Shown here: piece by piece, positions 1 to 64,000 of the stretch
How the letters are laid out: every line of letters begins with the position of its first letter
How positions within the stretch are numbered: the first letter of the stretch is position 1
Assembly: GCF_025215495.1 (NCBI RefSeq)
Contig: NZ_CP104302.1
Coordinates: 1,364,001-1,428,000 of the forward strand
DNA from: Mycolicibacterium brumae
GTDB lineage: Bacteria; Actinomycetota; Actinomycetes; Mycobacteriales; Mycobacteriaceae
Reading direction: 5' to 3'
Length of the DNA: 64,000 nucleotides
The notes under the pieces: model-generated
Told to the model about the DNA's origin: nothing
The model's input: only the letters and a program-made list of their open reading frames with translations
Database searches by the model: none
Position numbers and translations under genes: made by a program

Positions 1-362
1 GGCACCACCTCTTCGAAGAACTCCATCGTCACCCGCACCATCTCGACGGTCTGGCGCAGCGAGATCCGCCGGGTCAGGTCCTGCGGGGTCAGCGCGAAGG
101 CCTCGGCGGTGTGGTCGACGTCGCGGTCCGGGTCGGCCATCCAGTCCACGAAGTTCACCACCGCGGTCTGCACCACCAGCTGCACCCCGGCCCGCTGGGC
201 GGCGTCCAGGTCGTTGAAGAACGGCAGCCGGTCGGCCATCACCCCGACGGCTTCGGTGGACAACCGGCCCGAGTACTGCTTGAGCCGGCGCAGCGTCGAC
301 TCCGGCACGTTCGCCAGCAGCGCCAACGGCGGACGCGCCGGCGTGAAGCGGGTGTCGGGCAC
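1..362 (-). CDS. PucR-type transcriptional regulator, N-terminal part (Rv2242/MabR-like), runs off the window
   Basis: The reading frame on the minus strand from a GTG at 360-362 gives a protein that closely resembles the N-terminus of M. tuberculosis Rv2242, including the stretches RRLKQYSGRLSTEAV, LPFFNDLDAAQRAGV and DLTRRISLRQTVEMVRVTMEF. In M. tuberculosis this regulator (MabR) controls the fatty-acid synthase II genes that follow it, and it has a C-terminal PucR helix-turn-helix that lies outside this window. The start sits 9 nt downstream of the aceE stop, so co-transcription with aceE is likely. About 120 codons are visible. The synteny supports the call; the exact start could be slightly different. 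Confidence 0.82.
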   Translation of the reverse strand, partial: MPDTRFTPARPPLALLANVPESTLRRLKQYSGRLSTEAVGVMADRLPFFNDLDAAQRAGVQLVVQTAVVNFVDWMADPDRDVDHTAEAFALTPQDLTRRISLRQTVEMVRVTMEFFEEVV

Positions 363-371
363 AGCTAAAAG

Positions 372-3152
372 CTACGCGCTTCCGGTGTCCCGGTACGACA
401 CACCGGCCGCCTGCACGTCGTCGATCTGGTACTCCTTGGCCGCCTCGGCCGCGACCGACATGTCGATCGCGCCGTCGCGGGCCAGCGCCACCAGCACCCC
501 GACCACCACCGACTCGGCGTCGGTGTTGAAGTAGCGCCGCGCCGCCGGGCGGGTGTCGGAGAACCCGAAACCGTCGGTGCCCAGGGTCAGATAGGTGCCC
601 GGCACCCACGGCCGGATCTGCTCGGGCACCGCCCGCATCCAGTCCGAGACCGCCACCACCGGCCCGGCCGTTTCGGACAGCGCCCGGGTGACGTGGGGGA
701 TCGGGGCGCCGTCGCCGGCGCGATCGGGATGGCGCAGCAGTTCCTTCTCCACCTCGACGCCGTCGCGGTTGAGCTCGCCCCAGCTGGTCACCGACCACAC
801 GTCGGCCGCCACATCCCACTTCTCGGCCAGCATGCCCTGGGCGCGCAGCGCTTCGGGCATGCCGACCCCGGAGGCCAGGATCTGCGCGGTGTGGGCGCGC
901 GACTCGGGCGCCTGCCGGTAGCGGTACATGCCGCGCAGCAGGGCGTCGACGTCGAGCCCCTCCGGTTCCGCGGGCTGCGGGTAGGGCTCGTTGTAGATGG
1001 TCATGTAGAAGTAGATCTTCTCCGGGTTCGGGCCGTACATCCGGGCCAGGCCGCTTTCGATGATGTGCGCGATCTCGAAGGCGAACGCCGGGTCGTAGCT
1101 GACCACCGCCGGGTTGGTCGCCGCCAGCAGCAGCGAGTGACCGTCGGCGTGCTGCAGGCCCTCGCCGGTCAGCGTGGTGCGCCCGGCGGTCGCGCCGAGC
1201 ACGAACCCGTGCGCCATCTGGTCGGCGGCGGCCCAGAAATTGTCGCCGGTGCGCTGGAACCCGAACATCGAGTAGAAGATGTAGATCGGGATCATCGGCT
1301 CGTTGTGGGTGGCATACGAGGTGCCGACGGCGATGAACTCGCCGGTGGAGCCGGCCTCGTTGATGCCCTCGTGCAGGATCTGGCCGGTCTCGCTTTCCTT
1401 GTAGGCCAGCATCAGTTCGGCGTCCACCGACCGGTACAGCTGGCCGTTGCGGTTGTAGATCTTCAGCGTCGGGAACCAGGAGTCCATCCCGAAGGTGCGG
1501 GCCTCGTCGGGAATGATCGGCACGATCCGGGAGCCGATGTTCTTGTCCCGCAGCAGTTCCTTGAACACCCGAACGGTGGCCATGGTGGTGGCCACCTCCT
1601 GGTTGCCGGACCCCTTCTTCACCGACTTGTAGGCGTCGGGCCCGGGCAGCGTCAGCGCCTTGGCCTTGGTGCGCCGCTCCGGCAGGAACCCGCCGAGGGC
1701 TTCGCGGCGGTCGAGCATGTAGCGGATCTCCGGGGCCTCGGGCCCGGGGTGGTAGTACGGCGGCAGGTACGGGTCGGCCTCCAGCTGGGCGTCGGTGATC
1801 GGCACCCGCGCGGTGTCCCGGAACGCCTTGAGGTCGTCGAGCACCAGCTTCTTCATCTGGTGGGTCGCGTTGCGGCCCTCGAAATGCTTGCCGAGGGTGT
1901 AGCCCTTGATGGTCTTGGCCAGGATCACCGTCGGCTGACCGTGGTGGTCCAGCGCGGCCCGGTAGGCGGCGTAGATCTTGCGGTAGTCGTGACCGCCGCG
2001 CTTGAGCCGCCACAGGTCGTCGTCGGAAAGATTTGCGGCCAGTTGCTTGGTGCGCGGGTCCCGGTTGAACCAGTTCTCCCGCAGGAACGCGCCGTCATTG
2101 GCGCGGATGGTCTGATAGTCGCCGTCGGGGGTGTTGTTCATCAGGTTGACCAGAGCGCCGTCCTTGTCGGCGTGCAGCAGCGCGTCCCATTCGCGGCCCC
2201 ACACCACCTTGATGACGTTCCAGCCCGCGCCGCGGAAGAACGACTCGAGCTCCTGGATGATCTTGCCGTTGCCGCGGACCGGGCCGTCGAGGCGCTGCAG
2301 GTTGCAGTTGATGACGAAGGTCAGGTTGTCCAGGCCGTCGTTGGCGGCGACCTGCAGCAGGCCGCGGCTTTCCGGCTCATCCATCTCGCCGTCGCCCAGG
2401 AACGCCCAGACGTGCTGGTCGGAGGTGTCCTTGATGCCGCGGTCGTGCAGGTAATGGTTGAACCGGGCCTGGTAGATGGCGTTCATCGGGCCCAGGCCCA
2501 TCGACACCGTCGGGAACTCCCAGAAGTCCGGCATCAGTCGCGGGTGCGGGTAGGACGGCAGACCGCCGCCCGGGTGGGAGTGCTCCTGCCGGAACCCGTC
2601 GAGGCGGTCCGCCGACAGCCGGCCCTCGAGGAAGGCGCGGGCGTAGATGCCGGGGGAGGCGTGGCCCTGGACGAAGATCTGGTCGCCGCCGCCGGGGTGG
2701 CCCTTGCCGCGGAAGAAGTGGTTGAAGCCGACCTCATACAGCGAGGCCGACGACGCGTAGGTGGAGATGTGGCCGCCGACGCCGACGCCCGGGCGCTGGG
2801 CGCGATGCACCATGATCGCGGCGTTCCACCGGATCCACTGCCGGTAGCGGCGTTCGAGTTCCTCGTCGCCGGGGAACCACGGCTCCAGCTCGGTGGGGAT
2901 GGTGTTGACGTAGTCGGTGGAGGTGAGCGCGGGGATGGCCACCCGCTGCTCGCCGGCGCGCTCCAGCAGCCGCAGCATCAGGTACCGCGCGCGGGCCGGG
3001 CCGGAGCGCTTGAGCATGTCGTCGAAGGACTCCAGCCACTCGCCGGTCTCCTCGGTGTCGATGTCGGGCAGGTACGACGCGACGCCTTCGCGGATCACCC
3101 GCACCCGGTCATGCTCGGCGGACGACGGCTGCTTGGCGAACTCGGGGGACAA
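372..3152 (-). CDS. aceE: Pyruvate dehydrogenase E1 component AceE (homodimeric type)
   Basis: The product (926 aa) decarboxylates pyruvate with thiamine diphosphate and passes the acetyl group to the lipoylated E2 subunit DlaT, whose gene lies at the other end of the window. The ThDP-binding [10 protein letters not shown] region, the [27 protein letters not shown] block and the C-terminal [15 protein letters not shown] segment are intact and very close to M. tuberculosis AceE. The open frame extends far upstream, but the conserved protein starts at about [23 protein letters not shown] chose a TTG at 3150-3152 because an AAGGAG ribosome site lies 6 nt before it. The divergent neighbour is a lipoprotein gene, with a 169-bp shared promoter region. 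Confidence 0.95.
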
Positions 3153-3224
3153 CTTCAGCTCCTTGCTCGGCGGGGGACGCCGACGGGGTTTTCTGGCGCG
3201 ACGCCCTCTTATCAAACCCCAACT

Positions 3225-3236
3225 CACGCTTGCGTG
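3225..3236. promoter_or_regulatory. Perfect CACGC-TT-GCGTG palindrome in the aceE/lipoprotein divergent promoter region
   Basis: A perfect 5-bp inverted repeat with a 2-bp centre lies about 73 bp upstream of the aceE start and 86 bp upstream of the divergent lipoprotein gene. It is embedded in a longer imperfect palindrome read on the minus strand as CTTACACGCAAGCGTGAG. A TGATAAG hexamer that could serve as a -10 box for aceE follows about 13 nt further on. I cannot name the regulator. It could be a TetR-type operator or a chance palindrome in GC-rich DNA. Confidence 0.35.
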
Positions 3237-3321
3237 TAAGGCGGATGTGCGGTCCCGACGCCACGATCGGAAACCCGGTTGCGAGCAACCGGAAGCGCTA
3301 CCAACCGGTAACCTCTCGGCT

Positions 3322-3885
3322 GTGATTGACGGCGGCCGAATCCGGACCGGTGGACGGCTGATCGGTGGGGCCGCCGCGGTGCTGATCGGCGTCATCGGAT
3401 GCAGCGCCATCACCGACGGCGAGGGCGTCGCGAACCAGGAAGAAGCCCCGGCGTTTCGCACGTCGGTGTCGGTGTCGGCGTCGGCCGCGGAGGTGACGTC
3501 GAGCGCGAAGGCGGCCGAACGCGCCGCCGCGGAAACCACCAAGGCGATCTACGGGGTGTGCGAGACCATGGCCACCAGCAGCGCCGACGCGGTCAGCAAA
3601 GTCAACACCTACGTCTCGGCGGTCAACGGCAACGGTGATCCGGCCGTCAGCAAGCAGCCGGCCGTCGACGCGCTGAACAACAGCGCCGACAATGTGGAGA
3701 CCGGCGTCACCGCCGCGGTCACCGGCGATCTGGGGGACGCGCTGACCGCCTGGGTCGCGGCGGCCCGGGCCACCGCGGACAGCATCGCCAACGACGCCTC
3801 GCCGACGGATTTCAACGCGTCGGTGATGCAGGTGAACTCCGCCCGGAAGACGGCGCTGGAACTGTGCGATTCGACGTATCGGTGA
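3322..3885 (+). CDS. Putative lipoprotein/secreted protein, Rv2240c-like
   Basis: This encodes 187 aa from a GTG start. The N-terminus has two arginines, a hydrophobic stretch ([16 protein letters not shown], about residues 13-28) and a VIGC lipobox, so it is probably exported and lipid-anchored at Cys27. The mature part is Ala/Thr/Ser-rich and helical, with a Cys in YGVCETM and another near the C-terminus (LELCDSTYR) that could pair. Position opposite aceE and next to the DUF3052 gene matches M. tuberculosis Rv2240c. No enzymatic motif is visible and the function is unknown. Confidence 0.7.
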
Positions 3886-3926
3886 TGTGGATGTCGCGGC
3901 GGCGGCTGCTGTGCGACGATGAATCC

Positions 3927-3941
3927 CGCGGCAAAGCCGCG
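3927..3941 (+). terminator. Small GC hairpin between the lipoprotein gene and the DUF3052 gene
   Basis: CGCGGC-AAA-GCCGCG forms a perfect 6-bp stem with a 3-nt loop. It lies 41 nt after the lipoprotein stop and just before the GAAGGAGG ribosome site of the next gene. There is no following T-run, so it may be an attenuator, a processing hairpin or a weak mycobacterial-type terminator. Confidence 0.3.
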
Positions 3942-3963
3942 TTGACGTGAAGGAGGACCCACG

Positions 3964-4392
3964 GTGGTGGCGGCCGACGGCGCCCCTGACTACGCCCAGC
4001 GACTGGGCATTCAAAAGGATCAGGTCGTCCAGGAACTGGGGTGGGACTCGGACACCGACGACGACATCCGGCTCGATATCGAAGAGGCCAGCGGGTCCGA
4101 ACTGCTCGATGAGGACACCGACGAGGTCGTCGATGTGGTGCTGCTGTGGTGGCGCGACGACGACGGGGACCTGGTGGACGCGTTGATGGACGCCATCACT
4201 CCGCTCGCCGAAGACGGCGTGATCTGGGTGCTGACCCCCAAGACCGGCCAGGACGGCCACGTGCATCCCGCCGAGATCGCCGAGTCCGCGCCGACCGCCG
4301 GGCTGATGCAGACGTCCTCGGCCAACCTGGGCGCCTGGATCGGCAGTCGGCTGGTGCAGCGCAAGTCCAAGGCAGCCGGGAGACACAGCTGA
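3964..4392 (+). CDS. DUF3052 family protein (Rv2239c-like)
   Basis: This is a 142-aa acidic protein with the DUF3052 signature AQRLGIQKDQVVQELGWDSDTDDDIR and a predicted alpha/beta core (VVDVVLLWWRDDDGDLVDALMDAITPLAEDGVIWVLTPK). It is conserved in actinobacteria; no activity is established that I know of. The frame opens with tandem GTG codons at 3964 and 3967 preceded by a strong GAAGGAGG site, so the start could be either one. Its TGA overlaps the ahpE ATG (TGATG), indicating translational coupling with the peroxiredoxin, the same arrangement as Rv2239c-ahpE in M. tuberculosis. Confidence 0.85.
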   Translation: MVAADGAPDYAQRLGIQKDQVVQELGWDSDTDDDIRLDIEEASGSELLDEDTDEVVDVVLLWWRDDDGDLVDALMDAITPLAEDGVIWVLTPKTGQDGHVHPAEIAESAPTAGLMQTSSANLGAWIGSRLVQRKSKAAGRHS

Positions 4393-4853
4393 TGGTCGCA
4401 GTGGGGGAGCAGGCCCCCGACTTCACCCTCAAGGACCAGAACAACCAGGTGGTGCGGCTGTCGGACTTCCGCGGTGAGCGCAATGTGCTGCTCGTCTTCT
4501 TCCCGCTCGCGTTCACCGGCATCTGCCAGGGCGAACTCGACGAGATCCGGGATCATCTGCCGCGGTACGAGAACGACGACACCGTCACCCTCACCGTCTC
4601 GGTGTGCGCGTCGCCGACGCACAAGGTGTGGTCGGTTACCAACGGCTTCACCTTCCCGCTGCTGGCGGACTTCTGGCCGCACGGTGAGGTCGCGGAGCTC
4701 TACGGGGTGTTCAACGCCGAAAACGGCGTGGCCAACCGCGGCACCTTCGTCATCGACAAGTCCGGCGTCATCCGCTTCGCCGAGTGCAAGCAGCCCGGCG
4801 AGGTTCGTGACCAGCAGGTTTGGGTTGACGCGCTGGCGTCGCTGGAGGCCTGA
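4392..4853 (+). CDS. ahpE: One-cysteine peroxiredoxin AhpE
   Basis: The 153-aa length equals M. tuberculosis AhpE. The peroxidatic cysteine is Cys45 in the PLAFTGIC motif (P-x-x-x-T-x-x-C), with the conserved Arg in VIRFAECKQPGEVRDQQ downstream. No resolving cysteine of the 2-Cys class is seen. AhpE reduces hydroperoxides and peroxynitrite and is recycled by mycothiol/mycoredoxin-1. The start ATG overlaps the preceding DUF3052 stop codon. The tRNA-Val gene follows after 44 bp. Confidence 0.95.
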   Translation: MVAVGEQAPDFTLKDQNNQVVRLSDFRGERNVLLVFFPLAFTGICQGELDEIRDHLPRYENDDTVTLTVSVCASPTHKVWSVTNGFTFPLLADFWPHGEVAELYGVFNAENGVANRGTFVIDKSGVIRFAECKQPGEVRDQQVWVDALASLEA

Positions 4854-4897
4854 GATTTTGAGCTGGCACTCGCCGAGCGTGTAGCCTGCAGCGGTCC

Positions 4898-4972
4898 GGG
4901 CGTGTAGCTCAGTGGTAGAGCTCTGGTTTTACACACCAGCGGTCGGCGGTTCGATACCGTCCACGCCCACCA
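4898..4972 (+). tRNA. tRNA-Val (anticodon TAC), CCA encoded
   Basis: The acceptor stem GGGCGTG pairs with CACGCCC at 4962-4968, followed by discriminator A and an encoded CCA. The anticodon stem CTGGT/ACCAG encloses the loop TTTACAC, giving anticodon TAC (valine, GUA codons). The T arm is GGCGG-TTCGATA-CCGTC. Its 3' half is the apparent integration site of the genomic island that follows. Confidence 0.95.
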
Positions 4973-4973
4973 G
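4936..4973 (+). other. Candidate attL: 3' half of tRNA-Val
   Basis: This 38-nt stretch, from the 3' anticodon stem through the CCA and one further base, matches 19306-19343 at 34 of 38 positions by hand alignment. The integrase stump ends 117 bp away. tRNA 3' ends are common attachment sites for tyrosine-recombinase elements. Confidence 0.6.
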
Positions 4974-5089
4974 TATCACCCCAGTTCAGGGGCAGGATTT
5001 ATCTGTAACCGGGTCTCTCGCAGGGGCGGTTCGATGACCCAGGTTGACCCATTCGGCATCTAATCGGCTCGCGATGACCCGGCGGTGGG

Positions 5090-5410
5090 TCACTCGTCGT
5101 CCTTCTCGGACTGTCGCTGGCCGGTCACCTTCGACAAGGAGGCCGCCGCGGCGGCGAGTGCGCTGTCGTTCGCGTGCGCGTACACCGAGAGCGTGAACCT
5201 CGCGTCGGTGTGGCCCAACCACGCGGCGATCACCGCGGCCGGCACACCGTCGAGGTGCATGAGCGTCGCGCAGCTGTGGCGTGCGTCGTGCAGCCGGATG
5301 TGGGGGAGGTGCGCCGCCGCCAGAGCCTCGCGCCACGCCTTGCTGAGTGTGTCGGGGTGCGGCGGGGCGCCGGCATCATCGACGACGACCAGACCGGAGG
5401 ACGGCAAGGG
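5090..5410 (-). pseudogene. Tyrosine integrase, C-terminal stump
   Basis: About 107 codons remain, corresponding to the end of the catalytic domain. They include the HxxR box (RLHDARHSCATL), the conserved GH of AAWLGHTDARFTL and the catalytic tyrosine in SVYAHAND. The first catalytic Arg and the arm- and core-binding domains are gone. Upstream of about 5405 the frame stops resembling an integrase and runs antisense to another gene fragment, so a deletion joined two genes tail-to-head here. It ends at a TGA 117 bp from the tRNA, the usual place for an island integrase. Confidence 0.8.
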
Positions 5411-6440
5411 CGGCACCCGGACGGTGACGGGGCGGGCCACCGGGCGGCAGTGGCTCGGCCTCACCGCGGGGCGGGAGCACTGGCTGCGGCAGGCAGCGGC
5501 GTGCCGGGAGACAGCACGGATGCTCCGCGTCGAGCGGTCGGCTGCCGAAGCGCAGCAGGCCGGCGGTGAGACGGTGACCGACGCCGGGAAGCAGGTGCTC
5601 GGAGCGCCTACTCCCACACCGGTGTCGAAGCTCGCACTGGTGTCCTCCGACCCCACCGAACCGATCGATGCCGAGATCGTCGACGAGTCTCCGGTCGCGC
5701 CGACATCGACGACCAACGATCTCGCCGTGGATGATGCAGTGGAAGGCGAACTGGTGACGGACTGGGAGGACGGTGACCAGGCGATGTGGGAGCGCATTCG
5801 CGAGATCGAGGGCAAGCTGCGCGGCGAGCGTGACCCGGACACCCTGCTCTGGACCGGCATGACGCCGGGCCTGGGGCGCATCGCGAACATCGCGGAACGG
5901 GACGGCGTCTACTACCACGGCGTCATCGAGCCGATCCTGGCCCGGATCAGCGCGAGGGTGCCGGCCAACGTCCTGATCGAGCCCCGCAATGGCAACCGCG
6001 AGAACAAGATCTCCGGACTGTCCCTGTCGTACAACGTGCTCGTGTTCGGCGCCCCGGCGACGGCGAAGACCACGTCCATGGCCACCGCGGAGAGCGCTGT
6101 GCCGTTCCCCCCGGGCATCGCCGTCAAGCCGAGCGGCACCGCCGAGGGACTGGTCAAGGCCGCCCGGCGCAAGGTCGGGGGTGGGCACGGGCACCTGCCG
6201 GAACAGAAGATCATCGCGACCAGCGTGTTCGGCTGCACCGACGAGATCGGGACCGTGAAGTCCGAGCTCAAGCGCGACGCGAGCAAGTACATCTACCACG
6301 TGAATTCGGCGTACTTCGGCAACTCGGTGCTCGGCCAGACCGCGAGCGAGGACTCCCGGGATGTGACCATCCCGCCTCACGGCGTGCGCATGTCGCAGCT
6401 GTTCGGCGCACAGCCGCAGTTGTGCTCGGAGCTAACAACA
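5405..6440 (+). pseudogene. Remnant of a phage/ICE-type primase-helicase-like ATPase (DUF3987-like), truncated at both ends
   Basis: The open frame shows a Walker A-like P-loop in NVLVFGAPATAKTTSMATAES, followed by a conserved PPGIAVKPSGTAEGLVKAARRK segment and ...TDEIGTVKSELKR.... This pattern is typical of the ATPase half of replication proteins on actinobacterial integrative elements and phages. The 5' end fuses to the antisense integrase stump, and no plausible start or ribosome site is present. Similarity fades around 6420-6440, where the noncoding left part of the IS110 element begins. The family assignment is from motif memory only and remains tentative. Confidence 0.5.
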
Positions 6441-6479
6441 GCACCGCAGGTCACAGCCCCGCCACCCAAGCTACCCGCC

Positions 6480-6752
6480 AGTAATGTCCTAAGTCAGCAG
6501 ACCGGCGCCCTGTGGGCGCACCGTGGTGCGCGAAGATTCGGCGGTGCTCACCTGTTGTGCTCGCTTTCGCGGCGGAGCATCGTTGATGGTGTTCGTCGTG
6601 GTCGTCCCCGTAAAGACCTTGGTGCTGTGAGCCTGTAAGTCAGCATGGTGGCGGAGGGCTTCCACGGGAACCGTGGATTGGTGCCTTGAGCCCGTGCGTC
6701 AGACTTCCGACTCTCCCCGCCCTCCCCACGACGGACACCTTCGATAGCGGAT
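6480..6752 (+). ncRNA. Candidate IS110 bridge RNA region, with a perfect hairpin at 6661-6677
   Basis: The non-coding left end of the IS110 element contains several self-complementary segments. These include GGCGCCCTGTGGGCGC, CACCGTGGTG and a perfect 7-bp stem with a 3-nt loop, TCCACGG-GAA-CCGTGGA, at 6661-6677. In IS110-group elements a structured RNA from this interval guides target and donor recognition. I cannot fold the RNA or identify its target- and donor-binding loops here, so the call rests on position and visible stems only. Confidence 0.4.
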
Positions 6753-8042
6753 ATGACAGAAGGGAGCGGCACCGTGGAGGTGATTCACCCGCGCTGCGCG
6801 GGCCTGGACATTTCGAAAAGGGACGCCAAAGTGTGTGTCCGGATCAACGGCGCCGGCCGCCGAAAGACCACCGAAACCGTCACTACGTTCGGAGCGACCA
6901 CCCGCCAGATCATGGCGTTGCGGGATCACCTGGTCGCGCAGAAGGTTTCGTGCGTGGTGATGGAAGCCACCGGCGATTACTGGAAGCCGTTCTACTACCT
7001 GCTGGAGGACCTCGCCGAGGTTGAGGTGATGCTGGTCAACGCCCGCCACGTCAAGAACCTCCCCGGCCGCAAAACCGATGTCGCCGACGCCACCTGGCTG
7101 GCCCAACTCGGCGCCCATGGTCTGGTCCGCGGCTCGTTCGTTCCACCGCCCCCGATCCGGGCGCTGCGGGATCTGACCCGCACCCGTACTGCGGTCACCC
7201 GGGAGCGGACTCGCGAGATCCAGCGGCTGGAAAAACTGCTCGAGGACGCCGGCATCAAACTGTCGTCGGTGGCCGCCGACCTCAACGGCAAATCGTCGCG
7301 GGCGATGATCGCCGCTTTGCTCGCCGGGCAAACCGCCACCGCCGTCATGGCTGATCTGGCCCAGAAACAACTGCGTAGGAAAATCCCGGAACTCACCGAA
7401 GCCCTCTACGGGCGGTTCACCGAGCATCACGCGTTCCTGACCCGCATGCACCTGGCTCTCATCGACCAGCACACCGCGGCCATCGAGGCGCTCACCGAGC
7501 GGATCGAGGTGGTGATGGAACCCTTTCGTCATTTCCGGGGCCTGATCTGCACCATCCCCGGCATCGGCGGACTCACCGCAGACGTCGTCGTCGCCGAAAC
7601 GGGCGCGGACATGGCCAAGTTCCCTACCGCCGCGCACCTGGCATCGTGGGCCGGCGCCGCCCCGGGGAACAACGAATCCGCTGGCAAGGTGAAGTCACGG
7701 CGCACCCGGCCGGGCAATCCGTACCTGCAGGGCGCACTCGGCACCGCGGCGATGTCGATCTCCCATACCCGCGACACCTACCTGGGCGCGAAGTACCGGC
7801 GGATCGCCGCGCGTCGAGGACCGTTGCGCGCCAACGTCGCCATCCAACGCGCACTGCTGGTCGCGATCTGGAACATCGCCACCACCGACACCGCCTACCG
7901 TGATCCCGGCGGCGACTACTTCACCAGGCTCAACCCGCAGAAAGCACGCAGCAACGCCGTCCGCCAGCTTGAAGCCATGGGCTACCACGTCACCCTGAGC
8001 AATGATCAGAACCTGTGGATGACCCTCGGTGAGGGGGCGTGA
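6753..8042 (+). CDS. IS110-family DEDD recombinase/transposase
   Basis: The protein is 429 aa. The N-terminal RuvC-like domain has the acidic residues D19 (GLDISKRDAK), E71 (VVMEATGDYWKP), D109 and D112 (GRKTDVADATW). The C-terminal Tnp domain contains the TIPGIGGLTADVVVAETG segment and the NNESAGKVKSRRTRPGN motif, which carries the conserved serine. It appears intact. It abuts an IS256-type transposase gene of the same orientation with only 89 bp between them. Confidence 0.95.
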   Translation: MTEGSGTVEVIHPRCAGLDISKRDAKVCVRINGAGRRKTTETVTTFGATTRQIMALRDHLVAQKVSCVVMEATGDYWKPFYYLLEDLAEVEVMLVNARHVKNLPGRKTDVADATWLAQLGAHGLVRGSFVPPPPIRALRDLTRTRTAVTRERTREIQRLEKLLEDAGIKLSSVAADLNGKSSRAMIAALLAGQTATAVMADLAQKQLRRKIPELTEALYGRFTEHHAFLTRMHLALIDQHTAAIEALTERIEVVMEPFRHFRGLICTIPGIGGLTADVVVAETGADMAKFPTAAHLASWAGAAPGNNESAGKVKSRRTRPGNPYLQGALGTAAMSISHTRDTYLGAKYRRIAARRGPLRANVAIQRALLVAIWNIATTDTAYRDPGGDYFTRLNPQKARSNAVRQLEAMGYHVTLSNDQNLWMTLGEGA

Positions 8043-8045
8043 AAG

Positions 8046-8132
8046 TGGGCGCACCTTCCCGAGGATGATCTGAATATCCGAAGGTCCGATCATGAGCCGG
8101 CGTTGGCGCGCTGGTTCGGGAAGGTACGCCCA
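8046..8132. repeat. Inverted repeat (16 of 18 bp) between the IS110 and IS256 genes
   Basis: TGGGCGCACCTTCCCGAG at 8046-8063 is matched in inverted orientation by 8115-8132 with two mismatches, leaving a 51-bp centre. The right arm overlaps the IS256 start codon. It could be the junction of two elements, a terminal repeat of a truncated IS, or a hairpin that shields the transposase start from read-through transcripts. No similar sequence was seen at the far end of the IS256 gene. Confidence 0.5.
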
Positions 8133-9451
8133 TGCTCACCGTAGTTCACGATGCCACCGAGGCCAATGAAAGCACCGGCGGTGCCGGTCGGTCGTTGTTG
8201 GACGAGATCGTCCGTGACGGCGCCCGGCAGATGCTGGCCGCGGCACTGCAAGCCGAGGTCGCCGCCTACGTGGCCCAGTTCGCCGACCAGCTCGATGAGG
8301 ACGGCCATCGGTTGGTGGTCCGCAACGGCTACCACCAGCCGCGTGAGGTGCTGACCGCGGCCGGCGCGGTCGAGGTGAAGGCGCCGCGGGTCAACGACCG
8401 CCGCGTGGACCCCGATACAGGTGTGCGGCAGCGGTTTTCCTCGGCGATACTGCCGGCGTGGGCACGGAAGTCCCCGCAGATGAGTGAGGTGTTGCCGCTG
8501 CTGTACTTGCATGGGCTGTCCAGCGGCGACTTCACTGCGGCGTTGGAGCAGTTCCTCGGTTCGGGTGCGGGGTTGTCGGCGTCGACGATCACCCGGCTGA
8601 CCGCGCAGTGGCAGGACGAAGCCGCGGCGTTCGGGCGCCGTGATCTGTCCGGTACCGACTACGTCTACCTGTGGGTCGACGGCATCCACCTCAAGGTGCG
8701 CCTGGAGCAGACCAAGCTGTGCCTGCTGGTGATGATCGGCGTGCGTGCCGATGGCCGCAAGGAGCTGGTCGCGATCACCGACGGGTATCGGGAGTCCACC
8801 GAGTCGTGGGCCGACCTGCTGCGCGACTGCAAACGCCGCGGGATGGCTGCCCCGGTGTTGGCCGTGGGCGATGGCGCCCTCGGGTTCTGGAAGGCGGTCC
8901 GCGAAGTGTTCCCGGCGACCCGTGAGCAGCGGTGCTGGTTTCACAAGCAGGCCAATGTCCTTGCCGCACTGCCGAAGTCGGCACATCCGTCGGCGTTGGC
9001 GGCGATCAAGGATATCTACAACGCCGAGGACATCGACAAGGCGCAGGTCGCGGTCAAGGCTTTCGAGGTCGACTTCGGCGCCAAATACCCCAAGGCCGTC
9101 GCCAAGATCACCGACGACCTCGACACCCTGCTCGAGTTCTACAAGTACCCGGCCGAGCATTGGATTCACCTGCGCACGACCAACCCGATCGAATCCACTT
9201 TCGCCACGGTGCGACTGCGCACCAAGGTCACCAAGGGGCCTGGATCACGCGCGGCCGGGATTGCCATGGCCTACAAGCTGATCGACGCCGCACAAGCCCG
9301 CTGGCGGGCCGTCAACGCCCCGCACCTGGTCGCCCTGGTCCGCGCCGGCGCGGTCTTCCACAAAGGCAAACTGCTCGAACGGCCCACCGACATCACACCA
9401 CCGCAACCGCCTTCAAACGGTCACGAGCGCACCGGAACGGAGGTCGCCTGA
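8132..9451 (+). CDS. IS256/Mutator-family transposase
   Basis: This is a 439-aa protein with the Mutator-type layout. The first DDE aspartate is in YVYLWVDGIHLKVR and the second in APVLAVGDGALGFWKAVREVF, followed by the conserved QRCWFHK motif (C/D-(2)-H) and the catalytic Glu in TTNPIESTFATVRLRTK. It appears intact and starts at ATG 8132 with GGGAAGG upstream. Paired terminal repeats could not be identified, so the outer ends of this IS are not called; its left end may have been lost at the junction with IS110. Confidence 0.93.
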   Translation: MLTVVHDATEANESTGGAGRSLLDEIVRDGARQMLAAALQAEVAAYVAQFADQLDEDGHRLVVRNGYHQPREVLTAAGAVEVKAPRVNDRRVDPDTGVRQRFSSAILPAWARKSPQMSEVLPLLYLHGLSSGDFTAALEQFLGSGAGLSASTITRLTAQWQDEAAAFGRRDLSGTDYVYLWVDGIHLKVRLEQTKLCLLVMIGVRADGRKELVAITDGYRESTESWADLLRDCKRRGMAAPVLAVGDGALGFWKAVREVFPATREQRCWFHKQANVLAALPKSAHPSALAAIKDIYNAEDIDKAQVAVKAFEVDFGAKYPKAVAKITDDLDTLLEFYKYPAEHWIHLRTTNPIESTFATVRLRTKVTKGPGSRAAGIAMAYKLIDAAQARWRAVNAPHLVALVRAGAVFHKGKLLERPTDITPPQPPSNGHERTGTEVA

Positions 9452-9862
9452 AACACCCCGATCCACAGGTCTTGACAATTTCTCCGTCACCCTGGAAGAA
9501 GCGTCCTGACCGAGCCACTCACCTCCGCCACGTACCTCACGTGAATCTTCTCGTCAGGTCAGACTCGCTCTCCCTGAAAGAAACTCGGGCACCGTAATCG
9601 ATGGACCGACCGGGGCGCTTTTCAAAAATCGTCGAGTACTTGTGAAATACCGATGGCGTGCCATTCGATGGTCGCCGAACACGGGGCAGATGCTGAACGC
9701 AAACCCGGTTGCCGAACGAATTGATTCGTTCGGCAAGCAGGCAGCGCGTCAACGTCGCCTAATTCGTAGGACGCACAGCAACGGTAACCGGACGGCCCCG
9801 TGTAGCGCTGTCGGGAAACTTCGACCGGAGTTGCGGAAAACTTTGAGTGCGTTTGTCGGCGC
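9452..9862. other. Gene-free stretch between the IS256 transposase and the AraC gene
   Basis: These 411 bp show no coding frame that resembles a protein. The first about 40 bp presumably include the right end of the IS256 element (it reads into CTTGACAATTTCTCC). The rest has lower GC than the flanking genes and is probably old island DNA. No terminator hairpin with a T-run was seen. Confidence 0.5.
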
Positions 9863-10735
9863 TCACGAGCATCGGCGGTAGGCAGTTGGCGTGAGGCCCA
9901 CCCGGGACCGAAAGGTCGTTGCGAAGTGGCTCGGGGTGGAGAAGCCGACCGCATGGGCGATTTCGGTGATGGGCTTGGTGGTGCGGGTCAGCAACATCTT
10001 TGCGCGCCTGATTCGTCGGTCAACCAAGTACTGGTGCGGTGTGGTTCGAAACGTCAGCTTGAACCGGGCGGTCAACTCGGTGACCGAGAGCCCGAGGTGC
10101 TTTGCCAGGTGAGAGAGAGTGATGTCAGCGTCCAGGTTGTCTTCGAGGTACTCGACAACCTTGGCGCGAATGGCGTCGTCCCAAGCGGTCGGTGACCGGA
10201 CGACGGCGGGCATCAGGCCCGGCGTGGTGAGCGTCGTCAGGAACTGCAGGCGTAACGCGTCTGCCAATGACTCACACAACATCCGCTCCAACGGGTCGGA
10301 GCTGTTCGCCGCGCGGAACATCCGTTGGGTCAGATGCAGCGCCAGAAGGTCGCGGTGCTGCACCGTCGCCGCAACGTCGCGATCCTCGAAGTCCTTAGTC
10401 GGAATGCGGATCTCGCAGAATTGAACGGATGTCCCTTGTGCTAGTGCGGCGTAGCGCTGTTGAGCGGGGATCAGCCAGACATCGCCGACGCGCGGCAGCG
10501 CGGGTCCGCTCGGGCCGCGTTCGAACTCGACCTCCATCGTCGTAAGGTCACCTGCGCGGTGCACTACCAGGACATGGTCGGGGCTATTGAACTGCCAGTC
10601 TGTCGGTGTGTTGACAGCCTCGTCGGCAAAAATGAACTGCATGCCATTGGACTGCCAGTGGTTCCGGGCGAGAAAGGCGCGTGCATCATCGGCCGCAGTC
10701 GGCTCCGACGCCGCCCTACGGCTTGGATTCACCAT
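9863..10735 (-). CDS. AraC-family transcriptional regulator
   Basis: This encodes 290 aa. The N-terminal about 180 residues look like a cupin-type AraC effector domain (HVLVVHRAGDLTTMEVEFERG...). The C-terminal domain has two helix-turn-helix units, ending in the AraC signature IRRAKMLLTRTTKPITEIAHAVGFSTPSHFATTFRSRVGLTPTAYRR. I chose the ATG at 10733-10735 (MVNPSRRA), because further upstream codons enter the IS3 element. The IS3 left end lies about 48 bp upstream and has probably displaced the native promoter and the region shared with the divergent SDR gene. The likely targets are the SDR and DJ-1 genes on the same island. Confidence 0.88.
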   Translation of the reverse strand: MVNPSRRAASEPTAADDARAFLARNHWQSNGMQFIFADEAVNTPTDWQFNSPDHVLVVHRAGDLTTMEVEFERGPSGPALPRVGDVWLIPAQQRYAALAQGTSVQFCEIRIPTKDFEDRDVAATVQHRDLLALHLTQRMFRAANSSDPLERMLCESLADALRLQFLTTLTTPGLMPAVVRSPTAWDDAIRAKVVEYLEDNLDADITLSHLAKHLGLSVTELTARFKLTFRTTPHQYLVDRRIRRAKMLLTRTTKPITEIAHAVGFSTPSHFATTFRSRVGLTPTAYRRCS

Positions 10736-10841
10736 TGGCTGCACGATGGCACTTTCTTCCGGTCCCTGCGTGTCAGGGTGAGTTGAGTCCAGTGGTTCAT
10801 AGCAAATCCGCCTGCAGGGCGAGATACGGATCGACTTAACG

Positions 10842-11276
10842 ATGACGATTTCCAACCTGGCTGTGGCTGGGGAGAATGTGCAGATGGATTCCACGCATCC
10901 GCGCTCGGATGGGCCGCAGCGGCGGCGCACGTTCAGCCCGGCCGACAAGCTGGCGCATCTGGTGGCCTACGAGCAGGCCTGTGAAACCAATGATGGTGGC
11001 GCCTACCTGCGCCGTGAGGGCTTGTACTCGTCGCTGATCAGCGAGTGGCGCAAGCAGCGCGACGCCGGGGTGTTGGAGGGCAAACCGGCCGGTGCCAAGG
11101 TCGGGCGGCTGACCGCCGAGCAGGCTGAGATCGCCCGCCTCAAGCGCGAACTCGACAAGACCACCAAGCGGCTGGCCACCACCGAAGCCGCCCTGGACAT
11201 CATGGGAAAAGCACACGCGCTCTTGGAAAGTCTCTCCGAGAGCGCGGAGCCGCCGACCAAGCCGACCAAGCGCTGA
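10842..11276 (+). CDS. IS3-family OrfA (helix-turn-helix protein)
   Basis: This is a 144-aa basic protein with an HTH-type N-terminal half (FSPADKLAHLVAYEQACETNDGGAYLRREGLYSSLISEWRKQ). A leucine-zipper-like helix follows (AEIARLKRELDKTTKRLATTEAAL), as is usual for IS3 OrfA proteins that dimerise and bind the IS ends. Its stop codon overlaps the OrfB start by 1 nt (TGATG), so OrfB is probably made by reinitiation. The ATG at 10884 is an alternative start. Confidence 0.85.
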   Translation: MTISNLAVAGENVQMDSTHPRSDGPQRRRTFSPADKLAHLVAYEQACETNDGGAYLRREGLYSSLISEWRKQRDAGVLEGKPAGAKVGRLTAEQAEIARLKRELDKTTKRLATTEAALDIMGKAHALLESLSESAEPPTKPTKR

Positions 11277-12286
11277 TGGACACCTGGACCGCTCTGCGCG
11301 GCCTGCATGTCACGACCCGGGCTGCGGCGGTGTTGACCGGGATGCACCGCTCGACCGCGCTGCGGCGGGCCGCACCCGCGCCGGCCGGGCCGGCGCGGGC
11401 GCCCGCGGCGCCGGTCAACAAGCTGTCCGCCGCCGAGTGCGCTCGGGTGGTGGAGGTGCTCAACAGTGCCCGGTTCGTCGATGCCGCCCCGATCCAGGTG
11501 TGGGCCACGTTGCTCGATGAGGACACTTACCTGTGCTCGGTGTCGACGATGTATCGCCTGCTGAACGAGAACAAGCAGGTCAAGGAGCGGCGCCGGCTGG
11601 CCCGGCACCGCAAGGCGGTCTGCCCGGAGTTGGTGGCCACCGCGCCCCGGCAGGTGTACTCCTGGGACATCACCAAGCTGCGCGGCCCGGCCAAGGGCCT
11701 CTACTACGACGCCTACGTGATGATCGACATCTACTCGCGTTACATCGTCGGGGTGCACGTGCACGCCCGCGAATGCGGTGTGCTGGCCAAAGAGATGATG
11801 GAGCAGATCTTCGGAACCTACGGCATCCCACACGTCGTGCACGCCGACCGGGGCACCTCGATGACGAGCAACACCGTCGCCGGCCTGCTCTGCGATCTGG
11901 GGGTGACCCGCTCGCATTCGCGGCCCAAGGTTTCCAATGACAACCCCTACAGCGAGTCGTGGTTCAAGACCCTCAAGTACGCGCCGACGTTTCCGGACCG
12001 GTTCGAATCCATCCATCACGCAAGGGATTTCATGGATGAGTTCGTGGACTGGTACAACCACGAGCATCGGCACAGCGGCATCGGCCTGCACACCCCCGCC
12101 GACGTCTTCTACGGCCTCGCCGCCGAGAAAGACACCCAGCGGCGGATTGTGCTCGCCGAGGCCCGAGCACGCCACCGGCACCGCTTCAGCCAAGACCGCG
12201 CACCCAAGATCATCGACCTACCCGAGACCGCCGCGATCAACCCACCCAAACCAGCCGAACCGGAGGACCAGACGACAGCTGCCTAA
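11276..12286 (+). CDS. IS3-family OrfB transposase (rve/DDE integrase core)
   Basis: The 336-aa protein carries the catalytic D in VYSWDITKLRG, the second D in PHVVHADRGTSMTS and the glutamate in NPYSESWFKTLKYAPTFP. These are followed by the WYNHEHRHSGIGLHTPADV signature of IS3 transposases. It appears intact. Confidence 0.94.
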   Translation: MDTWTALRGLHVTTRAAAVLTGMHRSTALRRAAPAPAGPARAPAAPVNKLSAAECARVVEVLNSARFVDAAPIQVWATLLDEDTYLCSVSTMYRLLNENKQVKERRRLARHRKAVCPELVATAPRQVYSWDITKLRGPAKGLYYDAYVMIDIYSRYIVGVHVHARECGVLAKEMMEQIFGTYGIPHVVHADRGTSMTSNTVAGLLCDLGVTRSHSRPKVSNDNPYSESWFKTLKYAPTFPDRFESIHHARDFMDEFVDWYNHEHRHSGIGLHTPADVFYGLAAEKDTQRRIVLAEARARHRHRFSQDRAPKIIDLPETAAINPPKPAEPEDQTTAA

Positions 12287-12302
12287 CACCCACTGGACTC
12301 AA

Positions 12303-12552
12303 ACACCTTGACAAATTCCGGGTCGGCAACAGTGCACGCCCTATTTTGACGCAGGCGGCAACTGTTTTCCATTCGGCGCAGCACACCACGGCGCAGAAGC
12401 GCGAAACGTTGCTCACGCTACAAGCTGACCTGACCCGCCCGAGGCGGGTGGGCGGTTGCCTGTATCGACAAACCACACGGTGGCTTGCGGGATCTTGCGT
12501 CATCCTTGCGAATTCTCGCAGCCATCTTCCGTGCCATCACCTATTTGGCTAA
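12303..12552. other. Original upstream region of the SDR gene, cut by an ISL3 insertion
   Basis: These 250 bp hold no gene. Because the ISL3 element at 12561-14034 has a target duplication, this stretch can be rejoined to the SDR gene: before insertion it ended only about 4 bp before the SDR start codon. It should therefore contain the native SDR promoter and perhaps AraC sites. A GC-rich inverted repeat (CCCGCCCGAGGCGGG) is visible near 12440. Confidence 0.6.
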
Positions 12553-12560
12553 CGTTTCCA

Positions 12561-14034
12561 GGCTCTTCGTGAACGAGAGTGCACGGCTGGGCGGGTTGAG
12601 ACCGGGGCGGGTGTCGTGTCGGTGAGCTGAGGTGGGGCCTCGGTGGGTGACGATGCGGGTTCCTACACCGAGCTTCATCAACACCACCGAGGGAACCCGT
12701 GCCTGAGGCTACTGCCTGTCCGCCGTCTGTTGTTGCCGACACGATTATGCGCACCATCGAGTTGGGGGTGACGATCACCGACGCTGCCGTCGATGAGAAG
12801 CAGACCACGATCTTCTGCACGCCGGTGGCCCGTGATGCACGTTGCCCGGACTGCGGTCATGACGGCCGCTATCGTGACACGGTCGTGCGGCCGTTGACCG
12901 ATCTGCCGGTGGCCGGCTACCCGCTGGTGCTGCGGGTGGCAATCCCGCGTTACCGATGCCTGACACCACAGTGCGGGCGGTCGGTGTTCAACCAGGACCT
13001 CGGCAAACTGGCCGCCCCACGTTCCTCGACGACGCGGCGCTGTGCCCGCTATGTGTTGCGGCGGTTGATGATCGACCGCACCACCATTTCGGCGATCGCC
13101 GCAGAACTCGGGGTGTCCTGGCATACCGTCAGCACGATCGCGATGCGTGCTGTGGCCGATCTGATCGCTGCGGCCGGCCCCGATCGGCTCGACGGTGTGC
13201 GGGTCATCGGGGTTGATGAGCACCGCTGGGCTCCAAGGAGGCGCGGGACTGCGGGGTTCGTCACGCTGATCATCGACCTCACCCCGGTCCAGGACAACAC
13301 CGGCCCGGCGCGGCTGCTCGACCTCGTCGAAGGGCGCTCTGCGGCAGCACTGGCCAGCTGGCTCGATAAACAGCCCTCGGCGTTCCGCGCCCAGGTCGAG
13401 GTCATCGCCATGGACGGTTTCGGCGGCTACAAGACCGCCGCCACCGCGCAACTGCCTGAGGCCACTGCGGTCATGGATCCGTTCCATGTCGTGGCCCTGG
13501 CCGGCTTGAAGTTGGATCTGTGTCGCCAACGCATCCAGCAGCTGACCTGCGGACACCGGGGCCGCACCGGTGACCCGCTCTACGGTGCGCGCCGCACCCT
13601 GCGCACCCGGTGGCCGTTGCTCACCGCCGGGCAGCAGACACGCTTGGAAACCGTGTTCGCCGAGGACGATCATCTCGGCGTCATGGTGACCTGGAGCGTC
13701 TACCAGCGCATCATCGCCGCCTACGCCCACCCCGACCGCCGGCGCGGAAAGGCCATGATGACCGCGATCATCGACTCGCTACGCCGCGGCGTCCCCGCAG
13801 TCCTGACCGAACTGGCCCAACTCGGCCGCACCCTGTGGCGCCGCCGCCACGACATCCTGGCCTTCTTCGACCACCACGCCTCCAACGGACCCACCGAAGC
13901 CATCAACGGCCGCCTCGAAGCACTGCGCCGCAACGCCCTCGGATTCAGAAACCTCACCCACTACCGGCTGCGCTCACTACTGCACAGCGGCGCCCTGCAC
14001 TCACTGGTCAATGCACTCTGAATTACGAAGAGCC
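12561..14034 (+). mobile_element. ISL3-family insertion sequence A, complete, with 8-bp target duplication
   Basis: Imperfect 23-bp terminal inverted repeats begin GGCTCTTCGT at 12561 and end with the complement at 14034. They share the inner block GAGTGCA. The 8-bp sequence CGTTTCCA flanks the element perfectly at 12553-12560 and 14035-14042, the duplication length expected for ISL3. The transposase stop codon lies inside the right repeat. Total length is 1474 bp. The insertion lies only a few bases upstream of the SDR start codon. Confidence 0.95.
12699..14021 (+). CDS. ISL3-family transposase (copy A)
   Basis: The 440-aa protein has the ISL3 layout. An N-terminal zinc ribbon (CPDCGH...YRCLTPQCGRSVF) is followed by an HTH (TTISAIAAELGVSWHTV) and a DDE domain with VIGVDEHRWAPRR, VEVIAMDGFGGYKTA and the terminal SNGPTEAINGRLEALRRNALGFRN glutamate motif. 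It starts at GTG 12699 and looks functional. It is distinct in sequence from copy B at 17328. Confidence 0.95.
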   Translation: MPEATACPPSVVADTIMRTIELGVTITDAAVDEKQTTIFCTPVARDARCPDCGHDGRYRDTVVRPLTDLPVAGYPLVLRVAIPRYRCLTPQCGRSVFNQDLGKLAAPRSSTTRRCARYVLRRLMIDRTTISAIAAELGVSWHTVSTIAMRAVADLIAAAGPDRLDGVRVIGVDEHRWAPRRRGTAGFVTLIIDLTPVQDNTGPARLLDLVEGRSAAALASWLDKQPSAFRAQVEVIAMDGFGGYKTAATAQLPEATAVMDPFHVVALAGLKLDLCRQRIQQLTCGHRGRTGDPLYGARRTLRTRWPLLTAGQQTRLETVFAEDDHLGVMVTWSVYQRIIAAYAHPDRRRGKAMMTAIIDSLRRGVPAVLTELAQLGRTLWRRRHDILAFFDHHASNGPTEAINGRLEALRRNALGFRNLTHYRLRSLLHSGALHSLVNAL

Positions 14035-14045
14035 CGTTTCCAGGC

Positions 14046-14795
14046 ATGAGCAAACTTGAGGGGAAATCCGCAGTTGTTGCTGCCGGCGCCAAGAATCTTG
14101 GTGGCCTGATCAGCACGACGTTGGCTTCGAGGGGTGTCAACGTCGCTGTCCATTTCAACAGCGCCAGCAGTGAGGCCGACGCCGACAAGACGGTCGCGGC
14201 GGTGCAGGCTGCCGGCGTGAAGGCGGTCAAGGTGCAAGGCGACCTGACGGTGCCTGCCAATGTCGAGCATCTCTTCGACACCGCGATCGATGCATTCGGC
14301 AGCGTCGACATCGCGATCAACACCGTCGGCAAGGTCTTGCGCAAGCCCATGGTCGAAACCACTGAGGCCGAGTATGACTCGATGTTCGACATCAATGCCA
14401 AGGCGGCCTATTTCTTTCTGCAGCAGGCGGGCAAGCGGCTCAACGACAATGGCTCGGTGGTGAGTATCGTGACCGCGCTGCTGGCCGCCTACACCGACGG
14501 CTACTCGACCTACGCGGGCTCCAAGAGCCCCGTCGAACACTTCACCCGGGCCGCTTCCAAGGAATTCGGCGTCCGTGGCATCAACGTCAACAACGTGGCG
14601 CCCGGCCCGATGGACACACCGTTCTTCTATCCGCAGGAGACCCCGGAGCGGGTCGAGTTCCACAAATCGCAGGCGATGGGCAACCGGCTGACCGAGATCA
14701 CCGACATCGCCCCGCTGGTGGTATTCCTCACCGACGAGGGGCACTGGATCAACGGGCAGACCATCTTCGCCAACGGCGGGTACACCACCCGCTAG
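14046..14795 (+). CDS. Short-chain dehydrogenase/reductase (SDR)
   Basis: This 249-aa classical SDR has an NAD(P)-binding glycine motif in the variant form AAGAKNLGG (residues 12-20), the NTVG segment (usually NNAG), a serine in IVTALL and the catalytic YAGSK (Tyr-x-x-x-Lys). It ends with the usual ...GQTIFANGGYTTR. The C-terminus is complete. The start ATG is only 4 nt after the right target duplication of the upstream ISL3 element. Its native ribosome site (upstream of GTTTCCAGGC) has therefore been moved about 1.5 kb away, and translation now depends on IS sequence. Substrate unknown; the island neighbours are AraC and DJ-1 genes. Confidence 0.88.
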   Translation: MSKLEGKSAVVAAGAKNLGGLISTTLASRGVNVAVHFNSASSEADADKTVAAVQAAGVKAVKVQGDLTVPANVEHLFDTAIDAFGSVDIAINTVGKVLRKPMVETTEAEYDSMFDINAKAAYFFLQQAGKRLNDNGSVVSIVTALLAAYTDGYSTYAGSKSPVEHFTRAASKEFGVRGINVNNVAPGPMDTPFFYPQETPERVEFHKSQAMGNRLTEITDIAPLVVFLTDEGHWINGQTIFANGGYTTR

Positions 14796-14909
14796 CTCGG
14801 GCGGTTTGAGCGGCGGCCACTCCGATAGGCGGCCGACCACGCCGTATTCATGCACCGGCGAGCACCCCCGGCAGCCACACTGGGGTTGCCCCCGTTCGGT
14901 AGACACCGG

Positions 14910-15779
14910 TTAAGCGGCTTGCTCCGCTTGGTTGATCATCAATGTCTCGAAATCCACTGGACTGAGATACCCGAGTGAACTATGGAGCCGACGCCAATTG
15001 TACACGTTCTCAATCCAATTCGCTACCGCGTGAATAGCTTCAGCGTGCGTGGCGAAATGCCATCGGTGATAAAACTCCGATTTCAATGTCGACCAGAAAC
15101 TCTCCTGCTGCGCATTGTCCCAACACACCCCGGTTCGCCCGACGGACTGACGCACATTCAATTCCTCGGCCACGGAGAACATCTGCGCCGAGGTGTACTG
15201 GCACCCGCGATCCGCATGGAAAATCACTCGCTCCATCGGTCCCGTCGCCGGGTCCCGGAACAGGTGCGCCCGGCGCAGCGCGGCCTCCACCACGTCGGTG
15301 TGCAAGGTTTCGGCGAACGCGTATCCCAGTACCCGACGCGAGCAACCGTCACGGACCGCACACAGGTACAACCAGCCCTCGTCGGTACCCAGGTAGGTGA
15401 TGTCAGAGGTCCACACCTTGTTCAACGCGCCCTGGTCGAAACGCCGGCCCACCAGATCCGGCAACGTGTGCGCCCGATCATCAACGATCGTGGTCGGCGG
15501 GCGCCATGTGCGCGGGCTGATTCCCTCAATTCCATTGTCCACCATGATCTTCGCCACTGTCTTACGAGACACGGTTTCGCCCTGCCGGCGCAGCGTCGCA
15601 AGGATCCGCGGAGCGCCGTCGACCCCGTCGGATTCCTCATGGGCAGCCTTGACCGCCACGGTGAGCTCGGCGCGCCGCTGCGCGCGCGGGCCGGGCCCGG
15701 CGTCGCGGGCTTTGACCCACTTGTAGTAACCCGAGCGAGAGACCCCCAGCAGTCGAGCGCACCGGCTGACACCGAACAT
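14910..15779 (-). CDS. IS3-family OrfB transposase (rve/DDE), copy B
   Basis: The 289-aa OrfB has an HTH_21-like N-terminus (YKWVKARDAGPGPRAQRRAELTVAVKAAH). The DDE core follows: KVWTSDITYLGTDEGWLYL, VIFHADRGCQYTSAQM and SFWSTLKSEFYH, ending in NWRRLHSSLGYLSPVDFE. The orfB frame is open upstream of its ATG as far as an A7 run at 15854-15860. A -1 shift there would produce the OrfAB fusion transposase. Confidence 0.94.
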   Translation of the reverse strand: MFGVSRCARLLGVSRSGYYKWVKARDAGPGPRAQRRAELTVAVKAAHEESDGVDGAPRILATLRRQGETVSRKTVAKIMVDNGIEGISPRTWRPPTTIVDDRAHTLPDLVGRRFDQGALNKVWTSDITYLGTDEGWLYLCAVRDGCSRRVLGYAFAETLHTDVVEAALRRAHLFRDPATGPMERVIFHADRGCQYTSAQMFSVAEELNVRQSVGRTGVCWDNAQQESFWSTLKSEFYHRWHFATHAEAIHAVANWIENVYNWRRLHSSLGYLSPVDFETLMINQAEQAA

Positions 15780-15796
15780 GGCCTTCTCCGCGTCGA

Positions 15797-16114
15797 TCAG
15801 TGCGAACGCCTCGGCGGGTTCGGACCGGTCTCCTTCGCGAAGAAGGCTGCGGCTTTTTTTAGAAACTCCCGATCCATTCGCAATTCAGAAACCTCCACCC
15901 GCAGGCGCTCCAACTCAGCGCGCTCATCAGCGTCCAAGGCTTCCGGTGCCGAATCCATCTGTGCGCGCTCAATACCCACCCAGCGGCCCAGCAACGCCTC
16001 ACCAACCCCGATTTCTCGGGCCACCTCGGCAATCGAGCGCCCGGTGTCAATCACCAAATGCGCGGCCTCATGCCGATACTTCGGCGTATACGACGCCCTC
16101 TTCTTCGTGCCCAC
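15797..16114 (-). CDS. IS3-family OrfA, copy B, with -1 frameshift site
   Basis: From a GTG at 16112-16114 (AAAGGA upstream) the protein is 105 aa: TKKRASYTPKYRHEAAHLVI, an HTH (SIAEVAREIGVGEALLGRWV) and a coiled coil (ERAELERLRVEVSELRMDREFLKKAAAFF). The codons CTA-AAA-AAA-GCC near the 3' end form a slippery heptamer-plus. Reading in the -1 frame continues without a stop into orfB, the standard IS3 mechanism. Confidence 0.9.
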   Translation of the reverse strand: MGTKKRASYTPKYRHEAAHLVIDTGRSIAEVAREIGVGEALLGRWVGIERAQMDSAPEALDADERAELERLRVEVSELRMDREFLKKAAAFFAKETGPNPPRRSH

Positions 16115-17217
16115 AACAACATCCTTTCCCGGCCAGCAGCACGCTGCCAAACCAATCGGGATGTCTACCGAACGGGGGCATCCTCTACACAGCTTGAGGC
16201 CTACGGGGTTGCTCGCCATCGGTGACGATCGACATAGCAACACATGAGTTTGAACCGTTGAGGGGCGATGTATGTCTGCTGCAAAGTGCAAGCGCCGAGC
16301 GTTAATCATCTTGTCGTCGGCCCGAAGGCTGCCACTGAGCTCACCGAAAACGGTGCAGTCCATACCGATCGGGTTCTTCCATGTCGAGCTCGGTCAAGTT
16401 CTGGCCGAGTTTGAGGACGACCATGAGTTCATCCTCGCCACGCCTGACGGCCAGCGGCCGCAGATAGACACCAACGGCTGGTCGATTCCCTGGCACGCAA
16501 CCGACCAAATGACGTGGGTGTACGGAAATTCGGTGACGGAGTTCACCGCCGCTGACTTCACCGTGGAGGGCTACCGCGCGAAGTACCCCAAACTCGTCGA
16601 GCGCCGTGCACGTGAACTCGCACTGCTCGAACGCCATCTCGGCAAGCTTCCGATCAGCGAGCCGTTGGCGAACACCGACGCAGAAAACCTCGCGTACCGA
16701 GACGAAGTGGTGCCGTTGATTGACACGTGGGCGCCCAAGCGATACTTCTCCCTTCCGGAGCTGGTGCAGCGACATCGGGACCCAGAAGACGAGTTCAGCT
16801 TTGCCGACATCGATTTCATCCATGCGCCCGGCGGACACGCACCAATGGTCGACTTTCTCCGCAACCCGTGGCTTGGCGAAGTACTTCACCTGGCGCGCGA
16901 GAACCAGGTGTACATCTCGCTGATCTGTCACGCCCCGATCGCGTTAACGTCAACCAACTTTCGCATCGATGCCAACGGGCAACCGTATGCCTTCGGCGAG
17001 AACCCCTTCAAACAAGCCGAAATCACCACTGTGGGTAGCACCGGGGAGACGGGCATGCTTGACTACGGATACGTCAACATCCCGGGCGAACGCACCCGCC
17101 TGGAGTACTTCGTGGACCAAGCACTGGAAGAAGCGGGGTTCACCGTGCTCGCCGCGACAGTACCGACGTCGATGCTCCTGCTGCCCAACCCCGAACTTCG
17201 CCTCGTGACAGGTAACG

Positions 17218-18653
17218 GGCTCTTCCCAGATGAGGGTGTAGTGGTGGTCGGCGCGTCGTTGCCGGGATGAGGGTCGAGGTCTTTCGAAGATGAGGGTTCC
17301 TACACACCGCATCTGAAAGACCTCGACGTGCTCGACGCTACCGCGGCGGCCGCTTTGGCCGCTCCTGACCTGTCCGCTTTTTGTTGCCTCGATGACCTCG
17401 GGCTGGTGGCCACCGGCCAGCGGGTGACCGCTGATCGGGCGGTGCTGGCCTGTCGGGTCAGTGCGGATGACTCGTGGTGTCGGCGCTGCGGCGAACAAGG
17501 CTCGGTCCGTGACACCGTCACCCGCCAGCTGGCCCATGAGCCGTTCGGATGGCGGCCGACAACCTTGCTGGTGACCCTGCGCCGCTACCGTTGCGCGGGC
17601 TGCCTGCATGTGTGGCGACAAGACAGCAGTGCGGCGGCCGAGCCGCGGGCCCGGTTGTCACGCCGCGCCCTGCGCTGGGCCCTGGTCGGCGTCGTCTGCG
17701 GTCACTTGACGATGGCGCGGGTGGCCGAAGCTCTGGGCGTCTCGTGGAGCACCGCCAACAACGCCGTGCTGGCCGAAGGCAAACGGGTCCTCTTCGATGA
17801 CCCTGACCGCTTCGACGGGGTCACCGCGATCGGGGTCGATGAGCATGTCTGGCGTCACACGCGCCGCGGCGACAAGTACGTCACCGTCATCATCGACCTG
17901 ACCCCGGTGCGTGAAAAGACCGGTCCCGCACGACTTTTGGACATGCTCGAGGGCCGCTCCAAATCGGTGTTCAAGACCTGGCTGGCCGAACGGGACAAAG
18001 ACTGGCGTGAGCAGGTCGAGGTCGTGGCGATGGACGGGTTCACCGGCTACAAGACCGCCGCCGCCGAGGAGGTCCCGAAAGCCGTCGCGGTGATGGATCC
18101 TTTCCATGTGGCGCGGCTGGCGGGCAACGCTGTCGATGAGTGCCGCCGCCGCATCCAACTGGCCACCTGTGGGCACCGAGGCCGAAAGACCGACCCGCTC
18201 TACAAGGCCCGCCGCACCCTGCTCACCGGATCAGATCTGCTCACCGACAAGCAGAAGAATCGCCTCGACGCGCTGTTCGCCGACGATCGCCACGTCCAGG
18301 TGCAGACGACCTGGGCGATCTACCAGGAAGTCATCGCCGCCTACCGCCACCCCGACCGGGCGGCGGGCCGTAAGAAGATGGCCGCGCTGATCACCATGCT
18401 CGGCTCCGGGGTGCCCACCGTGCTGGCCGAAGCCGTCACTCTCGGGCGGACCTTGAAAAGCCGTGCTGCTGATGTGCTGGCCTACTTCGACCGGCCGGGC
18501 ACCTCCAACGGGCCCACCGAAGCGATCAACGGCCGACTGGAACACCTACGCGGCTCAGCCCTGGGGTTCCGCAACCTCACCAACTACATTGCCCGCGCGC
18601 TCCTGGAGACCGGCGGATTCAGGCCACGACTACACCCTGGTTTGGGATGAGCC
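17218..18653 (+). mobile_element. ISL3-family insertion sequence B, complete, with 8-bp target duplication
   Basis: Terminal inverted repeats of about 30 bp start GGCTCTTCCCAGATGAGG at 17218 and end with the imperfect complement at 18653, sharing GGGTGTAGT. AGGTAACG flanks the element at 17210-17217 and 18654-18661 exactly. Length is 1436 bp. The insertion point is inside the DJ-1/PfpI reading frame. Confidence 0.95.
17328..18650 (+). CDS. ISL3-family transposase (copy B)
   Basis: This 440-aa transposase has an N-terminal zinc ribbon (CRRCGEQG...YRCAGCLHVW), an HTH (MARVAEALGVSWSTANN), and DDE motifs in AIGVDEHVWRHTRRG, VEVVAMDGFTGYKTA and TSNGPTEAINGRLEHLRGSALGFRN. The stop codon is within the right terminal repeat. 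It appears intact. It belongs to a different ISL3 subgroup from copy A. Confidence 0.95.
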   Translation: MLDATAAAALAAPDLSAFCCLDDLGLVATGQRVTADRAVLACRVSADDSWCRRCGEQGSVRDTVTRQLAHEPFGWRPTTLLVTLRRYRCAGCLHVWRQDSSAAAEPRARLSRRALRWALVGVVCGHLTMARVAEALGVSWSTANNAVLAEGKRVLFDDPDRFDGVTAIGVDEHVWRHTRRGDKYVTVIIDLTPVREKTGPARLLDMLEGRSKSVFKTWLAERDKDWREQVEVVAMDGFTGYKTAAAEEVPKAVAVMDPFHVARLAGNAVDECRRRIQLATCGHRGRKTDPLYKARRTLLTGSDLLTDKQKNRLDALFADDRHVQVQTTWAIYQEVIAAYRHPDRAAGRKKMAALITMLGSGVPTVLAEAVTLGRTLKSRAADVLAYFDRPGTSNGPTEAINGRLEHLRGSALGFRNLTNYIARALLETGGFRPRLHPGLG

Positions 18654-18717
18654 AGGTAACGGCCCACAAACAGTCGATATCCAAGCCGCCGACATTCGTG
18701 GCGCAGTCAGTAAGTGA

Positions 18718-19305
18718 CGGCGGCTCTGATGAAAGGGGCCAAACGGTGCTTACGAGCAGACCTGTCAGGGCGACTCTGGCGCTGAAGTCGGTGGTGCGGC
18801 AGTCTGCAATTCAGAATTAAGGTTTGCGATACCATTGAGTATTTAGTAACCGGTCGGCAACTCGGCCGGGATTTCGAGGGCCGTTATGACCCGCCCGAAC
18901 GTCCAGTACGGGCCCACGAGCTCGATTATGTCCGTTGTTCGTGGAGTAAACGCACGCCATCAACTCGCGCAGCAGCAAAACCTAGCCGCCAGCGCCTAAG
19001 CCTGGCTTGATTGAGTCGCCCCCTGCCGAATCGAGGCTGGGGGCGACGCCCATTTATCGGATGCGTCACTTAGACCCTGCTTCTCGGGTGAGTCCGCGGC
19101 GCCCCAGCCGCCCAAATGGGGCGGGCACTCTGCTGCTGTGGACACCACCACATTCCTTCATCTGACTCATGTGAAGGCATGGCTCTCAGGGTCTGCGGCG
19201 CCAATTGAGCACGAACACTTGCGTATCCGGCTTAGTGCGATCGGCGCCTGGTCGTACGGCATGATTCGATAACGGCTCAAACCAGAGCGTCCGCCAGGCT
19301 TTCCG
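18718..19305. other. Gene-free end of the island, with one strong inverted repeat
   Basis: These 588 bp follow the displaced 3' end of the DJ-1 gene. No frame resembles a protein and composition is more mixed than in the flanking genes. The only clear structure is GTCGCCCC at 19016-19023 with its complement GGGGCGAC at 19040-19047 (8-bp stem, 16-nt loop), possibly a transcription barrier at the island edge. Confidence 0.5.
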
Positions 19306-19343
19306 CCAGCGGTCGGGGGTTCGAAACCCTCCGCGCCCACCAG
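19306..19343 (+). other. Candidate attR: imperfect copy of the tRNA-Val 3' end
   Basis: The segment reproduces the tRNA 3' half (variable loop, T arm, acceptor strand and CCA) at 34 of 38 positions. The T-stem change is compensatory (GGGGG/CCCTC), so the copy still looks like a tRNA 3' half. The anticodon arm and everything 5' of it are missing, so it is not a gene. It lies 19 nt before the VOC gene start, where the resident chromosome appears to resume. Confidence 0.6.
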
Positions 19344-19362
19344 CTCTGTGTACCGTCGGTCG

Positions 19363-19794
19363 ATGGACCAGCGTCTGCACTTTCTGACCCTCGCGACCGC
19401 CGACCTGGACGCGGCGCGGGCGTTCTACCGCGACGGTCTCGGCTGGACGCCGTTGATGGACGTGCCGGGGGAGATCATCTTTTTCCAGATCGCGCCCGGC
19501 CTGGTGCTCGGGTTCTTCGACGCGGAGAAGATCGATCGGGATTTGCTGCGCGGTCACGCGACCGCCGGGGTGAGCGGGGTGACTCTGTCGCACAACGTCG
19601 CCGACCGCGACGCCGTGGTGGCGACGCTCGACGCGTTCGAAAAGGCGGGCGGAACCATCCTCAAACCGGCGCAGCAGGGCGACTTCGGCGGGGTCTTCCA
19701 CGGTCACGCCGCGGACCCGAACGGCGTCATCTGGGAGATCGCGCACAACCCAGGCTGGCGCGTCGCCGACGACGGCGCCGTCGTGCTGGGATAG
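19363..19794 (+). CDS. VOC-superfamily (glyoxalase/bleomycin-resistance-like) protein
   Basis: The protein is 143 aa with one beta-alpha-beta-beta-beta repeat pair. It starts [24 protein letters not shown] and closes with [19 protein letters not shown], the metal-binding H/E positions of the fold. I chose the ATG at 19363 over the GTG at 19348, because homologues begin just before the first beta strand. Substrate unknown. It is the first gene after the genomic island and faces the small secreted-protein gene tail-to-tail (3 bp between stops). Confidence 0.85.
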
Positions 19795-19797
19795 GCC

Positions 19798-20055
19798 TTA
19801 GCAGGGCGTGTTGACGTCGGCGTCGGTCGGCGTCCGGCCGCCGTTGCTCGGATCGTGGCAGGCGCGGAAGCAGTTGGTGAACCCGAACGCCTTCTCGCAG
19901 TGCTGGAAGCTGCCGTCCGGCCACGGGTCGGTGTCGCAGTAGCCGCCGAAGGGTGTGTCGAAGCATTCGCCCGGCAGCGCCTGCGCGGCGGGCGTCGAGG
20001 TGAGCGCGGCGACGGTCGCGGCGGCCGCGATGGCGCCGAGAATGGATTTGGTCAT
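19798..20055 (-). CDS. Small secreted six-cysteine protein
   Basis: This is an 85-aa protein with a typical signal peptide (MTKSILGAIAAAATVAAL...AQA, probable cleavage after residue 28 or so). The mature peptide of about 57 residues contains six cysteines and Trp/Pro/Gly-rich spacing: ECF, YCD, HCEK, NCFR, ACHD and a C-terminal Cys. Three disulphides are likely. GGGAGGAG lies 4-5 nt before the ATG. Function unknown; compact disulphide-stabilised exported peptides occur widely in mycobacteria. Confidence 0.8.
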   Translation of the reverse strand: MTKSILGAIAAAATVAALTSTPAAQALPGECFDTPFGGYCDTDPWPDGSFQHCEKAFGFTNCFRACHDPSNGGRTPTDADVNTPC

Positions 20056-20128
20056 GGCTCCTCCCTGCAGAGTCCCCGAACCTTTGCCCATTCTTCCACC
20101 GATGCCCGCCGCCGACACCCCTGTTCGA

Positions 20129-21826
20129 TCAGCAGCATCCGCTGTGCGCACGCTCCGGCAGGTCGGGGTGTCCGGACGCCGCGACGCCAGAGGTGAATTC
20201 CCGCAGGTCAATTCGCCGACCACCCAGCCAGGTCCCGGCCACCCCGACGTCATCGATCAGCCGGGCCGGGTCCAGCGCCCACGGGTCGGCGGTCAGTTCG
20301 ACGAAGTCCGCCAGTTTGCCCACCTCGATGGATCCGACGAGGTGTTCGCGGCGTAGCGTGCGCGCCGCGTCGATGGTCTGCGCGCGCCAGGCCTGCTCCA
20401 GGGTGATCGCCTGGTCCGCGTCATGCACATGCCCGGCCCGGGTGCGACGGGTGACCGCGGTGGCGATATTGGTCAGCGGCCGCGGCGGGGACACCGAACC
20501 GTCGTTGTGCATGGACACACACGCCCCGGAGGCGACGGCGTCGGCGATGGCGCCCCAGCGCGCGCCGTGCCGATGGTCGAACATGGACCCGTCGAGCAGG
20601 TCACCCCAGTAGTAGTACTGGAACGGCGCCAGGGACACGTGCACTCCGAGCGCGGCGGCGCGCTCGAACTGGGCGCAGGTGGCCGCGCCGCAGTGTTCCA
20701 ACCGCCAACGATGATCTGTCCCCAGCAGGTTGTGCCGCGCCAACCCGTCGGCGTAGGTGCCCAGTGCGAGCTCAACGGCGAGGTCCCCGTTGGCGTGGAA
20801 TGCCATCTGCCATCCGGCCGGGGCGGCCCGGTCGATGATCGCGTCGAGTTGGTCGCGGGTGTAGTTCATCGACCGCGCGCCGCCGGCGGTCGCCGGGTCG
20901 ATGCCCGCCACGCGGGTCGCGTCGGTGTCCAGGTACGGGAACGACGTGGCGATATTGCCGACCCACGGCGAGCCGTCGGTCCACAGCTTCACCCCGGCCT
21001 TGGTGAGCATCAGCTCGCCGGCGTCGAACACGGCCGGGTCGGCATAGCTGTCGGCGCCGGAGACCTCCCACATGCTGACCCGCAGTGGGCATGACGGCGC
21101 CGCGGCGAGCGCCTCGTACCCGGCGCGCAGTTCAGGTTGATACGTCATCTCCGACGCCGAGGTGTAGCCGCCGCGGGCCATCTCGGCGAAGTACGCGGCC
21201 CCGGAGGCCAGTGGGTTGCCCATCGTCGCCATCAGCGGTGCGACGATGAGGGTGACCACCGGAAGCTCGAATCCCTGTCCGTCGAGCGAGCCGTCCGGGT
21301 TGCGGCCCCAATGCCCGCCGTCGGGGTCGGACGGGGGTGTGGTGTCCCAGCCGTTGCGGCGGATCAGCGCGCTGCTGAAGTACGCGCCGTGGCCGGAGTT
21401 GTCGGTGATGACGACGACGCGGTCGCCGAACAGCGCGTCCAGTTCGGCAGCCTTGGGCGCCGGGTGCCCGTGGAGCAGGGCGTCGAACCCGCTGAACCAC
21501 AACGGTTTATCCGCCGGTGCGCCGGGTTTCGCGTCTTCGAACGCGTCCAGCACCGCCGCCCAATCAGGCGCGTTCCACGGGGCGATTGAGCGGGCGGGGG
21601 CCTGGGTGGCCGCCCCGGACAGCAGCGGGTGGCTGTGCGGTTCGACGAACCCCGGGGCCAACACCTGTGCGCCGGTGTCGGAGACGACGGCGTCCGGGTA
21701 GGCGGCGCGGCAGTCGGCGAGGGTTCCGACGGCGACGATTCGCCCGTCTGACACCGCGACGGCGTCGGCACACGGGCGCGCCGGGTCCATGGTGATGACC
21801 GTGCCGGCGGTGAGGATGAGACTCAT
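20129..21826 (-). CDS. Amidohydrolase-family protein (YtcJ-like, metal-dependent hydrolase)
   Basis: This 565-aa protein resembles the exoenzyme-regulatory/YtcJ branch of the amidohydrolase superfamily. Its N-terminal small beta domain (ILTAGTVITMDPARPCADAVAVSDGRIVAVG) leads into the metal-binding GFVEPHSHPLLSG motif (HxH). Later metal and catalytic positions are in FHANGDLA, RLEHCG and VSMHNDGS. It ends with the usual GKLADFVELTADPWALDP. Substrates of this group are poorly known. It is followed 73 bp later by the six-cysteine protein on the same strand. Confidence 0.88.
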   Translation of the reverse strand: MSLILTAGTVITMDPARPCADAVAVSDGRIVAVGTLADCRAAYPDAVVSDTGAQVLAPGFVEPHSHPLLSGAATQAPARSIAPWNAPDWAAVLDAFEDAKPGAPADKPLWFSGFDALLHGHPAPKAAELDALFGDRVVVITDNSGHGAYFSSALIRRNGWDTTPPSDPDGGHWGRNPDGSLDGQGFELPVVTLIVAPLMATMGNPLASGAAYFAEMARGGYTSASEMTYQPELRAGYEALAAAPSCPLRVSMWEVSGADSYADPAVFDAGELMLTKAGVKLWTDGSPWVGNIATSFPYLDTDATRVAGIDPATAGGARSMNYTRDQLDAIIDRAAPAGWQMAFHANGDLAVELALGTYADGLARHNLLGTDHRWRLEHCGAATCAQFERAAALGVHVSLAPFQYYYWGDLLDGSMFDHRHGARWGAIADAVASGACVSMHNDGSVSPPRPLTNIATAVTRRTRAGHVHDADQAITLEQAWRAQTIDAARTLRREHLVGSIEVGKLADFVELTADPWALDPARLIDDVGVAGTWLGGRRIDLREFTSGVAASGHPDLPERAHSGCC

Positions 21827-21893
21827 CGGGGAAGTACGTCACCGCCGCGCGCGATCAGGAGCCCGTCTGGGTGAACGCGTATACGGTCGAATC

Positions 21894-22481
21894 ATGGACA
21901 CCAAGGACGAGCCCGAGGTGTTGGTCGTTCCGGACGCGGCGGCGTGGCGGGAGTGGCTGGACGCGAACGAGGGCGGTAACGACGGGGTTTGGCTGCTGCT
22001 GGCCAAGAAAGGCGTCACCACGCCGACCTCGCTGAGCTACGCCCAAGCCCTCGACGAGGCGCTGTGCAGCGGGTGGATCGACGGCCAGAACAAGGGGATC
22101 GACGACCAGACGTATCGGCAGCGCTTCACGCCGCGCCGGGCGCGCAGCATCTGGTCGGCGCGCAACGTCACCCACATCGAGCGTTTGACGACCGAGGGCC
22201 GGATGCGGGAGCGGGGGCTGGCGGAGGTGCAACGGGCCAAGGCCGACGGCCGCTGGGACGCGGCCTACGCCGGACAGGCGAGCATCCAGGTGCCCGACGA
22301 TCTGAGCGTCGCACTCGACCAGAAGCCAGCCGCCAGAAGGACTTTCGACGCGCTGAACGCCACCAACCGGTACGCGGTGCTGCACCGGGTCGTGACTGCC
22401 CGCACCCAGCCGACCCGCGAACGCAGGATCGAGAAGTTCGTCGAGATGCTGGCCCGAGGCGAATCGATCTACCCGCAATGA
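21894..22481 (+). CDS. YdeI/OmpD-associated-family protein
   Basis: The 195-aa protein has the family's N-terminal AAWREWLDANEGGNDGVWLLLAKKG, the LCSGWIDGQNKGIDDQTYRQRFTPRRARSIWSARN core and a basic C-terminal ARTQPTRERRIEKFVEMLARGE. Members are annotated as bacteriocin-protection proteins, without a settled biochemical role. Its stop overlaps the next start (ATGA), so it is coupled to the sugar-dehydrogenase-like lipoprotein. Confidence 0.88.
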   Translation: MDTKDEPEVLVVPDAAAWREWLDANEGGNDGVWLLLAKKGVTTPTSLSYAQALDEALCSGWIDGQNKGIDDQTYRQRFTPRRARSIWSARNVTHIERLTTEGRMRERGLAEVQRAKADGRWDAAYAGQASIQVPDDLSVALDQKPAARRTFDALNATNRYAVLHRVVTARTQPTRERRIEKFVEMLARGESIYPQ

Positions 22482-23602
22482 GGACGCCGAACTTTTGGCC
22501 GCGGGCGGGATCCCGCGGACGTGTGGTCCCGGCGACGGCCCTCTTGTTGGCCTTGTCCTTGTCGGCGCTGATCGTCGGATGCGGGACGGCCGCCGAGCCC
22601 TCCGCGGATCGCTCGGATGAGTCGGCGCCGGCGGATTCAGCGGCGTCGCCCGTGGGTGTCGAGGTGATCGCCGAGGGTCTGGACGCGCCCTGGTCGGTGG
22701 CCTTCCACAACGGGACCGCGCTGATCAGCGAGCGCGACACCGCTCGGATCCTGGAACTCGGCCTCGACGGCGGAACCTCGACCGTCGCCACCATCGACGG
22801 CGTGAGCGCGGTGGGCGAGGCCGGGTTGCTCGGACTGGCGGCCCGCGACGCTCGGCTGTATGTCTATTCGACCGCCACCGGCGGCAACCGGATCCAGCGC
22901 TACCCGATCGAGGGAGCGCCGGGCGGGTTGCGTCTCGGGGAGCCCACGCTGGTGTTCGACGGGATTCCGGCAGCCAACTATCACGACGGCGGCCGGATCG
23001 CCTTCGGCCCAGACGGCATGCTCTACGTCACCACCGGTGACGCCGGAAACCCCGGTAGCGCACAGGAATTGGGCTCGGTGTCCGGAAAGATCCTACGGCT
23101 GACGCCGGACGGCGAAGTGCCGCAGGATAACCCGTTCCCCGGGTCGCCGGTGTACAGCCTGGGACACCGCAATCCCCAGGGCATCGCCTGGGATGACGAC
23201 GGCACGATGTACGCCGCGGAGTTCGGGCAGAACACCTGGGATGAGCTCAATATCATCGAGGCCGGCGGCAACTATGGCTGGCCTGAGGTGGAAGGCCTCG
23301 GCGGGGGAGACCGGTACATCGACCCGGTTCAGCAGTGGCAACCGCGGCACGCCAGCCCCAGCGGTATCGCGGTGTACGACGGGTCGGTGTGGATTGCGAA
23401 CCTTCGCGGCGAACGGTTGCTGCAGGTCCCGCTGTCGGATCTCGGTTCCTCGACCGAGCATCTCGGTGACCGTGGTCGGTTGCGCGATGTGGTCGTCGGA
23501 CACGACGGCACGTTGTGGGTGCTGACCAATAACACCGACGGTCGCGGTGACCCGCAACCCGGCGATGACCACCTGCTGCGATTCACTCCGGATTCTGACT
23601 AG
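22478..23602 (+). CDS. PQQ-dependent sugar dehydrogenase-like lipoprotein
   Basis: This 374-aa protein has a lipoprotein signal (TALLLALSLSALIVGCGTAAE, Cys about residue 35), then a six-bladed beta-propeller of the glucose/sorbosone dehydrogenase family. Repeats include LDAPWSVAFHNGTALISERD, GLLGLAARDARLYVYSTA, HDGGRIAFGPDGMLYVTTGD and LGHRNPQGIAWDDDGTMYAAEFGQ. It likely acts on the outer face of the membrane as an aldose sugar dehydrogenase. Cofactor use is inferred from the family; mycobacteria generally do not make PQQ. Confidence 0.85.
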   Translation: MRTPNFWPRAGSRGRVVPATALLLALSLSALIVGCGTAAEPSADRSDESAPADSAASPVGVEVIAEGLDAPWSVAFHNGTALISERDTARILELGLDGGTSTVATIDGVSAVGEAGLLGLAARDARLYVYSTATGGNRIQRYPIEGAPGGLRLGEPTLVFDGIPAANYHDGGRIAFGPDGMLYVTTGDAGNPGSAQELGSVSGKILRLTPDGEVPQDNPFPGSPVYSLGHRNPQGIAWDDDGTMYAAEFGQNTWDELNIIEAGGNYGWPEVEGLGGGDRYIDPVQQWQPRHASPSGIAVYDGSVWIANLRGERLLQVPLSDLGSSTEHLGDRGRLRDVVVGHDGTLWVLTNNTDGRGDPQPGDDHLLRFTPDSD

Positions 23603-23629
23603 TTACCCGTCGCTGGTGATGTTGGGCCA

Positions 23630-25222
23630 CTATCCGGGTGGGTCTGTCCCGGGTGGGTGTTGGTGGCGGAACCGTTTGTGGAAGTGGGCGAGCATGTCGG
23701 CGGGCTGGTGATACGGATTGACCCGCGGCTGCCCGCGATCCAAGTGTGCTGGTGGGGTCCATTCGACGCGGCCGTCGGTGTTGAGGCGGGTGGTCCAGTT
23801 CTGTTGGTAGGCCATCCGATTGTCCGGGCCGCAGTCCAGCCCCAGCTCGTCGACATTCGTCTGGCCGTCCTGGCTGAAATTGTCGAGGTGATCGGCCTGG
23901 CACCGGTAGGCGCTGGCTGTGCACCCCGGCCGGGTGCATCCCTTGTCCCGGGCGAACAGGACCAGCCGCTGATCGGCTGAAGCGAGACGCTTGGTCCGAC
24001 CCAGCCACAGCGGTCGGCCACGTCCGTCGAAGATCACCAGGTAATGCAGGGCATGCGATGCCATCCGCAGGAAATCACTCATCGGAACCATCGACCCGCC
24101 CGCAGTCACCGCCCACCCCGTGAGCGCCGCGGGGACGTAGGGGGTCGGGAGTCCGGCAGGATCAGTGGCAGTCGGGTTCTCGGGCGGTTCCGGCACGGCC
24201 GGGGTCACCGGGCCGCCGCTCGGGGCGTCGGGGCCGGTGATCGTCACCACCGGGTCGATGATCGGCCCACCGCTGAGGTCGGCGGGGACTCCGCCGTGGG
24301 CGGCGGCGTTCAATTCCGCCAAGGTTGTCGTGACGATCACGGTGACGGGTAGTCCGTTGTGTTGCCCGAGGTCGCCGGAGGCCAGCAGTGCCCGCATGGC
24401 GGCGACCAGGGCGTCGTGGTTGCGTTGCGACACCGTCCGCTTATCGCCCTGGATTTGTTCCTCGCTGGGTGTTCCCGAGACACAGGGGTGTTCATCGTCG
24501 GGATTGCACATGCCCGGCGCCGCTAACTTTTCCAGGATGGGTTCTAGGGTGGCCCACGCTTCGGGGGTCAACCGCGCCCGCAGGTTGCGCATCCCATCGT
24601 GGGTCTGTGCGCCGACGGACAGGCCGCGGGCGGCGGCGCGGCGCCGATCGGCGAAGTCCCCGTCCGGGTCGAGGACCATGAGCAGCATGGTCGCCAGTTT
24701 GCTCAAATGCGAGGGCCCGTACTGCGTGGCGAGCTCGGCCAACTCCTTCTCGGCATCAGCCCGGGTCTCCGGATCCACCGCCGCCGGGATCTTCGCGTAG
24801 GTGTCTCGCACGATCGCGACCTGTTCCGGGCCGATCACCCCGTCCGCCACCCCTTCAGCAACCGACGGCATCACCGGTTCCAGGGGTTGCCCATCCACCG
24901 CGACCCGGGGTCCGAGGTCAGCGGCTTCAGCCAGACGCCGTCGGGCGACGCCGCGGGAGATCCGCAGACGCTCCTCCAACACGAGGGTGAGGTTCGCCGC
25001 CCCCAACACCCCGGGATTGCCGTCGGCCACCAACCGGGCCAGCAGCCGATGGTCGGCCGCCGGGGCCCGCCACGCGAGCGCCTCCCGGCGCGCGAGCACC
25101 TCCAAAATCTCCTCCGACGAGAGCGCGTCGAGGGACGCCGAAGCCAGGACGTGGTGAGCGGTTTCGGCCTGCGCGAGGGCGGCGAAGATCGCCTCCCGAT
25201 CCGCGTAGGCGGTGCTGCTCAT
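23630..25222 (-). CDS. DUF222 / 13E12-repeat-family protein with HNH-like C-terminus
   Basis: The 530-aa protein has a DUF222 N-terminal region (EILEVLARREALAWRAPAADHRLLARLV...) and a C-terminal HNH-type nuclease-like zinc region (ARDKGCTRPGCTASAYRCQADHLDNFSQDGQTNVDELGLDCGPDNRM). Mycobacteria carry many dispersed 13E12 copies, some of which serve as prophage integration targets. A proline/threonine-rich linker separates the parts. I chose ATG 25222; an upstream TTG at 25252 is possible. Whether it cleaves DNA is unproven. Confidence 0.88.
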   Translation of the reverse strand: MSSTAYADREAIFAALAQAETAHHVLASASLDALSSEEILEVLARREALAWRAPAADHRLLARLVADGNPGVLGAANLTLVLEERLRISRGVARRRLAEAADLGPRVAVDGQPLEPVMPSVAEGVADGVIGPEQVAIVRDTYAKIPAAVDPETRADAEKELAELATQYGPSHLSKLATMLLMVLDPDGDFADRRRAAARGLSVGAQTHDGMRNLRARLTPEAWATLEPILEKLAAPGMCNPDDEHPCVSGTPSEEQIQGDKRTVSQRNHDALVAAMRALLASGDLGQHNGLPVTVIVTTTLAELNAAAHGGVPADLSGGPIIDPVVTITGPDAPSGGPVTPAVPEPPENPTATDPAGLPTPYVPAALTGWAVTAGGSMVPMSDFLRMASHALHYLVIFDGRGRPLWLGRTKRLASADQRLVLFARDKGCTRPGCTASAYRCQADHLDNFSQDGQTNVDELGLDCGPDNRMAYQQNWTTRLNTDGRVEWTPPAHLDRGQPRVNPYHQPADMLAHFHKRFRHQHPPGTDPPG

Positions 25223-25442
25223 ACCCAAAACGCTATACCTCGACACCGACAAGAAACGCTGCGAGACAACCGAATTCGGACCTCAAACGGTGAGAGTTCT
25301 ATGAGAAAATTCGGCGGCCGCTCGAGGGGCGAAGAAGCGAGGGGCGGCGGCTTGAGGGGCGACAGTTCGACGCGCAACTGAGGTGCGCCGCGAGGGTCCC
25401 GGGGGCTGATCGAACAGAATCTCGCACCGCGTCCGCAAAGCA

Positions 25443-25898
25443 GTGTTCACTGATGTGGTGGCTGGATTGTCTGCGCGGCTCGCGGCGATCGTGGATGCCT
25501 TACCGTTGCGCCCGGGCATGCGGGTGCTGGAGATCGGCGGAGCTCCCGGGGCAGCGGCGAAGGCTGTCGCGCACCGCGTCGGGGACGGCCACGTTCTGGT
25601 CGTCGACCGCTCGGCCAGGGGCGTCGCGCTGATCGAGCGAAACGCGGCCGGCGAGATCGACGCCGGCCTGCTCAGTGTCCGATGCGTCGCCATCGAGGAC
25701 TTCGCGCTGGAGCCCGGCGAGGCGCGATTCGATATCGCGTTCGCGGTTCGAGTCGGGGCCTTCGACGGGCGCCATCCCCGGGCGGGGGTTCTGGCCAAGT
25801 CCCGCGTCGCCGCCGTGCTCGCGCCGGGCGGTCGGCTCTATATCGACGGAGGCGACCCACTCAAGGAGATACACCTCGACACCTGCCCGTCAGAATAG
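25443..25898 (+). CDS. Class I SAM-dependent methyltransferase-like protein
   Basis: This encodes 151 aa from a GTG start. The SAM-binding glycine motif is VLEIGGAPGAAAKAVA, followed by the acidic post-I residue in VLVVDRS and a motif III-like LAPGGRLYIDGG. It is short for the superfamily and lacks a clear substrate domain. It overlaps the AzlD-like frame on the opposite strand by 9 bp. The 220 bp before it hold no gene, only G-rich short repeats (GGGGCGA). Confidence 0.75.
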   Translation: MFTDVVAGLSARLAAIVDALPLRPGMRVLEIGGAPGAAAKAVAHRVGDGHVLVVDRSARGVALIERNAAGEIDAGLLSVRCVAIEDFALEPGEARFDIAFAVRVGAFDGRHPRAGVLAKSRVAAVLAPGGRLYIDGGDPLKEIHLDTCPSE

Positions 25899-26105
25899 GT
25901 TCGACAACGCGACGTAAACCAGAGTGCCCACGCCGACGCTGAGCAGGGTGCGCCGCCCGGTCGAGAGGTGGATCGCGGCCGTCACCGCGGCAGCGATCGT
26001 TGCGAACAGCAAGAGCTCGAGGGAACCGGCGAACCCGGCAATCGACAGCGCCGGAGCCACCCACCACGGCAGCCCGATCTGGATGACCAGCAGACCGACG
26101 CCCTC
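25890..26105 (-). pseudogene. Possible AzlD-like membrane protein remnant
   Basis: About 70 codons on the minus strand read as two or three hydrophobic helices (GLLVIQIGLPWWVAPALSIAG, SLELLLFATIAAAVTAAIHLST, RTLLSVGVGTLVYVALSNLF). These resemble the C-terminal half of AzlD, the small subunit of branched-chain amino-acid exporters. No start codon with a ribosome site is visible, the frame upstream is antisense to cobD, and no azlC is nearby. It could equally be a small unrelated membrane protein. Confidence 0.35.
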
Positions 26106-26129
26106 GGTCCGCTGTGAGAAGCTGCCGTA

Positions 26130-27059
26130 ATGCGTTCCACCGCCGCGGGTCTGCTCGCCGGCTACCTCGCCGATCTGGCGTTGGGCGATCCGCGCCGCGG
26201 GCATCCGGTGGCCGGCTTCGGCACAATCGCGGCGGCACTGGAGAAGACGACTTATCGGGACAGCCGCGCCGCCGGAGCTGTGCACGTCGCAACGCTGCTC
26301 GGCGCCCTGGCAGCCGCGACATTCGCCGCGAGAAACACGAGGTGGCGCGCGGCGCTGCTGGCCGCGGCCACCTGGGTGAGTCTCGGCGGCACGTCCCTGG
26401 CCCGCACCGGAGAACAGATGGCAGACCTGCTCGACGCCGGTGACATCGACGGCGCCCGCGCACTCCTTCCGTCACTGTGCGGCCGAGACCCGCAGTTCCT
26501 CGACGCCGACGGATTGGCCCGCGCGGCGCTGGAATCCATCGCCGAGAACACCTCCGACGCCACCGTCGCGCCGCTGTTCTGGGCGGCCTGCGCCGACATC
26601 CCCGGCGTGCTGGTCTACCGCGGCGCCAACACCCTGGACGCCATGATCGGTTACCGGTCGGATCGCTACGAGAGATTCGGTTGGGCCGCAGCGCGTTTCG
26701 ACGACGTGCTGAACTACCTGCCGGCCCGGATCACCGGCATGCTGGTGGTTGCCTGCGCCGGTGTGGTCGGTGGATCGCCTGCCAAGGCGCGGCGCGCCTG
26801 GCGCGCGGACGCCGCCCGCCATCCCAGCCCGAACGCCGGGGTGGCCGAAGCCTCCTTCGCCGGGGCGCTCGGCGTGCGGCTGGGCGGGCCCACCCAATAC
26901 CGGCACGGCATGGAGATCCGCCCCACGCTCGGTGACGGCCGAAGCCCGACGTCGGCGGACCTGCGCCGGGCGGTGCGCCTGTCGAGGTGCGTCCAAGCCG
27001 CCGCGGCACTGACGGCCGCAGCCGTGCTCATCGGCGGCCCTCAGCGGCGGCGACCGTAG
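26130..27059 (+). CDS. cobD: Adenosylcobinamide-phosphate synthase CobD/CbiB
   Basis: The protein (309 aa) attaches aminopropanol phosphate to adenosylcobyric acid in B12 synthesis and is a polytopic membrane protein. Family hallmarks are DLALGDPRRGHPVAGFG near the start, ESIAENTSDATVAPLFWAA, YRGANTLDAMIGYRSDRYERFGWAAARFDDVLNYLPAR and HPSPNAGVAEASFAGALGVRLGG. It matches Rv2236c by position next to SURF1 and ptpA. It converges with the kinase-SURF1 gene and overlaps its 3' end by 19 bp. Confidence 0.95.
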   Translation: MRSTAAGLLAGYLADLALGDPRRGHPVAGFGTIAAALEKTTYRDSRAAGAVHVATLLGALAAATFAARNTRWRAALLAAATWVSLGGTSLARTGEQMADLLDAGDIDGARALLPSLCGRDPQFLDADGLARAALESIAENTSDATVAPLFWAACADIPGVLVYRGANTLDAMIGYRSDRYERFGWAAARFDDVLNYLPARITGMLVVACAGVVGGSPAKARRAWRADAARHPSPNAGVAEASFAGALGVRLGGPTQYRHGMEIRPTLGDGRSPTSADLRRAVRLSRCVQAAAALTAAAVLIGGPQRRRP

Positions 27060-28846
27060 CGGTCGGTGAGCTTCTGTTCGATGGTGGCCTCGCGCGTGCT
27101 GTCGTCGACGTCCGGCCGGGAAGTCTGGGCGACGGCGGTCTCGGCTGCGCTGTCAACGCCGTCAACAGGCGAGGGGGAATCATCGGCCTCGGCGGCCGCC
27201 TGCAGTTCCTTCTCCTTGCGGCGGACCTTGATCTCCGACCAGATGAAATAGCCCAGCCCGATCGGCGCCAGGACGCCGAACGCGATCCACTGGATGCCGT
27301 AGGACAGGAATGGGCCGGCGTCCAGATTCGGCACGCCGAGATCCCCCAGGCTGCCCGGCTGATTGGCCTCCAACTGCAGATAGGAGCCGGTCAGCGGCGA
27401 CCCGGTCAGCTCGGCGATCTCGGTGGTGTCGATGGCATAGACCTGCAGGGCGCCGTCGGCGGTGAATGGCGCCTTGCCGGGGGGCGCGGTCTCGCCATCG
27501 CGCAACCGGGCGTTGATCGTCACGGTCCCCGACGGCGCCGGATCGAACGCCGGCGGGCGGGAGCCCTCCATCGGCGGCACCCAGCCGCGGTCCACCAGCA
27601 CCGTCGGGCCGTCGTCGACCTGGAACGGAACCAGCACCTCGAACACCGGCCCGCCGTCGAGCACCCGGAGCCGGGCCAGCACCTGCTGATCGGGCAGGTA
27701 ATGCCCGGTCGCGGTGACGCGGCGCCACTGATCGTCGGGCGCGGCGGAATCCTGCTCCGGCAGCAGCGAGGTCACCGGCACCGGGTCGGCCTTCAGCGAG
27801 GCGTTGATTTGCTGGTTCTCCTTGGACACCCGCGCGTTCTTGCCGAGCTGCCAGGGCGCCAGCACGGTGAAACACAGGTAGGCGAACAGCGCGACCACCG
27901 CCGCCAGCACCAGCCAGCTGGGCCGGAAAACGAGCTTCCGAACCCCCGAAACAGATCCGCGTCGCGCCGTCGGGCGATCCGGCGACGCAGTCTGCGCGGT
28001 GGCCACCGCAGTCCGCGCCGTCGCGCCGTCGGTGAGGGCGTCGCGGGCTGCGCCGGCGAACTCGGGGGCGCTGCGATGTCGTCGGTCCGGATCCTTGGCC
28101 ATCCCCACGGCGATGACGTCGTCGAACGCCGGGGGCAGCTCCGGGCGCGAGGCCGACGGCTTCGGCGGCGCGGTGCGCAGGTGTCCGGCGATCTGGCGTT
28201 CCGCCGCCTCGCCCGGGAAGGGTCGCGACCCGGTGAGGGCTTCATAGAGCACGCAGGCCAGGGAGTACACGTCGCTGCGGGGGTCGACGGCGTCGCTGGT
28301 GAGCCGCTCGGGGGCCACGTAGGCGCAGGCGCCGACGGTGTTCCCGGTGCCGGTCAGCCCGGTGTCGGTGGCGGCGCGAGCGATGCCGAAGTCGATCAGG
28401 TAGGCGGTCCCGTCGTCGCCGAGCAGGATGTTGGATGGTTGGACGTCGCGGTGCACCACCTCGGCCTTGTGCGCGGCGGCCAGGGCGCTGGCGATCTGCT
28501 CGACAATGGACACCGCGCGTTCGGGTGGCAGCGGGCCGGTGGCGATCTCGGTGGCCAGGTCGTGGCCGTCGATGAGCGCCATGTCGACGAAGAACCGGCC
28601 GTCGATCTCGCCGTAGTTGTGGATCGCGACGATGTGGGCGTTGCGCAACCGCGCGGCGGCGTGGGCTTCGCGGCGGAAGCGTTGCTCGAAGCCGGGGTCG
28701 GCGGCCAGCTGCGCGGGCAGCACCTTCAGGGCGACCATCCGATCGGTTCCGGTGTCGTAGGCCTGCCAGACCTCGCCCCTCCCACCCCGGCCGAGCAATT
28801 CGACCAGGCGGTAGCGACCGAACGTCGTGCCCTGCGCATCGGCCAT
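27041..28846 (-). CDS. Ser/Thr protein kinase domain fused to SURF1 (cytochrome oxidase assembly protein)
   Basis: One 601-aa frame holds two proteins. Residues 1-270 are a PknB-type kinase: G-loop GRGGRG (19-24), K41 in VALK, E60 in FRREA, catalytic loop HRDVQPSN (132-139), DFG (152-154), APE (178-180) and SDVYSL. The usual catalytic-loop Lys is Gln136. After a 30-residue linker, residues about 303-601 are a complete SURF1 protein matching Rv2235: TM1 at about 310-331, PWQLGKN, then VLVDRGWVPP, then TM2 GIQWIAFGVLAPIGLGY, ending EQKLTDRYGRRR. No in-frame start exists at the native SURF1 position. The start lies 2 nt after the ptpA stop, so the operon is ptkA-ptpA-kinase::SURF1. Confidence 0.9.
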   Translation of the reverse strand: MADAQGTTFGRYRLVELLGRGGRGEVWQAYDTGTDRMVALKVLPAQLAADPGFEQRFRREAHAAARLRNAHIVAIHNYGEIDGRFFVDMALIDGHDLATEIATGPLPPERAVSIVEQIASALAAAHKAEVVHRDVQPSNILLGDDGTAYLIDFGIARAATDTGLTGTGNTVGACAYVAPERLTSDAVDPRSDVYSLACVLYEALTGSRPFPGEAAERQIAGHLRTAPPKPSASRPELPPAFDDVIAVGMAKDPDRRHRSAPEFAGAARDALTDGATARTAVATAQTASPDRPTARRGSVSGVRKLVFRPSWLVLAAVVALFAYLCFTVLAPWQLGKNARVSKENQQINASLKADPVPVTSLLPEQDSAAPDDQWRRVTATGHYLPDQQVLARLRVLDGGPVFEVLVPFQVDDGPTVLVDRGWVPPMEGSRPPAFDPAPSGTVTINARLRDGETAPPGKAPFTADGALQVYAIDTTEIAELTGSPLTGSYLQLEANQPGSLGDLGVPNLDAGPFLSYGIQWIAFGVLAPIGLGYFIWSEIKVRRKEKELQAAAEADDSPSPVDGVDSAAETAVAQTSRPDVDDSTREATIEQKLTDRYGRRR

Positions 28847-28848
28847 AC

Positions 28849-29328
28849 TCAGCGCCGACTCTCGTCGAGCTGCTCGTCCACCCAATCGTGCAGACCGGGC
28901 AGGGCGGCGGAGATGACCTCGAAGCACTTCAGGTAGTCCGACATGTCTCCGTAATACGGGTCGTCCACGTCAATCGGGCCGGACGCCGGGTCGAAGGCCC
29001 GCAGCAGTCGCAGTCGCTGCGGGTCCACCCCGTGGTGGCGCAGGATCCGATCGTGATTGCGGCCCAGCGCGATCACCAGATCCGCGGACAGGTGATCGTC
29101 GTCCATCTGGGCGGCCCGGTGCGCGGTCGGGTAGCCGTTGTCGGTCAGCACCTTGACGGTGCGCGGATGCGCGCCCTCGCCGACGTGCCAGCCGTCGGTG
29201 CCGGCGCTGGTCACCCGCACCCGGTCGGCCAGCCCGCGTTCGGCGAGCTGGTGGGCGAACATCTTCTCCGCCATCGGGGACCGGCAGATATTGCCGGTGC
29301 AGATGAACGTCACGTGCAGCTCAGACAC
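28849..29328 (-). CDS. ptpA: Low-molecular-weight protein tyrosine phosphatase PtpA
   Basis: This 159-aa LMW-PTP has the P-loop CTGNICRS (Cys10, Arg16) near the N-terminus and the general-acid aspartate region DVDDPYYGD. In M. tuberculosis PtpA is secreted into macrophages and is phosphorylated by PtkA and PknA. It starts with GTG and overlaps the end of ptkA by 8 nt. It is followed after 2 nt by the kinase-SURF1 fusion gene, an unusual kinase-phosphatase-kinase operon. Confidence 0.95.
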
Positions 29329-29986
29329 CGAGCACCCCGCGCAGTTCCGCGACATCACGGACCCGCAGCGCGGGCCCGGGCCGCCCGTCGTCGAAATCTG
29401 CTCCACCGTAGCCCCAGCCGACGAGAACCGTGTCGACGCCGTGCGCGGCGGCCCCGGCCACGTCGTGGTCGCGGTCACCGACCATCAGCACCGACTCGGG
29501 CAGCTCACCGAGCTGGGCCAGCGCGTGGGCGAGCACATCGGCCTTTGCCGAGCGGGTCCCGTCGGCCGACGCCCCGGCGATCACCTCGAAGTAGCCGTCC
29601 AATCCGAAATGCCGCAGCACCAACTGCGCGGTGGCCTCGGCCTTGGAGGTGGCGACCGCCAGCCGCACCCCGGCCGCGCTCAGGTCGGCCAGCAGCTCGG
29701 GAATGCCGTCGAACACCGCGTTGACCGCCCAGCCGCCGCCCAGCTGATGCGCCCGGTACGCGGCCATCGCGGCGCCGTCGACGCCGCCGAGGCCCAGGCC
29801 GGCCAGCGTCTCGTGCATCGGGGGCCCGACCAGCATCGCGGCCAGATCGCCGTCGGGGATCGGCGCGCCGATCTCGGCCAGGGCGTGCCGGAAGCTGCCC
29901 ACAATGCCCGGCGCGGAATCAGTCAGCGTGCCGTCGAGGTCGAAGATCACCAGCGCGGGTCTGGTGGCGCAGCGCAGATCGGTCAC
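29321..29986 (-). CDS. ptkA: HAD-superfamily protein, PtkA-like (Rv2232) without the N-terminal extension
   Basis: The 221-aa HAD protein starts close to motif [16 protein letters not shown] (D16, D18). It continues through [24 protein letters not shown] and [27 protein letters not shown]. In M. tuberculosis the orthologue is PtkA, a tyrosine kinase for PtpA that has a disordered N-terminal region of roughly 70-80 residues. Here the divergent nif3 gene starts only 42 bp upstream, leaving no room for that extension unless the genes overlap. It could act as an ordinary HAD phosphatase (phosphoglycolate type). Confidence 0.85.
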
Positions 29987-30028
29987 ATCGTCATTGTCCC
30001 CGATAGGGCGACCACTACTGTTTGCAAG

Positions 30029-31171
30029 GTGTCCAAGATTCCCCTGGCGCGGGTCACCGAGGTGCTCGACGCGGCGTATCCGCCGCAGTTGGCCCAGTCC
30101 TGGGATTCCGTCGGCCTGGTCTGCGGTGACCCCGGCGAGCCGGTCACCTCGGTCACCATCGCGGTCGACGCCACCGCCGAGGTGGTCGACGCGGTGCCCG
30201 ACCGCGGGCTGCTGCTGGCGCACCATCCGCTGCTGCTGCGCGGGGTCGACACCGTCGCCGCGAACACCGCCAAGGGCGCGTTGCTGCACCGGCTGATCCG
30301 CACCGGACGGTCGCTGTTCACCGCGCACACCAACGCCGACGCCGCGGCCCCGGGAGTGTCCGACGCGCTCGCCGAGACGCTCGGCCTGACCGTCACCGGG
30401 GTGCTGGAACCGGTCCCGGCCGGCCCCGACCTGGACAAGTGGGTGATCTTCACCCCGCCGACCGCGGCCGACGCGGTCCGCGCGGCGGTGTTCGACGCCG
30501 GCGCCGGGCACATCGGCGACTACTCGCAGTGCTGCTGGACCGTCACCGGGACCGGCCAGTTCCTGCCGAACGACGGCGCCGACCCCGCCGTCGGGACGGT
30601 CGGGGCCCTGGAGCGGCTGTCCGAGGACCGCGTCGAGGTGATCGCCCCGGCTCGCCGCCGCGCCGCGATCCTGGCGGCGATGCGCGCCGCGCACCCCTAC
30701 GAGGAACCGGCGTTCGACGTCTTCGAGCTGGCCGAGCTCCCGGCCGGCGTGGGCATCGGCCGGATCGGCGAGCTCGACGAGCCGGAATCGTTGGCGCAGT
30801 TCGTCGCTCGCGCCGGCGCCCGGCTGCCGGCCACCAGCTGGGGGGTGCGCGCCAGCGGCGATCCGGCCGCGCTGGTGCGCGCCGTCGCGGTCTCCGGCGG
30901 CGCCGGCGACTCGTTGTTGTCCACCGCCGCCCGCTCCGGGGTCGACGTGTTCCTCACCTCCGACCTGCGTCACCACCCGGCCGACGAGCAGCGGCGCGTC
31001 GCCTCGATGGCGCTCGTCGACGTCGCGCACTGGGCCAGCGAATTCCCGTGGTGCGCCCAAGCCGCCGGCGTCCTGCGCGCCGCATTCGGCGACGCGCTGC
31101 CGGTGCAGGTCTGCGACATCCGCACCGATCCGTGGAATCTGACCGCCCACTCTCAACGAGGAGAACGATGA
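30029..31171 (+). CDS. Nif3-like dinuclear metal centre protein (Rv2230c)
   Basis: This 380-aa protein of the NIF3/YbgI family (GTP cyclohydrolase I type 2 group) has the N-terminal [14 protein letters not shown] and [13 protein letters not shown] (His metal ligands). The central inserted domain found in the long form follows ([32 protein letters not shown]). The C-terminal [19 protein letters not shown] and [11 protein letters not shown] supply the remaining ligands. The start is GTG. Its stop overlaps the next ATG (ATGA). Confidence 0.93.
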
Positions 31172-31893
31172 AAGCCGAAGTGGCACAGCAACGTCGACTG
31201 CGGGAACTGGTCGAAATCGACGCGGACCTGGCCCGGCTCTCGCACCGGCTCAAAAACATCGCCGAGGCGGCCAAGGTCGCGGAGCTGACCGCCGCCTGCA
31301 CGGCCGCCGAGGACGAGGTCGCGTCGGTGGGCATCGCGCTCGCCGATCTCGACGGTTCGATCGCCAAGTTGGAGACCGAGATCGAGGCGGTCCGCAAGCG
31401 TGAGGACCGGGACCGGTCGCTGCTGAACTCCGGCGTCGACGGCAAGCAGCAGGCCGAGCTCGCCCACGAACTGGAAACCCTGGAACGCCGGCAATCCGAC
31501 CTCGAGGACGCTGAACTGGAGATCATGGAGCAGCGCGAGACGCTGGCCGCGCGTCAGACCGACGCCGACCACACCCTGCATGACCGCCGCTTGGAGCTGG
31601 CCGACGCCGAGGCCGCCCACGACCGGGCCCGCGCCGAACTGGAGGAGAACCTGGCCCGGCGCGGCGCCGAGCGCGCCGAACTGGCCGGCGGCGTCGACGC
31701 CGACCTGCTGGCGCTCTACGAGCGGCAGCGGGCCGCCAACGGCATCGGGGCCGGGGTGCTGCAGGGCAACCGGTGCGGCGCCTGCCGGATCGAGATGGAC
31801 CGCGGCGAGGCCGCCCGCATCGCGGCGGCCGCCGCCGACGACGTGCTGCGCTGCCCGGAGTGCGGGGCCATCCTGTTGCGAGTCACGGGCTGA
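31168..31893 (+). CDS. Coiled-coil zinc-ribbon protein (Rv2229c-like, C4-type)
   Basis: Of 241 aa, residues about 1-175 are a long antiparallel coiled coil rich in Glu/Arg/Leu heptads. The C-terminus is a C4 zinc ribbon, [11 protein letters not shown]...[13 protein letters not shown]. The fold resembles DksA/FlgZ-type and CT398 proteins, suggesting a role binding RNA polymerase, nucleic acid or a partner complex. It is translationally coupled to nif3 (ATGA) and 4 nt from the RNase H gene, as in M. tuberculosis. Confidence 0.88.
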
Positions 31894-31897
31894 CGCG

Positions 31898-33016
31898 GTG
31901 CGGGTTGTCATCGAGGCCGACGGGGGATCGCGCGGCAATCCCGGGCCGGCCGGATACGGGGCGGTGGTGTTCGCCGCGGACCGCGCCGAGGTGCTGGCCG
32001 AGCGCAATGAGTCCATCGGGACGGCCACCAATAACGTCGCCGAGTACCGCGGTCTCATCGCGGGACTGACCGCCGCCACCGAACTCGGCGCGTCCGAGGT
32101 CGACGTCCGGATGGACTCCAAGCTGGTGGTCGAACAGATGTCGGGCCGGTGGAAGGTCAAGAACGCCGACCTGGCCGACCTGCACCGCCAGGCCCGCGGG
32201 CTGGCCTCGAATTTCGACCGGGTCCGCTACCAGTGGATTCCGCGGGAGCAGAACAAGCACGCCGACCGGCTGGCCAACGAGGCGATGGACGTCGCCGCCG
32301 GCAAGCCCGTGAAGCCCGCCAAAACCCCCAAGGCCGAGCCGAAAGCCGAGACGCCGAACAGCAAGGCCGAGAACGCGGCCGGCTGGACCGGGGCCCGCGG
32401 CGTCCCGACCCGACTGCTGCTGCTGCGGCACGGCCAGACTGAACTGTCGGTGCAGCGCCGCTATTCCGGCCGCGGAAACCCGGCGCTGACCGATCTGGGC
32501 CGCCGGCAGGCCGCCGCCGCGGCGTCCTACCTGGCGGCCCGCGGTGGTATCGCCGCGGTGGTGTCCTCGCCGCTGGAGCGCGCCCGGCAGACCGCCGCGG
32601 CGGCGGCCGACGCGCTCGGCCTGCCGGTCACCGTCGATGAGGACCTGATCGAAACCGACTTCGGGGACTGGGAGGGCTTGACGTTCGCCGAGGCCGCGCA
32701 GGCGCACCCGGAGGCGCACCGAGAATGGTTGGGGGACACCAGTATCACTCCGCCGGGCGGGGAGAGCTTCGACGCGGTGCATGACCGGGTGCGGCGCGCG
32801 CGCAATCGGATCATCGCCGGCCACAGCGACTCGACGGTGCTGGTGGTCTCGCACGTCACGCCGATCAAGACGCTGCTGCGGATGGCGCTCAACGCCGGAC
32901 CGGACATGCTGTACCGGCTGCACCTAGACCTGGCGTCGCTGAGCATCGCCGAGTTCTACTCCGACGGGTTGTCCTCGGTTCGGCTGGTCAACCAGACCGA
33001 CTACCTGGGCAGATGA
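31898..33016 (+). CDS. Bifunctional RNase H / acid phosphatase (Rv2228c-like)
   Basis: The 372-aa protein has an N-terminal type I RNase H domain with acidic residues in VIEADGGSRGNPGPAG, NNVAEYRGLIAG, VRMDSKLVVEQMSG and NKHADRLANEAMD. A Lys/Pro/Ala linker of about 30 residues leads to a histidine-phosphatase domain (LLLLRHGQTELSVQRRYSG ... VVSHVTPIKTLLRMAL) related to CobC. The fusion is conserved in mycobacteria and provides RNA:DNA hybrid cleavage plus phosphatase activity. GTG start. Confidence 0.94.
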   Translation: MRVVIEADGGSRGNPGPAGYGAVVFAADRAEVLAERNESIGTATNNVAEYRGLIAGLTAATELGASEVDVRMDSKLVVEQMSGRWKVKNADLADLHRQARGLASNFDRVRYQWIPREQNKHADRLANEAMDVAAGKPVKPAKTPKAEPKAETPNSKAENAAGWTGARGVPTRLLLLRHGQTELSVQRRYSGRGNPALTDLGRRQAAAAASYLAARGGIAAVVSSPLERARQTAAAAADALGLPVTVDEDLIETDFGDWEGLTFAEAAQAHPEAHREWLGDTSITPPGGESFDAVHDRVRRARNRIIAGHSDSTVLVVSHVTPIKTLLRMALNAGPDMLYRLHLDLASLSIAEFYSDGLSSVRLVNQTDYLGR

Positions 33017-33020
33017 GTCG

Positions 33021-34415
33021 ATGACCGGCGATCCACCGGTTCCGCAGGGCCGCCTCCGGCGGGTGATGCCGCTGGCCGGTCTGGCCGCGCGCACCGCCGG
33101 CGGGCGGCTGGTGGCCGGCGTCCAGGAGTTGGCCGGCGACCCGGGCGCGGTGCGCCGGTTCCACGCCAGGACCGCGGACCGCTATGTCGAGTTGCTGGGC
33201 AACTCCAAGGGCGCGTTGATGAAGATCGGCCAGATCCTGTCGATGGTCGACCTCGATGGGCCCTCGCCCTACCAGCAGGCGTTCGCCCGGCTGCAGTCCG
33301 ACGCGCCGCCCATGCACCCGGACTTGGTCCGCGCCCAACTGGTCTCCGAAATCGGCCCGCCGGAAAGGCATTTCGCGGAATTCGACGTCGAGCCCATCGC
33401 CGCCGCCTCGGTCGGCCAGGTGCACCGCGGCGTCCTGCACGACGGCCGGCCGGTGGCGGTCAAGGTGCAGTATCCCGGTGTCGCGGAGGCCATTCGGGCC
33501 GACCTGGACAATGCGGAGTTGCTGAGATCGCTGATCCTGCTGGTGATGTCGGTGTCGGGGACCAAGATCGACATCACCGCCGTCGCGGAAGAGGTCCGGA
33601 CCCGGGTCGGCGAGGAACTGGACTACCGGCACGAGGCGGTGATGCTGGCGCGGTTCGCCGAGTTGTATCGCGATCACCCCTTCATCCACATCCCCGACGC
33701 GATCCCGGAGGCATCCGGTGGGCGGGTGCTCACCATGACCTACCTGGACGGGCTGGATTGGGCGAGCGCGCGCCAGGCGGATCAACAGCGCAGGGACATC
33801 TGGGCCGAGTCGCTGCTGCGCTACTGCCAGGCCAACTTTCGGCATTCCAACCTGATCGACGTGGACCTGCACCCGGGCAATTTCCGGTTCCTGCCCGACG
33901 GCGCCCTGGGCGTGCTGGACTTCGGCTGCGTTCAGGTGGTGCCGGAACAGCTGCGCTGGGTTCTCGTCGCGCTGATGCGCGCCACCATCGACGGCCGACA
34001 GACCGAGGTGCGACGGCTGATGGTTCGCAGCAAGATGATCGCCGCCGATTCCCCGCTGACCGTCGAGCAGGCCGGTGAGTTCTGCCGGGGCATGATCGTC
34101 GACGCCGTCGCCCCGCAGCCGGTGACCTTCTCCCCGGAGTTCAACGCGCGCAAGCGTCAGGCGATGCTGGGGGAGCTGGGGCTGAGCGGGCTGACGAAGA
34201 TCCGGCCGACGCCGGAGGCCGCGTTCCTGCCCCGGATCCAGGTCGCCATGGATCACCTGTTCACCGGGCTGCGGGCCACGGTCCCGGTGCGTTCGGTCCT
34301 CGACGATATGGACGGCGTGGCCGAGCCGGTCACCGAACTCGGCCGCCGTCACCACGCCTGGGCGCGGGAACGTGGGTTGCCCGGCGCGCTGGAGCACCAT
34401 CGCGAGGTACCATGA
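33021..34415 (+). CDS. ABC1/AarF/UbiB-family atypical kinase
   Basis: The 464-aa protein carries the family's KxGQ motif (MKIGQILS), the Ala-rich loop AAASVGQVHRG in place of a glycine-rich loop, VAVKVQYPG, the ExD-type ELDYRHEA, then DLHPGNF and LDFG. UbiB-type proteins use ATP to handle lipids such as quinones rather than to phosphorylate proteins. The gene is in line with RNase H (4 nt) and followed within 4 nt by the RNase P RNA gene. Confidence 0.9.
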   Translation: MTGDPPVPQGRLRRVMPLAGLAARTAGGRLVAGVQELAGDPGAVRRFHARTADRYVELLGNSKGALMKIGQILSMVDLDGPSPYQQAFARLQSDAPPMHPDLVRAQLVSEIGPPERHFAEFDVEPIAAASVGQVHRGVLHDGRPVAVKVQYPGVAEAIRADLDNAELLRSLILLVMSVSGTKIDITAVAEEVRTRVGEELDYRHEAVMLARFAELYRDHPFIHIPDAIPEASGGRVLTMTYLDGLDWASARQADQQRRDIWAESLLRYCQANFRHSNLIDVDLHPGNFRFLPDGALGVLDFGCVQVVPEQLRWVLVALMRATIDGRQTEVRRLMVRSKMIAADSPLTVEQAGEFCRGMIVDAVAPQPVTFSPEFNARKRQAMLGELGLSGLTKIRPTPEAAFLPRIQVAMDHLFTGLRATVPVRSVLDDMDGVAEPVTELGRRHHAWARERGLPGALEHHREVP

Positions 34416-34418
34416 CCA

Positions 34419-34803
<385 letters not shown>

Positions 34804-34828
34804 CACCGCCGGTTCCGGCCCGCGCGGC

Positions 34829-36262
34829 TCAGTGCCGGAAGGCCTTCTTCAGTTTCTTCAGCGCCGGCTCCAGCTCCGCGCGGCGCTGGGTGGCCAGCTC
34901 GGTCTCCCGCTGATAGAGCACGCCGTAGGTGAAGGTGTCCTCCCCGGCGGCGTGGGCGAGCTCGGCCTGCTGGGATAGATAGGTGCGGCTCACCGTGGCG
35001 TCCTGGTGATCGCCTAACAGACTCTGAACGGTCTTGGCGGCCTCGTACACCTTGCGCCGGTCGACGGCCGCGGCGCTGTAGCGCAGCCGCTTGGCGCTTT
35101 TCCGGATCCGGTGCAGCGCCTCGTCGCGATCCGGCGTCCGTTCGGCGGCGTGCGCGTTCTGCACCGATTTGCGCAGCCGCTTGTAGGCGCCGTCCAGGTT
35201 GCCCGGGTCGTCCCCGGAGCCGTCGGCGTCCACCGGGTCGGCGGTGGCCAACTCGTCCAGCGCGTCCAGCAGCCGGAAGTACCGTTCCGATCGCATCGCG
35301 GCCACCGACCGCCGCCAGCCCACCTCGTAGCGGTGTCGGGAACCGCCGACCAGACGCTCGGCCACCGGGCCGCGGACCAGCTCCGGGGGCAGTTCGTCGA
35401 GCGCCTGCTGGTACTTCTCGGCCAGCACCTCGGCGTCCCGGGCCACCCCGAGGATGGCGGCCAACTGCCGGAGTTCGTCGAGCACCCAGGAATCGTCGGC
35501 CAGCCCGAAGGAGTCCTCCGCCTCGCGCAGCAGGCTGCGCAGCTTGCGGGTGGTGACCCGCATCTGGTGCACCGAATCCCACTGGTCGGCGCGGACGGCC
35601 CGGTCCCACTCGATCAGCGCCGCGACCTGCTCGGCCACCGCCCGATGCATCGGCTCCTCCGGCAACTCGGGCGCCGGCGGCGGCGTGCCGAGGGCCCGCA
35701 CCAGCTTCGAGGCGTGGCCGGCGGGTTCCGCGCCGGCGTCGCGCAAGCGGCGGGACAGCGCGTCCAGCAACTCGGTGTCGCCGGCGCCCAGTTCGATCTC
35801 CCACTCCCGCCAGTTCTGCTCGCCGGCGTCGGAGCTCGAGCTGACGTGGTCGTCGCAGAACTCGGCCAGCAGCGCGCCGTCGGCGCCGTAGAACCGCTGC
35901 AGATGCCGCTCGTTGCGGACCGTGGCGACCGGGGCCAGCTCGCGGTCGCGCACGATGGCCAGCACCACGTCGCGCAACTCGTCGGGCACGGTGTCGCTCA
36001 GCGTCGCCTGGATCTCGATTCGGGTGTCCCCGTCCGCCGGGAGCTTGAGATGCCAGCCGGCGTCGTCGCCACCGGTCCGGCGGCGCAAGACGATTCGGTT
36101 GCGGGACAGGTCACGCCCGGCGGTGTCGTGGTACACGGCTTCGAGCTGCTGAGGCTCGATCACTTCGATCCGCGTGATGGCTGCCAGGCCCTCGAACGAC
36201 GGGGACACCGTGGATTCCGTGACGTCGTACTTGCGCTCGACTTCCTGCAGCTTCTTCGGCAT
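34829..36262 (-). CDS. CYTH and CHAD domain protein (Rv2226-like)
   Basis: The 477-aa protein has an N-terminal CYTH (triphosphate tunnel) domain, beginning with the hallmark EVERKYDV and with RIVLRRRTGGDDAGWHLKLPA charged strands. The C-terminal CHAD domain is all-helical with conserved histidines and basic residues (VHQMRVTTRKLRSLLR, LHRIRKSAKRLRYSAA). CHAD domains bind polyphosphate and CYTH domains hydrolyse or bind triphosphates, so a polyphosphate-related role is likely. ATG 36262 is preceded by a weak site. Confidence 0.92.
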   Translation of the reverse strand: MPKKLQEVERKYDVTESTVSPSFEGLAAITRIEVIEPQQLEAVYHDTAGRDLSRNRIVLRRRTGGDDAGWHLKLPADGDTRIEIQATLSDTVPDELRDVVLAIVRDRELAPVATVRNERHLQRFYGADGALLAEFCDDHVSSSSDAGEQNWREWEIELGAGDTELLDALSRRLRDAGAEPAGHASKLVRALGTPPPAPELPEEPMHRAVAEQVAALIEWDRAVRADQWDSVHQMRVTTRKLRSLLREAEDSFGLADDSWVLDELRQLAAILGVARDAEVLAEKYQQALDELPPELVRGPVAERLVGGSRHRYEVGWRRSVAAMRSERYFRLLDALDELATADPVDADGSGDDPGNLDGAYKRLRKSVQNAHAAERTPDRDEALHRIRKSAKRLRYSAAAVDRRKVYEAAKTVQSLLGDHQDATVSRTYLSQQAELAHAAGEDTFTYGVLYQRETELATQRRAELEPALKKLKKAFRH

Positions 36263-36311
36263 GGGCACACCATGCCACATCTTGGTGAATGGCCCGAGAT
36301 ATCGTCAGCGG

Positions 36312-37073
36312 GTGGATGATCAGTGCCTGCTGTTCGAGCCCGGACCCGTCACGCGGATCACGCTGAATCGGCCGAGGGCGGCCAACGGATTGAATGCCGA
36401 GCTGGGCGCGGCGTTGGTCGAGGCGGCGCAGCGCTGCGCGTCGGCCGATGTCGTGCTGCTGACCGGGGCCGGTCGATTCTTTTGCGCCGGTGGCGATCTC
36501 AAGGAGATCAGCGCCGCGCCGGACCCCGGCGGCTACGTCCATCGGCTCGCCGAGGACCTGCACCGCGCGCTGGCGATCTTCGCCGAGATGGACGCCGTGC
36601 TGATCACCGTCGTCAACGGGGTGGCGGCAGGGGCCGGGTTCAGCCTCGCGGTCAGCGGTGACCTGGTGCTGGCCGCCGAGTCGGCCTCGTTCACCATGGC
36701 CTACACCCGGGCCGGGCTGAGCCCCGACGGCGGCGCGTCCTACCTGCTGCCGCGTCTGGTCGGGCTGCGGCGGACCCAGGAGCTGATGCTCACCAACCGG
36801 ACCCTGACAGCCGCCGAGGCCGCCGACTGGGGGCTGGTCACCGAGGTGTGCGACGACCCGGGCGCCCGCGCCGAGGAGCTCGCGGCCCAACTGGCCGCCG
36901 GGTCGCGCACCGCGCAGGCGTCGGTCAAGCGACTGCTGGCGCAGGCCTACGCCAACGATTACCGGCGGCAACTGGCCGACGAGGCGGCGCAGATCGCGGC
37001 CAACGCCAACCGGCCGGACGGCCGGGAGGGCATGGACGCGTTCTTGAACAAGCGCGAGCCCCGGTTCAGTTGA
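36312..37073 (+). CDS. Enoyl-CoA hydratase/isomerase family protein
   Basis: This 253-aa crotonase-fold protein has the oxyanion-hole segments GRFFCAGGDLKEI and VVNGVAAGAGFSLAVSGDLVLA and the TRAGLSPDGGASYLLPRLVG catalytic region. The position of the classical hydratase Glu pair is occupied by D/G (SPDGG), as in several isomerase-type members, so specificity is uncertain. GTG start. It overlaps the DUF2252 gene end by 8 bp on the opposite strand. Confidence 0.88.
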   Translation: MDDQCLLFEPGPVTRITLNRPRAANGLNAELGAALVEAAQRCASADVVLLTGAGRFFCAGGDLKEISAAPDPGGYVHRLAEDLHRALAIFAEMDAVLITVVNGVAAGAGFSLAVSGDLVLAAESASFTMAYTRAGLSPDGGASYLLPRLVGLRRTQELMLTNRTLTAAEAADWGLVTEVCDDPGARAEELAAQLAAGSRTAQASVKRLLAQAYANDYRRQLADEAAQIAANANRPDGREGMDAFLNKREPRFS

Positions 37074-38473
37074 GCAGCGGGTCGGCGGCGACCTCGATGT
37101 CGCCGGCCAGCGCCGCCGCCTGCAACTCTTCGAAGTCGGCGACGGTCTTATCCGCGTAGCGGTAGCACCACTGCACCACCGCCTCGGTGGCCTTGCCGCC
37201 CTCGCCGAAATAGCCGCGGAACACCTCGGCGTTGGCGCTCTGGGCGTGTCCCCGTGCCAGCACCACAGCGCAGCCCTGGGCGTACTCGGACAGGCTGGTC
37301 TCATCGAGGACGGAAAGGTCGACGCTGCCCTTCATGTCGTGGAACTGCCGCACGTAGTACTCGCCGCCGTCGATCCGCACGGTCCCGAGGAACACATCCG
37401 ACATGGCCTGCAGGATTCGCTGCCCGTCGACCACCCGTCGGCCCTGACCGTGGGCGCTGATCGCCTCATCCAGCGCCGGGGGCTGCGCGCGGCCACCGTA
37501 TTGCTCCAGCACCGAGCGTTGGGCCTCCTTGACCTGCATGATCAGCGGGGTCCCGTGCCCGTCGATCCCGGTCACCAGGAAGCACCGGGTGCCGACGCTG
37601 CCGACGCCCACCACCCGCATCGCGATGTCGGTGGCCTTGAAGTGTGCCAGCAGCAGACGGACGTCGACGCCGACCGAATCCATGTACTCGGCGATCGCGT
37701 CGAGCAGCGCCCGCTCGTCCGACAGCGGCACGTGCCGCGTCAGCGCGGTCTCCCGGAACCCGCGGGATGCCGTCGGAATCGGGTTCGGTGAGGCGGTCGA
37801 ACGCCCGCGCGGAGGTCCGTTTGCGGGCCTGCGCGATACCCCTGCGGACCACCTTGTCCAGGCTCTTCGAGACGTTGACGCTGGTCCGCTCCGGTTCGAC
37901 GCGCAGATAGAAGCGGTCCAGCACGCTCATCCGCAGCAGTTCGTTCGACGCGCGGCGGTAGGCCTCGGCGGTTCCGTCGGCGATGTCGCGGACCGTGGCC
38001 TCGGAGAACCCGCGGTTCCGCGCGGTCAGGATGGCGCTGGTGACCAGGCGTTTGAGGTCCCATTCGGCCGGCGCGGCCGCCGCCTCGTCGAAGTCGTTCA
38101 GGTCGAACACGATGGCGCGGTCCGGCGCGGCGAACACCCCGAAGTTGGACAGGTGGGCGTCGCCGCAGCACATCACCTCGATGCCGGTGGTCGGGCTGGC
38201 GCCCAGGTCGGCCGCCATCACCGCCGCGGCCCCCCGGTAGAAATGCAGCGGGTCGACCAGCATCCGGGCGAACCGCAATCCGACCAGATCCGGCACCCGG
38301 ACCCCGTTCTGCTCGACGAGAATCGACGTAGCGGAGCGGCCCGCGGGTGTCAGCTCCGCCAACGCCTTCCGGGGTGTCACCTGTCGTTGCGCGCGGCCCT
38401 GGCGGCGATCGGTTTCCGGGTCCTCCGGGTGGATCTCGCGGTCACGCAGATTCAGGTCGCGCATATTGGGCAT
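37066..38473 (-). pseudogene. DUF2252 family protein gene with a one-base frameshift
   Basis: Two frames share one protein. The N-terminal part (from ATG 38473, MPNMRDLNLRDREIH... to EPDSDGIPR) continues in another frame as REx-ALTRH-VPLSDERALLDAIAEYMDSVG... down to 37066. Removing one base from the CCC run at 37759-37761 (plus strand) joins them into an uninterrupted protein of about 468 residues, the usual length for this kinase-like family. Motifs such as CCGDAHLSNFGVFAAPDRAIVFDLNDFDEA (the aminoglycoside-kinase-like DxD region) are present. Either a sequencing error or a recent inactivation. Confidence 0.88.
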
Positions 38474-38512
38474 GGCTCAGCGTAAAGCTCCGGCGCCGCC
38501 CCGCCCCGCGGG

Positions 38513-39727
38513 TCAGCGAGACTGGCGACGCTGCAGCAGAACCGAGCCGGTCAGCACGATCAGGCCGGCGGCGGCCAGCAGCGCGCCCGCCGCGGCGGGC
38601 GCGGTGTAGCCGTAGCCGGCCGCGATGACCATGCCGCCCACCCAGGCGCCGGTCGCGTTGGCGACGTTGAGCGCGGAGTGGTTCAGCGCCGCGGCCAGCG
38701 TCTGCGCGCCGCGGGCGACGTCCATCAGCCGGATCTGCAGCGCCGGGGCGATCGCCGATCCGGCGGCCCCGATGCAGAACAGGCCGATCAGGGCCGTCAC
38801 CGGGTTGTGCGCGGCCGCGACGAACACCGCGAGCACCACGCCGAGCGCGGTGATGGACAGGTACAGGGCGCGGATCACCGAGAAGTCGGCCAGCCGCCCG
38901 CCGACCAGGTTGCCGATCACCATGCCGACACCGAAGATCATCAGCCCGACGGGCACCAGCGCCCGCGGCAGGCCCGCCACGTCGGTCAGCGTGGTGCTGA
39001 CGTAGGTGTAGACGGCGAACATCCCGCCGAAGCCGACCATCCCGACCAGCAGGGCCAGCCACACCTGGGCGTGCTTGAGGGCGCCGAGTTCGGTCAGCGG
39101 GCTGGTGACGCGCATGTCCTTGAGTCGGGCGGGCAGCCAGAACCAGAGCGCGACCAGGGTGGCCGCGCCGATCACGACGACCAGGGCGAACGCGCTGCGC
39201 CAGCCCAGGGTCTGGCCCAGCCACGACGCCATCGGCACACCGGCGACGGTGGCGATGGTCAGACCGGACATCACGTGCGCCACGGCTTTGGCCCGCTGTC
39301 GCGGTTCCATCAGGTGGCCGGCGGCCAGCGCGGCGACGCCGAAGTAGGCGCCGTGCGGCAGGCCGGCGACGAAGCGGGCGGCCAGCAGCGCCTCATAGCT
39401 GGGGGCCAGCACGCTGGCCAGGTTGGCCAGGGTGAAGACGGCCATCAGCGTCAGCAGCAGCGTTTTGCGGACCATCCGTGCGGTCAGCGCGGTGATCACC
39501 GGGGCGCCGACGACGACGCCCAGCGCGTACGCGGAGATGACGCGGCCGGCGATGGGTTCGGTGACCCCCAATCCGGCGGCGATGTCGGGCAGCAGGCCCA
39601 TCGCGACGAACTCGGTGGTGCCGATGCCGAAGCCGCCGACGGCCAGCGCGATCACGGCCAGCGCGCGCACCGCGGGATCGGGCGCGACTCGTGACGTCGG
39701 GGCGTCAGGGCGTTCCAGAACGGTCAT
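38513..39727 (-). CDS. MFS transporter of the AraJ/sugar-efflux (DHA1) type
   Basis: The protein has 404 aa and twelve predicted membrane helices. The first has the GGFGIGTTEFVAMGLLPDIA motif typical of the arabinose-efflux group, and the loop sequences RMVRKTLLL (motif A-like) and GLPHGAYFGVAALAAGHL are conserved. Substrates are usually sugars or drugs. It is divergent from the ROK regulator with an 86-bp gap holding a TCCCAAA/TTTGGGA palindrome. ATG 39727 chosen; GTG 39736 is possible. Confidence 0.92.
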   Translation of the reverse strand: MTVLERPDAPTSRVAPDPAVRALAVIALAVGGFGIGTTEFVAMGLLPDIAAGLGVTEPIAGRVISAYALGVVVGAPVITALTARMVRKTLLLTLMAVFTLANLASVLAPSYEALLAARFVAGLPHGAYFGVAALAAGHLMEPRQRAKAVAHVMSGLTIATVAGVPMASWLGQTLGWRSAFALVVVIGAATLVALWFWLPARLKDMRVTSPLTELGALKHAQVWLALLVGMVGFGGMFAVYTYVSTTLTDVAGLPRALVPVGLMIFGVGMVIGNLVGGRLADFSVIRALYLSITALGVVLAVFVAAAHNPVTALIGLFCIGAAGSAIAPALQIRLMDVARGAQTLAAALNHSALNVANATGAWVGGMVIAAGYGYTAPAAAGALLAAAGLIVLTGSVLLQRRQSR

Positions 39728-39756
39728 GGAAACCACGCTAAGGCCGCTTACGCACT

Positions 39757-39783
39757 TCCCAAAATCAACTTAGGTATTTGGGA
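39757..39783. promoter_or_regulatory. Candidate ROK operator between MFS transporter and regulator genes
   Basis: TCCCAAA at 39757-39763 is perfectly inverted as TTTGGGA at 39777-39783, with a 13-bp AT-rich centre. It is midway in the only shared promoter region of the divergent pair. The spacing (centres 20 bp apart, two helical turns) fits a dimeric regulator. The surroundings are the most AT-rich stretch in the neighbourhood. Confidence 0.6.
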
Positions 39784-39813
39784 GTTAAAAGTGAGGAGAG
39801 TTACGCTTCCCCT

Positions 39814-40992
39814 GTGACCACCCCGCGAAACGCGACCCCGCCGACCGCGGGTGAGGTCTACGCGCTGATCAGGGCTCGGGGCCGGCTCACGCGCAGCGAG
39901 GTGGGCCGGCTGACCGGACTGTCCCGCACCGCGGTGGCCGCCCGGGTGTCCGCGCTCATCGCACTCGGGCTGGTCGACGAGAGCGCCCCGGCGCCCTCGA
40001 CCGGCGGCCGACCGGCGACCTATCTGAGTTTCGCCGCCGACGCCGGGGTGGTGCTGGCCGCGGCCGTCGGCCGCAGCCGCACCCAGCTGGCCGTCTACGA
40101 CCTGGCCGGGCGGACGCTGGCCGCCAGCACGCTCGATCAAGAACCCGGTGTGGGCCCCGACGATCTGATGCCCGACGTGGTCAAGGGCCTCGACGCGCTG
40201 CTGGCCGAGTGCGGCCGCGCGGACGCCCGGATCTTCGGCGTCGGGCTGAGCCTGCCGGGAACCGTCGACCAAGGTCGCGGCGCGGTCTCGGACTCACCGG
40301 TCATGAGCGGCTGGGACGGTGTTCCGCTGCGTCCCTATTTTGCCGAATTGACCGATGCGCCAATCATTCTCGACAACGACGTGAACGTGATCGCCGGAGC
40401 TGAACGCGCGCCCGGCGGATCCGATCTCGATGACCTGCTGGTGCTGAAGGCCTCGACCGGTCTGGGGCTGGGCATCATCGCCGGCGGGGTGCTGCAGCGC
40501 GGCGCAACGGCCGCCGCGGGCGAGTTCGGACACAACAAGGTCGCCGCCGCCGCGGGCATCCCGTGCCGCTGCGGCGATGTGGGCTGCGTCGAGGCGATCG
40601 CCGGTGGCTGGGCCGTGGTGCGGGACCTGCGGCGCGCCGGCCGCCCGGTCGCGCACGTCCGCGACGTGGTCGAGCTGGCCAACGCCGGTGACGCCGAGGC
40701 CCGTCGGATGATCCGGGACAGTGGCCGCCATGTCGGCGCGGCGCTCGCATCCGCGGTCAATCTGCTCAACCCCGCCGCGCTGGTCATCTCCGGTGATCTG
40801 GCCGGCGCCTACGACGTCTATGTGGCGGGCCTGCGGGAAACGCTCTACCGGGACGCCACCGCGCTGGCCACCCGCGAGTTGCAGGTGGTCCCCGGCGCGT
40901 TCGGGGATCAGGCGGGCCTGATCGGCAGCGCCGCGGTGGCGCTGGACCGGGTGCTGAGCCCCGCGGCCATCGACGCCGCGGCGCTGAGTTAG
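39814..40992 (+). CDS. ROK-family transcriptional regulator
   Basis: The 392-aa protein has an N-terminal winged helix ([33 protein letters not shown]) followed by a sugar-kinase-like ROK domain. The domain has [11 protein letters not shown], the GEFGHNKV segment and the zinc-binding [18 protein letters not shown] regulators sense sugars or sugar phosphates, so it probably represses the divergent MFS transporter. The GTG at 39814 is preceded by a weak site. It overlaps the panB 3' end by 4 bp. Confidence 0.92.
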
Positions 40993-41840
40993 AAGCTGTG
41001 TTCCTCGGCGGGGAACACCCCGCCGGCCACCTCGTTGGCGTAATCGCTTGCCGCACGGCGCAGCTCGGCGCCCACATCGCCGAACCGCTTGACGAACTTC
41101 GCGGTCCGCCCGGAGGTCATCCCGGCCATGTCCTGCCAGACCAGCACCTGGGCGTCACAGTTCTTGCCGGCGCCGATGCCGATCGTCGGGATGGTCAATT
41201 TGCCGGTGATCTGGGTGGCCAGGTCGCCGGGCACCATCTCCAGCACCACGGCGATCGCGCCGGCCTCGGCGACCGCGATGGCGTCGTGAATGACCTGCTC
41301 GCCGCTGTCCCCGCGGCCCTGCACCCGGAAACCGCCGAGGCTGTTGACGCTCTGCGGGGTGAAGCCGAGGTGCCCGACCACCGGGATGCCGGCCTGGGTG
41401 AGCGTGGCGATCTGGCCGGCGACTCGTTCGCCGCCCTCGATCTTCACCGCGTGCGCGCCGGCTTCCTTCATGAACCGGGTCGCGGTGGCCAGGGCCTGCT
41501 CCGGGCCGGCCTCGTAGCTGCCGAACGGCAGGTCGGCGACCACCAGGGCGTGCGGGGCGCCGCGCACCACGCCGCGGGCCAGCGGAATCAACTCGTCGAT
41601 GGTGATCGGCACGGTGGTGTCGTAGCCGTACACCACGTTCGCCGCGGAGTCGCCGACCAGCAGCACCGGGATCTCGGCGTCGTCGAAGGCGCGGGCGGTG
41701 GAGTAGTCGTAGGCGGTCAGCATGGCCCACTTGTGGCCTTCGGCCTTCCATTGGCCCAGGTGGTGGGTGCGGACCTTGATCCGGCGCTTGGTCTCGGTGG
41801 CGGGGGCGGAGCCGTAAACGGGCATCTCGGTGACAGACAT
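40989..41840 (-). CDS. panB: 3-methyl-2-oxobutanoate hydroxymethyltransferase PanB
   Basis: The enzyme (283 aa) makes ketopantoate from alpha-ketoisovalerate and methylene-tetrahydrofolate, the first step of pantothenate synthesis. Visible family motifs are [72 protein letters not shown] and [20 protein letters not shown]. Length and position match Rv2225. ATG 41840. Confidence 0.96.
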
Positions 41841-42079
41841 CGTTGTCCTCAATGTGATCGTCGGGTCGATCCTCGTGGCCCATCCGGGTCCCCGGGTTCG
41901 TCTGACCACCTCAGTTTGCCATCCGGTTGCGCCGAGGTGAACGCGCTCGCGGAGTGGATTTGCTCACAATGACCGAAAGGGTTGTGACCAGCCCGGGGGA
42001 AGCGGCAAACCGCTGATCGGGCCGCCACGCGGCCCCGGGGTGTCCGACGCCGGGAGGTCGGCGTGAAAGACTCGGCGCT

Positions 42080-44197
42080 GTGGATGGCGACGTGACCTAC
42101 AACGCCGCGCAGCTGCTGGCGGCCCGCGGGCCATTGCCGCCGGAGCTGGCGCTGCCGATCATCGGGGGCGCCGCCGCGGCGCTGGACAACGGCTACCGCG
42201 AACGCCTGACCCCCTACCGGGACCTCACCGCGGCCAACATCCTGCTGGACTTCGCCGCCGACGGGTCACTGCAGTCGGTGAAGCTGGCCGAGGTGGAGTC
42301 GGGATCCTCGGGCAATATCTATCCGGAGGCCACCCAGGGTCGGGAACTGGACAATCGCGCCGACGTGTACGCGCTGGGCGCCACCGCGTTCGAGCTGCTC
42401 ACCGGGGGGCCGCCGTACATCGCGCCGACCCTGCCGGAACTGATGGTGGCGCACGCCTATGCGCCGATCCCGTCGATCAGCGCGGCGAACCCGCAGCTGC
42501 CGCCGACCCTGGACCCGGTGTTCGCCCGCGCGCTGGCGAAGGCTCCCGAGGGGCGCTACCCGATCTGCGAAGAGTTCTTCACCGCGCTGCAGGCCGCCGG
42601 TCTGGCGCCCGGTGTCGCGGTGGCGCCGGCGTTCGCCGCGCCCGGAACGCCCGGGACCGCCGCGAAACCGCGTCGGCACATGGCGGTGCGGCTGGCCGCG
42701 ATCGGGGTTTCCGTCGCGGTGCTGGCGACGGCCGGGGTGTGGCTGGTCAAGCGGATGGACGCCCGAGACACCCCGGGGGAGTTGCCGACGGCGTCGGTGC
42801 AGTGGAAGTCGTGCCCGTTCACCGATCAGGCGCCGGACTCGGTGCGCTCCGGTGAGTGCGGGGTGATAAAGGTCCCCGTCGACTACGAAGACCCCAGCGG
42901 TCAGCAGGCCAGCATCGCGCTGATCCGCTTCCCTGCAACCGGGGCCCGGGTCGGGTCGCTGATCATCAACCCGGGCGGGCCGGGGGAGTCTGGCATGGAC
43001 GCCGCGATCAGCATGCTCGACAAGGTGCCGGGCCCGGTCCGGGAACGCTATGACCTGGTCGGATTCGATCCCCGCGGGGTCGGGCGGTCGCAGCCGGCGC
43101 TGTGGTGCAACTCCGACGCCGACAATGACCGGCTGCGCGCCGACAACATCGTGGAGTACACCCCCGAGGGTGTCGAGCACATGGAGTCCGAGACCAAGGC
43201 CTTCGTGCAGCGCTGCGTCGACCGGATGGGCAAGGATTTCCTGGCCAACGTCGGCACCAAGAACGTCGCCCGCGACCTGGACATGCTGCGCGCCGCCCTT
43301 GGCGACGACAAACTGACCTATCTGGGCTACTCGTATGGCACCCGGATCGGCGCCGCGTACGCCGAGGCCTTCCCAGAGCACGTCGGGAAGATGATCCTGG
43401 ACGGCGCGATCGACCCGAACGCCGATCCGGTCCAGGCCGAGATCGACCAGGACACCGCGTTCCAGAAGGCATTCGACGATTTCGCCGCCGATTGCGCCAA
43501 GGACGCCGACTGCCCGCTGGGCGACGATCCGACCCAGGCCGTCGAGGTGTACCGCTCGCTGACCTGGCCGTTGGTGCAGCAGCCGGCGCAGACCAAGGAC
43601 CCGCGCGGGCTGTCCTACACCGATTCGCTGGTCGGCACCATCCTGGCGATGTACTCGCCGAACTTCTGGTCGCACCTGAAGACCGGGCTGGCCGAGCTGC
43701 GCAACGGCACCGGCGACACCCTGCTGACGATGGCCGACATCTATATGCGGCGTGACCGCAACGGCCGCTACGACAACTCGACGGACGCCCGGGTGGCGAT
43801 CAACTGCGTCGACAAACCGGCAATCACCGACCGGGAGACGGTCATCGAAACCGATCGGCGCAGCCGCGAGGCCGCCCCGTTCATGAGCTACGGCGAGTTC
43901 ACCGGCGACGCCCCGCTGAGCACCTGCGCGTTCTGGCCGGTGCCCCCGACCAGCGAGCCGGGCGAGCTGTCGGTCCCGGGTCTGCCGCCGACGCTGGTGG
44001 TGTCGGTGACCGGCGATCCGGCCACCCCGTACCAGGCCGGGGTCGAGCTGGCCCGTCAGCTCGGTGGCGCCCTGCTGACCTACGACGGCACCCAGCACAC
44101 CGTGGTGTTCCAGGGTGAGCAGTGCGTCGACGACTACGCCACCGCATACCTGGTGGACGGGAGCCTGCCCCCGGACGGCGCGCGCTGTCCCAACTGA
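42080..44197 (+). CDS. Degenerate kinase C-lobe fused through a membrane helix to Hip1/CaeA-type serine hydrolase
   Basis: This is a 705-aa protein from a GTG start. Residues about 1-172 match only the C-lobe of a Ser/Thr kinase: GPLPPELALPIIGGAAAALD, then YRDLTAANILLD (46-57) where HRDxKxxN is expected, KLAEVESG where DFG is expected, and DNRADVYALGATAFELLTGGPPY. There is no N-lobe, no HRD histidine, no catalytic Lys and no DFG. After an Ala/Pro linker, one TM helix (about 203-223) leads to a complete TAP-like alpha/beta hydrolase (240-705). Its nucleophile Ser418 is in GYSYG, with the acid in VTGDPATPYQAG and His in DGTQHTVVF. In M. tuberculosis the orthologue Hip1 (Rv2224c) has a short lipoprotein-type anchor instead. 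Confidence 0.88.
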   Translation: MDGDVTYNAAQLLAARGPLPPELALPIIGGAAAALDNGYRERLTPYRDLTAANILLDFAADGSLQSVKLAEVESGSSGNIYPEATQGRELDNRADVYALGATAFELLTGGPPYIAPTLPELMVAHAYAPIPSISAANPQLPPTLDPVFARALAKAPEGRYPICEEFFTALQAAGLAPGVAVAPAFAAPGTPGTAAKPRRHMAVRLAAIGVSVAVLATAGVWLVKRMDARDTPGELPTASVQWKSCPFTDQAPDSVRSGECGVIKVPVDYEDPSGQQASIALIRFPATGARVGSLIINPGGPGESGMDAAISMLDKVPGPVRERYDLVGFDPRGVGRSQPALWCNSDADNDRLRADNIVEYTPEGVEHMESETKAFVQRCVDRMGKDFLANVGTKNVARDLDMLRAALGDDKLTYLGYSYGTRIGAAYAEAFPEHVGKMILDGAIDPNADPVQAEIDQDTAFQKAFDDFAADCAKDADCPLGDDPTQAVEVYRSLTWPLVQQPAQTKDPRGLSYTDSLVGTILAMYSPNFWSHLKTGLAELRNGTGDTLLTMADIYMRRDRNGRYDNSTDARVAINCVDKPAITDRETVIETDRRSREAAPFMSYGEFTGDAPLSTCAFWPVPPTSEPGELSVPGLPPTLVVSVTGDPATPYQAGVELARQLGGALLTYDGTQHTVVFQGEQCVDDYATAYLVDGSLPPDGARCPN

Positions 44198-44263
44198 CGC
44201 TGTCCGTGATCGACACCAAGGCGTGATCCTCCCGGAACGGGAACGCGGCGTCGCGCTGCCAGC

Positions 44264-45775
44264 ATGTTGGGCATGCAGCGCATCTTCGGCTCTGCGCTGC
44301 TGACCGCGGCGCTGGTCTGCGCCACCCCACTTCCCGTCGCGCCTGCCGCGCCGAATGTGGCTGCCGCGCAGGCGAACTGGGGGAGCTGCCTGCCGATTGT
44401 CGACGGCGCCGAGCAGGCGCCCGGCGCGCAGTGCGCGATGCTCACGGTGCCGATCGACTACGACGCCCCCGGCGCCGGAGTGGCCCGGATCGCCGTCGTG
44501 CGCGTCCCGGCGACCGGGCAGCGGCTCGGCGCGCTGCTGGTCAACCCGGGCGGTCCGGGCGCCTCGGCGGTGGACACCGTGGTCGCGATGGGCTCGGCGC
44601 TGGCCGGCAGCCCGATCAACACCCACTTCGACCTGGTGGGCTTCGACCCGCGCGGCGTCGGCTACTCCCAGCCGCTGCTGCGCTGCCTGACCGACGCCGA
44701 GTTCGACGCCTGGCGGCGCGAGCCGATGGCCGACTACAGCCCGGCCGGCGTGGCCCGGATCGAAGCGCTCAACAAGCAGTACGCCGATCGGTGCGCCGCC
44801 AAGACCGGAACCGCGGTGCTGGCGCACGTCGGGACCCGCGAGGCGGCCCGCGATATGGACGAGGTCCGCAAAATGCTCGGCGACGAGCAGATCAACTACC
44901 TCGGCTTCAGCTACGGCACCCGGATCGGCACGGAGTACGTCAACCGCTTCGGGCCCAGGGTGCGCGCCATGGTGCTCGACGGGGCGATCGACCCCAGCGC
45001 CGGCCCGCTGGACGCGATCCTGCACCAGATGGCCGGATTCCAGTCGGCCTTCGACGACTTCGCCGCCGACTGCGCCCGTAGCGCCGACTGCCCGCTGGGG
45101 ACCGACCCGAGCCAGGCCAACGCCCGGTACCGGCAGCTGGTCGACCCGCTGGTCACTCGGCCCGCGCGCACCGCCGACCCGCGCGGGCTGTCCTACGCCG
45201 ACGCGATCACCGGCACCTTCAACGCCCTCTACAGCCCGCAGCTGTGGCGCTACCTGACCCGCGGATTGACCGGTCTGGCCCGCGGAACCGATCCCGGGGA
45301 CCTGCTGACGCTGGCCGACGAGTACCAGGGCCGGGACCGCAGCGGGCACTACACCAACGCCCAGGACGCCTTCAACGCCATCCGCTGCGTCGACGCCCCC
45401 TGGCCGACCGATCCGGCGGTCTGGGCCGGCCTGGACGCCGAGGTTCGCGAGGCGGCGCCGTTCGCCGCCTACGGCTCGCACACCGGCCGCGCCCCGCGTG
45501 ACATCTGCTCGTTCTGGCCGGTTCCGCCGACTTCGTCGCCCGCGCCGGCCACCGCCGCCGAGCCCGGCCAGGTGGTGGTGGTCTCCACCACCGGAGACCC
45601 GGCCACCCCGTATCAGGCCGGGGTGTCGCTGGCGCGCCAGCTCGGCGGGTCGCTGGTCACCTTCCAGGGCACCCAGCACACCGCGGTGTTCAACGGGAAC
45701 GAATGCCTGGACACCACGGTGCTGGCGTTCCTTATCGATGGCAAGACTCCGCCGTCGGGCCTGCGCTGCGGCTGA
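44264..45775 (+). CDS. Secreted TAP-like alpha/beta hydrolase (Rv2223c-like)
   Basis: The 503-aa protein has a signal peptide (ALLTAALVCATPLPVAPAAPNVAAAQA), then the Hip1-type hydrolase fold: VNPGGPGASAVD oxyanion region, FDPRGVGYSQP, nucleophile elbow GFSYGTRIG, acid in TTGDPATPYQAG and histidine in GTQHTAVF. It is a tandem paralogue of the preceding gene with 66 bp between them, as in M. tuberculosis Rv2224c-Rv2223c. It has no kinase-like part. Start ATG 44264 or 44273. Confidence 0.9.
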   Translation: MLGMQRIFGSALLTAALVCATPLPVAPAAPNVAAAQANWGSCLPIVDGAEQAPGAQCAMLTVPIDYDAPGAGVARIAVVRVPATGQRLGALLVNPGGPGASAVDTVVAMGSALAGSPINTHFDLVGFDPRGVGYSQPLLRCLTDAEFDAWRREPMADYSPAGVARIEALNKQYADRCAAKTGTAVLAHVGTREAARDMDEVRKMLGDEQINYLGFSYGTRIGTEYVNRFGPRVRAMVLDGAIDPSAGPLDAILHQMAGFQSAFDDFAADCARSADCPLGTDPSQANARYRQLVDPLVTRPARTADPRGLSYADAITGTFNALYSPQLWRYLTRGLTGLARGTDPGDLLTLADEYQGRDRSGHYTNAQDAFNAIRCVDAPWPTDPAVWAGLDAEVREAAPFAAYGSHTGRAPRDICSFWPVPPTSSPAPATAAEPGQVVVVSTTGDPATPYQAGVSLARQLGGSLVTFQGTQHTAVFNGNECLDTTVLAFLIDGKTPPSGLRCG

Positions 45776-45798
45776 GGCCCCCGGGCAAAAGCGCTGTT

Positions 45799-45814
45799 GT
45801 AACACGGAATTAAC
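45799..45814 (+). promoter_or_regulatory. Possible GlnR half-box upstream of glnA2
   Basis: GTAAC-n6-TTAAC fits the AC-n9-AC spacing of actinobacterial GlnR sites. It ends 22 bp before the glnA2 start codon, close for an activator site, so it may act on a transcript starting further upstream, repress, or be fortuitous. Confidence 0.35.
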
Positions 45815-45836
45815 AGCTGGCGCCTACAGTCGCTGC

Positions 45837-47177
45837 ATGGATCGCCAGATGGAATTCGTGCTGCGGACCCTGGAAGAACGCGACATCCGATTCGTCCGGC
45901 TCTGGTTCACCGACGTGCTCGGATTCCTCAAATCGGTGGCGATCGCCCCGGCCGAACTCGAAGGCGCATTCGAGGAGGGCATCGGATTCGACGGCTCCTC
46001 CATCGAGGGGTTCGCCCGGGTGTCGGAATCCGACTGCGTCGCCCGGCCCGATCCGTCGACCTTCCAGATCCTGCCCTGGCGGGCCAACAACGGGCACTTC
46101 CACACCGCCCGGATGTTCTGCGACATCACCATGCCCGACGGCTCCCCGTCCTGGGCCGACTCCCGGCACGTGCTGCGCCGCCAGCTCGCCAAGGCCAGCG
46201 ACCTCGGGTTCTCCTGCTACGTGCACCCGGAGATCGAGTTCTTCCTGCTGGAGCCCGGCCCGTACGACGGCAGCGTCCCGGTGCCGTCGGACAACGGCGG
46301 CTACTTCGACCAGGCCGTGCACGACAGCGCGCCGAACTTCCGCCGCAACGCCATCGAGGCGCTGGAGAAGATGGGCATCTCGGTGGAGTTCAGCCACCAC
46401 GAGGGCGCGCCCGGGCAGCAGGAGATCGACCTGCGGTACGCCGACGCGCTGTCCATGGCCGACAACGTGATGACCTTCCGGCACCTGGTCAAGGAGGTCG
46501 CGCTGTCGGAGGGGGTGCGGGCGTCGTTCATGCCCAAGCCGTTCACCGAGTACTCCGGCTCGGGCATGCACACCCATATGAGCCTGTTCGAGGGCGAGAC
46601 CAACGCCTTCCACAGCGACGACGACCCGCTGCAGCTCTCCTCGGTCGGCCGGTCGTTCATCGCAGGCATCCTGGAGCATGCGGTGGAGATCAGCGCCGTC
46701 ACCAACCAGTGGGTGAACTCCTACAAGCGGCTGGTGCACGGCGGGGAGGCCCCCACCGCCGCCTGCTGGGGCGCCGCCAACCGCTCGGCGTTGGTGCGGG
46801 TGCCGATGTACACGCCGAACAAGTCGGCGTCGCGCCGCATCGAGGTGCGCAGCCCCGACTCGGCGTGCAACCCGTACCTGACCTACGCGGTGCTGCTGGC
46901 CGCCGGCCTGCGCGGGGTGGAGCAGGGCTACGAACTCGCCCCCGAGGCCGAGGACAACGTCTGGGACCTCACCCCGGAGGAGCGTCGCGCGATGGGCTAC
47001 CGGGAGCTGCCCAGCAGCCTCGGGCACGCGCTGGCCGAAATGGAGCGCAGCGAGCTGGTCGCCGAGGCGCTCGGCGAGCACGTGTTCGACTTCTTCCTGC
47101 GCAATAAGCGTTCCGAGTGGGAGAACTACCGCAGCAACGTCACGCCCTACGAGCTGAAGCAGTACCTCTCGCTGTAG
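45837..47177 (+). CDS. glnA2: Glutamine synthetase-type enzyme GlnA2
   Basis: This 446-aa GS has the same length as Rv2222c. Motifs include GIGFDGSSIEGF, HPEIEFFLLE (metal Glu), FMPKPFTEYSGSGMHTHMSL (ammonia/glutamate site) and NKSASRRIEVRSPDSACNPYL. The loop equivalent to the adenylylation Tyr region reads NVWDLTPEERRAM, without the Tyr-Asp/Glu-Leu pattern, so it is probably not a GlnE target. In mycobacteria GlnA2 is one of the GS paralogues tied to glutamine or polyamine metabolism. glnE follows after 24 bp. Confidence 0.95.
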   Translation: MDRQMEFVLRTLEERDIRFVRLWFTDVLGFLKSVAIAPAELEGAFEEGIGFDGSSIEGFARVSESDCVARPDPSTFQILPWRANNGHFHTARMFCDITMPDGSPSWADSRHVLRRQLAKASDLGFSCYVHPEIEFFLLEPGPYDGSVPVPSDNGGYFDQAVHDSAPNFRRNAIEALEKMGISVEFSHHEGAPGQQEIDLRYADALSMADNVMTFRHLVKEVALSEGVRASFMPKPFTEYSGSGMHTHMSLFEGETNAFHSDDDPLQLSSVGRSFIAGILEHAVEISAVTNQWVNSYKRLVHGGEAPTAACWGAANRSALVRVPMYTPNKSASRRIEVRSPDSACNPYLTYAVLLAAGLRGVEQGYELAPEAEDNVWDLTPEERRAMGYRELPSSLGHALAEMERSELVAEALGEHVFDFFLRNKRSEWENYRSNVTPYELKQYLSL

Positions 47178-47201
47178 ACCTCCTGGGATACGGTGTCTGG
47201 C

Positions 47202-50171
47202 GTGCCACAATCGCGTCCCCGCCCGGCGACCGGGCGACCCACCGTGCCCAGCGTCGGCCGGCTGGGGCTGGTCGACTCCACGGCGCGGGCGAACCTGGAC
47301 CAGCTCGGCTGGGTGACCGAGGCGCACGTCGCGTTGCTGTGGTCGCTGTCGCGCGCCGCCGACGCCGACGCCGCGCTGCACGCCATGATCCGGCTGTCGG
47401 AGTCGCTGGGCCCGGACTACGCCGAACTCGACGCGGCCCTGCTGACCGACACCGGCCTGCGCGGCCGGCTGTTCGGGCTGCTGGGCGCCTCCCTGGCCTT
47501 CGGCGACCATCTGGCGGCGAGCCCGCAGTCCTGGCGGCTGCTGGCCGGGCGGGTGTCGCTGCCCGGACGCGATGAGCTGCGCGCCGCGTTCACCGCGGCC
47601 GCGCGGGAAAACGCCGGCCCGACAGCGCAATTGACGCTGCGCAAGATCTACCGCGACCACTTGATGGTGCTCGCCGCGCTCGACCTGGCGCCGACCGTCG
47701 AAGACGAACCGGTGCTGGAGTTCCCGACCGTCGGCGCGCACCTGGCGGACCTGGCCGACGCCGCGCTGGACGCCGCGCTGACCATCGCGGTGACGAAGGT
47801 CTGCGGCGCGGACACCCCGGCGCCCCGGCTGGCGGTCATCGCGATGGGCAAATGTGGCGCCCGAGAGCTAAACTACGTCAGCGACGTCGACATCATCTTC
47901 GTCGCCGAGAACGCCGACTCGGTGACCACCCGGGTGGCCGGGGAGCTGATGCGCTTCGCCTCGGACACCTTCTTCGAGACCGACGCGGCGCTGCGACCCG
48001 AAGGCAAGGCCGGCCAGTTGGTGCGCACCCTGGAGTCGCACGTGGCGTACTACCAGCGCTGGGCGAAGACCTGGGAGTTCCAGGCGCTGCTGAAGGCCCG
48101 GCCGGCCGTCGGCGACGCCGAACTCGGCGCGGCCTACATCGAGGCGCTGATGCCGATGGTGTGGAAGGCCCGCGACCGCGAGGACTTCGTGCCCGACGTG
48201 CAGGCCATGCGTCGCCGCGTGGAGGAGCTGGTGCCCGCCGACGTCCGGGACCGGGAACTCAAGCTGGGCACCGGCGGGTTGCGCGACGTGGAGTTCGCCG
48301 TGCAGCTGCTGCAGCTGGTGCACGGCCGCACCGACGAATCGCTGCAGGTCGCCTCGACCGTCGACGCGCTGGCCGCGCTCGGCGCGGGTGGATACGTGGG
48401 CCGCGACGACGCGGCGAATCTGACCGCGTCGTACGAGTTTCTGCGGCTGCTGGAGCACCGGTTGCAGCTGCAACGGCTCAAGCGCACCCACCTGCTTCCG
48501 CCACCGGACGACGACGAGGCGATGCGCTGGCTGGCGCGGGCCGCCCACGTCCGTCCCGACGGCACCCACGACGCTCTCGGAGTGCTGCGCAGTGAGCTGC
48601 GCCGCAACAGCGTTCGGGTGTCCCGGCTGCACGCCAAGCTGTTCTATCAGCCGCTGCTCGAATCCGTCGGCGCCGCACTGGATTTCCGCACGGGCATGTC
48701 CACCGAGGCCGCCGAACGGCAGCTGGCGGCGCTGGGCTACCGCGCGCCGGGCAGCGCGCTGACGCACCTGGGGGCGCTGGCCAATGCCAGCGGTCGCCGC
48801 GGGCAGGTGCAGACCGTGCTGCTGCCAACCCTGCTGGACTGGTTGTCGGACACCCCCGACCCGGACGCCGGACTGCTGAACTACCGCAAGGTGTCCGAGG
48901 CGCTCGACGAGCAGCGCTGGTACCTGGCCACCCTGCGCGACGAGAGCGCGGTGGCCAAGCGGCTGATGCGGGTGCTGGGCACCTCGGCGTATGTCCCGGA
49001 CCTGCTGATCCGCGCGCCGGAGGTGCTGCAGGCCTACGGCGACGGGCCGATGGGCCCCAAGCTGCTCGACACCGATCCCGACAGCGTCGCCAAATCGCTG
49101 GTGGCCGCCGCCGCCCGGCACAAGGATCCGGAGCGGGCGATCGCCGCCGCGCGCAGCCTGCGCCGCCGCGAATTGGCCCGGATCGCGTCGGCGGACCTGC
49201 TGGGGATGCTCACCGTGCGGCAGGTGTGCCACGCGCTGACCTCGATCTGGGTGGCGGTGCTGCAGTCGGCGCTGGACGCGGTGATCCGCGCGAACACCGA
49301 CGGCGACCCGCCGGCGAAGGTCGCGGTGATCGGCATGGGCCGCCTCGGTGGCCGGGAACTCGGCTACGGCTCCGACGCCGACGTCATGTTCGTCTGCGAG
49401 CCGAACGAGGGCGTCGAAGACATGGTGGCGGTGCGCTGGACGACGACCGTCGCCGAGCAGGTCCGCGCGCTGCTCGGCACCCCGAGCGCCGATCCGCCGC
49501 TGGAGGTCGACGCCAACCTGCGCCCCGAGGGCCGCAACGGCCCGCTGGTCCGCACCCTGGCCTCCTATGAGGCGTACTACAAGCAGTGGGCCGAAGCGTG
49601 GGAGGTGCAGGCGCTGTTGCGCGCGCACCGGGTGGCCGGCGATATGGACCTCGGTGAGCGGTTCCTGCTGATGGTCGACGCGTTTCGCTTTCCGCCGGAA
49701 GGGATTTCGGCCAAGACCGTGCAGGAGATCCGCCGGATCAAGGCCCGCGTGGACGCCGAGCGGCTGCCGCGCGGCGCGGACCCGAACACCCACACCAAGT
49801 TGGGCCGCGGCGGTTTGGCCGACATCGAGTGGACCGTGCAGCTGCTGCAGTTGCGTTACGCCCACGAGTACCCCGGGCTGCACAACACCTCGACGCTGGA
49901 GTGCCTGGACATCATCGAAGAAGTCGGGCTGGTGGGGGGTGAGGACGTGGATAAGCTGCGTACCGCGTGGCTGACCGCGACCGCGAGCCGCAACGCCCTG
50001 GTGCTGGTCAAGGGCAAGCCCACCGACCAGTTGCCCGGGCCGGGCCGGTTCCTCAACGCCGTCGCGGTGGCCGCCGGCTGGCCCGACGACGACGGCGGCG
50101 CGTTCCTGGACAACTACCTGCGGGTGACCCGTCGGGCGAAAGTTGTGGTGCGCGAGGTTTTCGGGGCCTGA
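47202..50171 (+). CDS. glnE: Glutamine synthetase adenylyl-transferase/-removing enzyme GlnE
   Basis: The 989-aa bifunctional enzyme has two nucleotidyltransferase halves. The N-terminal de-adenylylase has [20 protein letters not shown], and the C-terminal adenylylase has [20 protein letters not shown]; each has the Gly-x-Ser-Asp-x-Asp metal site. Each half is followed by a helical linker ([19 protein letters not shown] and [19 protein letters not shown]). It modifies GlnA1, encoded 6.6 kb away. GTG 47202 gives [25 protein letters not shown], aligning with the M. tuberculosis N-terminus; an upstream GTG at 47193 is possible. Confidence 0.96.
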
Positions 50172-50200
50172 CCTAGGGCAGATACGGCGCCGACGCGGCC

Positions 50201-50310
50201 GCGAGGGGCCAGTTGCTGCACGACTGGCCATCTGTGAACACAAAAGCCCAGGTCAGCTAGCCGCGAAGCGGACACGAAGGGGCGCTCGTGCCCTGTCGGG
50301 CCTCTCGCGG
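50201..50310 (+). repeat. Dispersed intergenic repeat, copy 1 (after glnE)
   Basis: This 110-bp stretch aligns without gaps to 59202-59311 with 80 identical positions by hand count. Shared cores are GCGAG, GCTGCACGA-TGGCC, GAACACAA, GACAC, CTCGTG and CGCGG. Both copies are intergenic and in the same orientation. The surrounding 281-bp gap between glnE and csbD holds no other gene. Confidence 0.6.
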
Positions 50311-50452
50311 GCTCAATTGTGTGGAAACTGGCCACTCGAGGAGGATTCGGCGCCGAATCTGGCCGCTCGGTCCGGCAGGCACGTCCGCGCGGTGACCGCC
50401 GTCACAGGAATTGGGTGGTTTAGCCCTCGGCAGACCGGGGCATCCCTTGAGC

Positions 50453-50626
50453 ATGAGTGCAACAGACAAGATCAAGAACAAGCTGGACGACCTCGGTGGC
50501 AAGGCCAAGGAGGCCATCGGCAAGGCCACCGACGACGACTCGACGAAGAACGAAGGCAAGGCCGATCAGGTCAAGGCGGACTTCAAGGACGCCGGCGAAA
50601 AGGTGAAGGACGCCTTCAAGCACTGA
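50453..50626 (+). CDS. CsbD-family small stress protein
   Basis: This is a 57-aa, highly charged, Lys/Asp/Ala-rich helical protein with the CsbD pattern: DKIKNKLDDLGGKAKEAIGKATDDDS, then EGKADQVKADFKDAGEKVKDAFK. CsbD-like proteins are general-stress proteins, usually under alternative sigma factors in Bacillus and mycobacteria. It is the first gene of the accessory block between glnE and glnA1. Confidence 0.88.
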   Translation: MSATDKIKNKLDDLGGKAKEAIGKATDDDSTKNEGKADQVKADFKDAGEKVKDAFKH

Positions 50627-50707
50627 GGTCTAACACCTTCGACAAACCCATAGGCGAGGCGGCAGCACGGTTGCGTGCTGCCGCCTCGTCGCGTTCGGTT
50701 AGCTCGC

Positions 50708-51636
50708 ATGCACGCTATGCAGCCGGTGGTTCAGAAGCTCGTCGATCTGGTCAAGGAGAACGGCTGGCGGGCCGACTTCGAAGAGGCGATCGCGAAGGTG
50801 CGGTCCTACAACGTGCCGGCGCTGGCCGACCTGACCTCGACTTCGACAACTCGTGGGGGAAGTTCCTCGACACACCCGAATCCGTCGGACACATCGAGGA
50901 TTTCAAGAACAACCCGCTGTTTCAGTGGGACGAATTCATGGCCCCGCCCAGCGGGTACTTCACCTACAACCAGTTCTTCGCCCGGCACATCAAACCGGGT
51001 ATGCGCCCCATCGCGGCGATCGCCGACGACAGCGTGATCACCTCGCCGGCCGACTGCACCTTCGTCGACTACTGGGAAGTCGACAACGACTCCAATATCT
51101 TCATCGAGAGCAAGGGCCTGCAATGGTCCATCAAGGATCTGCTGGCCGACAGCGACTACGCGGACGAGTTCGCCGGCGGCATCTTCACCCACTCGTTTCT
51201 GAACACCAACGACTACCACCGGTGGCACACCCCGGTGTCCGGAACCATCTTGGAAGCCAAGATCATTCAGGGCCAGGACTACCTGGACATCGGTGTGGTT
51301 CCCGGGCCGGTCGTCGACGGCAAGCAGACGCACAACGTCACCATCCTCGACGGCACCGGCTACCAGTTCGTGCAGACCCGCGGCATGATCGTCATCGACT
51401 CGCCGATCGGGCTGGTCGCGTGCGTGCCGATGGGCATGTGGCCGGTGTCCTCGGTCGTCATCACCGCCGATGAGGGCCGCACCCTGCAGAAGGGCGACGA
51501 ACTCGGCTACTTCGCTTTCGGCGGTTCGGATTTCGTGATGGTGTTCCAGCAGCGGAGCAACGTGATCCTGAACGGGCGTCCCAATAAGCATGTCCGCACC
51601 GGCAGCTGCATCGGACGAGCGTTCCCCAACATCTGA
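50708..51636 (+). pseudogene. Phosphatidylserine decarboxylase-like gene with frameshift and apparent internal deletion
   Basis: The frame from ATG 50708 (MHAMQPVVQKLVDLVKENGWRADFEEAIAKVRSYNVPALADL) resembles the start of the PSD-related family. At about 50830-50836 the protein continues in a different frame, LDFDNSWGKFLDTPESVGH... through TFVDYWEVDNDSN and HSFLNTNDYHRWHTPVSGTILEAK. It ends at GYFAFGGSDFVMVFQQR, where GGS is the pyruvoyl self-cleavage site. Full-length members usually have roughly 90-100 more residues between those two parts, so the joint is probably a deletion scar. Confidence 0.72.
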
Positions 51637-51669
51637 GCCGCGCGCAGGATCAAGCCCGGAGGTGACAAC

Positions 51670-52107
51670 GTGACGGTTCGCATGGACAACGTCGGCATTG
51701 TGGTCGAAGACCTGACCGGCGCTATCGCCTTCTTCCTCGACCTCGGACTCGAACTCGAAGGACGAGCCACGGCCGAGGGCGAGTGGGCCGGACGCTGCAC
51801 AGGCCACGGCGACCAGCGGGTAGAGGTCGCCATGATGCGCACCCCTGACGGCCACAGCCGGGTGGAACTCTCTCGCTTCCTCGCACCTGAAGTGATCGAT
51901 GATCACCGGAACGCACCCGTCAACTCGCTGGGATATCTCCGCGTGATGTTCGAGGTGGACGACATCGACGACACCTTGGCCCGACTCGACTCGCACGGCG
52001 CGCAACTTGTCAGCAGCGAGGTCGTGAACTACGAGGACTTCTACCGACTCTGCTACATCCGCGGACCCGAGGGCATCCTCATCGGTCTCGCGCAGAATCT
52101 CCGCTGA
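51670..52107 (+). CDS. VOC-superfamily (glyoxalase-like) protein
   Basis: The 145-aa protein starts MDNVGIVVEDLTGAIAFFLDLGLELEGRA and ends with YRLCYIRGPEGILIGLAQNL, the paired beta-alpha-beta-beta-beta modules of the fold. The middle holds VEVAMMRTPDGHSRVELSRFL. GTG start with GGAGG 8 nt before. Related to lactoylglutathione-lyase-like proteins of unknown substrate. It directly follows the PSD remnant (33 bp). Confidence 0.85.
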   Translation: MTVRMDNVGIVVEDLTGAIAFFLDLGLELEGRATAEGEWAGRCTGHGDQRVEVAMMRTPDGHSRVELSRFLAPEVIDDHRNAPVNSLGYLRVMFEVDDIDDTLARLDSHGAQLVSSEVVNYEDFYRLCYIRGPEGILIGLAQNLR

Positions 52108-52222
52108 TCCGGTCGCCGGCGGTGCCTGCGGCACCCTCGTGATTGCGACCCGTTTCCGGGGAGCGCACACCGCCGGCACGGTTCTCGACGTCCTCGAAAG
52201 CCGATACGGCGACAGGGCCGCG

Positions 52223-52714
52223 TCAGTCGATGAGGCTCTGGAGCGCCGGATCGGCGAACAGCGCCGTCGGGATCCCGAGAACCTGCTTGGGGCGGACCCG
52301 CAACACGATCAGCGCACCGGCTGGGCGGGCCGAGATGATGTTGCCGCGGTCGATGACCAGAGTGGAGGCGGGGGTGTCGATACGGATTCGGGTGTCATCG
52401 CAGCCGGCGGCCCACCGCGAACCGGCGCGCAGGACTCGGCGGTTCGGAACGTAGGCACACACCAGACTCACCAGGACAGCGAACGCCGCGTACACCACAG
52501 CCGCTCCCGCGAATATCACGGACCCGACGACCCACCCGCTGCCGTTGACGACGCACACCACGGCGGCGATCGCGGCGACCACCGTCGTGAAGGCCAGTAG
52601 CCGCCTCCACAGCGCGGGTTGCCGCAGAATCGATAGCGTCGCCCGCCGCGCATCGCCGGGTTGTGCGGTCCACTCCGTGGTGGCCTTGGGGATCTGGTCC
52701 ACGCCGCCGGTCAC
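52223..52714 (-). CDS. Small membrane protein with two helices and a YcxB/PH-like C-terminal domain
   Basis: The 163-aa protein has two adjacent hydrophobic helices (LLAFTTVVAAIAAVVCVV and VVGSVIFAGAAVVYAAFAVLVSLVCAYV). A C-terminal beta-rich cytoplasmic part (TRIRIDTPASTLVIDRGNIISARPAGALIVLRVRPKQVLGIPTALF) resembles the YcxB-type domain. GTG start. Function unknown. It is divergent from the methyltransferase gene with 72 bp between starts. The 115 bp to the VOC gene hold nothing recognisable. Confidence 0.65.
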   Translation of the reverse strand: MTGGVDQIPKATTEWTAQPGDARRATLSILRQPALWRRLLAFTTVVAAIAAVVCVVNGSGWVVGSVIFAGAAVVYAAFAVLVSLVCAYVPNRRVLRAGSRWAAGCDDTRIRIDTPASTLVIDRGNIISARPAGALIVLRVRPKQVLGIPTALFADPALQSLID

Positions 52715-52786
52715 GAACGCAGTCTCGCACGACGGGTGGGCCGACGGGGCGCGGAGCGCGCGCCGTCACCTCGTGGTTGGGGGTTT

Positions 52787-53467
52787 ATGGTGAGCGACGT
52801 GGTCAATGTGAGCCGAGTCTGGCAGAACCCGGCGTTCGCTGGGACGGTCGGCGCGAGCTATGACTGGGCGATGGGGCGACAGTCCGTCGCACGGCGGTTC
52901 GGACGTCTTGTGATGGGCGCCGATGTAGATCGTGTCTACCGTGCGATGGATGTCGTCGCCGAAATGCCAGACGGCGCGGCGATTCTCGATGTGCCCTGCG
53001 GGAGCGGAATCGTCATGCTCCGGTTGCGAGCCGATCAGCGAGTCCGGTACGTGGGGTTGGATATTTCAGCGCCGATGCTGCAGCGCGCTCGACGTCGGAT
53101 TCCCGCCGAGCGCCGCGATCGGGTCGAGATCATCGAGGGCAGCATCGAGCAGATGCCATTCGGTGATGGTGAGTTCGATCTGTGTGTCTGCTTCAACGGC
53201 TTACACTGCGTGCCCGACCCGGCGGTCGCCGTGGCTGAGATCGCACGGTGCCTGAAACCCGGTGGCAGGCTGGTTGGCGAATTCGCCGTCCGAGGCCAAC
53301 TCCGCCGGTCAGACGCCTACATGACAGTGCTGCGGGCTACCGGAACGTTCGGTCCGGGCGGCGCCGTCGCCGATGCTCGGCGGTGGTTGACCGAGGCCGG
53401 TTTGGTGATCGACGGACTGGAGTGCACCGGTGCGATCGCACATTTTGACGCGCACCGTCCTGGCTGA
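52787..53467 (+). CDS. SAM-dependent methyltransferase (class I, Methyltransf_11 type)
   Basis: The 226-aa protein has motif I ILDVPCGSGIVMLRL, the acidic post-I VGLDISAPMLQRARRRIP, motif II FGDGEFDLCVCFNGLHCVPDP and motif III CLKPGGRLVGEFAVRG. The N-terminal YDWAMGRQSVARRFGRLVMG is typical of small-molecule methyltransferases of the ubiquinone/menaquinone-like group. ATG 52787. Substrate unknown. Confidence 0.88.
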   Translation: MVSDVVNVSRVWQNPAFAGTVGASYDWAMGRQSVARRFGRLVMGADVDRVYRAMDVVAEMPDGAAILDVPCGSGIVMLRLRADQRVRYVGLDISAPMLQRARRRIPAERRDRVEIIEGSIEQMPFGDGEFDLCVCFNGLHCVPDPAVAVAEIARCLKPGGRLVGEFAVRGQLRRSDAYMTVLRATGTFGPGGAVADARRWLTEAGLVIDGLECTGAIAHFDAHRPG

Positions 53468-53479
53468 CCGGCGGAAGGC

Positions 53480-53896
53480 TCAGGCCGACTGCTCGGCGGC
53501 AGCCGCCCGGGCGCGGTTGGCGAGGATCACCTCGCGGTTCGCGGCCGCCCAGGTGATCAACGACGTGACGATGTCCAGCAGGCCGTGGCTCAGCGGCGTC
53601 AGGGCGTATTCGACGCGCGGCGGAACCTCGGGGTAGGAGGTTCTGGTCACCAGTCCGTCCTGGCGCAGTTGGCGCAGCGTCAGGGTCAGCATGCGTTGGG
53701 AAATGATGCCGATGTCGTTGTGCAGATCGGTGTAGCGCCGCGGCCCGTTGGCCAGCACCGCGATCACTAGCAGGGTCCATTTGTCGCCGATGCGATCGAG
53801 GATCTGCCGAATGAAGATCATCTCCTCGGCGGGTATCCCGGCGCAGGGCGCCGGCAGCGCATCGGCGCCACCCGGTGTGACGGTCATGACGCACAT
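53480..53896 (-). CDS. HxlR-family transcriptional regulator
   Basis: The 138-aa winged-helix protein has the HxlR core: ILDRIGDKWTLLVIAVLANGPRRYTDLHNDIGIISQRMLTLTLRQLRQDGLVTRTSYPEVPPRVEYALTPLSHGLLDIVTSLITWA. A cysteine in PAPCAG precedes the domain, the position of redox-sensing Cys in HxlR/QorR-type regulators. The ATG at 53887 may be the true start, since GGGAG lies a better distance before it. It is divergent from the broken SDR gene, its likely target. Confidence 0.9.
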   Translation of the reverse strand: MCVMTVTPGGADALPAPCAGIPAEEMIFIRQILDRIGDKWTLLVIAVLANGPRRYTDLHNDIGIISQRMLTLTLRQLRQDGLVTRTSYPEVPPRVEYALTPLSHGLLDIVTSLITWAAANREVILANRARAAAAEQSA

Positions 53897-53953
53897 CTCC
53901 CTCCGTAACGGACACTCATGTGCCTTTTGTAACCCGCTCCGCGCCCGGCCATC

Positions 53954-54656
53954 ATGGCTTTACGAACAAATCGTAGGAATTGAGGTCGTCGGCCCGCTCG
54001 GGCTGCTGGCGCGGCGCGCCGACCGTCTGGCAGCCCTCGTTGACCGGCTCGCCGGCGACGGGATCCCGGCGGAGGAGTTTCTCGCCGACCTGAACACGCC
54101 CGGCGAAGCGGCGGCCGCGATCGCGGCGATCCGGGACCGACTCGGCCGGATCGACGTCGTCGAGTACGGGCCGATCAGCGGCGAGCAGGGTTTCATCCCG
54201 GCGGCGCGGCTGGACAGCGCCGAACTGCAGGCGTTGATTCCCCTGCTGTTGCTATCCCCGGTCGAGATCATGCAGGCCGTGCTGCCGGAATGGCGGGGCC
54301 GCGGCGATGGCGCGTTCCTGCTCACCCAGGGCGCCTCAGCCGTGCAGGGGATCCCGCATCTGAGCGGCGTGGGTCCGGTCATGGCCGCCGCGCGCAACTA
54401 CGTGTACTCGCTGTACGGCGAACTGGCCGCGCAGGGGATCTACGCCGGCACCTTGTCGGTCGCCGGGCTCATCACCGGCAGTGAGATCGCTGAGGCCACG
54501 GTGGGCGCCGTCCCGGATTCGGGTGCGGCGTTCCCGTCGGTCAACCCCGACGACTTGGCGCAGGCCTACTGGGAGCTGTACACCCGGCGTGATCGCGCCG
54601 AGCGGATCTACCCGGAGCCGATGCGCAAACCCCGCCCTACAGATCCCGGGCGATGA
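53954..54656 (+). pseudogene. SDR-type oxidoreductase gene lacking its NAD-binding N-terminus
   Basis: From about 53979 the frame reads as the body of an atypical SDR regularly found opposite HxlR regulators: GLLARRADRLAALVDRLAGDGIPAEEFLADLNTPGEAAAAIAAIRDRLGRIDVVEYGP ... FLLTQGASAVQGIPHLSGVGPVMAAARNYVYSLYGELA.... The expected start with the GxGxxG dinucleotide loop (about 30 residues) is missing. The nearby ATG at 53954 is in another frame and stops after nine codons. A deletion of roughly 75 bp with a frame change explains this. It overlaps the acyl-CoA dehydrogenase end by 20 bp. Confidence 0.7.
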
Positions 54657-55788
54657 TCTGCTTCATCACCTCGTTGGCGCCGCCGTAGATGCGCTCCACC
54701 CGGGCGTCCTCGTACATCCGCGCGATGAGGTATTCGCGCATATAGCCGTACCCGCCGTAGAGCTGCACGCACCGGTCGATGACCTCGCACTTGCGGTCGG
54801 TCAGCCAGTACTTGGCCATCGCCGCGTCGGTGTTGGACAGCTCGCCGCGCAGGTGGTCAGCCACGCAGTGGTCGTAGAAGATCCGGCCGGTGCGCGCGAT
54901 GGTCTTGCACTCGGCGAGTTCGAAGGCGGTGTTCTGGAAGTCGAAGATGCTGTGCCCGAACGCTTCTCGTGACTTGGTGTAGGCCACGGTGTCGTCGACG
55001 GCGCGTTCCATTCCGGCCACGCCGGAGGCGGCGATGGTCAGCCGTTCCTGCGGCAGCTGGGCCATCAGCTGTCCGAAGCCCTTGCCTTCTTCCGGGCCGA
55101 GCAGGTTGGCCACCGGCACCCGCACGTCGGTGAATCCCAGCTCTGCGGTGTCGCCGCCGTGGATGCCGACCTTGTCCAGCACCCGGGTCACCTGATAGCC
55201 GGGGCAGTCCCGTAGGTCGACGATGATCAGCGAGACGCCACGCGCGCCGGCCTTGGGATCGGTCTTGACCGCCAGCACGATCATGTCGGCCGAGCCGCCG
55301 TTGGTGATGAAGGTCTTGGAGCCGTTGACGACGTACTCGTCGCCCTCGCGGATCGCGGTGGTGCGGATCGCCTTGAGGTCCGAGCCCGCGCCCGGTTCGG
55401 TCATGCCGATGGCGCCGAGCACCTCGCCGCTGGCCATCAGCGGCAACCAGTACTTCTTCTGCTCCTCGGAGCCGTAGGCCAGCACGTAGTGCGCGACGAT
55501 CCCGCTGTGCACGCCGACGCCCAGCGACAGGTCCCCGGCATAGCCCTGGGCCTCCAGCACCGCCAGGTCGTGGGCGAAGGTGCCGTCGCCGCCGCCGTAT
55601 TCCGCGGGCACCGAGCACAACAGCAGCCCGAGTTTGCCGGCCTCCAGCCAGACGTCGCGGTCGATGTGGCGCTGGTCGTCCCACTTCTCGTGATGGGCGA
55701 CGACTTCGCGCTCGAAAAAGCCCAGCGCCAGGTCGTAGAGGGCGGAGACTTCGTCGTCGTACCAGGACGGGACGTGCTTTGATGCCAT
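54637..55788 (-). CDS. Acyl-CoA dehydrogenase
   Basis: This 383-aa flavoprotein has signature 1 GAIGMTEPGAGSDLKAIRT and signature 2 region QLYGGYGYMREYLIARMYEDARVERIYGGANEVMK. The catalytic glutamate position fits the EVMKQII or YEDARV segment according to subclass. It likely oxidises acyl-CoA thioesters and passes electrons to ETF. ATG 55788. The next upstream gene, dtd, is on the same strand 10 bp away, so the two may be co-transcribed. Confidence 0.93.
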   Translation of the reverse strand: MASKHVPSWYDDEVSALYDLALGFFEREVVAHHEKWDDQRHIDRDVWLEAGKLGLLLCSVPAEYGGGDGTFAHDLAVLEAQGYAGDLSLGVGVHSGIVAHYVLAYGSEEQKKYWLPLMASGEVLGAIGMTEPGAGSDLKAIRTTAIREGDEYVVNGSKTFITNGGSADMIVLAVKTDPKAGARGVSLIIVDLRDCPGYQVTRVLDKVGIHGGDTAELGFTDVRVPVANLLGPEEGKGFGQLMAQLPQERLTIAASGVAGMERAVDDTVAYTKSREAFGHSIFDFQNTAFELAECKTIARTGRIFYDHCVADHLRGELSNTDAAMAKYWLTDRKCEVIDRCVQLYGGYGYMREYLIARMYEDARVERIYGGANEVMKQIIARDL

Positions 55789-55798
55789 ATAGATCACT

Positions 55799-56236
55799 CT
55801 ATCTTTCTGATTCGAGAAGGATGGTCACGGGTCCGTCATTGACCAGTTCGACCGCCATGTGCGCGCCGAACACCCCGGTCGCGACCTCGGCGCCGAGTCC
55901 GGCGAGGGTGTCGGCGAAGACCGCCACCAGCGGTTCGGCGTCCGGACCGGGCGCCGCGGCGTTCCAGGACGGCCGTCGGCCCTTGGCGGTGTTGGCGTAC
56001 AGGGTGAACTGGCTGATCACCAGGATCGGCGCGCCGACGTCGGCGGCGCTGCGCTCGCCGTCGAGGATCCGCAGCGTCCAGAGTTTCTCGGCCAACCGGG
56101 CCGCGGTGACCGCGTCGTCACTGTGCGTGACGCCGACGAGCGCCACCAGTCCCTGGCCGGCGGGGGAGATGGCGCCGACGACCTCTCCGTCGACGCGCAC
56201 CTGCGCAGAGGTGACACGCTGGACCAGGACTCGCAC
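55799..56236 (-). CDS. dtd: D-aminoacyl-tRNA deacylase Dtd
   Basis: The 145-aa protein shows the Dtd hallmarks: [35 protein letters not shown], the [22 protein letters not shown] catalytic motif and the C-terminal [17 protein letters not shown] with the Gly-cisPro-like NxGP(V/F)T element. It removes D-amino acids mischarged onto tRNA. GTG start, 3 bp after the DUF5313-like gene. In M. tuberculosis dtd lies elsewhere (Rv1897c), so its place here is a local rearrangement. Confidence 0.95.
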
Positions 56237-56239
56237 GGA

Positions 56240-56659
56240 TCAGAACGGGCTGCTGTTGGACTGCCAGCGCGCCTCTTCCGGCCGCGGGCCGTGGTTGGCG
56301 AGATAGTTGGCTTCCATCTGCAGGGCGCGCTTGGACTTGCGGGTGTCGATCAGGTTCATGTCCAGCCCGTTCTGGGCCAACCGGTGCCGCCGCCACGGCT
56401 TGTTCAGCGCCATCGCCATCAGCAGCGCCCAGATGAAGATCGGCACCGTCATCTCGATACGCGTCGGCACCGGGGCGTCCAGCAGCCACAGCGGCGCCAG
56501 CACCAGCGCCGACGGGATCGCCATCCGGATCATGTGCCGGCGCACCGCGCCCGGGCCGGTGAGATCCTGCTTGACCCAGCCTCGCATCGAAGCCGGCAGC
56601 CGCCGCCCGTAGATGTAAGCGAGACGCTGCCAGGCGTTGGGGGTGGCGGAGTCGGTCAT
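56240..56659 (-). CDS. DUF5313-like small membrane protein
   Basis: The 139-aa protein starts AWQRLAYIYGRRLPASMRGWVKQDLTGPGAVRRHMIRM, followed by two hydrophobic helices (AIPSALVLAPLWLL and EMTVPIFIWALLMAMAL) and a basic C-terminal tail. It is mycobacteria-specific as far as I recognise it, and no function is known. ATG 56659. It lies just downstream of the glnA1 terminator and upstream of dtd on the same strand. Confidence 0.7.
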   Translation of the reverse strand: MTDSATPNAWQRLAYIYGRRLPASMRGWVKQDLTGPGAVRRHMIRMAIPSALVLAPLWLLDAPVPTRIEMTVPIFIWALLMAMALNKPWRRHRLAQNGLDMNLIDTRKSKRALQMEANYLANHGPRPEEARWQSNSSPF

Positions 56660-56686
56660 AACTTGGATCATAGTCCAGCGAAGAAC

Positions 56687-56720
56687 AGCCGGTCCGGGGC
56701 CAAAAGGCCCCGGACCGGCT
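56687..56720 (-). terminator. Strong hairpin terminator of glnA1
   Basis: A perfect 15-bp GC-rich stem (56687-56701 with 56706-56720) encloses a 4-nt loop, starting 16 bp after the glnA1 stop. On the glnA1 strand it is followed by only a short T-containing tract (GTTCTTCG), typical of mycobacterial terminators. Confidence 0.88.
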
Positions 56721-56735
56721 GCTTTCGAAACCGAC

Positions 56736-58172
56736 TCAGCAGTCGTAGTACAGGCTGAACTCGTACGGATGCGGACGGATCTGCACCGGCAGGATCTCGT
56801 TCTCCCGCTTGTAGGAGATGTAGGTCTCGATCAGGTCCTCGGTGAACACGCCACCCTCGGTGAGGTACTCGTGGTCCTCCTCGAGCTTGTCGATCACCGC
56901 GGCCAGCGAGGTGGGCGCCTGCGGGATGCTGGCGGCCTCGTCCGGCGGCAACTCGTAGAGGTCCTTGTCGACCGGGGCCAACGGCTCGATCTTGTTCTTG
57001 ATGCCGTCCAGGCCGGCCATCATCATCGCCGCGAACGCCAGGTACGGGTTGCCCGAGCTGTCCGGGCAACGGAACTCCAGGCGCTTGGCCTTCGGGTTGT
57101 TGCCGGTGATCGGGATGCGGACGCAGGCGCTGCGGTTGCGCTGGCTGTAGACCAGGTTGATCGGGGCCTCGTAGCCGGGCACCAGGCGCTTGTAGGAGTT
57201 GATCGTCGGGTTGGTGAAGGCCAGCAGCGACGGCGCGTGGTGCAGGATGCCGCCGATGTAGTGCCGGGCCAGATCCGACAGGCCCGCGTAGCCGGCCTCG
57301 TCGTGGAACAGCGGCTTGCCGTCCTTCCACAGCGACTGGTGGGCGTGCATGCCCGAACCGTTGTCGCCGAACAGCGGCTTCGGCATGAACGTGACGGTCT
57401 TGCCATTGGCGGCCGCGGTGTTCTTGATGATGTATTTGAACAGCAGCACGTCGTCGGCCGCGTGCAGCAGGGTGTCGAACTTGTAGTTGATCTCGGCCTG
57501 GCCGGCGGTGCCCACCTCGTGGTGGCCGCGCTCCAGGGTGAACCCGGCGTTGGTCAGGTTGGTCGACATCTCGTCGCGCAGGTCGACGTAGTGGTCATAC
57601 GGGGCGACGGGGAAGTAGCCGCCCTTGGGGCGGACCTTGTAGCCCAGGTTGGGGGAGCCGTCCGGCTCGGTCGCGTTGCCGGTGTTCCACCAGCCCGACT
57701 CGGAGTCGACCTCGTAGAAGGTGCCGTTCATCTTGGAGTCGAAGCGCACCGAGTCGAAGATGTAGAACTCGGCCTCGGCCCCGAAGAAACAGGTGTCGGC
57801 GATGCCGGTGCTGACCAGGTAGTTCTCCGCCTTGCGGGCGACGTTGCGGGGGTCGCGGGAGTAGGCCTCGCGGGTGAACGGGTCGTGCACGAAGAACATC
57901 ATGTTCAGCGTCTTGGCCTTGCGGAACGGATCGATCCGCGCGGTGGCGGGATCCGGCAGCAGCATCATGTCCGACTCGTGGATGGACTGGAAGCCACGCA
58001 CCGACGAGCCGTCGAAGGCCAGGCCGTCCTCGAAGACGCTCTCATCGAACGCGCTGGCGGGAATCGAGAAGTGCTGGACAACACCGGGCAGATCGCAGAA
58101 CCGGATGTCGACGTACTCGACGTTCTCGTCCTTGATCAGCTTGATGATGTCGTCGGAATTCGTCTCTGCCAC
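56736..58172 (-). CDS. glnA1: Glutamine synthetase GlnA1 (type I-beta, adenylylated)
   Basis: The 478-aa enzyme is identical in length to Rv2220. Motifs: [31 protein letters not shown] (metal Glu), [43 protein letters not shown], and [18 protein letters not shown], which carries the tyrosine adenylylated by GlnE. It assimilates ammonium and, in M. tuberculosis, is also exported for poly-glutamate/glutamine cell-wall synthesis. GTG start with AAGGAG 6 nt before. A GlnR-type operator lies upstream at 58269-58306. Confidence 0.97.
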
Positions 58173-58268
58173 GAACTGCTCCTTATTCGCTTCAGTGTTC
58201 CGCTGATGTTGCCGCCGGCGTCGGGCACGGCGTTGCGGTTAACCCGGCGCTGACGCTATGGACCTGAT

Positions 58269-58306
58269 GTTGCGCAGTAATCAACCTAATGTTGCGCCGA
58301 CGTTAC
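58269..58306 (-). promoter_or_regulatory. GlnR-type operator upstream of glnA1
   Basis: Read toward glnA1, four 5-mers are spaced by exactly 6 nt: GTAAC, GCAAC, TTGAT, GCAAC. This is the a-site/b-site layout of actinobacterial GlnR boxes (gTnAC-n6-GaAAC repeated); the first pair has the AC-n9-AC core. It lies 97-134 bp before the glnA1 start, a good position for nitrogen-limitation activation. The box is also 71 bp before the divergent RDD gene. Confidence 0.7.
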
Positions 58307-58376
58307 GCAATCAGCCGGGTCCGCCCGGGGCGAGCGCCATGCGGCCGGCCCGACGCCGCCGACTAACCTCAAGGGC

Positions 58377-58862
58377 ATGGGCCGACCTTTTGGCGACTGG
58401 CTGTCCGGGGCGAGTCTGCCCGATTCCGCGACCGGCCGGGGCGAGTATCCCGGTGAACGACTGGGCCTGCCGCCGTCGGGCTCCGGCTCGATCGCCGGCA
58501 TGTTCCGCCGCATCGTGGCGATGATGGTCGACTGGATGATCGCCTACGGGCTGGCCGGTCTGCTGGTCACCCTCGGGGTGATCAGCCGCGAGCAGTTGCT
58601 GTTCAGCCCGCTGGGGCCGTGGCTGATCATGGGCATCTGGCTGGTGCTGGGCATGCTGTCGGTGCGGCTGTACGGCTTCACTCCGGGTCAGCTGCTGCTG
58701 GGACTGCGGGTCGCCTCGGTGGACAACCGGGAACACGTCGGCCTCGGCCGGGCCGCGGCCCGCGGGGTGCTCGTCGGGCTGGTGGTGCCCGCGCTGTTCA
58801 CCGACTCCGACGGCCGTGGCATCCAGGACCGCGTCACCGGGACCGCCGTCGTCCGCCGATAG
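58377..58862 (+). CDS. RDD-family membrane protein (Rv2219A-like)
   Basis: The 161-aa protein has a soluble N-terminal about 35 residues, then the RDD signature (AGMFRRIVAMMVDWMIAYGLAGLLV) with Arg and Asp in helix 1. A second and third helix follow (PWLIMGIWLVLGMLSVRLYG, AAARGVLVGLVVPALF), and the FTPGQLLLGLRV motif is present. It is divergent from glnA1. Its stop codon TAG lies inside the first unit of the 65-bp tandem repeat. Confidence 0.9.
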   Translation: MGRPFGDWLSGASLPDSATGRGEYPGERLGLPPSGSGSIAGMFRRIVAMMVDWMIAYGLAGLLVTLGVISREQLLFSPLGPWLIMGIWLVLGMLSVRLYGFTPGQLLLGLRVASVDNREHVGLGRAAARGVLVGLVVPALFTDSDGRGIQDRVTGTAVVRR

Positions 58863-59125
58863 GTCGCAAGCGAAGCCGGAGGAACGGAGGCTTTGCGTAG
58901 CGGGCCTATCGCGCTGGACACCGATAGGTCGCAAGCGAAGCCGGAGGAACGGAGGCTTTGCGTAGCGGGCCTATCGCGCTGGACACCGATAGGTCGCAAG
59001 CGAAGCCGGAGGAACGGAGGCTTTGCGTAGCGGGCCTATCGCGCTGGACACCGATAGGTCGCAAGCGAAGCCGGAGGAACGGAGGCTTTGCGTAGCGGGC
59101 CTATCGCGCTGGACACCGATAGGTC
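58858..59125. repeat. Four tandem 65-bp palindromic repeats (MIRU/VNTR-like)
   Basis: Units start at 58858, 58923, 58988 and 59053 and appear identical over all 65 bp, followed by an 8-bp partial unit. The array begins in the stop codon of the RDD gene. Each unit is largely an imperfect palindrome: GATAGG...CCTATC outside, AGCC...GGCT inside, so each RNA copy can form a long stem-loop. The rest of the gap to DUF4191 (59126-59429) has no gene, but holds dispersed repeat copy 2. Confidence 0.92.
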
Positions 59126-59201
59126 CCGCCTTTTCCGGGCCCGAGTGTGCAACGACGGTCATGTCTGACCGCGAGCGCCCAACGACTGCACGTTTTCCTT
59201 G

Positions 59202-59311
59202 GCGAGCGGTCAACGGCTGCACGAGTGGCCGACGATGAACACAACGGGCCAGGACCACCCGGCGCGAGGCAGACACCATGGAGCCCTCGTGCGTCGTCTG
59301 GCCGCTCGCGG
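59202..59311 (+). repeat. Dispersed intergenic repeat, copy 2 (before the DUF4191 gene)
   Basis: This copy aligns without gaps with 50201-50310 (80 of 110 positions) in the same orientation. A shorter related motif, GCGAGCG-CAACG-CTGCACG, also occurs just before it at about 59171-59192. Reverse-strand translations of both copies share a VSASR...CVHR.P.VQ string, so the repeat might be a decayed coding remnant. Confidence 0.6.
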
Positions 59312-59429
59312 CGGTTTACGTGCGCTAACGGGCTGAGCTCGCGAACCTGCACGCACGACGGTCGTCGCTGGCGAGGTCGAACGTGCTCACAGATCCGTTT
59401 TCGTGACACGCCTTAGCCCGGCGCCGAAC

Positions 59430-60188
59430 TCAGCGGCGCTGGACGCGGCGCTGCACGCCCTTCATCTTCGCCCCGCCCGGGATCGGGCCCTTCGGCATGG
59501 CCGCGGCCGGGCTGGCCTTGGAGCTGATCGCGGACAGCTTCGCTTCCAGCGAGTCGATGTCCTTGGCGGCGATATTGCGCGGCAGCTTGTTGAGGTGGCG
59601 CTCCAGCTTGGCCAGCGGCACATCGCCCTCGTCGTTGCCGACGATGATGTCGTAGATCGGGATGTCGCCGACCAGCCGCGCGGTGCGCTTCTTCTCCTGC
59701 GCCAGCAGCGGCTTGACCCGGGACTGCGCGCCCTCGCCGACCAGCACCACGCCCGGCAGGCCCAGCACCCGGTGCACGGCGTCGAAATGGCCGGTGGCGG
59801 CGACACCCGGGGTCACCCGCCACTTGCCGCGCATATTGTCCAGCGCCCAGGCCGCGGCGCCAGTCTGACCGTCGGCCTTGGCGTACACCGCCTTCTGGGC
59901 GCGGCGGCCGAACACGATGAACGCCACCAGCGCGCCCAGGATCACACCGAAAACGCTGAACAGGATGATGCTGAAGGTGCCGCCGGACCAGAAGCCCAGG
60001 GCGACCGAGATCGCCAGAACCAGCACGAAGGTGAGGAACATGTACGGCACCAGCCGCTTGTCCTCTTTGCGCTGGATCTGGAACGCCTGCCACAGCTGCT
60101 GACGGCGCGCCTTGGACGCCGCCTTGCGGGCCTTCTTTGCCTCTGCCTTCAGTTCCTTGCTCTGCGCCGAGTTCCGGGTCTTCGCCAT
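59430..60188 (-). CDS. DUF4191 membrane protein (Rv2219-like)
   Basis: The 252-aa protein has a Lys/Ala-rich basic N-terminus (SKELKAEAKKARKAASKARRQQL), then RLVPYMFLTFVLVLAISVALGFW and TFSIILFSVFGVILGALVAFIVFG as two membrane helices. A soluble C-terminal domain (GGAAWALDNMRGKWRVTPGVAATGHFDAVHRVLGLPGVVLVGEG-like) ends the protein, with a basic tail. It is conserved next to lipA in mycobacteria; function unknown. The lipA stop is 5 bp upstream, so it is probably the last gene of a lipB-lipA operon. Confidence 0.9.
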   Translation of the reverse strand: MAKTRNSAQSKELKAEAKKARKAASKARRQQLWQAFQIQRKEDKRLVPYMFLTFVLVLAISVALGFWSGGTFSIILFSVFGVILGALVAFIVFGRRAQKAVYAKADGQTGAAAWALDNMRGKWRVTPGVAATGHFDAVHRVLGLPGVVLVGEGAQSRVKPLLAQEKKRTARLVGDIPIYDIIVGNDEGDVPLAKLERHLNKLPRNIAAKDIDSLEAKLSAISSKASPAAAMPKGPIPGGAKMKGVQRRVQRR

Positions 60189-60193
60189 GGGAA

Positions 60194-61168
60194 TCAGGAT
60201 ACGGCGGCGCTGCGCGGGTCCACCGGGGCGTCGGCCGATTCGGCGGCCGCCCGGGACTCCATCACCTGCGCGTAGAGCCGACCGGCCCGGTACGACGAGC
60301 GGACCAGCGGTCCGGCCAGCACGCCGGCGAAGCCGATCTGCTCGGCGAAGCCCTGATGCTCGACGAACTCTTCGGGCTTGACCCAGCGCTCCACCGGATG
60401 GTGCCGGGGAGAGGGCCGCAGGTACTGGGTGATGGTGATGATGTCGCAGCCCGATTCGTGCAGCGCGACCAGCGCCTCGCGGACCTCCTCGGGCGTCTCA
60501 CCCAGCCCGAGGATGAGATTCGACTTGGTGACCAGCCCGAACGCGCGGGCGGCGGTGATGACGTCGAGGCTGCGCTGATAGCGGAACGCCGGGCGGATCC
60601 GCTTGAAGATCCGCGGCACCGTCTCCAGGTTGTGCGCGAACACCTCCGGCCGGGATTCGAACACTTCGCGCAGCAGTTCGGGGTCCCCGTTGAAATCCGG
60701 GGCCAGCAGCTCCACCCCGGTGTCGGGGTTGAGTTCCTTGATGGCGCGCACCGTCTCGGCGTAGAGCCAGGCGCCGCCGTCGGGCAGGTCGTCGCGCGCC
60801 ACGCCGGTCACCGTCGAATAGCGCAGGCCCATGGTCTGCACGCTCTCGGCGACCCGACGAGGTTCGTCGCGGTCGAAGTCGGCCGGCTTGCCGGTGTCGA
60901 TCTGGCAGAAATCGCAGCGCCGGGTGCACTGCTCGCCGCCGATCAGGAAGGTGGCCTCGCGGTCCTCCCAGCATTCGAAGATGTTGGGGCAGCCCGCTTC
61001 TTCGCACACCGTGTGCAGGCCCTCACGACGCACCAGCGACTTCAGCGCGGTGTACTCCGGGCCGGTCCGCAGCCGGGTCTTGATCCACGGCGGCTTGCGT
61101 TCGATCGGGGTCTCGGCGTTGCGCACCTCAAGGCGCAGCAGCTTGCGGTTACCGGGCTCGACGCTCAC
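60194..61168 (-). CDS. lipA: Lipoyl synthase LipA
   Basis: This 324-aa radical-SAM enzyme inserts two sulphurs into octanoylated E2 or GcvH proteins. The auxiliary cluster cysteines are in [12 protein letters not shown] and the SAM cluster in CTRRCDFCQ (C-x3-C-x2-C). The C-terminal RSSYRAGRL provides the serine ligand. The GTG start overlaps the lipB stop by 4 nt. It supports the DlaT/AceE complexes encoded in this window. Confidence 0.97.
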
Positions 61169-61881
61169 TGTTGTGATGTTACGCGGGCGGCTTCGGTCAG
61201 GGGGTGATCGGCGACCGGCAGTTGGCCATCGAGGGCCCGGCGCACCGCGTCGGCCACCGGCGCCCGCATGTCGTCGACGCCGACCCGGCGGTCCAACTCG
61301 GCCGACAACGACGTCACGCCGGCGTCGACGATGCCGCACGGGATGATGCCGCCGAACGCGCGCAGGTCGCAGTCGCAGTTCAGCGCGAAACCGTGCAGCG
61401 TGACCGCGCGGGCCACCCGGATCCCGATGGCGGCGATCTTGCGTTCGCGTTTGAGCCCGTCGTCGGGCAGCCAGACCCCCGAGCGGCCGTCCACCCGGCC
61501 GGCCGTCACTCCCAGTTCGGCGCACACCGAGATCAGCGATTCCTCAAGGCGGCGAACGAAATTCACCACATCCAGCGGTTCGGTCAGACCGATGATCGGG
61601 TACCCGACCAGCTGTCCGGGCCCGTGCCAGGTGATCTTGCCGCCCCGGTCGGTGTCAATGACGGGAGTCCCGTCGAGCGGACGCTCCTGCGGCTCGGTGC
61701 GCCGGCCGGCGGTGTAGACCGGGGGATGCTCGAGCAGCAGCAGCACGTCCGGCCCGCCGGCCACTCGGGCCTCGGCCAGTTCGCGCTGCAGTTCCCAGGC
61801 CTCGGTGTAGTCGACGCGGCCCAGATTGCGGACCTCGATCGGCTGGCTCGATGACCGGATGGATGGCGTCACGGGACTCAC
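61165..61881 (-). CDS. lipB: Octanoyltransferase LipB
   Basis: The 238-aa enzyme moves octanoate from acyl carrier protein to lipoyl domains. It shows [55 protein letters not shown] (catalytic Lys) and [17 protein letters not shown] (catalytic Cys in the PCGI motif). GTG start at 61881, immediately after the Rv2216-like gene (1 nt gap). Confidence 0.96.
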
Positions 61882-61882
61882 G

Positions 61883-62785
61883 CTACGCGTCGGTGGCGTA
61901 GTCCAGCGCCTGGGCGAGCGAGTCGTGGTGAAACTCGAACCCGGCGTGGCGCAGCGCCGTCGGGACCACCCGCTGGCCGATGAGCAGGCCCTCCTCAGCG
62001 AACTCGCCGACCAGCCGCTTGGCGACGAAGCCGGGCACCCGCCACGGCGTCGGCCGGCCGATCGCCTTGCCGTAGGCGGTGGTGAACTCTGCGTTGCTGA
62101 CCGGGTTCGGCGCTGTCAGGTTCACCGGCCCGGACAGCGTGGGGGAGGCCAGCGCGAACAGCAGCGCCCGCACCATGTCCTCCAGGCTGATCCACGACAT
62201 GTACTGGCGGCCGTCGCCGAACCGGGCGCCCAGTCCGAGGTTGAACAGCGGCCGCAGCGTGCCGAGGATCCCGCCCGACGGCGACAGCACATGTCCGGTG
62301 CGCACCCGCACCACCCGGGCGCCGGCCTCGGCGGCCGGTTCGGTGGCCGCCTCCCAGTCCTGGCACAAGCCGGCCAGGAAACCGCCGCCTGCCGGGTCCT
62401 TCTCGTCGACCATCTGGGCCCCGGTGTCGCCGTAGAACCCGATCGCGCTGCCGTTGACCAGGGTCGGCACCCCGGCGGCGGCGCAGGCCGAGGACAGCAC
62501 CTCGGTGGGCGTGATGCGGCTGTCACGCAGGATCTGCTTGTAGGCGCCGGACCAGCGTTGCCCCGCGACCGGCGCCCCGCACAGGTTGACGACGGCCGAA
62601 ACGCCTTCCAGCACAGCCGGATCGAGGTCGCCGGCCTCCGGGTTCCAGAACCGCTGGCCCGATTGGGTCGGCGGACGCCGGACCAGCCGGATCACCGGCC
62701 GGTCCTGCGCGCGCAGCACGCCGACCAACGCCGATCCGACCAGGCCCGAGGACCCCGCGACCGCGATGGCGCCGTTGTCGGACAC
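61883..62785 (-). CDS. TIGR01777-family NAD-dependent epimerase-like protein (Rv2216)
   Basis: This 300-aa extended SDR has the nucleotide loop [41 protein letters not shown] with a GYGDxG-like active-site region, and the C-terminal DUF1731-type [33 protein letters not shown]. The family resembles the cell-division inhibitor SulA-like YfcH proteins; the substrate is unknown. GTG start, 2 bp after dlaT, within the dlaT-Rv2216-lipB-lipA-DUF4191 operon. Confidence 0.93.
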
Positions 62786-62787
62786 TC

Positions 62788-64000
62788 CTACAGGCCGAGT
62801 TCGGCCTCGAACGCGCCCTCTTCCAAGCGTCGCTTGATGGTGGTGACGAAGCGGCCCGCGTCGGCGCCGTCGATCAGCCGATGGTCGTAGGTCAGCGGCA
62901 GGTAGCAGACCGACCGCACGCCGATCGAGTCGTTGCCGGCGTCGTCGACCACCACCCGCGGGCGCTTGACGATCGCCCCGGTGCCCAGCATCGCCGCCTG
63001 CGGGGGGACCAGGATCGGGGTGTCGAACAGCGCGCCCTGGCTACCGATATTGGTGATGGTGAAGGTGCCGCCGGAGAGCTCGTCGGGCTTGAGGTTCCCC
63101 GACCGCGCGCGGTCGGCGATGTCGGCGATGGCCCGGGCCAGTCCGCCGAGCGACAGGTCACCGGCGTTGTGCACCACCGGGGACAGCAGGCCCTGCTCGG
63201 TGTCCACCGCGAAGCCGAGGTGCTCGGCGTCGTAGTAGGTGATCTCCGCGGTGTCCTCGTTGTAGCTGGCGTTGACGTTCGGGTGCGCCTTGAGGGCGTC
63301 GATCACCGCGCGGGCGATGAACGGCAGATAGGTCAGGTTGACACCCTCGCGCTCGGCGAAGGCGGCCTTCGCGCGGGCGCGCAGTCCCACGATCTTGGTC
63401 ATGTCGACCTCGTGGGTCTGGGTGAGCTGCGCGGTGGCCTGCAGCGACTCCCGGGTCTTCTTGGCGGTGATCTGCCGGATCCGGTTGGCCTTCTGCGTGG
63501 TGCCGCGCAGATGCGCCAGCGGGCTCGGGGCCGCCGCGGCCGGGGCCTTCGGGGCGGAAGCCGCCGCCGGGGCGCTCGCGGCCGGGGCTGCCGGCGCCTT
63601 CTTGGCTTCGGCGGCCGCGAGCACGTCTTGCTTGCGGATGCGCCCGCCCACGCCGGTGCCCTTCACCGAGCTCAGGTCGACGCCGTTCTCGGCGGCGAGC
63701 TTGCGGACCAGCGGGGTGACGTACCCGCCGTCGCCGGAGTCCCCGGACGACGCCTTGGCGGGCGCAGGCTCGGCAGCCTTGGGCGCCTCCTTCTTGGGCT
63801 CTTCCTTTTTCGGCTCTTCGGACTTGGGCTCCGGCTTGGGTTCGGGCTTCGGCTCTTCCTTCTTCGGCTCTTCGGCCTTCGGAGCTTCCTTTTTGGGCTC
63901 TTCCTTGGCGGGCGCGGCGCCGGCCTCGCCGACCTTCGCGAGTTCGCCGCCGACCGGGACGACGTCGTCCTCCTCGGCGGAGATGGACAGCAGCACGCCG
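62788..64000 (-). CDS. dlaT: Dihydrolipoamide acyltransferase DlaT/SucB (E2), N-terminus outside the window
   Basis: About 404 C-terminal codons are visible. They begin at the end of a lipoyl domain ([23 protein letters not shown]), then a long Lys/Glu/Pro linker, and the peripheral-subunit-binding domain ([34 protein letters not shown]). The catalytic chloramphenicol-acetyltransferase-like domain ends in [27 protein letters not shown], which carries the catalytic His and Asp. It is the shared E2 of mycobacterial pyruvate dehydrogenase and of peroxynitrite reductase with AhpC/AhpD. Confidence 0.95.

What the first reader, a model, noticed from the sequence alone, without database searches (positions are those of the whole stretch)
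42080..44197. Degenerate kinase C-lobe fused to the envelope protease Hip1/CaeA
The first 170 residues align only with the C-lobe of a bacterial Ser/Thr kinase, without N-lobe, HRD histidine, catalytic lysine or DFG. A transmembrane helix and an intact Hip1-type hydrolase follow. In M. tuberculosis Hip1 has only a lipoprotein anchor. I infer an inside-to-outside arrangement: a cytoplasmic pseudokinase module tethered to an extracytoplasmic protease, possibly a docking site for real kinases.
Basis: partly seen in the sequence, partly recalled or inferred. Interest (0 to 1): 0.85.

Follow-up and report, generated by a model that had tools for sequence, protein, structure and literature searches.

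The report
Envelope protease fused to dead half-kinase
In a genome that is almost certainly that of the harmless bacterium Mycobacterium brumae, the gene for the envelope protease Hip1 begins with the rear half of a protein kinase that has lost its catalytic parts; the half-kinase is predicted to hang on the inner side of the membrane and is more likely a leftover of a gene-fusion accident than a working signalling device.

The parts
40989..41840 (-). panB (ketopantoate hydroxymethyltransferase), divergent neighbour
   Evidence: Pfam PF02548 E 9.4e-107
41952..41969 (+). Conserved block GAGTGGATTTGCTCACAA; in four relatives it lies upstream of the wax-ester-synthase-type gene
   Evidence: Alignment of five panB upstream regions; promoter role inferred; consensus scan found no promoter
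42052..42058 (+). Shine-Dalgarno-like GGGAGGT
   Evidence: Duplex energy -11.0, background 1% value -9.5
42063..42095 (+). Mini-ORF of 10 codons whose TGA overlaps GTG 42092; its codons resemble the kinase hinge by eye only (no BLAST match)
   Evidence: Sequence; energy
42080..42604 (+). Degenerate kinase C-lobe, residues 1-175; P0001 starts at GTG 42092 (residue 5)
42605..42670 (+). Ala/Pro-rich linker, residues 176-197, with the presumed 3' junction at its end
   Evidence: No significant match of its own; low pLDDT
42671..42757 (+). Former Hip1 signal segment, now presumed membrane anchor without lipobox, residues 198-226
   Evidence: P0122 z 9.1, aligned with Hip1 N-termini; hydropathy
42794..44197 (+). 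Hip1/CaeA hydrolase, residues 239-705, Ser418, Asp646, His673
44264..45775 (+). Tandem Hip1 paralogue (503 aa)
   Evidence: Pfam PF00561 and PF08386; same order in relatives
45840..47177 (+). Glutamine synthetase (glnA2 by position)
   Evidence: Pfam PF00120; same order in relatives

Best explanation
The gene is a chimaera in which the 3' part of a Ser/Thr kinase gene, without its N-lobe, DFG and most of its activation loop, is joined in frame to a Hip1 whose lipoprotein signal has likely become a membrane anchor, and the kinase part is likely a passenger rather than a docking site. Inferred course: (1) in the ancestor of this species and its nearest relatives Hip1 lost its lipobox cysteine, so that the signal segment stayed as an uncleaved anchor; (2) in this lineage a rearrangement removed the wax-ester-synthase-type gene between panB and hip1 together with the start of hip1, and a kinase fragment, whose nearest relatives are kinases of the same genome, came to stand there; (3) the message would be read from the ribosome-binding site at 42052, through a short mini-ORF, into the chimaera; (4) the protein would sit with a folded, catalytically dead C-lobe in the cytoplasm and the hydrolase outside. 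The C-lobe can then drift as long as the frame stays open and export is not blocked.
For: C-lobe identity and lost catalytic parts. Intact, normally evolving Hip1: triad, end branch 0.19 against 0.08-0.17 in its three sisters. Anchor older than the fusion: P0121/G418 and P0122 lack the lipobox, G410 keeps it, and the trio with the window groups at 83/76 inside 100/100; the segment matches Hip1 N-termini. Wax-ester-synthase-type gene (Pfam PF03007) between panB and hip1 in G418, G410, G359 and G285, missing here, nearest relative in the genome 35%. Fusion seen in this species only, among 396 genus genomes with the N-terminal query and 120 listed of 366 protein hits. Fast branch: 0.83 against 0.30 in its sister; omega 0.24 against 0.057. 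Ribosome-binding site upstream of the kinase part; GC3 0.82-0.95 across it, 0.62-0.78 upstream.
Against: Pure neutrality on the fragment's branch is rejected weakly (2dlnL 5.72 and 6.48 on two topologies). 25 of 28 invariant kinase positions after residue 82 are kept, and identity there (54-64%) equals that among working kinases (54-69% range: 55-69%). Freeing the sister branch L002 gives omega 0.23, so the rise is not cleanly the fragment's own. The order of events rests on moderate support (83/76). The donor gene is not identified (87/76 for L002). No expression data were found.
Confidence: 0.6

Rival explanations
1. The C-lobe is a retained pseudokinase module: it gives Hip1 a cytoplasmic docking or dimerisation surface for working kinases or their substrates, so that the envelope protease is placed or tuned from inside.
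For: Losses are concentrated in the catalytic half (20 of 36 invariant positions) while the helical half keeps 25 of 28 (Fisher P 0.0002; 0.014 without the gapped columns). The C-lobe is predicted to fold. Neutrality over the whole fragment is weakly rejected.
Against: In the helical half neutrality is not rejected (omega 0.42, 2dlnL 0.54). One species only in what was searched. Relatives do with a short cytoplasmic start (P0122) or a Pro-rich leader (P0121). No partner known.
Confidence: 0.17
2. Hip1 is translated from Met201 (ATG 42680) or another start next to the anchor, and the kinase stretch is an untranslated or separately ended relic upstream.
For: In relatives Hip1 starts close to the anchor (P0122). 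The best ribosome-binding site leads into a mini-ORF in another frame that stops after ten codons. The neighbouring hip1 paralogue has a weak site too (-1.7), so a weak site alone excludes no start. Absence of stops is uninformative (none in 22-63% of neutral simulations).
Against: ATG 42680 has duplex energy -1.1. GC3 pattern of a coding frame runs through the fragment, though this could be inherited. Indels seen against the kinases keep the frame.
Confidence: 0.21
3. The join is an assembly artefact.
For: A fusion found in a single species invites the suspicion.
Against: The protein cluster P0001 is held from 4 contigs, the longest 58,278 bases, hence from at least one record other than the 3,988,920-base chromosome (inference). 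PMC9850167 gives 136-fold PacBio depth (passages).
Confidence: 0.02

Closest known systems
Hip1/CaeA (Rv2224c) of M. tuberculosis, PDB 5ugq, 5uno, 7sfm
   Same: Hydrolase domain along its whole length (E 2.5e-217) and the catalytic triad; gene order hip1, paralogue, glutamine synthetase as in the relatives examined
Hip1 of the probable M. fallax genome (G418/P0121) and P0122
   Same: Nearest Hip1 relatives (77% for G418), no lipobox, hydrophobic anchor
   Different: No kinase part; G418 keeps the wax-ester-synthase-type gene
Kinases L002, L003 and L004 of the same genome; PknF, PknE and PknB
   Same: C-lobe sequence and predicted fold
   Different: They have an N-lobe, HRD, DFG and activation loop
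ActPs3 pseudokinases such as MviN (PMC12599244, passages)
   Same: Degraded catalytic motifs, deletion in the activation loop, membrane protein of the cell envelope
   Different: The paper describes constraints in their N-lobe, which this fragment lacks; here the fragment groups with ordinary kinases of its own genome

Membership tests
Hip1/CaeA hydrolase (Abhydrolase_1 plus TAP-like) | Hydrolase and TAP-like domains over their full length | tested here: met
   PF00561 1.4e-33 and PF08386 8.8e-25; solved Hip1 2.5e-217
Hip1/CaeA hydrolase (Abhydrolase_1 plus TAP-like) | Catalytic Ser, Asp, His | tested here: met
   Ser418, Asp646, His673 by motif and alignment; triad of Hip1 from PMC4022732 (passages)
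Hip1/CaeA hydrolase (Abhydrolase_1 plus TAP-like) | Usual, not defining: lipobox at the signal | tested here: not met
   Absent here; present by pattern in 79 of 80 loci and 112 of 120 proteins
Hip1/CaeA hydrolase (Abhydrolase_1 plus TAP-like) | Protease activity | not testable with these tools
   None
Active bacterial Ser/Thr (Hanks-type) kinase | N-lobe with glycine loop and VAIK lysine | tested here: not met
   Absent from the ORF and not found upstream
Active bacterial Ser/Thr (Hanks-type) kinase | HRD and DFG motifs, activation loop | tested here: not met
   YRD; E in place of the DFG Asp, F and G and most of the loop missing
Active bacterial Ser/Thr (Hanks-type) kinase | C-lobe fold | tested here: met
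ActPs3 pseudokinases | Whole kinase domain, N-lobe included | tested here: not met
   No N-lobe; description of the family from PMC12599244 passages
ActPs3 pseudokinases | Family-specific sequence constraints | not tested
   No ActPs3 sequence was put into the tree

The most novel reading that the evidence does not exclude
A kinase C-lobe freed of its N-lobe has been recruited as the cytoplasmic handle of an envelope protease: its helical half is kept as a docking or dimer surface that lets cytoplasmic kinases place or regulate Hip1 across the membrane, an inside-out device made of half a kinase and a protease.
Probability: 0.15. Interest if true: 0.75.

Novelty: new variant of a known kind. 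Interest (0 to 1): 0.36.

Why it matters
It is an example, within one small clade, of how an envelope enzyme seems to change its anchor from lipid to membrane helix and then gain a cytoplasmic domain by gene loss and fusion. It also offers a natural test of whether a kinase C-lobe can live on without its N-lobe. If the half-kinase were shown to bind something, it would be a new way to couple the cytoplasm with envelope proteolysis; as it stands it warns against reading function into every odd domain fusion.

Tried and rejected
Kinase origin of the hydrophobic segment: BLASTP against kinase L004 extended through it and a shuffle test gave P 0.0015; Hip1 protein P0122 gave P 0.0005 there. On a shorter query P0122 has z 9.1, against 5.5 for the best of 18 mycobacterial kinases and 6.1 for the best of 112 other kinases; but the medians of the three groups are alike (0.96, 1.18, 1.09), so the case rests on the nearest Hip1 relatives and on the alignment from RRH on. 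Kinase origin is less likely, not excluded.

Shared fusion with the fallax-like relative: its Pro-rich leader looked similar to the linker, but P 0.083, so no claim is made.

Absence of stop codons as evidence of translation: simulations from L002 and L004 gave no stop in 22-63% of runs; not informative.

Promoter scan of 41850-42750: none found. Scan of genome contigs with the N-terminal 235 residues: no relative (the tool says that near records may be left out). Literature searches: none of the papers listed describes this fusion in its title or in the part of the abstract shown; PMC9850167 holds Hip1 zero times in its main text. This does not show that it is unpublished; supplements could not be read.

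Lists and samples that were cut: searches show 120 of 366 and 120 of 740 proteins; one search scored 7995 candidates only; searches show part of their rows, and both draw from a larger group. The kinase tree used 18 kinases and the fragment; L144 (same locus as L042) and a second kinase frame in L006 were dropped. The codon models used 8 of these 19 rows. The Hip1 tree used 19 hand-picked rows. In one search two comparison starts (labelled 42692 and 45840) were set at wrong places and are not used. In one search kinase loci on the minus strand were first read on the wrong strand; one search replaces it.

Full report
What the window is. The genome that holds the window (G000) is one contig of 3,988,920 bases. 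That is exactly the length given for M. brumae ATCC 51384, CP104302, in PMC9850167 (passages only).

No N-lobe upstream. A tblastn of 20 kinase frames against window 41600-42800 gave 107 of 262 matches that reach left of 42080; these are low-complexity matches, the best (3e-6) from a Pro-rich tail on the other strand, and none joins an N-lobe at a better than chance E-value.

The hydrolase. Residues 239-705 match Hip1 of M. tuberculosis (E 2.5e-217) with Ser418, Asp646 and His673 in place. In the Hip1 tree the window's end branch is 0.19, near the 0.08-0.17 of its three sisters, so Hip1 itself does not look decayed. That Hip1 of M. tuberculosis is a serine protease with a Ser228, Asp463, His490 triad is from PMC4022732 (passages).

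The anchor looks older than the fusion. By pattern, 79 of 80 Hip1 loci and 112 of 120 proteins carry a lipobox. Of the 8 without a pattern match, P0151 and P0172 carry a lipobox-like cysteine that the pattern missed, P0131 and P0178 have odd starts, and P0001, P0121, P0122 and P0201 have none; among the loci L084 has none, so loss is not unique to this clade. The nearest relatives lack it: P0121, which has the same leader and anchor as G418, and P0122, a 510-residue Hip1 whose anchor shares GVSVAVL with the window. Their next relative G410 keeps it. The tree groups window, P0121 and P0122 with support 83/76, inside a 100/100 clade with G410. The window's segment aligns with Hip1 N-termini such as P0124 from RRH on, and best with P0122 (z 9.1). 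So the segment is most likely Hip1's former signal, and the 3' junction lies near residue 198. A kinase (L004) also gave a notable local score (P 0.0015), which I take as coincidence. Positive residues lie mainly before the segment (KPRRHMAVR), which predicts N-inside; this is inference, not a topology test.

How the locus changed. In G418, G410, G359 and G285 a gene lies between panB and hip1, followed by the hip1 paralogue and glutamine synthetase (cut by the end of the stretch in G359 and G285). In G418 it is a wax ester synthase/diacylglycerol acyltransferase (PF03007 2.9e-76); in the others the start of the gene aligns. In the window the block 41952-41969 upstream of it is conserved, the gene is gone (nearest relative in the genome 35% identical), and the kinase fragment stands there. 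Which gene gave the fragment is open: in a tree of 164 columns it falls beside L002 of the same genome, with support 87/76 and an end branch of 0.83.

Distribution. The N-terminal query against 396 genomes of the genus found 12 genomes with a match at 1e-33 or better, the own one included. Translations of the loci of the other 11 (L039-L049) show kinases with an N-lobe, apart from L047, which is cut at the contig end, and by reading none runs into a hydrolase. Among 120 listed of 366 protein hits, P0001, the window's own protein, is the only one with a hydrolase domain in the Pfam column; with the anchor region as query it is the only one of 120 listed (740 found) longer than 547 residues. In the 198-genome search with the whole protein, of the rows shown only the own one begins before residue 130.

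Selection. In a two-rate codon model (own script, 8 sequences, 164 codons) omega on the fragment's branch is 0.24 against 0.057 elsewhere; against equal rates 2dlnL is 4.82, against neutrality 5.72; on a second topology 5.31 and 6.48. As control, freeing a single other branch gives 0.23 for L002, 0.096 for L042 and 0.02 for L003 and L004, so the rise is not cleanly the fragment's own. By halves omega is 0.21 before residue 82 and 0.42 after it; equal rates are not rejected in either half (2.19, 2.89), neutrality is rejected in the first (4.35) and not in the second (0.54), while protein identity in the second (54-64%) equals that among working kinases (55-69%). Taken together: relaxed, perhaps not fully released. 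The branch also includes time before the fusion, which this test cannot separate.

Translation. GC3 is 0.82-0.95 across the fragment and 0.62-0.78 upstream. The strongest ribosome-binding site among the starts examined is GGGAGGT ahead of GTG 42063, energy -11.0, beyond the 1% background value of -9.5. That start opens ten codons that resemble the kinase hinge by eye and end in a TGA that overlaps GTG 42092 (-5.5), the start that P0001 uses. GTG 42080 has -1.7 and ATG 42680 (Met201) -1.1. For comparison, panB has -5.6 and the hip1 paralogue -1.7, so a weak site alone excludes no start. Translation through the kinase part, by coupling, is thus the likelier reading. It is not shown.

Judgement. 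Shown: the chimaeric ORF, the C-lobe identity, the loss of catalytic parts, a Hip1 with its triad, the missing wax-ester-synthase-type gene, and no second fusion in what was searched. Inferred: topology, translation start, origin of the anchor, order of events, and the passenger role.

Noticed in passing
L140 (G418), reverse strand, about 3950-4240 of the reversed locus: Behind the native hip1 start region the frame breaks off and a new Pro-rich leader (P0121 starts MTQPPDSGG) opens Hip1: a second, different N-terminal remodelling in the sister species.
   Followed up: partly
window 37466-38473, minus strand: ORF matches only positions 1-176 of 392 of DUF2252 (PF10009) and then runs into unrelated sequence: possibly frame-shifted or truncated.
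   Followed up: partly
G000:C1:96707-97213: Another kinase-like stretch of this genome carries an in-frame TGA, a possible second kinase relic.
   Followed up: no
L084, match 2919-4337, and protein P0201: Further Hip1 proteins without a lipobox cysteine, outside the brumae clade (L084 is titled Mycobacterium talmoniae).
   Followed up: no
L058 and L087: Records titled Bifidobacterium breve MAG hold a mycobacterial-type hip1 (71% and 68%), which suggests mislabelled or contaminated bins.
   Followed up: no
P0123: The first 200 residues equal G410 Hip1, then identity falls to 29-43 per 50 residues: it looks like a chimaeric metagenome assembly.
   Followed up: partly
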